A stretch of 48,714 bases of DNA from an uncultured Clostridia bacterium (GTDB taxonomy: Bacteria > Bacillota > Clostridia > Oscillospirales > Acutalibacteraceae), in NCBI GenBank assembly GCA_946186665.1, contig CAMHOE010000016.1, positions 1-48,714 of the forward strand, written 5' to 3'. A model generated the notes under the pieces. That model saw nothing but the letters and a program-made list of their open reading frames with translations, did not search any database and was not told the DNA's origin. This document shows, piece by piece, positions 1 to 48,714 of this stretch (its first letter is position 1; each line of letters opens with the position of its first letter). A program made the position numbers and the translations under genes.

Positions 1-340
1 TGATGTCGGGTATCACTTCATCAAACACCCAGCTTTCAAACTTTTCCGCTGCCGGAAGCTTGCTGTGGGTGATGAGCCGATAGAGGTTTCCTTCGGTTAT
101 GTACTTCTTCTGTACGATCTGAATTGCCGGAGTGCCATCCGCTTTGGTCCCTGTTTCTACCCCTACTGGGCGATTTACCCACCCGGGGGTCTTACAATGC
201 TGAGCAATAGCTTTATGTGGATCTGCATACCCCAACATCTTTGCAACTTCTGTTGCCGGAAAATGTTCCTTTCCATTGATTAATACCACTTCCAACGGTC
301 CGAACTCTCTGTTGTTGAATACCTTCGTGAGTTCTTCCAT
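1..340 (-). CDS. Phage antirepressor, BRO-N domain (3' part outside window)
   Basis: Reading leftward from an ATG at 340 gives an open frame that runs off the window edge after about 113 residues. It begins MEELTKVFNNREFG and contains FPATEVAKMLGYADPHKAI, KYITEGNLYRLITHSKLPAAEKFESWVFDEVIPDI. This is the typical N-terminal BRO-N fold of prophage antirepressors, which counter a repressor or act as DNA-binding regulators. The ATG lies one base after the stop codon of the upstream Xre gene, so the two are cotranscribed and probably translationally coupled. The C-terminal domain (often KilA-C or ANT type) would lie beyond base 1. I am confident of the domain; the exact role in the element is inferred from the immunity-region layout. 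Confidence 0.85.
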   Translation of the reverse strand, partial: MEELTKVFNNREFGPLEVVLINGKEHFPATEVAKMLGYADPHKAIAQHCKTPGWVNRPVGVETGTKADGTPAIQIVQKKYITEGNLYRLITHSKLPAAEKFESWVFDEVIPDI

Positions 341-341
341 T

Positions 342-542
342 TTACGCAACCCCCTTGCACATTTCGTCCACAGTGCTGTCCAGCACTTCGGCAAGTTTAA
401 GAGCTACCGCTAATGATGGGATTTTCATTCCAGTTTCGATGTGTCCGATCATTGAAGTGGTTGTACCCACTTCTTTGGCAAGGTTTTCCTGTGTCATGTG
501 CTTGTCATCACGCAGTTTTTTTACGCTTTCGCCTAATTTCAT
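342..542 (-). CDS. Small Xre/Cro-type HTH regulator
   Basis: A 66-residue protein that is almost entirely one HTH_3 domain: LRDDKHMTQENLAKEV (helices 1-2), TTTSMIGHIETG (recognition helix) and a final stabilising helix LAVALKLAEVLDSTVDEM. An AAGGAGG Shine-Dalgarno sits about 6 bases upstream of the ATG. It is the first gene of a leftward operon with the antirepressor and diverges from the larger repressor at 696. By position it resembles a phage Cro or an immunity regulator. Its binding site is not proven; the 14-bp dyad at 567-608 or the paired operators at 615-659 are the candidates. Confidence 0.88.
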   Translation of the reverse strand: MKLGESVKKLRDDKHMTQENLAKEVGTTTSMIGHIETGMKIPSLAVALKLAEVLDSTVDEMCKGVA

Positions 543-566
543 ACGAATTCCTCCTTGTTCTTGCTT

Positions 567-608
567 TATGACTATGGTATTATTTAATTTAGAGATACCA
601 TAGTCATA
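567..608. promoter_or_regulatory. Perfect 14-bp inverted repeat in divergent control region
   Basis: TATGACTATGGTAT (567-580) and its exact complement ATACCATAGTCATA (595-608) flank a 14-base AT-rich spacer. The right arm ends at the leftward -10 box, so a bound dimer would block or bend that promoter. It is a probable operator for one of the two HTH proteins. It would not form a complete RNA hairpin, because the predicted leftward transcript starts inside it. Confidence 0.7.
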
Positions 609-636
609 TTATAATTCTGATTTTCGGAATTGTAAA
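608..636 (-). promoter_or_regulatory. Leftward promoter of the Xre-antirepressor operon
   Basis: Read on the minus strand: -35 TTTACA (631-636), a 17-base spacer, and -10 TATAAT (608-613). The spacer wholly contains operator copy 1 (615-629), which fits direct repression by the divergent repressor. Confidence 0.7.
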
Positions 637-659
637 TAAAATAATTCCGATATTTAGAA
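615..659. promoter_or_regulatory. Two copies of a 15-bp operator, 30 bp apart
   Basis: TTCTGATTTTCGGAA (615-629) and TTCCGATATTTAGAA (645-659) fit one pseudo-palindrome, TTCYGA-N3-TYRGAA. Their centres are 30 bp apart, close to three helical turns, which would allow cooperative binding by repressor dimers. Copy 1 lies in the spacer of the leftward promoter and copy 2 just upstream of the rightward repressor gene, as in a phage operator region. Confidence 0.7.
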
Positions 660-695
660 CTTATCTTATTTATACAAATTAAGGAGTTGTTTTTT

Positions 696-1085
696 GTGTT
701 TTATGAACAATTTGAATGTTTGTGTAAGAAAAATAACACTACACCAACAAAATTTACCAAGGATACTCTAAAGTTAAGTTCTTCAAAAGTAACTGCATGG
801 AAAAACGGATCAATTCCGAAATACGAAATTCTACAATTTATTGCTGATTACTTTAATGTAACTGTGGGATTTTTGTTTGATGGATTTAATAATTCCACTC
901 AAACAGTGCAGGTGTTGTCTGATCCTAAAACATCAGACTTGGATGAGCGGCAACAAAAATTGATGGATAATTATGATAAACTTAATGAAGCAGGAAAGAA
1001 CGAGCTTGTAGGATTGTCTGACATAATAGCCGGCAATCCTACATATTTAAAAGCGGACAGCGAAGATAATAAAAATGTTTCCTGA
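696..1085 (+). CDS. cI-like phage repressor, HTH plus short C-terminal region
   Basis: I place the start at GTG 696 (MFYEQFECLCKKNN), because AAGGAG at 681-686 is then 9 bases upstream; the TTG at 687 abuts it too closely. The 129-residue product has an N-terminal HTH (PTKFTKDTLKLSSSKVTAWKNGSIPKYEILQFIADYFNV), a linker, and an acidic helix (LDERQQKLMDNYDKLNEAGKNELVGLSDIIAG). There is no LexA-type peptidase domain, so induction by self-cleavage is unlikely and relief may depend on the antirepressor. It diverges from the leftward Xre-antirepressor pair across two matching operators. Codon use is more AT-rich than in the genes to the right, consistent with mobile DNA. Confidence 0.85.
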   Translation: MFYEQFECLCKKNNTTPTKFTKDTLKLSSSKVTAWKNGSIPKYEILQFIADYFNVTVGFLFDGFNNSTQTVQVLSDPKTSDLDERQQKLMDNYDKLNEAGKNELVGLSDIIAGNPTYLKADSEDNKNVS

Positions 1086-1170
1086 TGATTGATAAACCTT
1101 GCGATCCGAAGGAGTAATGTACCTTTTTGTGCCTAAAACACCCATTTATATTGCTGAATAAGAAAAATAT

Positions 1171-1207
1171 GCGTATAAATATACAATGTTATCGTATATT
1201 TATACGC
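1171..1207. repeat. Perfect 13-bp inverted repeat with 11-base loop
   Basis: GCGTATAAATATA (1171-1183) and TATATTTATACGC (1195-1207) are exact complements. The structure lies 85 bases after the repressor stop. It has no U-tract, so it is a weak terminator candidate and could instead be a protein-binding or recombinase core site of the element. Confidence 0.6.
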
Positions 1208-1251
1208 CATGTTGAAAGCCTGTTGAAATCACAAAATTTTGTTAAAAAGCT

Positions 1252-1551
1252 CTGAAAGTCGCTGTTTATCCTAATTGCAACCAGTTGCGATTAAATTCAA
1301 ATTAAGTTGCGATTGTTGCGATTAAATAAATCACATTTAGATTTAAATAAACAGCACTTAAAAACCGCAAAACCGCCGTTTAATCAACTTTTAAACATTC
1401 TTAAACATTTCGATGCTGAAAAATAGCCAAATTCAATATTAGTCACAAACTCATCAAAACAGCATAATTTTCTCTTGCAACCAAAAACAAAAAAACAGCC
1501 GGCTTTTCAAATCGTCACTAATTGTAACGCTTGAAAGTCGGCTGTTTATCC
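1252..1551. other. Gene-free stretch with iteron-like and direct repeats
   Basis: No convincing gene lies between 1086 and 1692. GTTGCGATT occurs three times (1284-1292, 1306-1314, 1315-1323), two copies extending to GTTGCGATTAAAT. A second direct repeat, TGAAAGTC(G)GCTGTTTATCC, occurs at 1252-1271 and 1532-1551 with a single one-base difference. The region is strongly AT-rich. It could be the edge of the integrated element (an attachment region), but no integrase is present in the window to confirm this. Confidence 0.5.
1484..1547 (-). terminator. Hairpin with U-tract on the minus strand
   Basis: Arms at 1493-1510 and 1531-1547 pair with one mismatch around a 20-base loop. Read leftward, the stem is followed by a run of U broken by one G, the form of an intrinsic terminator. 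No minus-strand gene precedes it here, so it may be a relic of an element boundary. Confidence 0.5.
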
Positions 1552-1692
1552 GTGTTTTCTTTGATTTGGTTGTTTTTATCGGTTCTTTTCGGTATCAGGT
1601 TGTCTTTTTGTTTTTACTTGAAAATCTACAATTGTGTATATTTTTGATGTACATTGTACAATTTCTTGTAACAAGAAAGGAGAACGATTGTT

Positions 1693-4600
1693 ATGAAAAA
1701 GCGTAAACTAATGCGTAAGGTTTTTGCGGCAGCTTTAGCTGTAGCAATGGTCGGCGGTACGGCTGTTGCAACGCCCGTTGGCTCGATGATCGGCGCTAAC
1801 ATCACCGCAAGTGCCGCTTCATCTTCGCCGGTAGTTACTGTAGGCAACTATCAGTATATCCTCTACAGCGACAGCACAGCCAAAGTAGTTGGCTATACCG
1901 GCACAAAGGATCTTTCCACAACAAGCGTCGGTATGCCGTCTGTTATCTACTCAAAGGATATCGACACCACTTGGTCGTACAACGAGTATATCAGCAGCTA
2001 CAACGTCACACAGATGCAGGCAAGTATATTCAGCGGCTGTAAGTTCAAACCCTGTCACTGCCAAGCAAACTACAGGCTATTACAGGAGGCTTTACCGGCG
2101 CTGAGATCGGCAGCTTCTTCATCGACAGCAGCAACACCTATTTCAGCAGTACTTACAGCGGAGGTGCATATGCTCTTTACAACAAGGGCAATACCACTCT
2201 TTATGCGTATCCGTCAAATCCGTCACTGTATGTCAGCGGCTTCGGCACTGCAACCAAAGGCTTCCCCTCTACTCTTACAAGGGTTGAAGATCAGGCTTTT
2301 GCAGGCAGCAAGCTCTATACAGTTACTCTTCCGTCTACAGTTACATATGCAGGCGACAGACTGTTCACAGGCTCCAGTATCACCTCTGTTACATTTGAGG
2401 GCAACGCTCCCACCTTCCGTTTCCTGCCAAGCTCCACAATACCGGATCACGGCACCTTTGAATGAGCTTCAAGCCTTTATAAGATAACGATCAAAGGCAC
2501 GGGCGGAAACTATAACACCGATAGTTACGGCAACCTCTATAATAAGGACTTGACTAAGCTGATACTTGTTCCTCAGGGCAGAACTTCTGCTTTCAATGTA
2601 GCGTCTACCTGTACGGAGATCGGCGACTATGCGTTCTATCATTCCAACGCAAACGGTCCTGTTATTTACGATCAGGTAAAGACTATCAACACCTATGCTT
2701 TCAGCGGCGTAAAGTCAAACTTCAAGGTATATTGCCTGAAGGATACTCCCACCGAGACTTTCGTGAAGAACAAGAGCATCTCCTATACATACGCTTATGA
2801 GTACACCACAGCAAGCGACGGCGTAACTATAACAAAGTACAGCGGTCCGTACACCTCTCCCGGTGTGCCCACATCCATCAACGGCAAGAGCGTTATCGCT
2901 ATAGGTGATGAAGCCTTCAAGGGCAATACATCTGTAACCTACGTTTATCTGTACAGCCCGATAAGCACAATCGGCAGCTCCGCTTTCTATGGCTGTACAA
3001 ATCTGAAAAGAGTCACCATGCCAAGTGCAGTTACCCAGATAGGCGATCGTGCTTTCTATAACTGCTCAAGCATGGATACACTTTCTCTGCCGAGCAGTCT
3101 GCAAAAAATCGGCACCTATGCTTTCGGATACTGTTCATCACTGACAGATGTTACTATTCCGAACAGCGTAACACAGCTTAACTACGGTTCATTCTACGGA
3201 TGTACTAACCTGACAAGCCTTAATATCGGTACAGGCCTTAAAAACATCGGTGCATACTCATTTGAGAACACCGGTCTTACTTCTCAGTATATTCCAAAGA
3301 ATGTAACATTCATAGGTGATAATGCTTTCGGATATAAATACAGCAGCAACGCTCATACACTCAACTCTTCTTTTGAATATATCAGCGGCTATCCTGATAC
3401 AGAAGCAGAGGTGTATGCTAATGATAATGACATCACCTTCAAGAGCTTTATCGAGTACAGTGTAAGCAACGGCAGTGTCACTATCGACAAGTACACCGGT
3501 TCAGACACCAGTGTAGTTATCCCGAGCACTATCGGCGGATACCCTGTAACAAAGATAAAGAGTTATGCCTTTAACGGCTCTAATGTCACAAGCGTGACAC
3601 TTCCGAGCAGCATGACACAGATAGACGGCTACGCTTTCTACGGCGCAAGCAAGCTCAAGAGCATATACATCCCATCCAGCGTAACAAGTATCGGCAGCTA
3701 TGCCTTTGAGTTCTGTACAAGCCTTACATCCATCAATATTCCGGCTACTGTCAAGAGTATCGGAAACGGCGCATTCTACGGCTGTACGTCTCTTTCAAGC
3801 CTGACGCTCAACAGCGGCTTACAGACCATCGGCAAGTATGCGTTTACAAACGTTGCTCTGACTTCTGTTACTGTTCCAAAGACTGTAACCACAATCAATG
3901 AGTACGCTTTTGCTTACAATTATGCAAACTCCACCTATACTGCTGTCAGCGGCTTCACTATGACAGGCTATGTTGACACAGCGGCAGAGACATACGCAAA
4001 CAATAACACACACATAACCTTCAAGCCGCAGTATGAGACTCTCACCAACACATCTACTGTTGACAAGACTTCTATCACACTCGGCGGCACAGTAAAGGTT
4101 ACCGCAGGCGCAACAGGCGGCAAGAAGCCTTATGAATTCGCTGTATACTACAAGAAGGGTTCAGGCTCTTATACAACGCTCCAGAGCTTCAGCTCCAACA
4201 CAAGCGTTAACTTTACCCCCACATCCTCAGGTACATATACCATCATGGTTACAGCTTCTGATTACAGAAACGTAACGACCTCCAAGACCTTTACTGTTAC
4301 AGTAACAGCACCTGAGCTTGTAAACAATTCTACTATCTCCGCAGCAACAGTCAATACCGGTGATAACATCACAGTTACCGGCAAGGCTACCGGCGGCGAG
4401 GGAAGCTATTCCTACAAGGTAACATACCAGAAGAAGGACGCGCTTTACTGGAATATCGTACAGTCCTACTCTTCAAACAACAGCGTTTCCTTCAGCATTG
4501 ATACAGCAGGCGAATATACAGTTTGCGTTGATGTTACTGACGGCAATAGCACCGTAACTTCAAAGTACTTTGACGTAACAGTCAAAGAACCTCTTACAAA

Positions 4601-6260
4601 TAACTCTACTATCTCTGCGACCACAGTAAAAGTCGGTGAAGAGATCACAGTTAATGCCGCAGCTTCCGGCGGTGAGGGCAGTTATACTTACTGTGCAGCA
4701 TATGTTGACGAAGGTCAAAACTCTGTTGTTGTACAGAACTATACTTCTAACAATATAATCTCCTTCAGTATAAATAACGCCGGCGAATACACAGTTTATG
4801 TCATTGTCAAGGACAGCAACGGAAATGTTTCTGAAAAGTCCTTTGACATAACCGTTGAGCAGAAGGATGAGCTTGTAAACAACTCAGGTATGTCCTCAGA
4901 CTCAATAACACTGGGCGATACTGTAACGCTTACAGGCGCAGCAGCAGGCGGCACAGCTCCTTATAAGTACGCTTACTATTACAAGAATTCCACAGACAGC
5001 AAATACACCACACTTAAGGGCTATTCCACCACAGACACGGTATCCTTCACTCCCACAGAGACAGGTACTTATTCTGTTGTTATTTACACAAAGGACAATG
5101 ACGGTACAATAATGAAAAAGACCTTTAAGCTCACTGTTAAAAATGTTGCTCTCGTAAATAATTCTAAGCTTTCCGCAGACTCCATCAATCTTGGCGGCAC
5201 CGTTACAATTACCGGTGAAGCAGCAGGCGGCACAGCTCCTTATAAGTACGCTTACTACTATAAGAAGTCGACCGACAGCAGCTACACAACAATTAAGGGC
5301 TTCTCCGAAACAAGCACAGTATCTCTTGAGCCAACAGAAGCAGGAAGCTACATTGTTGTTGTTAAGGTAAAGGACAATGCAGGCACTATTGCAAGAAGTG
5401 AATATACTCTTACAGTTGCAAACGCTGCCCTTGCAAACAACTCTGAGCTTTCTTCTGAAAAAATCGCTCTCGGCGGCACCGTTACTATAACCGGTGAAGC
5501 AGCAGGCGGTACAGCTCCTTATCAGTATGCTGTTTATTACAAGAATTCCACAGACAGCAAATTCAGCACACTGCAAACCTATTCAGCCGCAAATACAGTT
5601 ACCTTCCAGCCCACAGAGACAGGAACATATTCTGTTGTTGTTTATGTAAAGGATAATAACGGCGCAACAGTAAAGAAAACAATGAAGCTCACTGTTGAAA
5701 ACGCTCTTACAAACACCTCTGAGCTTTCTTCTGAAAAAATCGCTCTTGGCGGCACTGTTACAATAACAGGTAAAGCAACAGGCGGCACAGCTCCTTATCA
5801 GTATGCTGTTTATTACAAGAATTCCACAGACAGCAAATTCAGCACACTGCAAACCTATTCAGCTACAGATACAGTAACCTTCAAGCCCACAGCGACAGGA
5901 ACATATTCTGTTGTTGTTTACGTAAAGGATAATGACGGCACAACAGTAAAGAAAACAATGAAGCTCACTGTAGAAGACGCTGCTCTTACAAACACCTCGA
6001 AGCTTGCTGCTGCATCTATCGCACTTGGCAGCTCCGTGAAAATCAAAGGTTCTGCAACAGGCGGCACAGCTCCTTACCAGTATGCTTTCTATTACAAGAA
6101 TTCTACAGACAGCAAATTCACCACACTCAAGAGCTATTCTTCTACAGCTACAGTATCCTTCAAGCCCACAGCAGCAGGAACCTACTCTGTTGTTGTATAC
6201 GTAAAGGACAATGACGGAACAATAGTAAAGAAAACACTTAAGCTCACAGTAACTGAATAA
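1693..6260 (+). pseudogene. Secreted BspA-like LRR / Ig-like repeat protein, frame-disrupted
   Basis: Start ATG 1693 with GAAAGGAG about 10 bases upstream. The intact protein would have ~1,522 residues: a signal peptide (KKRKLMRKVFAAALAVAMVG, Ala-rich, ASA cleavage region), a ~100-residue N-terminal part, many LRR_5 repeats of about 23 residues (pattern AFYGCTSLSSLTLNSGLQTIG), then eight ~92-residue beta-sandwich modules to the C-terminus. Two lesions break it. One base appears to be missing from an A-run at 2047-2049 (restoring AAAA gives KFKTLSLPSKLQAITGG), and TGA stands in frame at 2463-2465, between HGTFE and ASSLYKITIKG. Homology resumes in frame on both sides, so these are recent mutations or sequencing errors. 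There is no LPXTG or dockerin; it is probably secreted or bound non-covalently. Family function (adhesion or substrate binding) is inferred. Confidence 0.8.
4035..6257 (+). repeat. Eight tandem ~92-residue Ig-like modules
   Basis: Each module starts with a (V/T/A)NNS or TNTS sequence, followed by S(I)xLGGTVTITG, A(T)GGTAPYxYAxYYK, a TDSKxTTLxxYS turn and a final GTYSVVVYVKDNDG strand. Modules 6 and 7 are nearly identical at the DNA level, which indicates recent duplication. The first module follows the last LRR directly. Such arrays act as stalks or ligand-binding spacers on secreted proteins; the ligand is unknown. Confidence 0.8.
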
Positions 6261-6302
6261 CTCAGAAATCATGCGATAAGCTATCACAGTATAAAGCATG
6301 AG

Positions 6303-6340
6303 AAACCGCTTCCGGCACACACTGTCGGAAGCGGTTTTAT
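6303..6340 (+). terminator. Intrinsic terminator of the LRR gene
   Basis: AAACCGCTTCCG (6303-6314) pairs with CGGAAGCGGTTT (6326-6337), followed by a T-rich stretch on the plus strand. A second strong hairpin without a U-tract (6374-6411, CCCCTGCAAGCT with its complement) lies just past the end of the converging glycosyltransferase gene. Confidence 0.8.
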
Positions 6341-6415
6341 TATCAATCAGTATTCATTTATATGTATGTTTTTCCCCTGCAAGCTGTTCTCATGCGAATA
6401 GCTTGCAGGGGGTGT

Positions 6416-7390
6416 TTATTGTTTATTGTTCTTTTTCTTTCCCGGCTGGAAGAATTTGATTGGTATCTCCGGAGTGCCGTCAACAGGCTCAAAGTCATCT
6501 GACATGATGTAGTCACGGATATACTTGTTTATGGCGAAGTTCCTTTTCATGTTCCTGAAATCAAAGTTTATTATATGCTGTCTCGATATAGAGTATATGT
6601 TGACAAGGTGGTACTTGCGTGCAAGGGCCTTGACCGCCTTCTTGTACTCGTCATAAGAACCGTTTTTCTCTAAATAGTTCCTGAGTACAAGAACTGCCCG
6701 GTACAGGTCGTGTATCTTCTGAGAGTCCATAGTTCCCATAATGCTGCCGATACGCTTTTCGTAGTAATACAGCTTCTTGCTGCACACCGCAAGTCGGTTT
6801 GCATTGTACATCAGACGGGAGCTTGTTGCAACATCTTCAAAGTACATATCCGGATAACGTATATCGTTGTCCTTGAAAAGAGATGCTTTGTACATTTTGT
6901 TCCACGCATAGCTCTGGAAGGTGATATCCCTTATCATCTTGTCCAGCGCAGGTTTTTTCTCAATAGCGCCGTTATCCAGCAGTACAGCGTGAGTGAATTT
7001 CATAGAACCGTTGAAGAACGAATACATGAAGTTACAGTACGACATCTCCGCATCGTATTTCTTACAAAGTCCGTACAGAGTTTTAAGATAGTCCCTGTGA
7101 ACAAAGTCATCGCTGTCCACACAGGCAATGTACTCTCCCCTTGCACGTTCAATGCCGAAGTTTCGTGCATCGGACAGACCGCCGTTCTCCTTGTCAAAAA
7201 GAATGAACCTCTTGTCCCTTTTGCTGAAGGCTTCGGCTATCCTGCGGCTGTTGTCCGGAGAACCGTCATTTATCATCAGAACCTCAAAATCTTTGAAGCT
7301 CTGTCTGAGCAGCGACAAAAGGCATCGTCCGATATATCTTTCAACCTTGTATATTGGTACTATTACGCTTATCTTAGGAGCATCCTTCAT
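6416..7390 (-). CDS. Family 2 glycosyltransferase (GT-A fold)
   Basis: A 324-residue cytoplasmic enzyme predicted to transfer a sugar from a nucleotide-sugar donor to an envelope polysaccharide or glycolipid. The N-terminal GT-A core is clear: KISVIVPIYKVERYIGRCLLSLLRQSF, FEVLMINDGSPDNS, KENGGLSDARNFGIERARGEYIACVDSDDF. The DSDD is the metal/nucleotide-binding DxD motif. The C-terminal part (FPDMYFEDVATS-type region, then YYYEKR) is typical of EpsJ/WcaA-like enzymes. No membrane segment follows the catalytic domain. The gene stands alone, converging on the LRR gene; heptad repeats lie directly upstream of its ATG. The acceptor cannot be told from the sequence. Confidence 0.88.
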   Translation of the reverse strand: MKDAPKISVIVPIYKVERYIGRCLLSLLRQSFKDFEVLMINDGSPDNSRRIAEAFSKRDKRFILFDKENGGLSDARNFGIERARGEYIACVDSDDFVHRDYLKTLYGLCKKYDAEMSYCNFMYSFFNGSMKFTHAVLLDNGAIEKKPALDKMIRDITFQSYAWNKMYKASLFKDNDIRYPDMYFEDVATSSRLMYNANRLAVCSKKLYYYEKRIGSIMGTMDSQKIHDLYRAVLVLRNYLEKNGSYDEYKKAVKALARKYHLVNIYSISRQHIINFDFRNMKRNFAINKYIRDYIMSDDFEPVDGTPEIPIKFFQPGKKKNNKQ

Positions 7391-7417
7391 GCTACCACCT
7401 CATTGATATCTTTTATT

Positions 7418-7612
7418 GTAGTGGTCAGTGATTAGTGGTCAGTGGTCAGTGTTAAGCCCAAAGTTCAATGCGAACCGAAGTTCACATTAAACCTACTATA
7501 TTTCGTTTTCGCGAAACGAAAACGTACCACTATTATTCATTTTTCAGTTTTAAGTTTTCAGTATTCATTATTTCTATTTCCACTTTCCACTTTTCACATT
7601 CCACATTTTATA
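7418..7612. repeat. Intergenic repeat island: heptads and palindromic element
   Basis: Units of AGTGGTC type occupy 7422-7455. A palindrome of the TTTCGTTTTCGC / GCGAAAACG type follows (about 7494-7530, here partly degenerate), then a tail of about eleven heptads of the TTCNNNW type that drifts in sequence but keeps a 7-bp phase up to the stop codon of the next gene at 7613. No gene is supported here. Confidence 0.75.
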
Positions 7613-8719
7613 TCACGCTTTGCTTACCTCTTCGGGTATAGCATCGTTTTCTTCTGCTTCCTGCGCTGCTTCTATTACTTCGACCACGGTTTTGTTTTTC
7701 TTTACACCTGCAAAGGGCAGAGCTATAACTATGGTTCCATAGTATGTAATAGTTCTCCAGAGAAGGATAGCAGATTTCATAGTCTGGGGGTCGAAGAAGC
7801 CGCTGAAGAATGTACTGAAGCAATATTCAGCTGCACCGGACGCACCCGGTATCGGCACAAGTGAGGATACCATAGTAACATATGACTGAGCGCACAGCAT
7901 ATCGAAAACATTGAAATCTCCGCCGAATGACATTGAAATACAATACGGCACAAGGAAGAAAGCCATCATCTGAATAAACGTAAGTACATAGGCTTCAATA
8001 ACAAGCCCCTTGTTCTTTGTCAGTTCCTTGTTGCTCTCATGGAAGGTAGTGAGCTGAGCATCAAGCTTCTTTATCTTCTCATCAACATTTTTGAGTATAT
8101 GCAGCTTTGCAAGCAGACGGAAAAGACCCGTCAGCAGGGATGTAGTTGACTTTTTGCTGAACGACGCTAAAAGCAGCGCGCATATCATAAATACCTGAGC
8201 CGAGAAGCCCAACACTGTAAGCATCCACATTGTAAAGTCAAGCTTCTCTGCAAAAAGCGGAAAGCGCAGCACCATAGAGATAACGCTGCACACAGTCAGT
8301 GTAAACTGCCACACAAGAAATTTCTGTATCAGCACAGAGGTAGCATTAGCTCCTTTTATACCCATCCTTGACATATAGAGTATCTGCATTGGCTGACCGC
8401 CTGTGGAGCTTGGGGTTATGGCGCAATAGAACTGTCCGACCATTGAAGCCACCAGAGCTTTTCTGAAGGTCATGCCCGGAGTAGTCTCTCTGACGAAAAG
8501 GTAAATGATAGTGGTATCGATACCCAGATTGAGAAAGTGCATAGCAAGCGCCATGATTATCCAGAAAACATTGATTTTCAATCCGCTGTTGAGCAGGTCG
8601 ATAAAACCGTCCTCAGAAAAAATAAAATAGATTATAAGACCTATTGTAAAGCAAACTATAATAATATTGAATATCAATCCCCAAGGGACTTTAGACTTCT
8701 TTTTAACTTTATCGCTCAT
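7613..8719 (-). CDS. Flippase-like integral membrane protein (YbhN / LPG-synthase TM domain family)
   Basis: A 368-residue protein with about eight hydrophobic segments, the first at residues ~14-34 (LIFNIIIVCFTIGLIIYFIF). Family landmarks are TPSSTGGQPMQILYM in the first half and LVPIPGASGAAEYCF near the C-terminus, both conserved in the UPF0104/YbhN/AglD group, also called the lysylphosphatidylglycerol synthase transmembrane domain. Members are thought to act in lipid or lipid-linked saccharide translocation. There is no soluble MprF-type aminoacyl-transfer domain, so lysyl-PG synthesis is unlikely. The tail is charged and Glu/Ala-rich (VVEVIEAAQEAEENDAIPEEV). Its neighbours in envelope glycan work support a lipid-carrier role, but this is inference. 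Confidence 0.85.
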   Translation of the reverse strand: MSDKVKKKSKVPWGLIFNIIIVCFTIGLIIYFIFSEDGFIDLLNSGLKINVFWIIMALAMHFLNLGIDTTIIYLFVRETTPGMTFRKALVASMVGQFYCAITPSSTGGQPMQILYMSRMGIKGANATSVLIQKFLVWQFTLTVCSVISMVLRFPLFAEKLDFTMWMLTVLGFSAQVFMICALLLASFSKKSTTSLLTGLFRLLAKLHILKNVDEKIKKLDAQLTTFHESNKELTKNKGLVIEAYVLTFIQMMAFFLVPYCISMSFGGDFNVFDMLCAQSYVTMVSSLVPIPGASGAAEYCFSTFFSGFFDPQTMKSAILLWRTITYYGTIVIALPFAGVKKNKTVVEVIEAAQEAEENDAIPEEVSKA

Positions 8720-8756
8720 CTCATATTCTCCTCATAAAACGATCGTATTACACAAC

Positions 8757-8797
8757 AAGGAAGCATACACCATAATTCACATAATGTATGCTTCCTT
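8757..8797 (-). terminator. Terminator hairpin, 13-bp perfect stem
   Basis: AAGGAAGCATACA (8757-8769) pairs exactly with TGTATGCTTCCTT (8785-8797). It lies four bases past the stop of the gene ending at 8801 and separates it from the flippase-like gene. U-rich flanks exist on both strands. Confidence 0.75.
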
Positions 8798-8800
8798 TTA

Positions 8801-9436
8801 TCATATTGCTGAAATTCCAAAGCTGTTTACAAGAGCCTCTATCTTCTCCCCCTTAGCGCATATGGGGCAGTTATGAGGCTTATAGCTTTCAAAGTCTCCC
8901 AGATCGTTCGGGTCAAATACAGAATGAACCGGATGACCGTCACATTCATCTACCGTTGCAAATATCGCCGCAACTCCCTCTACCTTTCCGCCGTAATAAT
9001 TCACTGCATCTATCGCAGCGAGCGCACTCTTGCCCGTCGTAACAGACGCTGCTACCACAAGAACGTGCTTGCCCGATATCATCGGTACAAGATTGTCACG
9101 GAATATCATCTGACCTCCGGATATATATTCCGGCGATATCACATAGATAGTCTGATGTGCGTTCATATTGACATAATCATCTTTAGTCAGTTCATTTGCT
9201 ATACAGGTACCGATCACTTCCATACCGTCAATACAAAGAATGGTATCAACAATGGTAGTCATACTGTAATAGCCCACAAGCTCCTTTGCTACAGCCTTAG
9301 ACTCTGACAGACGCATTTTCTGTGTTGTAACATCTATATAGTAGTTGGTATGGCTGTGCATAGTCGCAAAATGTCCTTTTTGCACACGAAGGAACACATC
9401 CTGATTTTTTGTTCTTATCTTGAACTCCTTTGCCAA
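8801..9436 (-). CDS. Phosphoribosyltransferase-fold protein (orotate PRTase-like, atypical PRPP loop)
   Basis: A 211-residue protein starting at TTG 9436 with AGAGGTGA about six bases upstream. The order of elements matches type I phosphoribosyltransferases: an N-terminal hood (HSHTNYYIDVTTQKMRLSESKAVAKELV), a core (DTILCIDGMEVIGTCIANEL), then the PRPP-loop region HVLVVAASVTTGKSALAAI. The loop glycine-threonine part (TTGKS) is kept, but the acidic pair before it (usually DD or ED) is AA here, followed by Ser. A C-terminal NCPICAKGE pair of cysteines could bind metal. Related clostridial proteins are often labelled orotate phosphoribosyltransferase. The missing acids make ordinary PRTase activity doubtful. 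No other pyrimidine gene is nearby. Confidence 0.7.
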   Translation of the reverse strand: MAKEFKIRTKNQDVFLRVQKGHFATMHSHTNYYIDVTTQKMRLSESKAVAKELVGYYSMTTIVDTILCIDGMEVIGTCIANELTKDDYVNMNAHQTIYVISPEYISGGQMIFRDNLVPMISGKHVLVVAASVTTGKSALAAIDAVNYYGGKVEGVAAIFATVDECDGHPVHSVFDPNDLGDFESYKPHNCPICAKGEKIEALVNSFGISAI

Positions 9437-9498
9437 GTTTAATCACCTCTATCGGGAAACAAAGTGTCTCCCTACAAATAGTATTTATTATATAGAAT

Positions 9499-9527
9499 AT
9501 TTTACTACATTTTGAACAAAAAATCAA
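9499..9527 (-). promoter_or_regulatory. Promoter for the PRTase-like gene
   Basis: Minus strand: -35 TTGATT (9522-9527), 17-base spacer, -10 TAAAAT (9499-9504). The leader of about 55 bases precedes the TTG start. The rest of 9528-9647 holds only a weak ACCGGAA/TTCCGGT hairpin at 9596-9622. Confidence 0.65.
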
Positions 9528-9647
9528 TATTATTTCCAAAACAATAACACAAAATATTATAAACTCATAAGCCTGCATCATTCAACGGAAATTCTTACCG
9601 GAATAAGCAGAGCCATTTCCGGTAGTCAGATACCGAAAAGCTTTGTA

Positions 9648-10640
9648 TTATTCTTCTTCATTCAGATACGGCTCACAGTCATCAATGTTTTCCGTAAAGT
9701 TGCTCTTTGACCAGTTGATATCACGTTTTATGATCTTTGCAGGGTTACCGGCAGCAACACAATGATCCGGCAGCGTACCCTTGAACACACCATATGCTCC
9801 GATAATACAGCAGTTTCCGATCTTAGAACCTCCCAGAACGACCGCTCCCCATCCGAGCCACACATGACGTCCTATCTCAACTACGGACTTCGGATCATCA
9901 GGCGCATAGTTATTTGTGCGCTTGCCGGTGACCATATCGAATATTGCGTGTCCGTCACCGGAACGGAGCCTTATCTCTCTGGACATCATAGTGTGGTCGC
10001 CAACTATTATCTTCGTGTCCCTGCTGCACGTAACAGAGTAATCCTCCATTATCACAACGTCATTTCCTATTGAGATCTCAGTGTTAAGAGAGAGAAGAAA
10101 CTCACCTTTCAGAAGCTTACAGCCTTCGCCGATAGTAAGCTTGCTGTTGCCCTTCCACACACTGATTTTTGCGCCCGAAGCGCACGTCGTACCCTTGCCG
10201 ATTATGACCTGACTGTTGAAGACATAGCTTGCGATAGTAATTTCAAAGCCGCAGTTATTGACAACTTTATTGCCGTATCCGTCCTCATAGCTCACATCCT
10301 TAGGTCCAAGCACGACTCTTTTACGTTCAACGAACATACAATCCTTAAAGTCGCGGTAGCCCAGGCGCTTCATTTTTTTTCTCAGATTATCAGTCGGTGA
10401 CAGAAGAATTACAATGTAATACTCGTCCGACTTATTATTGATATCATCGATAAGGCGGACCTTATCACTCACTTTTTCTTTTAAAGCGGTAAGATTGAAC
10501 GCCGGCTTCATATCCTGATATTCCTTAAAGACAGCCTCAAAGCTGGCTTGACTGCCATAGAATACTATTTTCCTGTCGCCTGCACTTTCTCTGATTCTCT
10601 CACAGATATATCTATAATACGCAGTATTCTGACTTTCCAT
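9648..10640 (-). CDS. Left-handed beta-helix acyltransferase, paralogue 1
   Basis: I place the start at ATG 10640 (MESQNTAYYRYICERIRES, 330 residues), because CTCCTT (AAGGAG on the coding strand) at 10649-10654 is then 8 bases away. The N-terminal ~110 residues are a Rossmann-like region (KIVFYGSQASFEAVF, LSPTDNLRKKMKRLGYRDFKDCMFV). Residues ~130-310 form a hexapeptide-repeat left-handed beta-helix ending in HVWLGWGAVVLGGSKIG and CVAAGNPAKIIKRDI, typical of CoA-dependent O- or N-acetyltransferases (maa/NodL/WbbJ type), with the RSGDGHAIFD catalytic-loop histidine. The substrate is probably a surface sugar. It is a tandem copy of the neighbouring gene at 10861 with its own promoter, so the pair is probably expressed independently. 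Confidence 0.83.
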   Translation of the reverse strand: MESQNTAYYRYICERIRESAGDRKIVFYGSQASFEAVFKEYQDMKPAFNLTALKEKVSDKVRLIDDINNKSDEYYIVILLSPTDNLRKKMKRLGYRDFKDCMFVERKRVVLGPKDVSYEDGYGNKVVNNCGFEITIASYVFNSQVIIGKGTTCASGAKISVWKGNSKLTIGEGCKLLKGEFLLSLNTEISIGNDVVIMEDYSVTCSRDTKIIVGDHTMMSREIRLRSGDGHAIFDMVTGKRTNNYAPDDPKSVVEIGRHVWLGWGAVVLGGSKIGNCCIIGAYGVFKGTLPDHCVAAGNPAKIIKRDINWSKSNFTENIDDCEPYLNEEE

Positions 10641-10729
10641 AAAGCACACTCCTTACGATTAATTATTCAGCACAATTTATTATCATCATTCCCGTATCAG
10701 CAAGCCGTCAACAGTTCAATGATACTGCA

Positions 10730-10759
10730 ATTATATCACATAGTCACAGCAAAAGGCAA
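10730..10759 (-). promoter_or_regulatory. Promoter of acyltransferase paralogue 1
   Basis: -35 TTGCCT (10754-10759), 18-base spacer ending in ATGTGA, -10 TATAAT (10730-10735). The region just upstream of the -10 matches that of paralogue 2, so the promoter was duplicated with the gene. Confidence 0.65.
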
Positions 10760-10816
10760 TATAGATTATCAATATATCCACAGAAATCAATTATTTCGGG
10801 ACAGCCCCTTTTTAAC

Positions 10817-10859
10817 AAAAGCGACAGCTCATCCGGACACGGACAAACTGTCGCTTTTT
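10817..10859 (-). terminator. Terminator of acyltransferase paralogue 2
   Basis: AAAAGCGACAG (10817-10827) pairs with CTGTCGCTTTT (10848-10858), directly after the stop codon at 10861, with a U-rich tail on the minus strand. Confidence 0.8.
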
Positions 10860-10860
10860 G

Positions 10861-11853
10861 TTAATCTATTTCATTCAGATAAGGCTCACACTGATCCAGA
10901 CTGTAAGCAAAGTTGCTTGAAGACCAGTTGATATCACGCTTAATGATTTTTGCAGGATTGCCTGCGGCAATACAATGTCCCGGCATAGATCCCTTGAACA
11001 CACCGAACGCGCCTATGATACAGCAGTCTCCGATCTCAGAACCACCCAGAACAGACGCTCCCCATCCGAGCCACACATGGCGTCCGATATTAACTATTGA
11101 CTTCGGGTCTTCGGGCGAATAATCATTTATACGCCTGCCGCTTTTCATATCAAATATAGCGTGTCCGTCACCCGAACGGATCTTTATGTAGTCTGAGAAC
11201 ATACAGTGATCACCGATGAAAACCCTTGTTCCTTTACTGCATATGATCTCATAACCATCCATAATTATCGTATCGCTTCCCAATGATATCTCGCAATCCA
11301 TAGTACAAAACAGCAGACCCCTGCGCAATCTGCAATTATCTCCGATAGTCACCTTATTGGTGCCCTTCCACAAATGTATCTTTGCTCCCGGTTTACAAAT
11401 AGTGCCTTCTCCAATGGTCACCTCGCTGTTAAAAGCATACTTTGAAATTTCTATTATGAAGCCGCAATTATTGGTCACTTTATTGCCATATCCATCCTCA
11501 TAGTTCTTTACTTTGGAGTTCAGTACGACATCCTTACGCTGAACGAACATACAGTCCTTAAAGTCACGATAGCCATAGAGTCTCAGCTTTTTCCTGAGCT
11601 TAGGACTTGGCTCCAGAAGAACAACAACATAGTATTTATCAGATTTTTTGTTGATATCATCAAACAAACGGGTCTCATCATTTACCTTTTCCTTCAATGC
11701 TGTAACATGGAAAGCCGGCTTCAGGTTCCGGCTCTCTTTTAAGACTTCATTAAAATCACTCATATTTCCATAGAAAACAATTTCCCTTCCGCGTGAATAC
11801 TCACTGATTTTTTCACAAATACATCTGTAATACTCAGCCTTCTGACTATCCAT
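10861..11853 (-). CDS. Left-handed beta-helix acyltransferase, paralogue 2
   Basis: A 330-residue paralogue of the gene at 9648 with the same length and layout: MDSQKAEYYRCICEKISEYS, a Rossmann-like part ending LRLYGYRDFKDCMFVQRKDVV, then the hexapeptide helix and HVWLGWGASVLGGSEIGDCCIIGAFGVFKG, IAAGNPAKIIKRDINWSSSNF. The ATG follows AAGGAG at the usual distance. The two copies agree best at both ends of the helix and differ more in its middle coils, which suggests different acceptors. The N-terminal domain could bind a nucleotide sugar or anchor the trimer; this is not known. A strong promoter lies upstream and a terminator downstream, making it a single-gene unit. Confidence 0.83.
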   Translation of the reverse strand: MDSQKAEYYRCICEKISEYSRGREIVFYGNMSDFNEVLKESRNLKPAFHVTALKEKVNDETRLFDDINKKSDKYYVVVLLEPSPKLRKKLRLYGYRDFKDCMFVQRKDVVLNSKVKNYEDGYGNKVTNNCGFIIEISKYAFNSEVTIGEGTICKPGAKIHLWKGTNKVTIGDNCRLRRGLLFCTMDCEISLGSDTIIMDGYEIICSKGTRVFIGDHCMFSDYIKIRSGDGHAIFDMKSGRRINDYSPEDPKSIVNIGRHVWLGWGASVLGGSEIGDCCIIGAFGVFKGSMPGHCIAAGNPAKIIKRDINWSSSNFAYSLDQCEPYLNEID

Positions 11854-11945
11854 AAAGCACGCTCCTTTTCACATCCGGTGTTTGTCATATATCACTTATA
11901 CCTGCTTTTGTACGAAATACTCGTCAGTAATTCATCAATGTTCAA

Positions 11946-11975
11946 ATTATATCACATCTTTGCAACAGGGTTCAA
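11946..11975 (-). promoter_or_regulatory. Promoter of acyltransferase paralogue 2
   Basis: -35 TTGAAC (11970-11975), 18-base spacer ending in ATGTGA, -10 TATAAT (11946-11951). The AT-rich stretch 11976-12123 contains no gene. Confidence 0.65.
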
Positions 11976-12123
11976 TAGTCAATGTAAATATATTTCTCCA
12001 CTTAAATTTCAGCATTTATATACATTTTCACTTAGATGATATCTCACTGTTATCCACTTTCTATATTTTTTCAAATTAATACTATATCCGATAAACAAGT
12101 AGATAAGAAGCAATAATTTAATT

Positions 12124-12372
12124 GGCAAAGTCCTGTCATTAACTTAAAGTCTTTTCGTGCTGCCTTGCGGCAGCAGAGGTACTTCGTTATGACCGCTACA
12201 AGGGGAAGCCCTCTTCCAGGGCTTCCCCTCTTCAAAAACAGTCCACAGGACTGTTTTTGAATTCACCCCATTCCGAGGGATTAAAAAGGGGATTTCGCCG
12301 TCTGCGGACGGCGACCAGGGGCTCTGCCCCATGGACCCCGCAGCCTTTGAAAAGGCTGGCGAAACTTTATTT
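12124..12372 (+). repeat. Multi-hairpin repeat, copy 1 of 3
   Basis: A ~245-bp element made of consecutive stem-loops: GCTGCC/GGCAGC, GGGGAAGCCC/GGGCTTCCCC, AAAAACAGTCC/GGACTGTTTTT, CCGTC/GACGG, GGGGCtctGCCCC and GCCTTT/AAAGGC, ending GCGAAACTTT. Copies 2 (about 19332-19563) and 3 (about 24730-24977) share order and most sequence. An open frame on its minus strand (12144-12332) exists only because of the repeat and is not called as a gene. Confidence 0.85.
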
Positions 12373-12424
12373 TTTCTACTCTTTTTTAGATATTATTATA
12401 AGCTATGCAGTCTGTTTTCGTGAT

Positions 12425-12473
12425 AAAAAAAGCCGCCATATCTCAGACTTTAAAGTCTGCTTGATATGGCGGC
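12425..12473 (-). terminator. Terminator of the FtsX-type permease gene
   Basis: GCCGCCATATC (12432-12442) pairs with GATATGGCGGC (12463-12473), with an inner AGACTTTAAAGTCT palindrome. On the minus strand it is followed by seven U. A textbook intrinsic terminator 33 bases after the permease stop codon. Confidence 0.9.
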
Positions 12474-12505
12474 ACAATATTTCATTTTTTACTGCCTGAG
12501 CGTTC

Positions 12506-15500
12506 TTATTCAATGCTTTTCAGTGACTCTACCATACTTATCTTGTTCATCTTGAAGTACATCAGGAAATTCACAAGAAGCGAAAACAGAAGTGTCATTA
12601 CAAAGCCTAAAAGATACGTCAGCCAAGATATCTCCTTCGGGAACATTACATTGTCCATTTGTATGGATTCGATTACAAACGTAAGGAAAATGTTTCCTAA
12701 AAACAAGCCTGCAAAGGCTCCCAAAACCGTGAGGACTATTCCCTCTCTGTATATGAAGTTCGCCGTTTCCAGCTCATAGAAGCCCAATACTTTTATTGTG
12801 GCTATCTCACGGACTCTTTCGGCTATGTTTATATTTGTAAGGTTATACAGCACAACCACTGCAAGAAGTCCTGCACACAGAATTACAACAAACACTATAG
12901 CATTGAGCGAATCCAGCATATCAAGTATTGTATTGACTGAATCCGACACTGACGACACCGTTACGATATCATCATTTTTCATATATTCATTGGCTATGTC
13001 ATGCTCAGCGTCCTTGTTCTCTTCCGTCAGCTTTGTAAATACAATGCCGTACTTTGCTTCCTTGCCGGTCATATTGCGGTAGTATCCGGGCGTCATGTAG
13101 ATGAAGTTGCTGGCATAGTTTTCTGTAAGGGCTGTTATTTTGCAGGTGTAGGTTTTTTCATTCATCTTTATATCAATGCTGTCTCCCACACCAACATTGA
13201 ACACCATACCCATTCTTTCATTTATTATTATACCATCGTCACTCAGCTCATACCCCTCATGGCTCTCCCTGTCACGAAGTACAAAAATCTTTTTGAAGGC
13301 GTCCATATCTTCTGCTACTATAGTCCTTGCAGTCAGGGTCTTGCTGCTTTTCGGAGTGGTAAGCTCTGTTACATCCATAGTTGACAGAAGCGATACGTCA
13401 AAACGGTCGTCCCTGCGGAACTGCGACATGATATAAGCTTTGTCATCGGCTGTACCCTCTTCTGAAAGAGCGTATATCTGGTCATAGCTTGATATCTGCA
13501 CAAACTGCTTGTCGGCTATACCGGTAATAGAGTCCCTGAGTCCAAAGCCTGCAATAACAAGAGCCGTACAGCCTGCCACACCTATTACCGTCATAAAGAA
13601 CCTTGCCTTGTAGCGGAACAGATTTCTCGCAGTCACCTTTGAGGTAAAGTTAAGATGTCCCCAGAGAGGACGTATGTACTCAAGGAAAATACGCTTTCCG
13701 GGCTTTGGCGCCTTCGGTCTCATAAGAGTTGCAGGCGCTATCCTCAGGTCACGGAAGCAGGCGGCAAATGACACTATGCTTATACATATAACTGCCACAA
13801 CGGAAGATACAATAACTATCTCCCAGTTTATCACAAGCACTGTTGCAGGAAGAATGTACATGATACCGTATGTCATAACAATTATGTACGGCAGTGTAAG
13901 CACTCCCAGAGCCGAGCCTGCAACACTTCCCAATGCAGCCGCTGCCGCTGAGTACACAAAGTACTTCATGGCAATAGCCGAATTTGAATAGCCCAGTGCT
14001 TTCAGCGTACCTGTTTCTGTGCGTCTCTCCTCCACCATCCTGGTCATTGTGGTAAAGCACACAAGAGCAGCTACCAGCAAAAAGAACGCCGGAAATACAT
14101 TCGCTATACTGTCCACACGGTTAGCGTCCTCTACAAGACCGGAATATCCGGGGTTATCATCACGGTCATAGACATACCACTCGGCATTTTCCAAAAGCTC
14201 AATGGTGTCCTCTGCATCCCTCAGCTGCTTTTCAGCGTCAGTCAGCTTTACATGGGCTTCATATTTTCCGACAGCAAGCTTTTCTCTTGACTCTTTCAGA
14301 GTCTGCATTCCTATCAGCTTCTGCTTTTCAAGCTCCGCCCTGCCGTCAGACAGTTCCTTTTCGCCGTCAGTTATCTTCGACTGGGCAGACTGCATATCAA
14401 ACATTCCGGTAGTCATCGCCGTGTCATATTCAAGCTTTGCTATATCAAGCTGTATCTGCGCATTGTCAAGCTGAGTTTTTGCGGCGCTGAGCTGAAGCGC
14501 TCCATCTGTTTTCTGAGTCTGGAACTCTGTCTGAGCATCTTCAAGGGCTGTTTTTGCAGCGTTGAGCTGTTCCTCGCCCTCCGAGAGAAGCTTCATGCCC
14601 TCGTCATACTGCTGCTGATATTCGTTAAGCTTTGTACGGTACTCATCAAGCTTATCCTGAAGCGGCTGCATCTCAGTCTGTCCGTCCGCTTCTATAGTTA
14701 TTCCGACGTTCAGCTCGTCAAGTCTCTGCTGTGTTTTTTCGATACCTTCGTTACATATGTCTATTGCAGATTTCAGAAGAGAAAGCTTTGTTTCAGCCTG
14801 AGGCTTTGTGGAACCGTAGAATATCTGATACTGGGTGTTGAACTCTGTCTGCGCACTGTTCAGCTTCTTTTCGGCTTCATCTATCTTTGTATCATATTCA
14901 GCCTTTGCGGAATTATACTTTGTCAGACCATCGGCATATTCATTCTGCGCATCTGTAAGCTTCTGCTTTGCAGTCTCGATACCTGTCTTGTATTCCTCCT
15001 GACCATCAGTCAGCTTTTCCTTAGCGTCCGCTAACTCCTTTTCACCGTCATCAAGCTTTTTCTGAGCTTCGGCTATCTTTTCATAAAACTCGCTTTCGCC
15101 GTCACTGAGCTTTTTTTCGCCGTCACTTATCTTGTCAAGAGCTTCCTTCTTTCCGTCCTCGTATTCCTTGCGGGCGTCAGCAAGCTCCTTTTGCGCATCC
15201 GACAGTGTGGTGGAATTGAACCTGTCGATACAGCTATAGGAAATATCCTCAAACTCACTTTTCTGGTCATCCACCATGTCCTTGTATTCATCAGAAAAAT
15301 CCGACACTCCAGCCGATGAAGCCTTTGTCCGGACATACACCGCTGTATATCTTTCCATAGCAAATTCATCAGACGGAAGCATCATATAATATGTGATAGA
15401 ACCGTCGCCGATATTTGTATTGCCCCTTTGATACGTAAGATACATAGGGCAGTCAATAACTCCGACTATCTTATACTCCAGATGCTTTACATACTCTGTG

Positions 15501-16030
15501 GTATCTCTTTTTTCCACCTTTGGCTCGATGCTGAGGGTATCGCCTATCTTATATCCCGACATTTTCAGGTAATAGTTTTCGATAGCACATTCTCCCTCTT
15601 TTGTGGGCAGTCTGCCGTCCACTATCATCGGTTCATTTATTAAAACAGAATTTGTATCGGTTTTTTCCGGAGCAGAATACACCCTGACAGCAAAGTCATT
15701 TCCGCCCTGCTTCACAAGCAGATCTGACATATAGCCCGGCATGACCTCTTCAACGCAGTCAAGCTTTGAAATTTCTGCGATATCCTCATCATCAAATCCT
15801 ACCGTAGACATGAGCCTTATATCCATAAGATGATTGTCACTGAAATACTCCTGTGCAGTTTTTAGCATACTGGGCAGAACGGATTTAAGTCCCGCAAAGA
15901 AACCGACGCTTATTCCGATAATAGCAAATATCGAAATAAATCTGGACTTCGTTTTCCAAATCTCCCTCAGAATATTCTTCCTTAAAGCGCCCTTTGCTTT
16001 TTTGTTTTTACCCCCATTTTTATCCTTCAA
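12506..16030 (-). CDS. Giant FtsX-family ABC transporter permease with extracytoplasmic coiled coil
   Basis: An 1,174-residue membrane protein. TM1 is near residues 30-50 (SRFISIFAIIGISVGFFAGL). A MacB-like extracytoplasmic region is followed by a long heptad-rich coiled coil (~residues 265-610, repeats such as ISDGEKKLSDGESEFYEKIAEAQKKLDDGEKELADAKEKL). The first FtsX domain has three membrane segments (ANVFPAFFLLVAALVCFTTMTRMVEERRTETGTLKALGYS); a second periplasmic region and a second FtsX domain (VVILCAGLLAVVVLYNLTNINIAERVREIATIKVLGF) end the protein. This is the YhgE/Pip-like-coil plus FtsX layout seen in Bacillota exporters of lipids, peptides or antibiotics. It needs a LolD/MacB-type ATPase; none is adjacent, but one is encoded at 29155. 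The start follows GGAGGTGAGGGGG. Substrate unknown. Confidence 0.87.
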   Translation of the reverse strand: MKDKNGGKNKKAKGALRKNILREIWKTKSRFISIFAIIGISVGFFAGLKSVLPSMLKTAQEYFSDNHLMDIRLMSTVGFDDEDIAEISKLDCVEEVMPGYMSDLLVKQGGNDFAVRVYSAPEKTDTNSVLINEPMIVDGRLPTKEGECAIENYYLKMSGYKIGDTLSIEPKVEKRDTTEYVKHLEYKIVGVIDCPMYLTYQRGNTNIGDGSITYYMMLPSDEFAMERYTAVYVRTKASSAGVSDFSDEYKDMVDDQKSEFEDISYSCIDRFNSTTLSDAQKELADARKEYEDGKKEALDKISDGEKKLSDGESEFYEKIAEAQKKLDDGEKELADAKEKLTDGQEEYKTGIETAKQKLTDAQNEYADGLTKYNSAKAEYDTKIDEAEKKLNSAQTEFNTQYQIFYGSTKPQAETKLSLLKSAIDICNEGIEKTQQRLDELNVGITIEADGQTEMQPLQDKLDEYRTKLNEYQQQYDEGMKLLSEGEEQLNAAKTALEDAQTEFQTQKTDGALQLSAAKTQLDNAQIQLDIAKLEYDTAMTTGMFDMQSAQSKITDGEKELSDGRAELEKQKLIGMQTLKESREKLAVGKYEAHVKLTDAEKQLRDAEDTIELLENAEWYVYDRDDNPGYSGLVEDANRVDSIANVFPAFFLLVAALVCFTTMTRMVEERRTETGTLKALGYSNSAIAMKYFVYSAAAAALGSVAGSALGVLTLPYIIVMTYGIMYILPATVLVINWEIVIVSSVVAVICISIVSFAACFRDLRIAPATLMRPKAPKPGKRIFLEYIRPLWGHLNFTSKVTARNLFRYKARFFMTVIGVAGCTALVIAGFGLRDSITGIADKQFVQISSYDQIYALSEEGTADDKAYIMSQFRRDDRFDVSLLSTMDVTELTTPKSSKTLTARTIVAEDMDAFKKIFVLRDRESHEGYELSDDGIIINERMGMVFNVGVGDSIDIKMNEKTYTCKITALTENYASNFIYMTPGYYRNMTGKEAKYGIVFTKLTEENKDAEHDIANEYMKNDDIVTVSSVSDSVNTILDMLDSLNAIVFVVILCAGLLAVVVLYNLTNINIAERVREIATIKVLGFYELETANFIYREGIVLTVLGAFAGLFLGNIFLTFVIESIQMDNVMFPKEISWLTYLLGFVMTLLFSLLVNFLMYFKMNKISMVESLKSIE

Positions 16031-16054
16031 TAATCCCCCTCACCTCCGGAACGA

Positions 16055-16308
16055 AATATAATGGAATTAATGAATACTGAAAACTTAAAACTGAAAAATG
16101 AATAATAGTGGTACGTTTTGCTAAAGCAAAACGAATTATAGTAAGTTTTCCTGTACTCAGCTTTACTCCAAGCCGCAGGTTCCGTACGCAGACCCCTCCG
16201 GCACATCAGCCGACTCCCCTTTCATGGGAGACTTTGAGCTTTGGGCTTTGGGCTTTGAGCTTTGAGCTTTCCATTACACATTGCTAATTGCACATTTTAC
16301 ATTATACA
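16055..16308. repeat. Repeat island upstream of the permease: palindrome plus heptad array
   Basis: On the minus strand a CGTTTTGC/GCAAAACG palindrome with a drifting heptad tail (about 16055-16147) leads into the permease start. Next come CTCCCC/GGGGAG-like stems (16146-16228). From 16229 to 16312 an unbroken run of about twelve heptads starts as AGCTTTG units and changes to CATTNNA units without losing phase, ending at the hydF stop. No gene is supported. Confidence 0.75.
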
Positions 16309-17517
16309 TCATTCCGGCTGATTTAACAACTGTTGTATTTCGGGAAATGGCGCGAGACTGCGTTTAAGGATACCGTTCATGTATGCAATGGCTGTACCGT
16401 AGTTCGTGATGGGCACTCCTTCGTCCTCTGCGCATTTAAGACGATACTGCATTTCACGTTCATTCAGCATACAGCCGCCGCAGTGTATTATCATACTGTA
16501 TTTTTTAAGCTCCTCAGAAAATTCCGTTCCTGATGTCCATACAAAATCTATATCCTTGCCTGTGTATTTTTTTATCAGCTTCGGGAGCTTTACAGTGCCG
16601 ATATCATCACACTGGCGGTGATGAGTACAGCCCTCCGAAATAAGCACCTTGTCTCCGTCATTGAGTCTGTCAAGTGCTGTGACTCCCGATACCGCAAGAC
16701 GCAGATTTCCCTTGTAGTTTGCAAAGAGAATAGAAAATGATGTGAGCATAATATCCTCAGGGGTCAGCCTGCTTACCTCTGCAAACGCCTGACTGTCGGT
16801 TATCACAAGACGGGGCTTTTCTTTAAGTGAGCTTAAGGTTCTTTCAAGCTCCGTTGTCTGAGTCACCATACAGACTGCATGAGCGTCAAGTATATCCCTT
16901 ATGGTCTGCTGCTGCGGAAGTATAAGCCTGCCCTTTGGCGCAGCGCTGTCAATAGGCGCAACAAGGACAACAACATCCTTTTCGCTGAGCATATGGGATA
17001 CGATATGCTTATCATTCTGTATATCCTTTGCCTGCCTTGCGATAAGCTCTTTAAGCTCATGAATATTCTCGCCTGTTTTTGCGCTGACACATATCTCGTT
17101 TTCAGACACAGCCGCATGACTGCTTATATCCGTCTTGTTATAGGCAATTACATATGGGATATTCTTTTTCACTATTTTTTCCAGCAATGCCTTATCCTCA
17201 TCTGTAATGCCCTTGACAGCGTCCACAACAAGAATGGCAACATCTGTTTTATTCAGCACCTGATAGCTCTTTTTTACCCTGAGTCCTCCAAGCTCGCCTT
17301 CGTCATCTATGCCCGGTGTGTCGATTATCACAACAGGACCCAAAGGCAAAAGCTCCATAGCTTTAAGTACAGGGTCGGTGGTAGTACCGAGAACATCAGA
17401 CACTATGGCAAGCTCCTGCCCTGTTACTGCGTTTACAACACTGGATTTTCCTGCATTTCTTTTTCCGAAAAACGCAAGATGAATTCTGTCTGCACTGGGC
17501 GTACTATTCAAGCTCAT
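16309..17517 (-). CDS. hydF: [FeFe]-hydrogenase maturation GTPase HydF
   Basis: A 402-residue protein, the usual length for HydF, the scaffold that assembles and delivers the 2Fe subcluster to apo-HydA. The N-terminal GTPase domain has G1 GKRNAGKS (residues 18-25), G3 DTPG and G4 NKTD. A dimerisation domain follows. The C-terminal cluster-binding domain shows the family ligands: CTHHRQC (CxH) and HCGGC (HCxxC) near residues 300-353. It is the last gene of the maturation group transcribed TM1266-hydE-hydG-hydF; a repeat island of about 270 bp lies between it and hydG. The ATG has a GGGGGAGGA ribosome binding site placed directly after the tail of a palindromic repeat. Confidence 0.97.
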   Translation of the reverse strand: MSLNSTPSADRIHLAFFGKRNAGKSSVVNAVTGQELAIVSDVLGTTTDPVLKAMELLPLGPVVIIDTPGIDDEGELGGLRVKKSYQVLNKTDVAILVVDAVKGITDEDKALLEKIVKKNIPYVIAYNKTDISSHAAVSENEICVSAKTGENIHELKELIARQAKDIQNDKHIVSHMLSEKDVVVLVAPIDSAAPKGRLILPQQQTIRDILDAHAVCMVTQTTELERTLSSLKEKPRLVITDSQAFAEVSRLTPEDIMLTSFSILFANYKGNLRLAVSGVTALDRLNDGDKVLISEGCTHHRQCDDIGTVKLPKLIKKYTGKDIDFVWTSGTEFSEELKKYSMIIHCGGCMLNEREMQYRLKCAEDEGVPITNYGTAIAYMNGILKRSLAPFPEIQQLLNQPE

Positions 17518-17525
17518 TATAATCC

Positions 17526-17789
17526 TCCCCCTATATAAAATTAGTGAATAGTGAATAGTTGTGGTGCGTTTTCGCTTAAGCGAAAACGAATTATAGTAAG
17601 TGTTGTAAAGAATTACAACTGCATCCGCCGAGTGGAAACCTCTCCGTCATTAATTCACTCCTTGAATTAACAGCGCAGTTCTGTGTGAACCAAAGCCTCC
17701 ACTGAAAGAGGAGGCTTTGGCTTTGATCTTTGAGCTTTGATCTTTGAACTTTCCACTAACCACTAACCACTAACCACTAATCACTAAAA
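17526..17789. repeat. Repeat island between hydG and hydF
   Basis: Minus orientation: a TTCGTTTTCGC/GCGAAAACG palindrome with an ATTCACT-type tail runs up to the hydF ribosome binding site (17526-17603). A segment shared with 21345-21390 (GCAGTTGTAATTCTTTACA) and a GAGGCTTTGG hairpin follow. From 17716 to 17788 about ten heptads pass from CTTTGAT to CTAACCA units in constant phase and end at the hydG stop codon. Confidence 0.75.
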
Positions 17790-19244
17790 TCAGAACCTGA
17801 AATCTCTCTTGCCCTGTTCCTTGATTTCTTTAAGGTAGTCCATGGCACGCTGACGGCGTTTTTCATCGGGAACATTAAGTATCTCACGGGCAATAAGCTT
17901 CTCGCCTATTTCCTTTGTCTCCTCAGATGCGTAGTCCGTCAGGAATTCCTGAAGGGTCATAAGCGCGTTCGGGTGACAGCAGTTCTGTATCTGTCCCACC
18001 TTGCACAGTGCCATAAAGCGGTCGCCGGTCCTGCCCTCACGATAACAGGCAGTACAGAATGAAGGAATGTAGCCAAGCTTCATCAGCCATCTTACGACCT
18101 CGTCCAGTGTGCGCTGGTCGGAAACATCAAACTGTTCCGTATCGTGAGGTCTTTCATCAGCGCTGTAGCCTGCATATCCGCCTACGGAAGTTCTTGAACC
18201 GCCGGATATCTGGGACACGCCCAGTCCTATCACCTTGTCACGGCACTCTTCGCTTTCTCTTGTGGATATTATCATACCTGTATATGGTACTGCTATTCTG
18301 ATACAGGCGATTATCTTTGCAAAGGTATCGTCATCAATACCGTTGTCAAAAACACTGGGGTCAATGTCTGACGCACGTTTTATTCTCGGTATGCTTATGG
18401 TATGGGGACCTACTCCATGAACTGCTTCAAGATGCTCTGCGTGCATGAGTATGCCTGCAAACTCGTATTTGTACATTTCCAGTCCGAAAAGCACACCCAG
18501 ACCCACATCATCAATTCCGCCTTCCATAGCTCTGTCCATAGCTTCTGTATGATAAGCATAATTGTGCTTTGGTCCTGCGGGATGAAGAGCTTCATAGCTT
18601 TCCTTATGATATGTCTCCTGAAACAGTATATATGTTCCGATACCGGCTTCTTTGAGCTTTCTGTAGTTTTCTACGGTGGTAGCGGCTATATTTACATTGA
18701 CTCTGCGTATCGCACCGTTTTTGTGCTTTATGGAATATATGGTCTTGATACATTCCAGAATATATTCTATGGGATTATTTACAGGGTCCTCGCCGCTTTC
18801 TATGGCAAGACGCTTATGTCCCATATCCTGCAAAGCTATGACTTCCTCACGGACCTCATCCTGAGTGAGCTTCTTTCTGGGTATCTCCTTGTTCTGGTAG
18901 TGATACGGACAGTATACGCATTTATTCACACAGTAGTTTGAAAGATACAGCGGCGCAAACATTACTATTCTGTTGCCGTAGAAGGCTTCCTTTATCTCTC
19001 GTGCCAGTGAGTACATTTTCTCGTTCAGCTCGGGGATATCGCACGCTAAAAGCACACTCGCTTCCCTGTGGGAAAGACCTGCACATTCAACGCCTCTGCC
19101 TGTCTTTTTAGGCTTTGCCTTTTCAAGTATCTGCTCGATAAGCTCAACATTGTGCTTGTTTTTCTCGGCATATTCAAGAGTTTCCAGTATTTCCTCGTGG
19201 TTTATAAATTCCTCCGCTTTAAGCGATTTCGGGTCATAATTCAT
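17790..19244 (-). CDS. hydG: [FeFe]-hydrogenase maturase HydG (radical SAM tyrosine lyase)
   Basis: A 484-residue radical SAM enzyme that cleaves tyrosine to give the CO and cyanide ligands of the H-cluster. The SAM [4Fe-4S] motif CX3CX2C is at Cys105, Cys109 and Cys112 (YCVNKCVYCPYH). The C-terminal auxiliary cluster motif CX2CX22C is intact (FCTACYREGRTGD, then QNCCHPN), which separates HydG from the related thiazole enzyme ThiH. Length and both motifs are canonical. It lies downstream of hydE, separated from it by a 424-bp repeat island, and upstream of hydF. It has its own GGAGG ribosome binding site (GGAGGAAAAACAAA-ATG). Confidence 0.97.
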   Translation of the reverse strand: MNYDPKSLKAEEFINHEEILETLEYAEKNKHNVELIEQILEKAKPKKTGRGVECAGLSHREASVLLACDIPELNEKMYSLAREIKEAFYGNRIVMFAPLYLSNYCVNKCVYCPYHYQNKEIPRKKLTQDEVREEVIALQDMGHKRLAIESGEDPVNNPIEYILECIKTIYSIKHKNGAIRRVNVNIAATTVENYRKLKEAGIGTYILFQETYHKESYEALHPAGPKHNYAYHTEAMDRAMEGGIDDVGLGVLFGLEMYKYEFAGILMHAEHLEAVHGVGPHTISIPRIKRASDIDPSVFDNGIDDDTFAKIIACIRIAVPYTGMIISTRESEECRDKVIGLGVSQISGGSRTSVGGYAGYSADERPHDTEQFDVSDQRTLDEVVRWLMKLGYIPSFCTACYREGRTGDRFMALCKVGQIQNCCHPNALMTLQEFLTDYASEETKEIGEKLIAREILNVPDEKRRQRAMDYLKEIKEQGKRDFRF

Positions 19245-19668
19245 TTTGTTTTTCCTCCGTTATGATATACAGCGGTCAAGATTCTTTATACTATTAAACG
19301 ATAAACAAGTAGATAAGAAAATATAAAGGTTAGGGCAAAGCTCCAATGTCATTTACTTAAGTTTTTCGTGCTGCCTTACGGCAGCGGGGAGTTTCGTTAT
19401 AACCGCTACAAAGGGAAGCCCTCTTCAAAAACAGTCCACAGGACTGTTTTTGAATTCACCCCATTCCGAGGGATTAAAAAAGGGGATTTCGCCGTACCCC
19501 AATGGCACTTCCTACGGGCGCCCACGTCCCCCGCAGCCTTTGAAAAGACAGGCGAAACTTTATATTTCTTACACTTTTTTTTCGATATTAGTTTTACTAT
19601 AATCGTTTTCACTTCAGTGAAAACGCACCGCCATTATTCATTTTTAAGTTTTAAGTTTTCAGTATTCA
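19245..19668. repeat. Repeat island between hydE and hydG: multi-hairpin copy 2 and palindrome
   Basis: Bases 19332-19563 are copy 2 of the multi-hairpin repeat, lacking about 20 bases of the second stem-loop, as expected from slippage between CCTCTTC repeats. At 19590-19668 a palindrome variant (CGTTTTCACT/AGTGAAAACG) with a TTTTAAG/TTTTCAG heptad tail follows and ends at the hydE stop codon. No promoter or gene is convincing; the hairpins may terminate or process the hyd transcript. Confidence 0.75.
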
Positions 19669-20736
19669 TTAATACTTCGCATGGTCTCCTCTGTTTACAA
19701 CGACATTGTAGCCTATTGATTTCATGCGCAGCTGCAAACAGTTTTTACATTCGGCTGCTTCGTCTCCGGTGCATATTTTGTTGTCATAGATCATATATTT
19801 TTTCCTTACGGCAACAGGCGATAAATTCGGCATTACAACATTTGCGCCTGCAAGTATCCCTTTTTCTCTTCCAAGGGGATGTATAGTGCCAAGCGCTGTT
19901 GTTGACGGCAGCAGAACATCGGGAAGTGTAAGTCTGATAAGTCCCAGCATGAACAGCGTCTGCTCCAGAGTGCCGCTTGCTTTATCCGCAAAGGGTGTGT
20001 CATGCTGAGGGATAAAGGGTCCTATACCCACCATATGCGGTTCAAGCTCCTTTATAAAAAGCATATCCTCTGCAAGGTTCTGCGCAGTCTGGAAGGGCGA
20101 ACCCACCATAAATCCGCAGCCTGTCTGATAGCCTATTTTTTTCAGGTCCATGAGACAGCGCTTGCGGTTTTCGGGAGACATATTCTCAGGGTGAAGCTTT
20201 CTGTAATGGGAATTATCCGCCGTTTCGTGCCGCAAAAGATATCTGTCAGCACCTGCGTCGAAATAAGCCTTATATTCGCCATAGCTTTTCTCACCCACCG
20301 AAAGAGTAAGCGCACAGTCGGGATAAGCTGCTTTTATCTCCCTGATGATCTCAATAAGTCTGTCCGCTGTAAAATACGGGTCCTCTCCCCCTTGCAGTAC
20401 AAAGGTACGAAAACCAAGCTCGTGACCGGTCTTGCAGCATTCCAGTATCTCAGACTTGCTCAGCCTGTAACGCTGAGCATTTTTATTTCCGCAGCGGATA
20501 CCGCAGTACAGACAGTCGTTTTTGCAGTAGTTTGTAAACTCGATAAGTCCCCTGACAAAAACATCCTTGCCATAGTATTTTTCCCTGATACGTCTTGATT
20601 TCTCAAAAAGATACTCAGACACCTGCGGTGTGAAGCTTTCTATAAGGTACGCATATTCATCCTTTGAAAGCACCGATTTTTCCTCAAGCTTATCTATAAG
20701 GCTGAGGAGTTCAGTATTATTATCATGTTCTGTCAT
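19669..20736 (-). CDS. hydE: [FeFe]-hydrogenase maturase HydE (radical SAM)
   Basis: A 355-residue radical SAM protein involved in making the organometallic precursor and dithiomethylamine bridge of the H-cluster. The CX3CX2C cluster motif is at Cys71, Cys75 and Cys78 (FTNYCKNDCLYCGIRCGN). The BioB-like barrel motifs FVLQGGEDPYF and GFMVGSPFQT are present. The C-terminal half has GPFIPQHDTPF, characteristic of HydE, and ends with cysteines (CTGDEAAECKNC) that may hold the second cluster. It starts two bases after the stop of the TM1266-type gene, so the two are translationally coupled. Confidence 0.97.
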   Translation of the reverse strand: MTEHDNNTELLSLIDKLEEKSVLSKDEYAYLIESFTPQVSEYLFEKSRRIREKYYGKDVFVRGLIEFTNYCKNDCLYCGIRCGNKNAQRYRLSKSEILECCKTGHELGFRTFVLQGGEDPYFTADRLIEIIREIKAAYPDCALTLSVGEKSYGEYKAYFDAGADRYLLRHETADNSHYRKLHPENMSPENRKRCLMDLKKIGYQTGCGFMVGSPFQTAQNLAEDMLFIKELEPHMVGIGPFIPQHDTPFADKASGTLEQTLFMLGLIRLTLPDVLLPSTTALGTIHPLGREKGILAGANVVMPNLSPVAVRKKYMIYDNKICTGDEAAECKNCLQLRMKSIGYNVVVNRGDHAKY

Positions 20737-20738
20737 AG

Positions 20739-20984
20739 TTACGCCTTTGAACAGACTACCTTAGAGCTTATGCCGTCAAGCTGTCCTATCTTTCCTGAAA
20801 GCGTATTGATCACATCAACAGGCGCATCGAGGGCAATACTAATGACATTGACATTTTTCTTCTGATAGGGTATACCCATCCTGCCGATTATATAGTTTCC
20901 GTAGCTGTGGAGAAGCTCATTCAGCTTATCGGTCGACTCCACATTTTCAACGATTATGCCAATGATAGACACTCTTTCTTCCAT
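20739..20984 (-). CDS. TM1266-type iron-only hydrogenase system regulator (ACT-like)
   Basis: An 81-residue protein of the family named after Thermotoga TM1266, which has an ACT/NikR-C-like ferredoxin fold and is regularly encoded beside hydEFG. The pattern MEERVSIIGIIVENVESTDKLNELLHSYGNYIIGRMGIPY and VISIALDAPVDVINTLSGKIGQLDGISSKVV fits this group. There is no DNA-binding domain, so any regulation must act through ligand binding or partners. It is the first gene of the hyd group, has an AGAGG ribosome binding site, and lies about 35 bases after an intrinsic terminator in the leader. Confidence 0.93.
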   Translation of the reverse strand: MEERVSIIGIIVENVESTDKLNELLHSYGNYIIGRMGIPYQKKNVNVISIALDAPVDVINTLSGKIGQLDGISSKVVCSKA

Positions 20985-21016
20985 AAATAAAAACCTCTTT
21001 TCAAAAATAGTTTAGC

Positions 21017-21043
21017 AAAAAAATGCGTGCCGAAAGGCACGCA
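21017..21043 (-). terminator. Intrinsic terminator in the leader of the hyd group
   Basis: TGCGTGCC and GGCACGCA form an eight-bp stem with a UUUC loop, followed by seven U on the minus strand. It lies upstream of the TM1266 start, inside the predicted transcript, so it either ends a small RNA or attenuates the operon. Confidence 0.85.
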
Positions 21044-21176
21044 CAGAAACATTCAGCAATATTTCCGTTCACACCTTCCGCATCAGAAATTCTTTTGCGT
21101 CAGACAAACGTATTATTCACATTCTGCATTCAGATCATTCAGCACGAAGCTTCAGACAGAAGCGGCAGTCTGCTGC
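21017..21176 (-). ncRNA. Candidate leader RNA or small RNA upstream of hyd genes
   Basis: A strong promoter at 21183-21211 would start a ~160-base transcript that ends at the U-tract terminator at 21017. It has several possible helices (GCTTC/GAAGC, CAGCA/TGCTG, and the 5' end with the 3' TGCTGAATGTTTC stretch) and no open reading frame with a good ribosome binding site. It may be a cis-acting attenuator or riboswitch for the maturation genes, or a free-standing RNA such as 6S. I do not recognise a known class. The promoter and terminator are seen; the function is inferred. Confidence 0.5.
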
Positions 21177-21182
21177 TGTTCC

Positions 21183-21211
21183 ATTATAGCACATTGTTAA
21201 AAAATTTTCAA
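21183..21211 (-). promoter_or_regulatory. Promoter of the hyd maturation group
   Basis: -35 TTGAAA (21206-21211), exactly 17 bases, -10 TATAAT (21183-21188) with a TGTGC extension upstream. It is the only strong promoter found for the group. Confidence 0.8.
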
Positions 21212-21249
21212 CTAATATATTAATTGATTTTTTATTTATGGTAGTGTAA

Positions 21250-21468
21250 AATAGGTATGTAAAATCAGCTTAAAGTTCAAAGACTGAAGCCTCCCCTTTA
21301 GGGGAGGTGTCAAAAATTTACAAAGTAAATATTTGACGGAGGGGTTTCCGCTCGGCGGATGCAGTTGTAATTCTTTACAGCACTTACTATATTTCGTTTT
21401 CGCCTTTGCGAAAACGCACCACAACTATTCACTATTCACCATTCACTATTCACTAATTTTATTATAGG
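21250..21468 (+). repeat. Repeat island upstream of the M3 peptidase
   Basis: CCTCCCCTTTAGGGGAGG hairpin (21290-21307), AAATTTAC/GTAAATATTT stem, a GACGGAGGGGTTTCCG segment, then at 21388-21456 a TTTCGTTTTCGC/GCGAAAACG palindrome with about five ATTCACT-type heptads. The tail stops just before the peptidase ribosome binding site, the same arrangement as in front of hydF. Confidence 0.8.
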
Positions 21469-21478
21469 GGGTTAGTTT

Positions 21479-23176
21479 ATGAAGTTTTCTGAGATGAAGT
21501 ATGTTCGCCCTGAGCTTGAAGATATAAAGGTCAGGGCTGAAAAAATAAAACAGGATTTTGTAAATGCGGAGGATGCTGACTCCGCAGAAAAAGCGTTTTT
21601 GGAATGGGATGAGTTTTCATCACATATTGATACTATGGCAAGCCTTGCCTATACAAGACATTCTATTGATACAACAGATGAGTTCTACGAAAATGAAGTT
21701 GATTATATAGATGAAAGCTCTCCGGTCTTTACTGAGATACAGCAGGGCTTTACAAAGCTCTTATGTGAAAGCAAGTTCCGGAAGGAGCTTGAAGAAAAAT
21801 TCGGAAAGCTGTTGTTTATTAACTCTGAGATATTCTTAAAGGCGTTCTCGCCGGATATCATACCGGAAACACAGGAAACAAATAAGCTTGAAACAGAATA
21901 TCAGAAGCTTATCGCTTCTGCGCAGATAGAATTTCAGGGTAAAAAACTCACCATCTCTCAGCTTGCGCCCTTCAAGCAGTCGGAAAACGATGAAGTCCGC
22001 CGTGAAGCATGGCTGAAGGAAGCATTGTTCTATACGGAACACGGAAATGAACTTGATGATATCTTTGACAAGCTTGTAAAGCTAAGACATAAAAAGGCAG
22101 AGAAGCTGGGCTATGACAACTTCGTCAGACTCGGCTATCTGCAAATGAACAGAAACTGCTATACCCCTGAGGATATAGAAAAATTCAGAAAGGCAGTAGT
22201 CAGATATATCGTGCCTGTGGCAGACGGACTGTATCGTGAACAGGCAAAGCGTACAGGACTGTCGTATCCCTTTACCTTTGCGGATGCCGCTCTGCATTAC
22301 CGTGACGGAAATCCGAAGCCGCAGGGTACGCCTGAGGAAATTCTTGAAACAGGCAAAAAGCTGTATCACAGTCTTTCAGATGAGACAGCGGAGTTTATCG
22401 ACACAATGCTTGAAAATGAGCTTATGGATGTACTGAGCAAAAAAGGAAAAGCAGGCGGCGGCTACTGTACACAGTTCGGGGATTATAAGCTGCCGTTTAT
22501 ATTTGCGAATTTCAACGGTACAGCGGATGATGTGGAAGTCATCACCCACGAAGCAGGTCATGCCTTTGCGTTCTATACCGCAAGGGATATCCGCCCCACA
22601 GATAATCAAAGCCCCACTCTTGAATCATGCGAGATACATTCAATGACAATGGAGTTTTTCGGCTGGAAAATGAGCGATGAATTTTTCGGGAAGGACGCTA
22701 AAAAATTCCGTCACAGCCATCTGTTCGGAGCGATAACCTTTATCCCCTACGGAACAATGGTGGACCACTTTCAGCACATAATATATGAAAAGCCTGAAAT
22801 GTCCGCACAGCAGCGGCATGATGTCTGGAAAGAGCTTATGGGTATTTATATGCCCTGGATGAAGCTGGACGGCAGTCCATTTTACGGCGAGGGCAAGGGC
22901 TGGCAGCGACAGCTTCACATATACGAAAGCCCGTTCTACTATATCGACTACTGTCTTGCTCAGACTGCGGCTCTGGAGTTCTGGACAATAATGCAGAAAA
23001 ATCAGAAGGAAGCATGGGAGCGTTATATGCGTCTTGTAAAAAAAGCAGGCACCCAGACCTTTACGGAGCTTATTGAAACAGCAGGACTGAAATCGCCCTT
23101 TGACGAAGAAGCTCTTTCTGAGGTTGCTGACGCTGCCGAAAAGTGGCTCAAAGAAAAGCGGGTGACCGGCGGGTGA
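21479..23176 (+). CDS. M3-family oligoendopeptidase (zinc metallopeptidase)
   Basis: A 565-residue cytoplasmic zinc peptidase of the PepF/thimet family that trims short peptides. The zinc motif is HEAGH (His357-Glu358-His361) in EVITHEAGHAFAFYTARD; the third ligand region is TLESCEIHSMTMEFFGW (ES-EIHSM). The length is typical of the clostridial M3 group. The ATG follows a GGGGG ribosome binding site. There is no signal peptide. The last codons (CGG GTG ACC GGC GGG TGA) and the stop are part of a composite repeat that begins at the gene end, so the natural C-terminus may have been altered by the insertion. Confidence 0.93.
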   Translation: MKFSEMKYVRPELEDIKVRAEKIKQDFVNAEDADSAEKAFLEWDEFSSHIDTMASLAYTRHSIDTTDEFYENEVDYIDESSPVFTEIQQGFTKLLCESKFRKELEEKFGKLLFINSEIFLKAFSPDIIPETQETNKLETEYQKLIASAQIEFQGKKLTISQLAPFKQSENDEVRREAWLKEALFYTEHGNELDDIFDKLVKLRHKKAEKLGYDNFVRLGYLQMNRNCYTPEDIEKFRKAVVRYIVPVADGLYREQAKRTGLSYPFTFADAALHYRDGNPKPQGTPEEILETGKKLYHSLSDETAEFIDTMLENELMDVLSKKGKAGGGYCTQFGDYKLPFIFANFNGTADDVEVITHEAGHAFAFYTARDIRPTDNQSPTLESCEIHSMTMEFFGWKMSDEFFGKDAKKFRHSHLFGAITFIPYGTMVDHFQHIIYEKPEMSAQQRHDVWKELMGIYMPWMKLDGSPFYGEGKGWQRQLHIYESPFYYIDYCLAQTAALEFWTIMQKNQKEAWERYMRLVKKAGTQTFTELIETAGLKSPFDEEALSEVADAAEKWLKEKRVTGG

Positions 23177-23420
23177 CCCCGCAGGACGATTTAACAACGC
23201 ATCTGCGTTTGTCTGAACCGTCCGCGTCGTGCTCCATAGGGAGCACTTTGGCTATTGCTGTAGACGTCTGCGACTGCCGTCCAAAATTAAAACCGCCCAA
23301 AAGCGCACCGTAAGGGGCGTGTTGGGCGGACAAACGCGGACAGTTAATGTTCGGTCAGGATATCAGAGTGAGCTTTTGCGAACGCCAGCGCGAATCGTGA
23401 GCGCAGGCACCCACAGCAAG
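23163..23420 (+). repeat. Composite gene-end element, full copy
   Basis: Modules in order: GCGGGTGACCCCGC hairpin, GGACnAnTTAACAACGCA, ACCGTCCGCGTCG, GCTCCATAGGGAGC hairpin with TTTGGCTATT, GACGTCTGCGAC, CCGCCCA...TGGGCGG hairpin around CGCACCGTAAGGGGCGTG, CGCGGACAG, GATATCAGAGTGAGC, GCGAACGCCAGCGCGAATC. The same order, with roughly three-quarters identity by eye, occurs on the minus strand at 46633-46881. After it, 23405-23434 forms a GGCACCCA/TGGGTGCC hairpin. Confidence 0.85.
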
Positions 23421-23500
23421 TCGTTCATGGGTGCCGCCGTGATCTCGCAATACATATTCAGCACGAGCTTACAAGATTATTTTTAAGCTCAGAAAGATAG

Positions 23501-23583
23501 GGCTTTGGACTTTGAGCTTTGAGCTTTGAGCTTTGAGCTTTAAGCTTTGAGCTTTGGCTTTGAGCTTTGAGCTTTGAGCTATA
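23501..23583 (+). repeat. Heptanucleotide tandem array (TTTGAGC units)
   Basis: About eleven copies of a 7-bp unit, AGCTTTG and variants (GACTTTG, AGCTTTA), with one copy short by a base. It ends 5-10 bases before the ribosome binding site of the methyltransferase gene, so it forms most of the 5' leader. Confidence 0.9.
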
Positions 23584-23599
23584 TTACATGGAGGGAATT

Positions 23600-24721
23600 A
23601 TGAAAATGATGGAATTTGCAGCACCGTGCCTTATGGGTGTTGAGGGGATATGCGCTGATGAACTGAAAAGGGCGGATATTCAGGAAGTAAGAGCTGAAAA
23701 CGGCAGAGTGCTTTTTAAAGGAGATTTTTCAACGCTTGCAAGAGCTAATATCTGCTCACGCTATGCCGAGAGGATACAAATATTACTGGGCGAGTTTCCT
23801 GTGTACAGCTTTGAGGACCTGTTTCAGGGAGTAAGCAAAATACAATGGGAAAGCTTTATCCTTGAACATGACGCTTTTCCGGTAAAGGGTCACGCCGTAA
23901 GCTCTAAGCTTTCAAGCGTGCCGGACTGTCAGAAGATAATCAAAAAGGCTGTTGCCAAAAGACTAGGAAATAAATACGGCACTTCATGGCTGGATGAAAG
24001 CGGCAGCATACATCAGATACAATTCCTGATACTTAAGGACAAGTGCAGTATCATGCTTGATACATCAGGTGTCGGTCTGCATAAAAGAGGATATCGCGCC
24101 AATGCTGCGGCTGCACCTATAAAAGAAACTCTTGCGGCTGCTATGGCTGACCTATCAAGAGTTCGTCCCTTCAGTACCGTTATTGACCCGTTCTGCGGTT
24201 CGGGTACAATACTTATCGAGTCGGCTCTCAAGGCACTGAATATTGCGCCGGGTCTGAGAAGAAGCTTTGCCGCAGAAAAATGGGCGGTGATACCCTCAAA
24301 GGTCTGGAGCGAGGAGAGAACAAGAGCGCAGGACCTTATCAGACACGATGCGGAGTTTCACGCATACGGCAGCGATATTGACGATGAGGCAGTACAGCTT
24401 ACTCTTGAAAACGCAAGGAAAGCCGGTGTGGAAAAACGTATCACTGTTGTAAAGCGTGACATCAAAGACTTTTGCGAGGAACACGACCGTGCAGCTGTTA
24501 TCTGCAATCCGCCTTATGGCGAGCGTCTTTTAGATATGGAACAGGCACGTGACCTTTACAGAATAATGGGACAGAAGTTCATCCGGAAAAGCGGCTGGAG
24601 CTACAGTATCATAAGTCCTGACGACAGCTTTGAAGCGCAGTTCGGCAGGGCTGCGGACAAACGCCGGAAGCTCTACAACGGCATGATAAAATGCCAGCTT
24701 TATATGTATTACAAAAACTAA
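23600..24721 (+). CDS. THUMP-domain RNA methyltransferase, RlmL/YpsC-like (class I SAM)
   Basis: I place the start at ATG 23600 (MKMMEFAAPCLMGVEGI), preceded by GGAGGGAATT; an upstream extension would only translate the heptad array. The 373-residue protein has an N-terminal ferredoxin-like/THUMP region (residues 1-155, RNA binding) and a UPF0020/Rossmann methyltransferase domain with VIDPFCGSGTILIESAL (SAM motif I), GSDIDDEAVQLTLENARKAG (motif II) and the catalytic AVICNPPYGERL (NPPY, N-methylation of guanine). It matches Bacillus YpsC and the N-terminal half of E. coli RlmL, which makes m2G in 23S rRNA. The exact site is inferred. Confidence 0.9.
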   Translation: MKMMEFAAPCLMGVEGICADELKRADIQEVRAENGRVLFKGDFSTLARANICSRYAERIQILLGEFPVYSFEDLFQGVSKIQWESFILEHDAFPVKGHAVSSKLSSVPDCQKIIKKAVAKRLGNKYGTSWLDESGSIHQIQFLILKDKCSIMLDTSGVGLHKRGYRANAAAAPIKETLAAAMADLSRVRPFSTVIDPFCGSGTILIESALKALNIAPGLRRSFAAEKWAVIPSKVWSEERTRAQDLIRHDAEFHAYGSDIDDEAVQLTLENARKAGVEKRITVVKRDIKDFCEEHDRAAVICNPPYGERLLDMEQARDLYRIMGQKFIRKSGWSYSIISPDDSFEAQFGRAADKRRKLYNGMIKCQLYMYYKN

Positions 24722-24729
24722 ATTAGTGC

Positions 24730-24985
24730 CAACAGCTCGCCAATGTCATTAACTTAAGGTTTTTTGTTGCTGCCTTGCGGCAGCAGGGGAACTTCATCAT
24801 GACCGCTACAAGGGGAAGCCCTCTTCCGGGGCTTCCCCTCTTCAAAAACAGTCTACAGGACTGTTTTTGAATTCACCCTATTCCGAGGGATTAAAAAGGG
24901 GATTTCGCCGTACCCCAAGGACACTTCCTACGGGCGTCCACGGAACCCGCAGCCTTTGAAAAGGCTGGCGAAACTTTTGTTATTG
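24730..24985 (+). repeat. Multi-hairpin repeat, copy 3 of 3
   Basis: Same order of stem-loops as at 12124: TTGCTGCC/GGCAGCA, GGGGAAGCCC/GGGCTTCCCC, AAAAACAGTC/GACTGTTTTT, then the variant segment TACCCCAAGGACACTTCC (shared with copy 2 and with 28590-28615), GCCTTT/AAAGGC and GCGAAACTTT. It fills the gap between the methyltransferase gene and dnaE. Confidence 0.85.
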
Positions 24986-25021
24986 TTAAATTAATGACAG
25001 TGCTGTACAGTGAGGGAGATT

Positions 25022-28000
25022 ATGGAATTTGTACATCTTCATGTTCATACGGAATATAGCCTTCTTGATGGGGCATGCAGAATAAAAGATTATGTTAAAA
25101 GAGTGCGCTCTCTGGGGCAAAGTGCCGCCGCTATAACAGACCACGGCGTTATGTATGGGGCTGTGGAATTCTATAAGACGGCAAAGGCTGAGGGTGTAAA
25201 GCCTGTTATCGGCTGTGAAATGTATGTCGCTCCACGAAGCCGGCTTGACAGGCAAAATGAATTTGACAGGGATATACACCACCTTGTATTGCTTTGTGAA
25301 AATAATATCGGCTATCAGAACCTTATCAAGCTTGTGTCCCTTGCATGGACAGAGGGCTTCTATAGTAAACCGAGAATTGATATGGAGCTTCTTGAAAAAT
25401 ATCACGAGGGGCTTATAGCTTTATCCGCCTGCCTTGCCGGTGAAATACCTAAGGCTCTTGCAAAAAATGACTATGGCGCCGCTAAACAGGCGGCACTTAA
25501 ATATAAAAGAATATTCGGTGAAAATAACTTCTTCCTTGAATTGCAAAATCATGGTATACGTCAGCAGAAAATGATAACCCCCTATATCGTAAAGCTTTCC
25601 GAAGACTGTGACATTCCTCTCGTCGCAACTAACGACTGTCACTACATCACCAAAGAGGACAGCAAAATACAGGATATACTTCTCTGTATACAGACGAACC
25701 GTACCCTCAAGGAAGAAAATCCTATGCGCTTCCCTACAAATGAATTCTATGTAAAAAGCACTGAGGAAATGCTCTCGCTTTTTCCGCTGTATCCTCAGGC
25801 AATATCAAATACTGAGGCTATCGCTGAAAGATGTAATGTGGAACTGGAATTCGGCAAGCTAAAGCTTCCGCATTTTGATGTGCCGGACGGTATTGACCAT
25901 ACAGAATATTTCCGTAAGCAATGCTATAAGGGACTTGCAAGGCGCTACGGGGAAAATCCTGACAATTCACTTGTCGACAGACTTGAATATGAAATAAAGA
26001 CAATTTCCGCAATGGGATATGTGGATTACTTTCTGATAGTGCATGATTACGTGAGCTTTGCACGGAAGTCTGGTATCCCTGTAGGTCTTGGCAGAGGTTC
26101 GGGCGCAGGAAGTCTTGCGGCTTACTGTATCGGAATAACCGGCGTGGACCCCATAAAATATGACCTTCTCTTTGAGAGATTTCTTAATCCCGAAAGAGTC
26201 AGTATGCCGGACTTCGATATAGACTTCTGTAAGGAAAGACGCCACGAGGTAATAGACTATGTTAAACGAAAATACGGCAGTGACCATGTAGCGCAGATAA
26301 TATCCTTTGGAACAATGGCGGCAAAGGCGGCTGTGCGTGACGCAGGACGTGTAATGGGTCTGCCCTATGCCACCTGTGACAAGGCGGCTAAGCTTATTCC
26401 GATGGCTCTGGGAATAACAATTGAAAAAGCGCTGAAGGCTTCTTCTGAGCTGAAAGCCTTATATGACAATGATCCGGAAATCAAAGAGCTTATAGATACC
26501 GCTTCAAAATTAGAGGGTATGCCGAGACACGCCACAACTCATGCGGCAGGTATCGTAATTACAGAAAAGCCTGTGAGTGATATCGTTCCGCTGTCAAAAA
26601 ATGATGACGCTGTGGTGACTCAGTATACCATGACGACTCTTGACGAGCTGGGTCTGCTGAAAATGGATTTTCTCGGTCTGAGAAACCTGACTGTCATAAA
26701 CGACGCAGAGCAGGAAATAAAAAAGCAGTATCCGGATTTTTCTGTAGAGAACATCCCTATGGATGACAAGGCTGTTTTTGAGATGTTTTCAGCAGGAGAT
26801 ACAGAGGGTGTCTTTCAGTTTGAATCGGCAGGCATGAAGCGTGTGCTCACACAGCTACGACCGGAAAACATTGAGGATATTATCGCTGTTATATCCTTGT
26901 ATCGTCCCGGACCTATGGAGTCTATCCCCCGTTATATCGAAAACCGTCATGACCCGAAAAAAGTGACATATAAGCATCCGCTTTTAAAACCGATACTGAA
27001 AGTCACCTACGGCTGTATCGTCTATCAGGAACAGGTTATGCAGATATTCCGTTCACTTGCAGGTTATTCACTGGGACGCGCGGATATCGTGAGAAGAGCT
27101 ATGTCCAAAAAGAAAAAGGACGTTATGGAAAAGGAACGCAGGATATTCATTGAGGGTCTGACGGACGAAAACGGCAATGTTCTGGTAGAGGGATGTATAC
27201 GCCGTGGTGTGCCGAAAAAAACTGCCGAAGAGATATTCTCTGAGATGGAGAGCTTTGCTTCCTATGCCTTCAACAAATCCCATGCGGCAAGCTATGCGCT
27301 GCTTGCATATCAGACAGCATATCTGAAATGTCATCATACCGGAGCGTATTTAGCGGCGCTGCTTACAAGTGTACTTGAAAATTCCGGAAAGGTGGCAGTG
27401 TATATTGACGAGTGCAGCAAGTACGGAATAAAGGTAAAAAGTCCCCACGTCAACACCAGCTATGCAGGCTTTACCATACAGAACAATGAAATAAGCTTCG
27501 GACTTATGGCTGTGAAAAATCTTGGAAGAGGGCTTATAGAAGCCATTGTAAAGGAGCGGCAGAAGGGACTGTTCACGTCCTTTTATGATTTCTGCTACAG
27601 GATGTACGGCACTGAATTGAACCGCCGCGCAGTTGAGGGACTTATATACTGCGGCGCACTTGACGGTCTGGGTGCAAGCAGACGTCAGATGTGCGTGGCG
27701 GTGATAACATTCCTTGACCACATCAGCGAGGACAGACGGCGCAGTGTGGAAGGACAGCTTGACTTGTTTGGTATGTCCGACGAAAATGGTATCTCCGAAC
27801 CGCCGCTGCCTGTGGTAAGCGAGTTTCCGCAGTCAGAGCTTCTGAATATGGAAAAGCAGTCTGCCGGAATGTATCTCAGCGGTCATCCCCTTATGGAGTA
27901 TGATAACGTGATACGCACCGCAGGAGCGGACAAGATAATTGACATCAGGAATGATGATACTTCATATCCTGACGGAAAGCGCATTGACCTTTTTGCCATA

Positions 28001-28549
28001 GTGGAAAAGGTAAAGACAAAGACCACGAAAAACGGCCGTACTATGGCATTTGTTGACCTTGAGGACAAATACGGCAGTATAGAGCTGATAGTATTTCCGG
28101 AAACTCTTTCACGGTTCGGGAATATAATCCATGAGGGAAATATCCTGAGGATAGATGCTTCTGTTACCAACCGTGACGAAGAGAATGTAAAGCTGATATG
28201 CAATTCTGTACAGCCTGCGCCGAAGCAGCTTTCCCTGCTGACAGATGATGACATTGCAAAGGGCAGGACAAAAAATAAACCGTCCTCAGCTTCAAAAAGC
28301 CCAAAAGACGCACAAAAAAAGCCCTTATCAAAGGGCTTGTATCTGCGTGTAAGGAATAACACCTGCACCGAGTACAAAAGAGCGATGCAGATAGTTAAGA
28401 TATTTGACGGCGGAACTCCGCTATATATATATTTCACGGAGGACAACAAGCTCTGGCACGCTCCGCAATCACTTTACATTGACCCGAACGATGTCATGAT
28501 AAGGGAGCTTAAAAAGCGTCTCGGAGACGAAAACGCCGTTCTTGTTTAG
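25022..28549 (+). CDS. dnaE: DNA polymerase III subunit alpha (DnaE)
   Basis: A 1,175-residue replicative polymerase of the DnaE type. The start is ATG 25022 (MEFVHLHVHTEYSLLDGACRI), in line with family N-termini and preceded by AGGGAG. Domains in order: PHP (residues ~1-200, HVHTEYSLLDG and DHG), polymerase palm with GRGSGAGSLAAYCIGIT and the catalytic-aspartate motif MPDFDIDFC, fingers (RPGPMESIPRYIENR, VYQEQVM), beta-clamp region, and a C-terminal OB fold (DLFAIVEKVKTKTTKNGRTMAFVDLEDKYG). There is no inserted exonuclease domain, so it is not PolC. The extreme C-terminus (LSKGLYLRVRNNTCTEYKRAMQIVKIFDG) is a short extension common in clostridial DnaE. It is the only replication gene in the window. 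Confidence 0.97.
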   Translation: MEFVHLHVHTEYSLLDGACRIKDYVKRVRSLGQSAAAITDHGVMYGAVEFYKTAKAEGVKPVIGCEMYVAPRSRLDRQNEFDRDIHHLVLLCENNIGYQNLIKLVSLAWTEGFYSKPRIDMELLEKYHEGLIALSACLAGEIPKALAKNDYGAAKQAALKYKRIFGENNFFLELQNHGIRQQKMITPYIVKLSEDCDIPLVATNDCHYITKEDSKIQDILLCIQTNRTLKEENPMRFPTNEFYVKSTEEMLSLFPLYPQAISNTEAIAERCNVELEFGKLKLPHFDVPDGIDHTEYFRKQCYKGLARRYGENPDNSLVDRLEYEIKTISAMGYVDYFLIVHDYVSFARKSGIPVGLGRGSGAGSLAAYCIGITGVDPIKYDLLFERFLNPERVSMPDFDIDFCKERRHEVIDYVKRKYGSDHVAQIISFGTMAAKAAVRDAGRVMGLPYATCDKAAKLIPMALGITIEKALKASSELKALYDNDPEIKELIDTASKLEGMPRHATTHAAGIVITEKPVSDIVPLSKNDDAVVTQYTMTTLDELGLLKMDFLGLRNLTVINDAEQEIKKQYPDFSVENIPMDDKAVFEMFSAGDTEGVFQFESAGMKRVLTQLRPENIEDIIAVISLYRPGPMESIPRYIENRHDPKKVTYKHPLLKPILKVTYGCIVYQEQVMQIFRSLAGYSLGRADIVRRAMSKKKKDVMEKERRIFIEGLTDENGNVLVEGCIRRGVPKKTAEEIFSEMESFASYAFNKSHAASYALLAYQTAYLKCHHTGAYLAALLTSVLENSGKVAVYIDECSKYGIKVKSPHVNTSYAGFTIQNNEISFGLMAVKNLGRGLIEAIVKERQKGLFTSFYDFCYRMYGTELNRRAVEGLIYCGALDGLGASRRQMCVAVITFLDHISEDRRRSVEGQLDLFGMSDENGISEPPLPVVSEFPQSELLNMEKQSAGMYLSGHPLMEYDNVIRTAGADKIIDIRNDDTSYPDGKRIDLFAIVEKVKTKTTKNGRTMAFVDLEDKYGSIELIVFPETLSRFGNIIHEGNILRIDASVTNRDEENVKLICNSVQPAPKQLSLLTDDDIAKGRTKNKPSSASKSPKDAQKKPLSKGLYLRVRNNTCTEYKRAMQIVKIFDGGTPLYIYFTEDNKLWHAPQSLYIDPNDVMIRELKKRLGDENAVLV

Positions 28550-29154
28550 CTCCAGCGCAAGGCTTGCACACCCGATTCACGTTGGCGTTCGTACCCCAAG
28601 GGCACTTCCTACGGGCGCTAACGCTCACTCTGTTTAGTCTGACCGAACATCTTCCTGCCCGCGATTGACGGCGGCGCAAGGCTTGCGCTCCCGATTCGCG
28701 TTGGCGTTCGCTTGCGCTCACTCTGACAATATAACCGAAACTTCATTGTCCTCGATTGACGGCGCAGACTTGTGAGACAATATTCCCCATCCGCCGGCGC
28801 AGGCTAAGAGCCTGCTGTTTCGGCTGTTTTCTCCGGACATATAGTTTCTTTCCCTCCTGAACTTTATGCGCCTGTGCAGTTTGAAGTTGTAGTTTATATT
28901 ATACTTACTATATTTCGTTTTCGCTTTAGCGAAAACGCACCACAACTATTCACTATTCACTATTCACCATTCACTATTCACTATTTCCGCTCCCTGAGGA
29001 GCGCGACGCGGACGGTTCGATAAGAAGCAGATGCGTTCTAAGTAGTCCAGTGCGGTCACGCACCGACGCGGACGGTTCAATAAGAAGCTGATGCGTTCTA
29101 AGTAGTTCAGTGCGGTCACGCACCGTTGCTAAGTTGTCCAGTGCGGTCACGCAC
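28550..29154. repeat. Large mosaic repeat island between dnaE and the ABC ATPase
   Basis: It contains two copies of the CGATTCGCGTTGGCGTTCG / GCTCACTCTG module (about 28575-28735), a CCGCCGGCGCAGGCT with GCCTGCTGTTTCGGCTG segment, a GGACATATAGTTTCTTTCC module (28838-28875), the palindrome TTTCGTTTTCGC/GCGAAAACG with ATTCACT heptads (28905-28985), and finally, on the minus strand, modules 1-4 of the composite gene-end element duplicated in tandem (28990-29154). Its first hairpin, GGTGCGTGACCGCAC, starts at the stop codon of the ATPase gene. No gene is supported. Confidence 0.8.
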
Positions 29155-29862
29155 CTACCATTCGATTTGTTCGATGGGTAGGGGTTCGGGGTTGACTACG
29201 TTGCTGATGACTTTGCCGCTGCGCATACGGATGACTCTGTTCGCCATCGGTGTAATAGCGGAATTGTGAGTGATGAGCACTACCGTCATACCGTCCTCAC
29301 GACACTTTGTCTGGAGGAATTTCAGAATGTTCTTGCCGGTGTTGTAGTCGAGAGCGCCTGTAGGCTCATCGCATAGCAGGAGCTTCGGCTTTTTGGCAAG
29401 CGCCCTTGCTATGGAAACTCTCTGTTGTTCACCGCCTGAAAGCTGGGCAGGAAAATTGTTTTTTCTCTCCGAAAGACCTACGCTGTCAAGCGCCGTATCA
29501 GCGTCCATAGAGTCACGGCATATCTGTGTTGCAAGCTCTACGTTTTCACGCGCGGTAAGGTTCGGCACAAGATTGTAAAACTGGAACACAAAACCGATAT
29601 CATATCTTCTGTAGGAAGCAAGCTCACGCTTGTTAAGGCGGCTTATATCCTTGCCGCCTACCATTATCTTACCCTCGTCACAGCTGTCTATCCCGCCGAG
29701 AATATTCAGTACAGTTGTTTTTCCTGCGCCGCTCAGCCCTACCACAACGGCAAACTCACCCTCATCTATAGAGAAGCTCACACCGTCTGCCGCTGTTATA
29801 GTTACCTCGCCTATCTTATAGCGTTTGTATACATTTTGAAATTCTACAAAATTCTTCATCAT
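29155..29862 (-). CDS. ABC transporter ATP-binding protein (LolD/MacB type)
   Basis: A 235-residue ATPase that would energise an FtsX/MacB-type permease. Walker [10 protein letters not shown] (residues 42-50), Q-loop in [11 protein letters not shown], signature [15 protein letters not shown], Walker [15 protein letters not shown]-switch VVLITHNS. The EPTGALD motif is characteristic of the MacB/LolD family. The second ATG (29859) has better spacing from AAAGGA, so the real N-terminus may be MKNFVEF. No permease is adjacent; the closest candidate is the 1,174-residue FtsX protein at 12506, also on the minus strand. The stop codon abuts the composite gene-end repeat. Confidence 0.95.
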
Positions 29863-29905
29863 ATTCCTTTACCTCTTTATCCGGATATCTGTAAGTGTTA
29901 AGTAT

Positions 29906-29934
29906 ATTGTACACCAAAAAGTTTTCCGTGTCAC
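29906..29934 (-). promoter_or_regulatory. Promoter of the ABC ATPase gene
   Basis: -35 GTGACA (29929-29934), 17 bases, -10 TACAAT (29906-29911), about 40 bases before the start codon. Confidence 0.6.
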
Positions 29935-29964
29935 TCATTTTCTTCCGATAATTTCAGAACTAAT

Positions 29965-30000
29965 AAAGGTACATTATCTTTTTGTGGATAATGTACCTTT
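29965..30000 (-). terminator. Terminator of the GGDEF gene
   Basis: AAAGGTACATTATC (29965-29978) pairs perfectly with GATAATGTACCTTT (29987-30000), followed by a U-rich stretch on the minus strand. Confidence 0.85.
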
Positions 30001-30025
30001 TGTGTTTGTTCAAATACAGAATGTA

Positions 30026-33000
30026 TCAGGTATGTGCTTCTTCCATAGAGTCGGTTTCGGGTCTCCAGACACTGTAGTCAGATTTCTGGTTCTTCTTGAC
30101 TATGTAAAGCTTGCTGTCGGCGTGTTTAAGGGCGATATCCATAGACTCATGGTCATACCTGTCCATAGACGCGATACCTATGGAACACGATACCTTATGG
30201 TCGTCGGATATGCTTACGCTTCCCTTTACAGCGGCTTCGATATCATCAACAAAGTGATTGTTCCTGTCTATCTCTTTGTAAATCTCTTTGGCTTTTTCTA
30301 TGCCGTCGTCAAGTCCGTGTCCGGGCATTATCATCAGGAACTCGTCTCCGCCATATCGCACGATGTAGCCGTCTTCACCGACAACATGCTCAAACAATCT
30401 GGAGAAGCCTTTAAGTATAACGTCGCCTACAGCGTGTCCGAAGGTATCGTTGCACAGCTTGAAATTATCAAGGTCCATGTACAGTACTGTTGCGCATACG
30501 TCTTTCTTTGAGCCGCTTCTTACAAGCTCCTCATAGTCATTTATCTTTTTGGTAAAGCCCTGTCTGTTCAGAAGTCCTGTAAGCAGGTCTGTAACGGCGC
30601 TCTTCTGGAGCTTCTTGTTCATCTCGCTTATCTCTTCGCTTGCCTTCAGGCGGTATAATGTGTCAGTGAGCTGACGGAGCGCAAACTTGAATATGGTTAT
30701 GTCATTCCGGTCAAGGACGATTATATTGCTTGTCATATTCTCCTGCAAGTCAATAGCGGCAATCATATAGCCGGAAAGCCTATCGTTTACGGAAAGCGGA
30801 ACACAGCCGAAGGATACTATATTGTTTATTCCGAACAGCGACACAATGGATGTGTACTCGTAGAACTCACGCTCAAATCTTGAAGCCACAAATTCCTTCT
30901 TGTGCTTTTTAAAGTAGTCTGTGATCTCTCTGAGCTGCTCATCAGTTATTTTCAGGTCACTGCAATTGTACCTGATAACAGGCTTTTTGTCCACTATCTC
31001 CACATACAGTATGCTGTCGATATTATAGTTGTTCTGCATGGTCGCCATAGAGTTTTCTATGATATCCTCAGCAGTATAGTTCTCTTTATTGAGAAGCTCC
31101 TGCCATGCAACAAGAAAATCGATACCCTTTGTCTTATCACTGAGCATCATTTCCATTTCGCCCAGCTGAGCAAGCTCCTCAAGCTGATATTTGTTTACGT
31201 TGTTAAGGGGAAGGTCTGCGCGCTTTGAGATGAGCGACTTCTTATGCAGCCGCGCAAAAATCACTTCTTCCTTGTGCTTGTAGCCGTTCTTTGTGCAGAA
31301 CTCCATACAGGCTTCCAGTATCTCCTCAGCCTTTTCAGGCTCGTTCTGCGCATCATACAAATCAGCCTGTTCAAGAGCAAACATAGTATATACAAAGAAG
31401 TGCAGTCCTTCGCTTCTCATCATATGGAACTTTGCTTTATCAAAGCATCCCTGCGCACGTTCTATGCTGTCAGCCTTTTCAAGCAGACCCTTTACAAAAT
31501 AGTAGAAGAACATATCGTCATCCCAGAGGAAATAGCTGGGCTCTCCGTCCGGATAGATGATATGGTACAGCACCCTCTCCATCTTGTTCATGTAGAAGTG
31601 GGCGTTATAGTCTATGCCCATCTTATAGCTGCAATACGCAAGCATACCGTAGACCTTTGAGATATTGCAAATGGTCATCCTGTGTTTCTTTATAGACTTA
31701 AGTATCTTTGTGCAATACACAAGGTAATTGTAAGCCGTCTCAAAGTTATCCGCAAGTATAGCATTTGTCGCCATATTATAAAGCGTCTCTACTACAAAAT
31801 AGTACTGCTTCTGTCTGAAGAATATATCGAGTGCTTTATTGAAATAATCATTTGCAAGTGAGAACTGTTCGCTTACTATCCTGTTGAAGCCCAGACCGTT
31901 ATATATATGAGCCTCCTCTATAGGGTTGTTCTGCCGCTCGATTATTTCAAGACATTTTTTATAGTAATAATCAACATAGGCAAAGCAGCCATAGCCCTGA
32001 GCCATGAACACATTCTTTTTATAAGCTGCGATTATGACTCTTTCATTATTGAGCATAAGAGCAAGCTCCATAGCCTTTTTGAAATGCTCCTGCTCCTCGC
32101 ATTTCTGTGTAACATAATTTTCACGGGTATTGCCGCAGCCGAAGAACAAGATATGCGCAAGGTGGTTATAAGCCTTATGCTCCATCGCCATATCGCTGAA
32201 CTCTTCAAGAGCGTCTCCTTCAAGGCACCTGTCCCAGCGGTATGTATTGTTCCAGCTGTCAAGAGAATATATATAGAACGCAAGCTGAGCCTTGAACTGA
32301 TACTCTTCCGTACCTATTTTTTTAGCTATCCTCTCGCATTTATCGGAATTCTTTTTAGCAAGCCCTCTCTGTCCCTCATAGCTTTCGCACAAAGTAAGAA
32401 GATAATAGTACTGGAAGGCGTATTTCAGGTCGGGGTGGCGGCTGTTTATATTTTTAAGCTTTTCACACATTATAAGTGACGTTGTTATATTTTTGTCATA
32501 CAAAGCCGCATAAGCATACAGCGTATAGAACTCTGCCCTGTTCTTGAGAGACACATTGACCTTTTCCGACGATATCTTGTTATGCACTATCTTCAGATAA
32601 TACAGCGCCTGCTTTATCGCGACAGTCTGTATCATATTGTTTATCAGGACAAGATAATTCTGGAAGTCAGACATCACCGGTTCAAAGCTCTCGGTAATAT
32701 TTATATCCGTCTGTGCGTCCTGTACGTTCCAGTCCAGCATGAAGTTGAGGTCCTCTATTTTATGTACAAGGTTTGTCCACTGAGACTGGGTATATGACGG
32801 AACAACATAAGCTTCATTATAGTTTGCCAGCAGAGATATTCTCTCGTAGCTTTTCTGTATGAACTCATACAGGAAATTAAGTGTGGAATTTTCCGCAAGG
32901 TGCAGTCTGTTCAGCACCATAAAGAGAGTATGGTCCTTTGAAGCATATGCAAAAATCTTTGTCAGCGAGTCTGCAAACTGTTTGCGCTCGTATTCAGTCT

Positions 33001-33376
33001 CTACAACGATAATCTCCTCTGTACGCTGGCACCTGCCGCTCATTATGTAAGTCTCTATCGCAGAACGGCTCAGGTAATAGACCCCTGCCTTTTCCAGAAA
33101 CTCATCAACAGGTGTTTCGTAGTAGAACTTGAAATAAAGCTTTTTCACCCAGCTCAGGAAAGGCTCATACGCCTCCTGCATCCTGTTTGCTGAAAACTCA
33201 TGGTACAGCAGCTCTATATCACTGCTGCTTCTGGATACAGCCTCCTGAATATTATCTATAGGAACATTCAGGGTGTTGTAGTGCTTTACAAACAGGATAC
33301 CGCTGTGGTTCATTTCCAGACCGTGAATAAGCGAATCAACGATTTTTTTCGTATAGAGCTGAGAATATGATCCCAT
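30026..33376 (-). CDS. TPR-containing diguanylate cyclase (GGDEF) with degenerate ATPase-like N-terminus
   Basis: I place the start at ATG 33376 (MGSYSQLYTKKIV), preceded by GGGGGA; the product has 1,116 residues. Residues ~1-250 resemble a STAND/MalT-type ATPase module without Walker A (a LFMVLNRLHLAENSTLNFLYEFIQ stretch sits where Walker B is expected). Residues ~255-740 are TPR-like helical repeats (EEAHIYNGLGFNRIVSEQFSLANDYFNKALDIF). A GAF-like domain follows (~770-910), then a short coiled coil and a C-terminal GGDEF domain (LTGLLNRQGF, MDLDNFKLCNDTFGHAVGD, RYGGDEF). The active site is intact, so it should make cyclic di-GMP from GTP; the inhibitory RxxD site five residues upstream is absent. 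No membrane segment. It is a single-gene unit with its own promoter and terminator. Confidence 0.88.
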   Translation of the reverse strand: MGSYSQLYTKKIVDSLIHGLEMNHSGILFVKHYNTLNVPIDNIQEAVSRSSSDIELLYHEFSANRMQEAYEPFLSWVKKLYFKFYYETPVDEFLEKAGVYYLSRSAIETYIMSGRCQRTEEIIVVETEYERKQFADSLTKIFAYASKDHTLFMVLNRLHLAENSTLNFLYEFIQKSYERISLLANYNEAYVVPSYTQSQWTNLVHKIEDLNFMLDWNVQDAQTDINITESFEPVMSDFQNYLVLINNMIQTVAIKQALYYLKIVHNKISSEKVNVSLKNRAEFYTLYAYAALYDKNITTSLIMCEKLKNINSRHPDLKYAFQYYYLLTLCESYEGQRGLAKKNSDKCERIAKKIGTEEYQFKAQLAFYIYSLDSWNNTYRWDRCLEGDALEEFSDMAMEHKAYNHLAHILFFGCGNTRENYVTQKCEEQEHFKKAMELALMLNNERVIIAAYKKNVFMAQGYGCFAYVDYYYKKCLEIIERQNNPIEEAHIYNGLGFNRIVSEQFSLANDYFNKALDIFFRQKQYYFVVETLYNMATNAILADNFETAYNYLVYCTKILKSIKKHRMTICNISKVYGMLAYCSYKMGIDYNAHFYMNKMERVLYHIIYPDGEPSYFLWDDDMFFYYFVKGLLEKADSIERAQGCFDKAKFHMMRSEGLHFFVYTMFALEQADLYDAQNEPEKAEEILEACMEFCTKNGYKHKEEVIFARLHKKSLISKRADLPLNNVNKYQLEELAQLGEMEMMLSDKTKGIDFLVAWQELLNKENYTAEDIIENSMATMQNNYNIDSILYVEIVDKKPVIRYNCSDLKITDEQLREITDYFKKHKKEFVASRFEREFYEYTSIVSLFGINNIVSFGCVPLSVNDRLSGYMIAAIDLQENMTSNIIVLDRNDITIFKFALRQLTDTLYRLKASEEISEMNKKLQKSAVTDLLTGLLNRQGFTKKINDYEELVRSGSKKDVCATVLYMDLDNFKLCNDTFGHAVGDVILKGFSRLFEHVVGEDGYIVRYGGDEFLMIMPGHGLDDGIEKAKEIYKEIDRNNHFVDDIEAAVKGSVSISDDHKVSCSIGIASMDRYDHESMDIALKHADSKLYIVKKNQKSDYSVWRPETDSMEEAHT

Positions 33377-33614
33377 ATATTTATCCCCCAATATATTTTA
33401 AGAAGCATTCTGAAAACATCAAGGTAAATAAGCGGCGTTAAAAGTCTCCTTGTGCAGACCACCGCTGCGGCAGTATGCACAAAGCAGTCAAAACTCCCCC
33501 CGTTCCCCTCTGCTTAATAACGTTTGCCGTACATCCTTATGTTCATGCTTTCAGAACACACCTGATATCAATTTTCTTAACAGTTCTCTATTTCGTATAG
33601 AATTACACATTTAT

Positions 33615-33643
33615 ATTCTAACACACTTAGAAAAAAAGTGCAA
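33615..33643 (-). promoter_or_regulatory. Promoter of the GGDEF gene
   Basis: -35 TTGCAC (33638-33643), 17 bases, -10 TAGAAT (33615-33620). It gives a leader of about 230 bases containing a TTGTGCA/TGCACAA stem around CCGCTGCGG (33450-33481). The leader has no open frame of note. Confidence 0.7.
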
Positions 33644-33699
33644 CTTATAAAAATGTTAATATTTTTTGTCCAATTTATAAACCACATATCACAATTAGT

Positions 33700-33747
33700 G
33701 TAAAACAAAATCAGCACCGGAACGAAATTTTCCGCTCCGGTGCTGAT
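33700..33747 (-). terminator. Terminator of mltG
   Basis: ATCAGCACCGGA (33710-33721) pairs with TCCGGTGCTGAT (33736-33747), followed on the minus strand by a U-rich tract broken by one G. Confidence 0.9.
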
Positions 33748-33766
33748 ATGGATATTGCTGTAACTT

Positions 33767-35368
33767 TTACTCGTATGTATCGTAATCGTAGTCCTCGTCA
33801 GAATAGTAATCATCGTCTGAGTAGTAATCCTCATCAGAGCCGTAATCCTCGTCAGAGCCGTAATCTTCGTCCGTATCGGATACATCTGAAGAAACGTCTG
33901 ATACATCACTGCTTGTGCTAAGCCCTGCCTTCCGGAGATTTGCATTATGCTCCTCCATAGTTTCCGCATAGTATGCAACAGCGGGTTCGTCAGCTCTTGC
34001 CGGTCTGTGGCAGAAGTAATAGTAGTTGGTATCGGCAGGCATAAGCGCTGCTTCGATAGCCGCCATACCGGGGTTGCATATAGGTCCTGAGGGCAGTCCT
34101 TTTATCTTATATGTATCGTAGCTGCTCACAAATGTAAGTCTCTGTGATACGGGGACATCATCCTTCGACAGATACGGATAATACAGCGTAGAGTCAAGCT
34201 GTAGTTTATTGAGTCCGCTCTCGCCGTTTTTATTGACGCCGTCGTCCTTGACAGTTGCAAGTCTGTTGTGAAGTATCGAAGAGATGACAAACATATCGTC
34301 CCTGTCAGCAGCCTCTGCCTGTATGAGGGAAGCCATAGTGATAAGCTCCTCCATAGTCATGCCTGCCGCCTCTGCGCGCTTCTCGATGGTGACCTTCTTT
34401 TCAAAGCCTTCGACTCTGGACTTGGTGTTGTACATCTTCTTTCTGTAGTTTGCAAGGAATTTCATGATAACGGAGTCTACATCCTCGCCCACATAGAAGT
34501 CGTAGGTATCCGGGAACAGATAACCCTCAAGCTTATAATATCTGTCCGAAGCATTAGGTATGCTCTTTATGAACTCATAGTTCTCATCAAACTCATCGGA
34601 GTTGCACATCTTGAGGAACTCATCTGCGCTGCACACATCGCCCTCTTCAAGGAGCTTTGCATACTGTCTGAGAGACATACCCTCTGTGAACTGGAGTGTA
34701 ACAACGTCTGTTCTGTTCATATCGGACTGCATATAGTTGATTATCGCCTGATAGTCCTTGTTAGTCTCTATCTCAAAGGTACCCTGAGTAAAGCCGGATG
34801 TCGCCTTTGTGACGGTCGCAAAAAGCGTGAAGAAGCCTTTGTTTTTAATTACCTTTGAATCATACAGGATATCTGCTATCTGCTCTATACTCGCATCCTT
34901 CGGGATAGTGATAGTAACGCTGTTTTCCTCTTCACGTCCCACAGCCAAGAGGTCGTTCACGCCGGTCATAACGTACTCGCCTATCATAACGGACACAAAC
35001 AATATCATAACCATCCACACGGAACGGAAAACGATACGGTTTTTCTTTGCCTTTCGTCTGCGGCGTTTTCTGTCCGTTTTTTTGGCTTTTCTCATGCTGT
35101 GTTTATCTATCAGCTGGTCCTCGCTTTCGGGGACGCTGCTGTAGCTTGAAAGGTCATCAGGCTCCTCCTGAGCATCCTCCGGCTCTGCTTCTGCCGGCAT
35201 AGTGTCAAGCAGATCGTTTGTATCGCTTGCGAAGCTGTCCACCACAGCAAGGTCCACCTCATGGGGAGTGGAGCTGCTTATCTCTTTTTCATCCTCAAAG
35301 GACTCATCAAAATTTATCTTGAAGTTTGCTATTTTTTCCTGTCTTTTTCTTTCAAGCTCATCACTCAT
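33767..35368 (-). CDS. mltG: Endolytic murein transglycosylase MltG with acidic Asp/Tyr tail
   Basis: A 533-residue membrane-anchored enzyme that cuts nascent peptidoglycan and ends glycan strand synthesis. It has a ~110-residue charged cytoplasmic N-terminus, a KKTDRKRRRRKAKKNR basic stretch, one TM segment (~residues 113-135), a LysM-like part (ITIPKDASIEQIADILYDSKVI), then the YceG/MltG catalytic domain with MASLIQAEA (probable catalytic Glu352), LQLDSTLYYPY, YDTYKIKGLPSGPICNPG and ADTNYYYFC. The last ~45 residues are an unusual Asp/Ser/Tyr repeat (units of DEDYGS type). It is the third gene of a probable operon with the DJ-1 and cyclo-ligase genes, 54 bases behind the latter. Confidence 0.93.
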   Translation of the reverse strand: MSDELERKRQEKIANFKINFDESFEDEKEISSSTPHEVDLAVVDSFASDTNDLLDTMPAEAEPEDAQEEPDDLSSYSSVPESEDQLIDKHSMRKAKKTDRKRRRRKAKKNRIVFRSVWMVMILFVSVMIGEYVMTGVNDLLAVGREEENSVTITIPKDASIEQIADILYDSKVIKNKGFFTLFATVTKATSGFTQGTFEIETNKDYQAIINYMQSDMNRTDVVTLQFTEGMSLRQYAKLLEEGDVCSADEFLKMCNSDEFDENYEFIKSIPNASDRYYKLEGYLFPDTYDFYVGEDVDSVIMKFLANYRKKMYNTKSRVEGFEKKVTIEKRAEAAGMTMEELITMASLIQAEAADRDDMFVISSILHNRLATVKDDGVNKNGESGLNKLQLDSTLYYPYLSKDDVPVSQRLTFVSSYDTYKIKGLPSGPICNPGMAAIEAALMPADTNYYYFCHRPARADEPAVAYYAETMEEHNANLRKAGLSTSSDVSDVSSDVSDTDEDYGSDEDYGSDEDYYSDDDYYSDEDYDYDTYE

Positions 35369-35422
35369 AAGAGAAAGACCTCCTTTTATCTTTATTGGCA
35401 GCGGTCAGAGAAATTCAGAAAC

Positions 35423-36007
35423 TCAGCTGTTCCTCCTGAAATACTTTTCCGTCACCAGTATATCCACAGGCTTGTCGTACTTTCCTGTGGGAAGTTTCCA
35501 TTTTACACAGTCGCTGTAGCATATCCCCACAGTAACTCCATTGTAGCCCTGCAAAAATCTGTCGTAATATCCCTTGCCGTAGCCCAGACGATATCCTCTT
35601 GTATCAAAGGACATACCCGGCACTACACATATGCTCCGTGCCATATCCACAAGCATTCTGCACCTGCTCACATCAGGCTCCAGCACACCGAAGCAGCCGC
35701 TTTCAAGCTGAGAAAGGGAGCTTATCAGGTAAAACTCCATGAGTCTTGTCCCCTCCACACAGCGCGGAACTGCCACTTTCTTTCCGTCAGACAGAGCCTT
35801 TTCGATAAGCATCAGCGTATCCACCTCTATGTCCTTTGACACATAGGTCAGTACGGTACGGGCATTTTTATATTGGTACAGAGATACAAGCTTTGCAAGT
35901 ATAGCCCTGTCATATTGAAGCTTCTGTTCAGGTGAAAAGCCCGATCTTACAGCTCGGTACTTTTCCCTGAGTGTATTCTTGGCTTTTTTCAGATCTCTTA
36001 TCTGCAT
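35423..36007 (-). CDS. 5-formyltetrahydrofolate cyclo-ligase
   Basis: A 194-residue enzyme (MTHFS/YgfA family) that converts 5-formyl-THF to 5,10-methenyl-THF with ATP, recycling the dead-end folate. Family motifs are the N-terminal KNTLREKYRAVRSGFSPEQK and the glycine-rich RLGYGKGYYDRFL near residue 145. The C-terminal VDILVTEKYFRR is typical. The start overlaps the end of the DJ-1 gene by 10 bases, indicating translational coupling. Together with FolT at 47344 it points to active folate handling. Often named fau/ygfA or yqgN. Confidence 0.94.
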   Translation of the reverse strand: MQIRDLKKAKNTLREKYRAVRSGFSPEQKLQYDRAILAKLVSLYQYKNARTVLTYVSKDIEVDTLMLIEKALSDGKKVAVPRCVEGTRLMEFYLISSLSQLESGCFGVLEPDVSRCRMLVDMARSICVVPGMSFDTRGYRLGYGKGYYDRFLQGYNGVTVGICYSDCVKWKLPTGKYDKPVDILVTEKYFRRNS

Positions 36008-36540
36008 TGTATGGAAGCCTTTACTTTATTTGCAGTATCCTCACCCATGAGCTGTGCAAGCAGAGCAAGTCCGAATTCTACGGACACTCCCATACCCTTT
36101 GCGGTAACGATATTTCCATCTGTACATACATAGTCATCTGTCGGTATATATCCTTTAAGCTCACTCTCGAAGGAAGGATAACAGACAGCCTTTTTTCCCT
36201 CAAGCAGACCCAGATGTCCCAACACAGAGGGCGCGGCGCATATAGCACCGATAAGCTTATTATTTTCTGCGCAGTATTTCACAGCATCGATGACCGTCTT
36301 ATTTTTTTCAAGGTTAAGAGTTCCGGGCATACCTCCCGGCAGAACAACGCCGTCTGCTCCGGACATATCCTTAAGGTCGCTGTCAGCGATATCGGCAGTT
36401 ATTTTTATGCCATGAGAGCCTGTAACGGCAGTGCCGCCCACGCCGACAGTTTTAACTTCAACTCCGCCCCTGCGCAGAACATCCACAGGAGTAAGAGCTT
36501 CTATTTCTTCAAGTCCGTTTGCAAGAAACACATATATCAT
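35998..36540 (-). CDS. DJ-1/PfpI family protein
   Basis: I place the start at ATG 36540 (MIYVFLANGLEEIEALTPVDVLRRGG), because GGAGG lies about 9 bases upstream; the product has 180 residues. Motifs: GLEEIEA with the conserved Glu, VVLPGGMPGTLNL, and the nucleophile elbow AICAAPSVLG with the reactive cysteine of the DJ-1 group. Members include deglycase-like, chaperone-like and ThiJ-named proteins; the precise activity is uncertain. It overlaps the following cyclo-ligase gene by 10 bases and lies about 110 bases after the subtilase, so it may be read through from there. Confidence 0.92.
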   Translation of the reverse strand: MIYVFLANGLEEIEALTPVDVLRRGGVEVKTVGVGGTAVTGSHGIKITADIADSDLKDMSGADGVVLPGGMPGTLNLEKNKTVIDAVKYCAENNKLIGAICAAPSVLGHLGLLEGKKAVCYPSFESELKGYIPTDDYVCTDGNIVTAKGMGVSVEFGLALLAQLMGEDTANKVKASIQCR

Positions 36541-36650
36541 AATTTTTTCCTCCATCCACAGTTTTATTCTTTTCCGCTGATCAGAAAAACCCTTATTACT
36601 ATTAAACCGTAATTCTCTCATCTTGTCAACCATTATCCTTTATTCACATT

Positions 36651-39600
36651 TCAAATTTTATTAACATGTATTTTTCTCAGGATAAATGAGACGACACAGA
36701 TAAGCAGGAGAGTTCCTATAAGTACTACAGCGTAGAGGGGTTCGTCAGCATCATCCTGTACAATGCTGTCCTCTGAAGAGTCGGCTTCAACGGCAGACTC
36801 CGTCTCTGAAGCTTCGTCCTCGCTTTCCTCTTCGACGTACTCTGTTTTGAATACTACAGTCTGTTCAGAACTGAAATCAAGCTTGCTGTTGTTTATCTCT
36901 ACAATAGCGGTAGTGTTTTCAAGCTCGTATTCCTCTTCGTCAAAGCTTATATCGGCTTTGTAGTAATCCGGCGCAAGAGACTCAAACATTACACTGCCAG
37001 TCTTGTCCGTAGTCAGACTCTTGCTGCCAACAGTTACGGTAATGCCCTTTGCCGGATGCCCCTCAGCGTCTTTGAATACAAATTCCGCAGTTCCGTATAC
37101 TATCGTGTCCGCTACCTTTGCATCAGACACATTCTTTGCCTCGTCATAAGCCTTGAACACTATTTTTAAAGTTGAACACTGCTCAGACCATGAGGATGTC
37201 CTGATGGTAAGCTTTGTAAGCTCATCTTTAAGCTCTGTGATGTCATAGATCCATGTGACAGTACCGTCTTTTACAGTCGTATCCTTCAGCGTATATGCCG
37301 TATCGGAAATATATCCGGCTTCTATAAGTGAATCAAGCGTATCATTATAGTCGTAGCTTTTATCGCTCTCGGAATAGGTAGCAGCATAAAGCTCAAAACC
37401 GGAAATACTGTAATTGTCCTTTGCAGACAGGGCAAGATATATCTTACCGTTATCGGCATAAGTCTCGCTCCTGACTTCTGTGGGACCGCTGCTGTCTATT
37501 ACGATACTGAAATCCCTGCTCACTTCATCCGACAGACTGCCGTCCGCCTTGCAGCACCTTGCGGAGACTGTATAGGTATATCGTCCGTCCTCTGCATTTT
37601 CAAAAGCCTTTTCAAGCGGCAAAGCATTTCTCATCAGCTTTTCAAAGGGTCTGATATCACTGCTTCTGTAATTGCCTGACGAACCCAGAACAGTCCTTAC
37701 AAGCTCATTGCCGCTGCTGTCCGTAAGGGTCACTGTAAGGTCATATACATTGCAAAGCGTATAGAAGTCCGGCATTATAAAGGCACTGCCATAAGCGCTG
37801 TCGTCAGTTACATTCCTGACCGCATCGGCGGAAAAGAAAATATCACCGTCATATTCAAGCATTGCGGTGTAGTCATATCCGCTGCCGTTCACTGCCACTG
37901 CCGCAAGTGAGCTTTCAAAACCGGTAGAACACGGTTCCTCGTCATATATAGTACTGTCAAAGGGGCTTGTTCCGCCGAACTCTCCGCAAAAGCCTGCAAA
38001 CGGTATGTGAAGCTCCACGTCCGAGTCCGTTCTTGCGAGGAACACATATCCGTCAAGATAGAACCCGTTCGGGAACTTTTCAAGGTGCTTTGTCAGCAGC
38101 TCGCCCTTTGATGTCATTGCCGCCGTCACATCCACAGTCTCCCCTGCCGGCACAGTGATAGTATCAACGGCTTCACCGTCAACCATAAAGCTTATCTCAA
38201 ACGCACTGTTCAAAGGCTGAGGTATCAGCGTATTAATCAGCTTTCCGTTATCACCCTTTGTAAAGCTGTCAGTCTGTATTACACATGAGGGAACAAAGCT
38301 CTGTTCCTCTTCTGTGATATTCGTCACTGAAAATGATATACCGTATTCTCCGCTTGTGCCGTCTCCGATACTGTAGATAAAATCTCTGCTGCCCTCTGCG
38401 TCAATAAGCGCGCCGCATCCTATCGCAGCACCGATATCCGCTTTGCCGTATCCCTGTAAGCGAGGGGACTCATACACATCTCCGCCCCTGACAGTAGTGT
38501 CTGCTTTGAAAAGCTTACTGCTGCTGAACATCATAGACTTGACACGTTCCTTTATCCGGATATCAGACAGACCTGAAGTATTTTCAAGCAGATATTGTTT
38601 CAGCACTGCAAAGGCGCCTGCTGCGGTGACAGATGACTGCGAAGTTCCGCTGTATATATCATAACCGCCCTTTGCCCTGGCTGAATATACATTTTCACCT
38701 GCTGTCAGTATTCTCGGTGAAAGCTTCAGCTCCTTGTTTACGGCATAGGAGTCAAATCCGGATATTCCGGTAAAGCTGTTATCAGTTTCTATCATTCCGT
38801 ATCTGTAGGGCAAAAACTCACCCTCAGGCGCATTTTCAAAGAATGTGCTGTATTCCTCCGGAAGGATGATAAATGGCATCCCCCACTGATAATCCTGCGG
38901 AAGTTCGATTTCGTATCCATCAGCGATAACTGCAACGGCAGAAGCACTGTAATAGCTTGCTGTGCTGATAATGTCCGCTGCCGCAAGCTCGCCCTGGTCA
39001 AGCACAACAAGACAGTCCGTCACATCCTCGCCTTCGTAATCCTCTTTAGCGCCGGTACTGCCAAGATATACATAATTACCCGTCTCAGTAAAGACATCCG
39101 AGAGCAGCACATCCGATAGGTCTTTATATTTCAGCTCATCTGCGCTGTCGTTTTCCATATCGTTTCCGTTCACAGAAATGCAGGAATAAATTCTTGTGCC
39201 GCTGTCGCAGGACGCCGCAGTCACAACACCGTCAAAATCCGAGATATAGTTTTCCGTGCCGTAATATATATCATTTGTATATATCACCTTTCCCGAATCA
39301 GTAACAGAGCCATTGCTGCCGCCGTTTCCTGCTGCGCATACAATTATCACATCCGTCCGGTCCAGCTTGCTGAAAATAACATCCAGCAGTTCTTCATTAT
39401 CCGAAACATCATAGCTGCCGAAGCTGAGGTCGATAACATCCGTACCAAGCTTCATACTGTCGTCAAGAGCCGCAAGAAAAGCGTCCGTCTGAATGATGAT
39501 ATTTCCGTATCCGTCACGTCCGCCGGAGACCTTCATCAAAGCAAGCTGGGCATCAAAGGCAACACCCCTGAAGCTTTCGTCCGATTGCAGTCCGTTGTTG

Positions 39601-40796
39601 CCTGCCGCAGCAGCAGCAGCCGCTGTGCCATGATTTAATTCCGCATCAGCCGTATCCGTGTCGTTCTCTGAGTAATCATAGGCAAAGGGTATCTTTGAGC
39701 TGACATATATCTTATCAGAGCCGATTCCGGACGCCGTATTGAAGCTTATCTTGCCGTACAGTGTACTAAGCGTTTCCATACTGACCGGTGCTTCATAGGG
39801 CTGTTCCGAGAACACCTCATGTCCTGTATCGAATTCACTGTCAATTACCGATATCAGCATACCACGTCCGGTATAACCTTCTGCATAGGCTTCTTCTGCG
39901 CCAAGAAGCTTTTCATAGACTTCCACCGCTTCTCCGGTGACGATATGGTCACTGTCATCCTCATCCGACAGCTCCGTATCCGAAGCTTCACCGGACACTT
40001 CACCGGACGCTTCACCTGATATTTCGCCGGACACTTCACCCGATATTTCGCCGGACACTTCACCCGATATTTCGCCGGACACTTCACCCGAAACATCACC
40101 GTAAGACTCTGACGCAGTCACCTCAGCTTCAAGAGAAGCTTCCTCATTTACTGTTTCCGTATAGCTTTCGTCATGAAGAGCGCTATTCTGTTCATCATGA
40201 CCGCCGACTTCATCGACACTGCCGTCACCGGTGCCGGACACGTGGTCAAACGACACAGGCTCCTGTGAATTATCAAAGGTCGTATCATCACCGCAGAGAA
40301 CATAGACAGCCTTAACGCCGTTGAATTTTTCTATCTTGCTTTTTGCGCTGAGCGGTGCCTTTACAGTAAGACCGTTGATTATCGCAGAGAAAACCCGTCC
40401 GCCGCTGAAATCAGAATCCGACACAAGCTTTTTTATACCCGCCTTTGCAACAGCCTGACTCTTCTTTATGGCATCACAATAACGCTTGCCGTCAGAGGAA
40501 AGTATCAGTTCATTGACACTCTGATATTCTCCGCCGGACCCAAGCACCACATCAACAAGAGACTCCTCTTCAAGCTCCACAAGAAAAGTCACTGTCTCAT
40601 CATTAATGACCGTGACATCCTCTTTCGGAGTGCTGTTCTCATTTTTGTTCTTATTTACAATATTCTTTTTTGACTTATCTACGGATGACACCTCAGGCTC
40701 TTGTGTTTCATGAAGTCTGAGGTCTATCACCGGCAGTGCAATTATCGCAGCCGTAAGAACGACCGCAAGCACTGCAAGCCATATACCTTTTTTCAT
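36651..40796 (-). CDS. Surface-anchored subtilisin-like serine protease (S8)
   Basis: A 1,381-residue protease. Signal/anchor at residues 4-24; I9-like propeptide ~residues 65-167 (FLVELEEESLVDVVLGSGGEY, VFSAIINGLTVKAPLSAKSKIEKFNGVKAVYV); a low-complexity acidic linker with SGEV/SGEI repeats (236-272); S8 catalytic domain with Asp319 (LISVIDSEFD), His389 (NHGTAAAAAAAGN), oxyanion Asn491 (CAAGNGG) and Ser719 (YSGTSQSSVTAAG). A PA-like insert lies at ~555-650, then beta-rich Fn3-like and CarboxypepD-reg-like domains, an acidic stalk and a C-terminal TM (LYAVVLIGTLLLICVVSFIL) with a short basic tail. All catalytic residues are present. It is probably cell-bound and processes surface proteins or host/plant protein; a C5a-peptidase-like layout, but no LPXTG. 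Confidence 0.92.
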   Translation of the reverse strand: MKKGIWLAVLAVVLTAAIIALPVIDLRLHETQEPEVSSVDKSKKNIVNKNKNENSTPKEDVTVINDETVTFLVELEEESLVDVVLGSGGEYQSVNELILSSDGKRYCDAIKKSQAVAKAGIKKLVSDSDFSGGRVFSAIINGLTVKAPLSAKSKIEKFNGVKAVYVLCGDDTTFDNSQEPVSFDHVSGTGDGSVDEVGGHDEQNSALHDESYTETVNEEASLEAEVTASESYGDVSGEVSGEISGEVSGEISGEVSGEISGEASGEVSGEASDTELSDEDDSDHIVTGEAVEVYEKLLGAEEAYAEGYTGRGMLISVIDSEFDTGHEVFSEQPYEAPVSMETLSTLYGKISFNTASGIGSDKIYVSSKIPFAYDYSENDTDTADAELNHGTAAAAAAAGNNGLQSDESFRGVAFDAQLALMKVSGGRDGYGNIIIQTDAFLAALDDSMKLGTDVIDLSFGSYDVSDNEELLDVIFSKLDRTDVIIVCAAGNGGSNGSVTDSGKVIYTNDIYYGTENYISDFDGVVTAASCDSGTRIYSCISVNGNDMENDSADELKYKDLSDVLLSDVFTETGNYVYLGSTGAKEDYEGEDVTDCLVVLDQGELAAADIISTASYYSASAVAVIADGYEIELPQDYQWGMPFIILPEEYSTFFENAPEGEFLPYRYGMIETDNSFTGISGFDSYAVNKELKLSPRILTAGENVYSARAKGGYDIYSGTSQSSVTAAGAFAVLKQYLLENTSGLSDIRIKERVKSMMFSSSKLFKADTTVRGGDVYESPRLQGYGKADIGAAIGCGALIDAEGSRDFIYSIGDGTSGEYGISFSVTNITEEEQSFVPSCVIQTDSFTKGDNGKLINTLIPQPLNSAFEISFMVDGEAVDTITVPAGETVDVTAAMTSKGELLTKHLEKFPNGFYLDGYVFLARTDSDVELHIPFAGFCGEFGGTSPFDSTIYDEEPCSTGFESSLAAVAVNGSGYDYTAMLEYDGDIFFSADAVRNVTDDSAYGSAFIMPDFYTLCNVYDLTVTLTDSSGNELVRTVLGSSGNYRSSDIRPFEKLMRNALPLEKAFENAEDGRYTYTVSARCCKADGSLSDEVSRDFSIVIDSSGPTEVRSETYADNGKIYLALSAKDNYSISGFELYAATYSESDKSYDYNDTLDSLIEAGYISDTAYTLKDTTVKDGTVTWIYDITELKDELTKLTIRTSSWSEQCSTLKIVFKAYDEAKNVSDAKVADTIVYGTAEFVFKDAEGHPAKGITVTVGSKSLTTDKTGSVMFESLAPDYYKADISFDEEEYELENTTAIVEINNSKLDFSSEQTVVFKTEYVEEESEDEASETESAVEADSSEDSIVQDDADEPLYAVVLIGTLLLICVVSFILRKIHVNKI
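39981..40091 (-). repeat. In-frame SGEV/SGEI tandem repeat in the subtilase linker
   Basis: Nine consecutive four-residue units (SGEV, SGEI, SGEA) at residues 236-272, coded by 12-bp repeats that pair up as a 24-bp unit. Such tracts expand and shrink by slippage, changing the linker length between propeptide and protease. Confidence 0.85.
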
Positions 40797-40825
40797 TTAC
40801 TTCTCCTCAGCTATACAAAGCCAAT

Positions 40826-40880
40826 TGTAGTGGAAAGTGCTTAGTGTTTAGTGGGCAGCAATTAATTCCACTTTCCACAT
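40826..40880. repeat. Heptad tract upstream of the subtilase
   Basis: Drifting heptads (AGTGGAA, AGTGCTT, AGTGTTT, then ATTCCAC, TTTCCAC) lie between the DUF218 stop and the subtilase start. Confidence 0.7.
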
Positions 40881-40892
40881 TTTTATAGAAAA

Positions 40893-41657
40893 TTACTTGA
40901 TAAAAAGTTCCGCTGTAACTGCGAGTATCTCTCTTGTAGTGAAGTTAGCGGCGAGAAACAGCGGCGTCCTTGCAGGGACGGCACCACAGCTGAAGCCTGC
41001 CTTTTCAGCCACAAAAGCAGCTCTCATTTCGTGAAAGCCATCCGTAACGATCGCAAGCTCCCTGTTAAGTCCATTCTTTTCAATTATCTCACCTGTAAAG
41101 CGCAGGTTCTCTTCTGTATTTTCGGAGCGATCTTCCATATACAGTCTTGAAGGGTCAATGCCCATTTTCACAAGGCGGTCATACATACACTGAGCTTCGC
41201 TTATTCTTTCATTACTGCCCTTACCTCCCGACAGCACGCATTTTGCATCGGGATGCTCCTCAAGGTAGTCAAAAGCCGCTTCAATGCGTCTTGAAAGCAT
41301 AAGGCTTGGCTGGTCGCCGTTCACCTGACAGCCCAGAACCACCACTGTAGCGGACGGCTCCGGAGTTCTGTGAGAATAATACGTCATTGCCCCCAGCACC
41401 GCAGCAACATATACAACCCCGGCTATAAGCAAAACAATGAGGACATTAAAAAGAATATTCAAATACTTATTCCTCCTGCATTTTTTCACCCAATCAGAGA
41501 TAACATCAAAAAACAGAGCAGCAGCGCCTATGATACCAAAGAAAGCAATTCCGACAACACTGCCTATTGTCACAATAGATGAAGCGACATACCAATATAT
41601 CATACCGGCGCAGGCTATCGTCACTGCAAACCTGATAATATTTTTTACAACATTCAT
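40893..41657 (-). CDS. YdcF/SanA-like DUF218 membrane protein
   Basis: I place the start at ATG 41657 (MNVVKNIIRFAVTI), preceded by AGGGGAC; frames reaching further upstream translate only heptad repeats. The 254-residue protein has three hydrophobic segments (residues ~8-28, 32-55 and 70-92) and a DUF218 domain: ATVVVLGCQVNGDQPSLMLSRRIEAAFDYL, CVLSGGKGSNERISEAQCMYDRL, LYMEDRSENTEENLRF, AIVTDGFHEMRAAFVAEKAG. The family (E. coli SanA, ElyC, YdcF) acts in envelope maintenance and may bind nucleotide or lipid-carrier substrates. It is a single-gene unit with its own promoter at 41768. Confidence 0.87.
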   Translation of the reverse strand: MNVVKNIIRFAVTIACAGMIYWYVASSIVTIGSVVGIAFFGIIGAAALFFDVISDWVKKCRRNKYLNILFNVLIVLLIAGVVYVAAVLGAMTYYSHRTPEPSATVVVLGCQVNGDQPSLMLSRRIEAAFDYLEEHPDAKCVLSGGKGSNERISEAQCMYDRLVKMGIDPSRLYMEDRSENTEENLRFTGEIIEKNGLNRELAIVTDGFHEMRAAFVAEKAGFSCGAVPARTPLFLAANFTTREILAVTAELFIK

Positions 41658-41692
41658 TTTCTGTCCCCTACAACCATTTAGTCCGAAGCGCA

Positions 41693-41765
41693 GAGCCCGA
41701 AGCTCAAAACTCAAAGCCCGAAGCTCAAAGCTCAAAGCCCGAAGCTCAAAAACCTTCAACTCATT
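41693..41765 (-). repeat. Heptad array in the DUF218 leader
   Basis: About ten heptads of AAGCTCA/AAGCCCG type arranged as three 21-bp super-units, between the promoter (41768) and the start codon (41657). It will be the main part of the mRNA leader. Confidence 0.88.
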
Positions 41766-41767
41766 AG

Positions 41768-41796
41768 ATTTTATCACTATCTCCCCCCAAAGTCAA
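41768..41796 (-). promoter_or_regulatory. Promoter of the DUF218 gene with G6 spacer
   Basis: -35 TTGACT (41791-41796), 17 bases containing six consecutive G, -10 TAAAAT (41768-41773). The same G-run occurs in the promoters at 46604 and 48149. Confidence 0.75.
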
Positions 41797-41799
41797 CAC

Positions 41800-42051
41800 A
41801 GTGCAGAGCCTGCTGTTTCGGCTGTTCTTTCCGGACATATAGTTTCTTTCTCTACTCAACTTTATGCGCCTGTATATTCCAATGTACAATGCAATAGCTC
41901 TAAGCTCAGAGTTCCACTCAGCAGTCGCAGACGTATACAACAATAGCCAAAGCACTCCCTTAGGAGTGCGACGCGGACGGTCTTTAGTAAAGTCTATGCG
42001 TTGTTAAGTTGTCCAGCGGGGTCACCCGCTATTCACTATTATATAGTGTTT
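41800..42051. repeat. Repeat island downstream of the Bax-inhibitor gene
   Basis: GTGCAGAGCCTGCTGTTTCGG and GGACATATAGTTTCTTTC modules (41800-41880). On the minus strand (41930-42033) follow modules 1-5 of the composite element: GCGGGTGACCCCGC, TGGACAACTTAACAACGCA, ACCGTCCGCGTC, CACTCCTAAGGGAGTG and TTTGGCTATTG. The order reads outward from the 3' end of the Bax-inhibitor gene. Confidence 0.8.
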
Positions 42052-42085
42052 TGTCCCGAAGAAGTCGTGCGACCTCTTCGGGACA
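42052..42085 (-). terminator. Strong hairpin at the end of the Bax-inhibitor gene
   Basis: TGTCCCGAAGA (42052-42062) pairs with TCTTCGGGACA (42075-42085), with an inner GTCG/CGAC stem. There is no U-tract on the minus strand, so it is a stabilising 3' stem or an imperfect terminator. Confidence 0.6.
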
Positions 42086-42104
42086 TGATAGTGCGTGTTG
42101 AGTT

Positions 42105-43103
42105 TTATCTTCTGCTGCCCATAAGGCGGAGAAGGTAGATGAACAGATTGATAAAGTCAAGATAAAGCTCAAGGGCAAGATTAACAGCAGATTTTCTCAG
42201 CATCTCTTCATCACTGCCGAACTGCTCGTATCCTGTTTTTATCTTTCTTGTATCGTAGGCTGTGAAGCCGATGAAAATTGCTATACCTATCAGGCTTATG
42301 ATAAGCGAATTCGGCGACATACCGAAGAGCATAGCAAGAAGTGAATATCCGATAAGAACAAACAATCCTATCATGAGTATCGGACCTAATTTTGAAAGGT
42401 CACGCTTTGTTACCATGCCGTATATCGCAAAGGAAATAAAGAGCACCGCTGCTGCCGCAAAAGCGTATACAGCAGTTTCCGCACCGTAAAGAACAAGCAT
42501 TGGCGTTATCGTCACACCGTTGCACACAGAGTATACAACGAACAGTACAAGGCTGACAGAGGACGGAAGCTTTCGTACAAAGAAGCTGAGCACTATTGCC
42601 AGAATGATCTCAACACCTATTCCGACATAGAATACCGGGATAAAATCAACGATTTTGTTGTAAGTCTCCTCATATGTGCCAGATGTAAGAAATACCATCA
42701 TAGCAAAAGCGATAACGAATGTAAGCGTAAGACCTGCGCCCATCCATCCGAATATGCGTCTGCTGTAATCAGCCATAGTCATTGTGGGGGAGTATGCTCC
42801 GGTATTGTAGGAAGCGCCATAGTTCTGTGCTGTATTGCCATAAGGCGATGAATAAGCGTTGTTCTGATTTGCGCCATACGGAGAAGTTCCGCTGTTCGGG
42901 TCACCGTAGGTACCTCCCTCATAGGGTCTGTAGCCCTGAGATGTAGAATTGTCGTATGAAGCACCCTGCTGATATCCACCCGAGCTGTAGCCATTCGGAT
43001 AATAGTTATTACCATATGCAGCATTGTGGTCGTAGTTACTGTTATAGCCGTTTCCCTGACCGCTGCGGTTGGGGTCATAGCCATTGTAGTTACCGTTGTT
43101 CAT
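42105..43103 (-). CDS. Bax inhibitor-1 / YetJ family membrane protein with Tyr/Asn/Gly-rich N-terminus
   Basis: A 332-residue protein. Residues ~1-107 are low complexity and rich in Asn, Gly, Tyr, Gln and Ser (GNGYNSNYDHNAAYGNNYY). From ~110 on it is a BI-1 domain with seven hydrophobic segments, starting DYSRRIFGWMGAGLTLTFVIAF, with the conserved FIGFTAYDTRKIK and a C-terminal LALELYLDFINLFIYLLRLMGSRR. Bacterial members such as YetJ are pH-dependent calcium-leak channels; this activity is inferred from the family. The tail before TM1 is cytosolic and longer than usual. It is a single-gene unit with a clear promoter at 43159. Confidence 0.92.
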   Translation of the reverse strand: MNNGNYNGYDPNRSGQGNGYNSNYDHNAAYGNNYYPNGYSSGGYQQGASYDNSTSQGYRPYEGGTYGDPNSGTSPYGANQNNAYSSPYGNTAQNYGASYNTGAYSPTMTMADYSRRIFGWMGAGLTLTFVIAFAMMVFLTSGTYEETYNKIVDFIPVFYVGIGVEIILAIVLSFFVRKLPSSVSLVLFVVYSVCNGVTITPMLVLYGAETAVYAFAAAAVLFISFAIYGMVTKRDLSKLGPILMIGLFVLIGYSLLAMLFGMSPNSLIISLIGIAIFIGFTAYDTRKIKTGYEQFGSDEEMLRKSAVNLALELYLDFINLFIYLLRLMGSRR

Positions 43104-43158
43104 GTTACCACCCTTTCTATTTAATTATAAAAAAACAATCAACACGCTCCTCTATATA

Positions 43159-43187
43159 ATGATATATTCTTTTACTCGTAAAGTCAA
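43159..43187 (-). promoter_or_regulatory. Promoter of the Bax-inhibitor gene
   Basis: -35 TTGACT (43182-43187), 17 bases, -10 TATCAT (43159-43164). Confidence 0.75.
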
Positions 43188-43980
43188 CACCTACGGTATA
43201 CAAAAAAATCGGAATTTTTCTACTTTTATTAATGTTAAATGCTTCTTATAATTAAAATGTGGAAAGCAAAATCAAAGAAAGATTTTCGACCTTTTGAGGT
43301 CGAATTATCCTGCTGTTTGCGGTCATATCAAGAGGAGCTGTATATCATCTCCCGAGAGACAAAGACGTCTGCGCCGGCAGTAACGGTAAGCGCCGCTGTG
43401 ACGGTGCGCCTTGCTGTAGGTAAGCGGACGCATATTTATTTCACATTCTCTTATGATAAGGCTGTACAGCGCAGAAGAGAATTTTCATTTATCGTGAAAT
43501 AAAGACATAGCGGATAATGACCTGCTTGTTCAGTCGGTTAATGCCCGAAGGCATGCTTGCTGTTCAGGTAAAGGTCATTACCGCGAAAAATATTCCGGCG
43601 GAGTTCAACGCTCTCGTTTTCTCCGCAGATATAAAGGATACGACTTCTCAATGGAGAAGAGCGTACCCTTTATTAAAGTGCGTTCTGATGAGTATTTTTC
43701 CCGGAATAACAAGAGTTTTTCCCGGAAAAACTATAATTAATCCCGGAAAAACTATACAAAGGAAAGTAAAAGAAAGGAAAGTAAAGGAAAGGAAAGTAAA
43801 GTGTGTAGGACAGAACTCCCCCTGAAGCTTCTGCTTCATCCGCTTACACAAAAACCGACCTGTACTTACACACACGTACCCAACAAAAATTATGGTTATT
43901 TTTATGATAAGCGAAAAATCCCCTACAGCTTTGAGCTTTATCTGACCACTTCCCACTAATCACTAACCACTAAATGGGCT
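43188..43980. other. Gene-poor 790-bp stretch with short repeats
   Basis: No recognisable gene. Open frames on the plus strand at 43239-43502 (87 codons) and 43517-43825 (102 codons) lack family resemblance and good ribosome binding sites. Visible structures: a TTCGACC/GGTCGAA hairpin (43285-43304); three partial copies of CCCGGAAAAACTATA (43700-43757); three 15-bp purine-rich units AAAGGAAAGTAAAGN (43758-43802); a GAAGCTTCTGCTTC palindrome; and CTAACCA-type heptads (43944-43975) ending at the ogg stop codon. It could be a decayed gene or a further repeat island. Confidence 0.5.
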
Positions 43981-44811
43981 TTAAAGAAGCTGTGGATTGA
44001 TACGGCTGTAGTGGAAAATGTACTGCTGTGCGATACCGGCGTATTCTCCGAGAGAGGATATCTCTACAGCTGAGAATAATGTTGATAAAGCCTTTTTCAT
44101 CCATACATCTATGGGAAAGGCTTCGAGCCGGTGCAGTCCGTACAGAAGGGTACATTCAGCGACCTTTGCCCCTACTCCGGTAATTGTCATCAGTTCCTTG
44201 CGACATTCCTCTATGGGAGCGTCATACATCTGTTCAAGACAAACCTGTCCGGAGCTTACTTTTCTTGCGGCGTCAATGATGTATCTTGCACGGAAGCCTG
44301 CACGAAGGGGCGCAAGGTCCTCTGCGCTGAGCTGTGCTATAACATCCGCAGAGGGAAAGCTGTACCCGTCTGAAAGCTCATCTCCGAAGCCTTCGCACAG
44401 CTTTGCAACTATTCCCTTTATTCTGGGGATATTGTTGTTCTGGGAAATGATAAATGAACACAGAGCCTCCCATGGGTCCTGACGAAGTATACGTATACCG
44501 TCAATACTGTCCACAGCGCATTTCAGCTCCGGACAGTGCTCAACAAGCTCCTGCCTTATACCGTCATAGCTTGTATCGAAATCAAGGTAGCTTTTCCAAA
44601 GGGTATTGTAATCATCATCTGTACAGTTCTCTATAATGACGCTTTCTCCCTCACGCAGTATGCGTACCTTTTTGTTTTTGACAATACCTGTAAAAGAACC
44701 GTCCTCAGCTTCTTCCCATCTGAAACACTGACCGCAGTCAAAGGTGTTTTTCAGGTCAAAACAACTGCCTATGGTTATTTCCGTACCCTTTTGTGTTATC
44801 TTATATTCCAT
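43981..44811 (-). CDS. ogg: 8-oxoguanine DNA glycosylase/AP lyase (Ogg1 family)
   Basis: A 276-residue base-excision repair enzyme that removes 8-oxoguanine opposite C. The N-terminal OGG_N domain (FDLKNTFDCGQCFRWEE) is followed by the HhH-GPD domain. The helix-hairpin-helix reads MTITGVGAKVAECTLLYGLHRLEAFPIDVWMKKAL, with catalytic Lys216 and Asp235. SQNNNIPRIKGIVAKLC corresponds to the QNNN loop of eukaryotic Ogg1, which contacts the orphan cytosine. The fold and size match clostridial Ogg rather than MutM or AlkA. It lies 29 bases after the YunB gene, probably in one operon with it. Confidence 0.94.
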   Translation of the reverse strand: MEYKITQKGTEITIGSCFDLKNTFDCGQCFRWEEAEDGSFTGIVKNKKVRILREGESVIIENCTDDDYNTLWKSYLDFDTSYDGIRQELVEHCPELKCAVDSIDGIRILRQDPWEALCSFIISQNNNIPRIKGIVAKLCEGFGDELSDGYSFPSADVIAQLSAEDLAPLRAGFRARYIIDAARKVSSGQVCLEQMYDAPIEECRKELMTITGVGAKVAECTLLYGLHRLEAFPIDVWMKKALSTLFSAVEISSLGEYAGIAQQYIFHYSRINPQLL

Positions 44812-44840
44812 TTTTATACATCCTTTTGTGATAAAACATC

Positions 44841-45482
44841 CTATATTTCCTTATCAGAATAAACCGACACCGACGGCACATCCCCGACAATAACTGTTTC
44901 ACCTATCAGCACCGAAGTTTCCACTGTTGCAGATGAGGAGCCAAACGGCATAATGATGTTGATATCGGCAGATACTTTCATAGAAAGCTTATGTACCGTC
45001 TGGTTTACGCCGCCCTCTTCAAAGCTGCTCTCGAAGTCACTCTGCACATTTCCGGAAAGCGAAATATTTATCGGCACAGAGGGTTCATTTCCTATGACCA
45101 CATCCCATCCGAAAATAAGACTCAAAGGAATATCTACCCTTCGGTTTTTTATATTTGAGATGCTTTCCTGAATTTTCAGTGTAACGGCGTTTTTAAGCTT
45201 GTTAGTCAGCACGGTGTTGGAATTGACAGATGCCACCTTCCTATCGTCAGAATACACTACAGTTTCAAGCTCGTCCGGCGATATATCCAGCTCTTCAAGA
45301 GAAGTATACACACTTTCGTTGATAAGCTCTACAGCAAGCGCCTTTGCCTGTATTTCCGACACAGAAGCGCTTATGGGCTTTATCCGCATTTCAAAAAACA
45401 ATAATACAGCCGCGATAAAAATAACGAACAGCCAAAGTTTTTTTCTTCCCTTTCTTCTGCCCCTTGCACTCCGGTACAGCAT
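44841..45482 (-). CDS. yunB: Sporulation protein YunB
   Basis: A 213-residue protein with a basic N-terminus, one TM segment (~residues 15-33, LWLFVIFIAAVLLFFEMRI), then an extracytoplasmic domain with IQAKALAVELINESVY, NSNTVLTNKLKNAVTLKIQESI, and RVDIPLSLIFGWDVVIGNEPSVPINIS. These match YunB, a SigE-controlled mother-cell protein needed for normal spore formation in Bacillus. Its molecular function is unknown. Its presence indicates an endospore-forming lineage. It lies between a metal-binding lipoprotein gene (51 bases upstream) and ogg (29 bases downstream). Confidence 0.92.
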   Translation of the reverse strand: MLYRSARGRRKGRKKLWLFVIFIAAVLLFFEMRIKPISASVSEIQAKALAVELINESVYTSLEELDISPDELETVVYSDDRKVASVNSNTVLTNKLKNAVTLKIQESISNIKNRRVDIPLSLIFGWDVVIGNEPSVPINISLSGNVQSDFESSFEEGGVNQTVHKLSMKVSADINIIMPFGSSSATVETSVLIGETVIVGDVPSVSVYSDKEI

Positions 45483-45533
45483 ACCATCACCTCTTGTATC
45501 ATCATATACAAGCAGGCGGGCATTGGTGAATTA

Positions 45534-46547
45534 TCATTTCAGTACGGTTTTCAGTACATCATAGTTTTCCTGCATAAGAGACAGGTAAGTTATACCGCCG
45601 TCTATCTGTTCCTTTGTAACGGACTGTATGGAATTAAGGACAGCGGCTTGCTGGTCTTTTTTCTTTGTGCTTCTGATAACAGCCTCTGATATAGAGTTGT
45701 CAGAGTTTTCCAGAATAAATACGGTATTGACCCCAAGCTCATCTATTTTTTTGGCGAGGAAAGCGACAGTTTCAAAGCTTGCGTCCGTCTCTGAGGAACA
45801 GCCTGCGAAGGCCGCATAATAATCCAGACCGTAATCATCCGTAAAATACCTGAACGGGTAACGGTCAGCCACAACGATAGTTTTATTCTCAGCCTTATTC
45901 GCAAGGCTTGAAAAAGCACCGTCAAGCTTATTCAGCTTAATAATATAATCTTTGAGATTTTTGTTATAATCGTCTTTATTGTCAGGGTCAGCGTCAGACA
46001 ATGCAAAAGCGATCTCTGTACAGAACAGCTCAGCGTTTTTCACAGAGAGCCAGACGTGTTCGTCATACTCATCTTCGTCCTCTTCTTCTTCATCCTCCTG
46101 CATACCCTCTTTAGTTTCCTCGGTTTTTACAGAATTGCCAAGAACATCCATCAAGTCAATGACCTTCATATTTTTATTTTCGGCATTTTTAACAGCGTCC
46201 TCTACCCAACCGTCAGAGCTTCCGCCCACATAAATAAAGATATCGCAGTCAGATATCTTCACCATATCATCAGCGGTAGGCTGATAGCTATGCAGATCAA
46301 CGCCGTTTTCGAGGAGATATGTAAGCTCCACATTATCTGTATTATCCCCGATAATTTCCCTTGCCCAATCATACTCAGGGAATATTGTAGCAACCACGCT
46401 TATTTTATCGTCGCCGCTGCTGCCGCCATTTTCATTGGAAACTTCTTTTGAACCATTACAGCCAGACAGGCAAAGAGCGGCAAGCAAAGCCGCCATCAAA
46501 GCAGAAGCGCATTTTTGTATTTTACTTTTTCCAAAACCATTTTTCAT
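45534..46547 (-). CDS. ZnuA/TroA-type metal ABC transporter substrate-binding lipoprotein
   Basis: I place the start at ATG 46547 (MKNGFGKSKIQKCASALMAALLAALCLSGC), which gives a proper lipoprotein signal with lipobox LSGC and lipidated Cys30; the product has 337 residues. Family features: SVVATIFPEYDWAREIIGD, GVDLHSYQPTADDMVKI (first His ligand), a loop, DEHVWLSVKNAELF (second His), VVADRYPFRYFTDDYGLDYYAAFAG and a C-terminal ENSDNSISEAVI. The loop usually rich in His is instead rich in Glu and Asp (EDEEEEDEDEYDEH). Zinc or manganese is the likely ligand. No ZnuB or ZnuC gene is adjacent, so it works with a transporter encoded elsewhere. Confidence 0.9.
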   Translation of the reverse strand: MKNGFGKSKIQKCASALMAALLAALCLSGCNGSKEVSNENGGSSGDDKISVVATIFPEYDWAREIIGDNTDNVELTYLLENGVDLHSYQPTADDMVKISDCDIFIYVGGSSDGWVEDAVKNAENKNMKVIDLMDVLGNSVKTEETKEGMQEDEEEEDEDEYDEHVWLSVKNAELFCTEIAFALSDADPDNKDDYNKNLKDYIIKLNKLDGAFSSLANKAENKTIVVADRYPFRYFTDDYGLDYYAAFAGCSSETDASFETVAFLAKKIDELGVNTVFILENSDNSISEAVIRSTKKKDQQAAVLNSIQSVTKEQIDGGITYLSLMQENYDVLKTVLK

Positions 46548-46603
46548 ATTCTTTCCCACTTTCAAAAAACAATTTTCGTTCATTCAATCTGAAAACCATT
46601 TTC

Positions 46604-46632
46604 ATTTTACCACCATCCCCCCATCCTGTCAA
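46604..46632 (-). promoter_or_regulatory. Promoter of the znuA-like/yunB/ogg group with G6 spacer
   Basis: -35 TTGACA (46627-46632), 17 bases with six consecutive G, -10 TAAAAT (46604-46609). The composite repeat begins immediately upstream of the -35 box. No Zur-type palindrome is evident. Confidence 0.8.
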
Positions 46633-46881
46633 GTGCAGAGCCTGCACTCCCAATTCGCGCTCTCGTTCGCTAAGGCTCACTCTGATATCCAGACTTCAAC
46701 TTTTCCTGTCCGCGTTTCTCCGCCCAACACGCCCCTTACGGTGCGCTTATGGGCGGGTTTAGTTTTGGAGGACAGTTGTAGACGTGTGAAATAATAGCCA
46801 AAGCACTCCCTTAGGAGTGCGACGCGGACGGTACTATAAGAAGTTGATGCGTTCTAAGTCGTCCAGTGCGGTCACGCACCG
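46633..46881 (-). repeat. Composite gene-end element, second full copy
   Basis: On the minus strand all modules occur in the order seen at 23163-23420: GGTGCGTGACCGCAC, TGGACGACTTAGAACGCAT, ACCGTCCGCGTC, CACTCCTAAGGGAGTG, the CCGCCCA/TGGGCGG stem around CGCACCGTAAGGGGCGTG, CGCGGACAGG, GATATCAGAGTGAGC and GCGAACGAGAGCGCGAATT. It ends at the promoter of the znuA-like gene. Confidence 0.85.
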
Positions 46882-47170
46882 CCTGTACAGTATGAAGTTG
46901 TAGTTTTTATTATACTTACTATGATTGTTTTCGCTGTGCGAAAACATACCACTATTATTCATTTTTCAGTCTTAAGTTTTCAGTATTCATTAACTCTTAT
47001 ATGCGCCTGTACAGTATGAAGTTGTAGTTTTTATTATACTTACTATGATTGTTTTCGCCTTTGCGAAAACATACCACAACTATTCACTATTCACTATTCA
47101 CTATTTCCGCCTCTCCTGAAATGGGAGGTGGCAAAAATTTACACAGTAAATTTTTGCCGGCGGGGTTTCC
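46882..47170 (+). repeat. Two adjacent palindromic elements with different tails
   Basis: Copy 1 (46914-46990): GTTTTCGC/GCGAAAAC with the TTTTCAG/TTTTAAG heptad tail. Copy 2 (47038-47104): the same palindrome with the ATTCACT tail. Both follow the module CGCCTGTACAGTATGAAG. A CTCTCCTGAAATGGGAGG hairpin and an AAATTTAC/GTAAATTTTT stem (47105-47160) match the island at 21290. No gene is supported. Confidence 0.8.
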
Positions 47171-47287
47171 ATTCGGCAGTCGCAGACGTATACAACAACA
47201 GCCAAAGCACTCCCTTAGGGGTGTGACGCGGACGGTTCAAGTAAAAGTCTCTGCGTTGTTAAGTTGTCCAGCGGGGTCACCCGCTAT
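47171..47287 (-). repeat. Composite gene-end element, 5' half, downstream of folT
   Basis: Minus strand: GCGGGTGACCCCGC (47273-47286), TGGACAACTTAACAACGCA, ACCGTCCGCGTC, ACTCCCTTAGG-type stem, TTTGGCTGTTG and GTCTGCGACTGCC. It starts six bases after the folT terminator stem, in the orientation of folT. Confidence 0.8.
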
Positions 47288-47292
47288 TCACA

Positions 47293-47326
47293 AAAAGTCC
47301 CGTCAGTTTTATGTGACGGGACTTTT
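47293..47326 (-). terminator. Terminator of folT
   Basis: AAAAGTCCCGTCA (47293-47305) pairs perfectly with TGACGGGACTTTT (47314-47326), giving five U on the minus strand. Confidence 0.88.
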
Positions 47327-47343
47327 CGGGGTTATATCAATTG

Positions 47344-47955
47344 TCAGGAAATATCTGAATCCGGTGCCTTTGGGGCAATCTGTCCGGATGAATATGGTGA
47401 CAAGCTCCGGACAAAGGGTATTCTTTCGATAGACTTCAGTACAGGCGGTATAATAACGATTTGAACGGCAGTCATTATACCTATCTGCCACAGACGGAGC
47501 ACGACCTTTGTAAAATAGAACTCCATGAACATTGTATCGTTTGTGTTATAGCTGAGCAGCGATATCCAGAGAGTAGTAATAAACAAACTGATAACAAACT
47601 GGTTAATGACCACAGCGATAACAGTTTTAATGATACTGCTGTTATTTTTGAGCAGCAGACCGAACACTGCGCCTATAAGCGCATAGGTGATAGTTATAGG
47701 CGGATACCATGCGCCCACAGGATGCACTATACAGCCCACGATATCGCCCAGACCGTACACAACGATACTGCCTGCCGAGCCGAAAAGATAAGCGGCTATG
47801 ACAACAGGGATGAATGCCAGATTGATTTTGATAGAAGCCGTGTGTATCTCAAGCAGATTAAGCACCACCTCAGCCGCCATCAGAATAGCGAGTGTCGTCA
47901 TTGATGTTGTTGCCGTACGCAGGTTTGATTTGTTTCTTTGTTTTTTTACGTCCAA
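47344..47955 (-). CDS. folT: Folate ECF transporter S component FolT
   Basis: A 203-residue membrane protein that binds folate and docks to a shared ECF energising module. The start is TTG 47955 (MDVKKQRNKSNLRTATT), with AAGGAGG 8 bases upstream. About six hydrophobic segments are visible: TTLAILMAAEVVLNLLEI, KINLAFIPVVIAAYLFGSAGSIVVYGLGDIVGCIVHP, GAWYPPITITYALIGAVFGLLL, and others. GxxG and the D-V-G loop after TM3 are FolT-like. The upstream THF riboswitch confirms the substrate. The EcfA/EcfT genes are not in the window. Confidence 0.92.
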   Translation of the reverse strand: MDVKKQRNKSNLRTATTSMTTLAILMAAEVVLNLLEIHTASIKINLAFIPVVIAAYLFGSAGSIVVYGLGDIVGCIVHPVGAWYPPITITYALIGAVFGLLLKNNSSIIKTVIAVVINQFVISLFITTLWISLLSYNTNDTMFMEFYFTKVVLRLWQIGIMTAVQIVIIPPVLKSIERIPFVRSLSPYSSGQIAPKAPDSDIS

Positions 47956-47964
47956 ATAAAAAAC

Positions 47965-48030
47965 CTCCTTATTCTTACAGATTTCGCTGTAATAATAAGA
48001 AGTAACAAAGCTTAGTATTATTATACAGCG
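47965..48030 (-). promoter_or_regulatory. Two-state expression platform of the THF riboswitch
   Basis: Two helices compete. Helix A pairs 48016-48030 with 47985-47997 (CGCTGTA...TACAGCG) and leaves the ribosome binding site free. Helix B pairs 47987-48002 with 47965-47980 and covers AAGGAG of the Shine-Dalgarno, with a six-base loop. The 5' strand of A shares bases with the 3' strand of riboswitch stem P1, so folate binding should favour B and shut off translation. The pairings are seen; the mechanism is inferred. Confidence 0.65.
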
Positions 48031-48147
48031 GGATGCAATTTGTGTATCGCAGGATGACCTTTTCGTTCACACGACAACTCCCCGTTCGTATGACACTACC
48101 CATCGGTTACTCACCGACACTTCGCACACAAATTTACTCTGCCCCTC
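48028..48147 (-). promoter_or_regulatory. Tetrahydrofolate (THF) riboswitch
   Basis: The leader of folT carries the THF class hallmarks in order: GGGGCAGAGTA, a stem AATTTGTGT pairing with ACACAAATT, an inner CATACGAACGGGGAG with TCGTGTGAACGAA segment (compare the known GAAUGGGAUGUCGU core), and TTGCATCCCGC at the 3' end. This aptamer class lies upstream of folT in many Bacillota. Length (~120 bases) fits. Confidence 0.85.
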
Positions 48148-48148
48148 A

Positions 48149-48177
48149 ACTATACCACTTTTCCCCCCTCTTGTCAA
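48149..48177 (-). promoter_or_regulatory. Promoter of folT with G6 spacer
   Basis: -35 TTGACA (48172-48177), 17 bases including six consecutive G, -10 TATAGT (48149-48154). Transcription would begin just before the riboswitch. Confidence 0.82.
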
Positions 48178-48197
48178 GCCGGCAAGCTGCCGGTGCC

Positions 48198-48411
48198 ACG
48201 TCAATCTAATTTGGAAATTATTTTGTTACTTTTCAGAATCAACCTTCTTTCTTGAGCTTGCCGAAAGGGCTTAAAGTGCGTTTTTTCTAATTAATTAAAC
48301 CTGACAGGCATAGTAAAGTGTGCATAAGTCACTCAAAGATTATTCGCTTAACGCTCAAAATGACATCTTATTAAACTTTGTATCATTTTGATGTCTGAAT
48401 TAGATTGACGT
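48198..48411. mobile_element. MITE-like insertion, 214 bp
   Basis: Terminal inverted repeats ACGTCAATCTAATT (48198-48211) and AATTAGATTGACGT (48398-48411) are perfect. The flanks carry the direct repeat GCTGCCGGTGCC at 48186-48197 and 48412-48423, the form of a 10-12 bp target duplication. The interior is AT-rich and codes for nothing. A duplication of this size resembles IS4-group transposition. No parent transposase is in the window. Confidence 0.8.
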
Positions 48412-48420
48412 GCTGCCGGT

Positions 48421-48714
48421 GCCGATTCGCGCTCTCGTTCGCTAAAGCTCACTCTGTTTAGTATGACCAACACTTTTCCTGTCCGCGTTTCACGGCGCAG
48501 AACCGGCAGAACTTATATCCCCATCCGCCGGCGCAGCCTAAGGGCTGCTGTTTCGGCTGTTTTATCAGGATATAAAGTTTCTTTCCCTCCATAACTTCAT
48601 GCGCCTGTACAGTATGAAGTTGTAGTTTTTATTATACTTACTATGATTGTTTTCGCCTTTGCGAAAACATACCACTATTATTCATTTTTCAGTCTTAAGT
48701 TTTCAGTATTCATT
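48421..48714 (+). repeat. Mosaic repeat island at the right edge
   Basis: In order: GATTCGCGCTCTCGTTCGC with GCTCACTCTG module, GTCCGCGTTTCACGG, CCGCCGGCGCAGCCT with GGCTGCTGTTTCGGCTG, a GGATATAAAGTTTCTTTCC module, CGCCTGTACAGTATGAAG, then the GTTTTCGC/GCGAAAAC palindrome with the TTTTCAG-type tail (48638-48714), cut by the window end. The same chain is seen at 28680-28985. Confidence 0.8.

Follow-up and report, generated by a model that had tools for sequence, protein, structure and literature searches.

The window, as we call the whole 48,714-nucleotide stretch analysed here (GenBank assembly GCA_946186665.1, contig CAMHOE010000016.1, positions 1 to 48,714), comes from an uncultured Clostridia bacterium of the family Acutalibacteraceae, order Oscillospirales, a rumen-type relative of Ruminococcus. 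It contains hydF and, as a neighbour, a radical SAM gene with a BATS domain, which we take by name to be hydG-like, and these two genes flank a composite element at 17542-17788 that nearly fills the gap between them. The 7-nt arrays that recur in this and other gaps are named here by their units as types A (ACTATTC), B (TTTTCAG/TTTTAAG), C (CTTTGAG), D (CTAACCA), E (CATTGCA) and F (CCACTTT/CCACATT). In the hydG-hydF gap the order is A, hairpin, core, C, D. The left arm (GAATAGT)n lies at 17542-17560 on the minus strand (TRF and pair-order count), and is followed by the hairpin CGTTTTCGC-TTAA-GCGAAAACG at 17567-17588, recognized by its matches to a dispersed hairpin element. A further hairpin, CCAAAGCCTC...GAGGCTTTGG at 17690-17720, stands just before the CTTTGA array, 2 nt from its edge. 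The C-type array (CTTTGAT/CTTTGAG)n at 17721-17752 (plus strand; TRF, lag test and junction register) continues into the D-type array (CTAACCA/CCACTAA)n at 17753-17788 (plus strand), which is in register with the C array and inverted to the left arm. The second composite copy, at 16064-16315, has the order B, hairpin, core, C, E, with the B-type array as its left end (16064-16109, minus strand), the hairpin CGTTTTGC-TAAA-GCAAAACG at 16114-16133, the C-type array (CTTTGAG/CTTTGGG)n at 16228-16273 (plus strand; TRF and lag test) and a separate E-type, CATTGCA-like array with its own register at 16274-16315 (plus strand; looser threshold).

Related arrays are spread over the rest of the window. 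At its left, a D-type array on the minus strand (7420-7456, AGTGGTC on the plus strand; lag test) is the inverted partner of an F-type array (CCACTTT/CCACATT) at 7576-7608 (plus strand; lag test and pair-order count), and between these two arms lies a hairpin element with a B-type array at 7530-7573 (plus strand; lag test). Hairpins are adjoined on the plus strand by a B-type array at 19629-19673 (lag test) and by an A-type array, (ACTATTC)n, at 21419-21458 (TRF and element matches), and a second (ACTATTC)n array at 28942-28989 (plus strand; TRF and element matches) belongs to a hairpin element whose hairpin occupies 28916-28937. C-type arrays occur at 23498-23585 (plus strand, with one phase break; lag test and junction register) and, as AAGCTCA with a 21-bp super-period, at 41693-41752 (minus strand; TRF and lag test). 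Two short facing arrays, D-type and then F-type, were recognized by eye at 40826-40885, and a D-type array lies at 43945-43973 (plus strand; TRF and lag test). Finally, copies of the hairpin element contribute a B-type array at 46953-46993 (looser threshold) and an A-type array at 47073-47113 (TRF and anchored length), both on the plus strand.

The A-type arrays form the tail of a dispersed element that consists of a hairpin (CGTTTTCGC, loop, GCGAAAACG), then ACCAC and then the array. The genome holds at least 41 long matches (60-87 nt) to this hairpin-plus-array element, 40 of 111 candidates having been scored, and the flanks vary among the 30 copies that were inspected. When matched by pattern in our sample of the genome, a C array follows the hairpin at a distance of 76-160 bp in nine of 30 copies, and leads into E in five, into D in three and into neither in one. 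The original prediction had singled out the tracts 16229-16312 and 17716-17788, each of which closes, on the right, a copy of this dispersed composite element; that prediction had missed both this membership and the facing hairpin arms seen in some relatives. MITE- and REP-type repeats are short, dispersed, palindromic and non-coding, and the elements of the window share these properties but differ in having arms that are 7-nt arrays of variable unit number. The elements look like non-autonomous mobile repeats.

Two other candidate explanations were set aside. Terminators alone were rejected, there being nine terminator-like sites in the window between 16000 and 24000 compared with 7.7 expected. 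A Y1 transposase as the mobilizer was rejected as well, the search having been confined to this one transposase family and having yielded a single gene, with a stop in its reading frame, and a single fragment that scored below the cut-off. Rfam, at gathering thresholds, matches the window at a THF riboswitch only, and no group I intron was matched.

Period 7 between genes

Repetition at a lag of 7 covers 446 nt of the window (28-nt stretch, 82% match), compared with none at lags 6, 8 and 9 and 42 nt at lag 5; multiples of 7 are raised as well, with 245 nt at lag 14, 187 at lag 21 and 61 at lag 28. Ten first-order Markov shuffles of the window gave 0 nt at every lag from 2 to 30. TRF reported 42 rows for the window, 19 of them of period 7, some overlapping each other. 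With respect to the eight tracts originally listed, seven could be recovered at least partly by the strict test, namely as 7420-7456, 7531-7573 together with 7576-7608, 17719-17791, 23498-23585, 41710-41750, 43946-43973 and the left part only (16229-16273) of 16229-16312, whose right part (16279-16315) appears at a looser threshold only; the strict test missed the remaining tract, 40826-40880, in which two short arrays facing each other can be made out.

To the window we added 40 stretches of the same genome, giving 41 pieces that amount to 842,614 of 2,547,523 bp (33%); 20 of these stretches were picked from contigs matching the element query and the other 20 irrespective of matches (one contig, C4, has one). 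This sample contains 102 period-7 arrays, of which 83 are intergenic by a simple ORF mask. The corresponding totals for periods 4, 5, 6, 8, 9, 10, 11, 12 and 13 are 0, 1, 6, 1, 13, 3, 3, 24 and 2, and the intergenic counts 0, 0, 0, 1, 3, 2, 3, 1 and 2. The claim that many gaps contain 7-bp tandem tracts is therefore borne out, since period 7 dominates intergenic tandem repetition with 83 arrays, no other period between 4 and 13 reaching more than three. The 20 stretches picked irrespective of matches alone hold 13 intergenic period-7 arrays, and none of the other periods from 5 to 13 has more than one there. Tandem 7-nt units thus exceed other unit lengths, chiefly between genes, as is characteristic of bacterial heptameric simple sequence repeats. 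The comparison with other periods that had been proposed as a check came out in favour of period 7 over the sampled third of the genome.

The arrays are unevenly distributed, with array-rich contigs (C2, C3, C9, C11, C12, C16) and array-poor ones (C1, C4-C8, C10, C13, C14), and GC3 tracks array density (Spearman 0.63 over the 41 pieces). A replication-origin bias was considered, and the best DnaA match lies on contig C33, outside the 41-piece sample. With regard to gene context, 54 of the 72 arrays that could be given one lie in co-directional, 12 in convergent and six in divergent gaps, compared with 265, 75 and 63 of 403 gaps, and the arrays somewhat avoid divergent gaps. Both this tendency and the location of the arrays in gaps would be compatible with the heptamers acting as binding sites, of a translational regulator for instance, as has been proposed for TAACTGA in Beggiatoaceae. 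We consider such a role very unlikely, as the unit sequence varies by locus and the inverted arrangement of the named families would be left unexplained.

Unit families, register and array length

The first 442,614 bp of the sample yielded 22 classes that are the commonest unit of some array. A few of them recur, the ACTATTC type 25 times, CCACTTT 11 times, TTTTAAG eight times, and CCACTAA, CATTGCA and CTTTGAG six times each, and the unit sequence is therefore not arbitrary. According to the original prediction, every unit stays seven bases long and the phase remains constant while the unit changes. We counted the register of junctions over the 41 pieces and 12 further loci of the genome, and this holds for the C-to-D change (CTTTGAG to CTAACCA) of the 17716-17788 type, which is in register in all five cases, but not for the C-to-E change (CTTTGAG to CATTGCA) of the 16229-16312 type, where the offsets in four copies are 4, 5, 6 and 6. 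Since these offsets vary, the continuity of 16229-16312 is only apparent, and the tract comprises two adjoining arrays whose registers bear no fixed relation to each other. Constancy also fails in 23501-23583, where one short unit inside the tract shifts the register.

Array lengths could be compared by anchoring them between the side of the hairpin and a TTTCCG-like end. Such a set began with 29 matched rows, of which 11 lacked the right anchor and were dropped. Sixteen of the 18 copies kept have lengths of 11, 18, 25, 32, 39, 46, 53 or 67, all equal to 4 modulo 7, in favour of slippage, and the number of 7-nt units between the fixed anchors ranges from one to nine in whole units. Of the two exceptions, L120 is a copy whose end is altered, and in the other row the anchor had hit unrelated sequence. 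These anchored lengths are the clearest evidence for length change by whole units.

The same lengths bear on the view that the arrays were inherited as the ends of a few founding mobile elements, so that period 7 would be a frozen accident requiring neither slippage nor selection. The hairpin and core common to the copies agree with it, as do array blocks that are 97% alike, for example 7519-7578 and 16060-16119. However, unit number differs between copies in steps of seven, and the unrelated unit families of different genomes all have period 7, and we regard inheritance from founders as rather improbable. That unit number differs between copies would also suit phase-variation switches for neighbouring genes, an explanation to which we attach scarcely any weight given that seven neighbouring proteins appear ordinary on scanning (HydF, radical SAM, FtsX-like permease, peptidase M3, glycosyl transferase and others) and that 83 of the 102 arrays lie outside reading frames.

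Comparison of the hydG-hydF gap with its orthologues adds a second line of evidence. Among 37 relatives in which both genes lie within 1.5 kb, the gap has a median of 42 bp, compared with 272 bp, filled by the composite, in the window. Period-7 arrays are present in the gap in four of these relatives (L010, L022, L023 and L025), with the units AGTTAGG together with CATTACG, and AATGAGG/AGTGAGG, all unlike those of the window; arrays of period 5, 6, 8, 9, 10 or 11 were found at this gap in none of the 37. Three of the four (L022, L023 and L025) are alike and may represent a single event. The differing units and the shared period indicate that arrays arose in this gap at least twice in addition to the window, and the presence of other heptamers, with none of those six periods, at an orthologous site indicates that the period recurs while the sequence does not. 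The interpretation first offered, in which copying or selection acts on the period and not on the sequence, is partly supported. In its favour are the prominence of period 7 in this genome and in 15 relatives picked for arrays, the change of anchored lengths in sevens (16 of 18) and the other heptamers at the hydG-hydF gap of relatives. Not supported are a length of seven for each and every unit, given the break in 23501-23583, and constant phase through the change of unit in 16229-16312.

These results also accommodate plain simple-sequence slippage, which is the main rival explanation. It supposes that a polymerase tends to slip by 7 nt, so that arrays may appear anywhere between genes with no structural role. 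The exclusive rise of period 7 between genes, the arrays of differing sequence at the orthologous gap and the length steps of 7 all agree with it, and a 7-nt polymerase contact has been proposed in the literature (as cited in PMC4679880 and PMC4692102). The recurrent unit families and the fixed order and orientation of the named families, however, are left unexplained by it, and we judge it unlikely, though deserving of serious consideration.

Array orientation in the genome and its relatives

Orientation distinguishes particular families within our sample of the genome. Arrays of type A with C within 300 bp are inverted in nine cases and direct in none, A with D/F inverted in four and direct in none, and D/F with D/F inverted in eight and direct in three, all in favour of facing arms; the three direct D/F pairs are successive copies about 190-205 bp apart in a single stretch (L112). 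Over the same distance, C with D/F is direct in seven cases and inverted in five, which counts against facing arms, and the inverted fraction is 4/6 for A with E, 1/6 for C with E and 0/2 for A with B. For an inverted-end arrangement of the MITE kind, the relevant inverted fractions are those of A with D/F (4/4), D/F with D/F (8/11) and A with E (4/6). The few other type combinations within 300 bp in this sample are represented by one to three cases each.

Several observations from the same genome weigh against an arm reading. Neighbouring arrays that share a unit (at least six of seven bases, within 250 bp) include no inverted and six direct cases among 35 pairs, and for all array types together inverted pairing is the better in 20 of 35, with a mean of -11.4 compared with -13.3 when flipped. 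Thus, in this genome the arm reading is limited to particular families. The A-type arrays mostly have one arm, which speaks against their being hairpin arms, and on the same side we place the 29 of 72 arrays that lie within 25 nt of a hairpin of at least 8 bp, compared with 232 of 1440 random windows. The lack of an inverted excess across all arrays of the genome agrees with plain slippage. With respect to the strand of a putative RNA relative to genes, the sense strand had the advantage in 14 of 21 cases, which is not significant.

Beyond this genome, the occurrence of the period is uneven. Eighty hydF-region loci of named genomes, picked irrespective of arrays and totalling 1,219,723 bp, include nine with period 7, over 1081 nt, and five each with periods 6 and 9, over 174 and 214 nt respectively. 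When one stretch was taken from each of 20 genus members (241,732 bp in all, one stretch being picked for its matches), period-7 arrays turned up in three, which makes the trait patchy, and a different three carry arrays of period 8, 6 or 9. A query with the element of the window found matches in 32 of 99 relatives, nearly all over the ACTATTC part alone, and a query with a relative's element, run on 295 genomes of the order from 148 genera, found them in 40 genomes from 30 genera, most over its ACTATTC arm alone. In 40 stretches picked for ACTATTC-array matches, period 7 leads in every one of the 15 genomes, drawn from six families of the order. That metagenome bins make up many of the genomes might suggest an assembly artefact. 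We hold an artefact to be the least probable of all explanations, since arrays with individual unit variants are found in assemblies of several projects, which agree. Two of the loci, L022 and L025, are 82.6% identical over aligned DNA and have two arrays in common, one of equal length with one substitution and the other, the only orthologous array pair of unequal length, differing by 8 nt, so that steps of 7 are not supported there.

In the picked relatives, neighbouring arrays that share a unit are inverted in 22 cases and direct in one among 36 pairs, in favour of facing arms; on the other side, many of these 22 are copies of one tRNA-linked family, and the stretches were picked for ACTATTC arrays. 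The mean duplex energy is -22.7, compared with -5.9 when one arm is flipped and -13.0 (sd 2.1) over 200 permutations, and by this measure the inverted arrangement is the better in 31 of the 36 pairs. Paired 7-nt repeats are thus found on both arms in relatives picked for arrays, as in a heptamer-built stem.

A number of the inverted pairs follow tRNA genes immediately. In array-rich relatives all 24 tRNA-array neighbours within 150 bp are on the downstream side and none upstream; an upstream neighbour is absent from every group of loci examined. Fifteen copies were aligned (14 sequences minus L224, which is cut by a contig end, and L228, plus L206, L217 and L218), and share the order tRNA, GAAACGCCCC, short local partner, first heptamer arm, GGGGCGTTTC, second heptamer arm. 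Considered jointly, the two stems have 91.2% of 611 cells paired, and sliding by one to three columns lowers pairing to 38-55%. The structure was taken from one aligned sequence and the shuffles ignore relatedness; none of 500 such shuffles attained the covariation score or as many as 16 cells changed on both sides, and, as a point against, the number of pairs with double changes (seven of 41) was reached by 55 of 500 and that of further pair types by 63 of 500. The first half of the terminator-like stem may pair either with the near partner or with the distant copy behind the first heptamer arm; the two stems cross and are probably alternatives.

A covariance model built from the arm stem detected the element in 13 of 20 chosen genomes, with no match in the genome of the window. 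Forty-nine matches were strong (at least 95 bits), and 48 were examined, L266 being cut by a contig end. A tRNA 3' end lies nearby in 39 of these 48, the distance being -3 to 0 nt in 38 cases and 29 nt in one. The model-building copies account for 15 of the 48 (13 with a tRNA), and 26 of the remaining 33 have a tRNA. The nine copies without one include three that are second copies behind a first and four that show no tRNA; in another (G018:C77) the last 12 bases are identical to those of a tRNA-Met copy, and one (G015:C155) has 81 bases of flank. The branch occurs at tRNA genes of many kinds and in two families. At gathering thresholds, Rfam matched tRNAs only in seven related stretches, with no family for the element. 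None of the nine tRNAs in our own sample has an array within 150 bp, and the tRNA-linked branch therefore does not directly explain the window; rather, it shows the potential of heptamer arms in relatives. The inverted pairing of 22 to 1 in relatives and the covariation are left unexplained by plain slippage without structure.

Proposed slipping arms, known heptamer systems and the question of seven

Based on these observations, we favour, with modest confidence, the hypothesis that the tracts are the ends, or arms, of dispersed non-coding intergenic elements organized around hairpins, and that these arms change by 7-nt slippage, the register being kept partly by their pairing. Replication slippage would add whole 7-nt units to the arms or remove them, and substitutions and block exchange would alter the units. 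The register would persist as long as insertions and deletions come in sevens, and two paired arms could not move out of step with each other: a shift of register would not be tolerated, unlike G-U pairs and short internal loops. Whole-unit slippage, unit replacement and arm pairing would together result in a constant period with a changing sequence. The spread of the element, and any role it may have as RNA, are likewise what we infer. A broader hypothesis, which we advance tentatively and which is perhaps rather less than probable, is that a class of heptamer-armed hairpins occurs throughout the order, in which the register would be the property kept, through the pairing of slipping arms, and the unit sequence would be replaceable. 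One branch of this class would sit exactly at tRNA 3' ends with two competing folds, and may serve as a two-state trailer of tRNA transcripts.

Several parts of this picture have precedents. The P6b stem-loop of the Nostoc tRNA-Leu(UAA) intron has degenerate 7-nt repeats (TDNGATT, NNTGAGT) on both sides of the stem, is variable in length, and keeps a similar structure when its motif class is replaced (PMC4476775). The elements described here would resemble it in having a heptamer-built stem with a replaceable motif, but differ in occupying many intergenic sites with several unit families in a different phylum, as opposed to one site in one cyanobacterial intron. Heptamers are the commonest class of long simple sequence repeat in most genomes of Mrazek 2007, and slippage with a 7-nt polymerase contact was proposed by Mrazek and co-workers (both as cited in PMC4679880 and PMC4692102). 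Unlike those long heptameric repeats, as far as the citing papers describe them, the arrays reported here are degenerate and composite, and often belong to hairpin elements.

Intergenic TAACTGA repeats with other heptamers mixed in are found in Beggiatoaceae, Cyanobacteria and Bacteroidetes (MacGregor 2015, PMC4679880), and the indels in TAACTGA-type repeats of two Cyanothece strains are mostly of 7 nt (PMC4679880). That system has one dominant unit, unlike the arrays of the window, and its repeats are often oriented to start codons (PMC4679880); TAACTGA itself is absent from the 22 commonest-unit classes of the first 442,614 bp of our sample. The GGGNATC and GGGGA(C/T)T repeats of Xanthomonas and Nostoc are dispersed, over-represented between genes and variable in length between related genomes (PMC4692102), but are described there as G-quadruplex-forming with a preference for four units, whereas the units of the window are mostly A+T-rich. 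Thus, the excess of heptamers, the idea of 7-nt slippage, heptamer-built stems, and mixed arrays with 7-nt indels are already in print (PMC4679880, PMC4692102, PMC4476775). The literature matches listed, whose scope mostly leaves out subscription journals, include no paper on heptamers in Ruminococcus or its relatives, and measured against these matches the dispersed intergenic heptamer-armed hairpin elements of Oscillospirales-order genomes would be a further form of a kind already known.

Why the tandem units of bacteria are so often seven bases long has so far been answered by a guess about the contact length of a polymerase, as cited in PMC4679880 and PMC4692102. A period of 7 alone between genes, differing sequences at one orthologous site, and facing arms with covariation in relatives together make this question measurable, in the form of whether the gain of a unit in one arm follows the other arm. 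The tRNA-linked family provides a defined, repeated structure that is testable in a cultured relative.

Repeats and regulatory signals in the window

A second dispersed repeat of about 170-240 bp is found at 12134-12368, 19386-19561 and 24744-24977 of the window and contains the perfect hairpin TTCAAAAACAGTCCACAGGACTGTTTTTGAA, with a single change per side region in the third copy. Separately, a long reading frame (4932-6247) holds a 279-bp tandem repeat of 4.7 copies. Between 16000 and 24000, 23 sigma-70-like promoter matches were counted versus 12.9 (s.d. 3.7) for shuffles, and a THF riboswitch is located at 48024-48143 on the minus strand.

Distribution of heptamer arrays and associated elements

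Within the window's own genome, the heptamer arrays cluster in the higher-GC3 part, contigs C2, C3, C9, C11, C12 and C16 being array-rich and C1, C4-C8, C10, C13 and C14 array-poor. In stretches L200 and L201, facing heptamer arrays form the outer ends of GC-rich palindromic elements of about 245 bp (L200:4813-5059 and 10288-10528; L201:10272-10517). In relatives from two families of the Oscillospirales, a structured repeat starts at the 3' ends of diverse tRNA genes, as seen for 39 of the 48 strong copies examined (covariance-model matches of at least 95 bits). Copies are present at L257:1501-1636, L260:1501-1635, L264:727-861 and 45 other places. Its two crossing stems show covariation by part of the measures, and scans of seven stretches gave no Rfam match to the repeat.

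A near-identical array in two related species

The relatives L022 and L025 share a palindromic heptamer array, lying before a gene (L022:8446-8488; L025:8436-8482), that differs by one substitution. This near-identity, against 82.6% identity over the aligned DNA of the two species, suggests that the array is under constraint.
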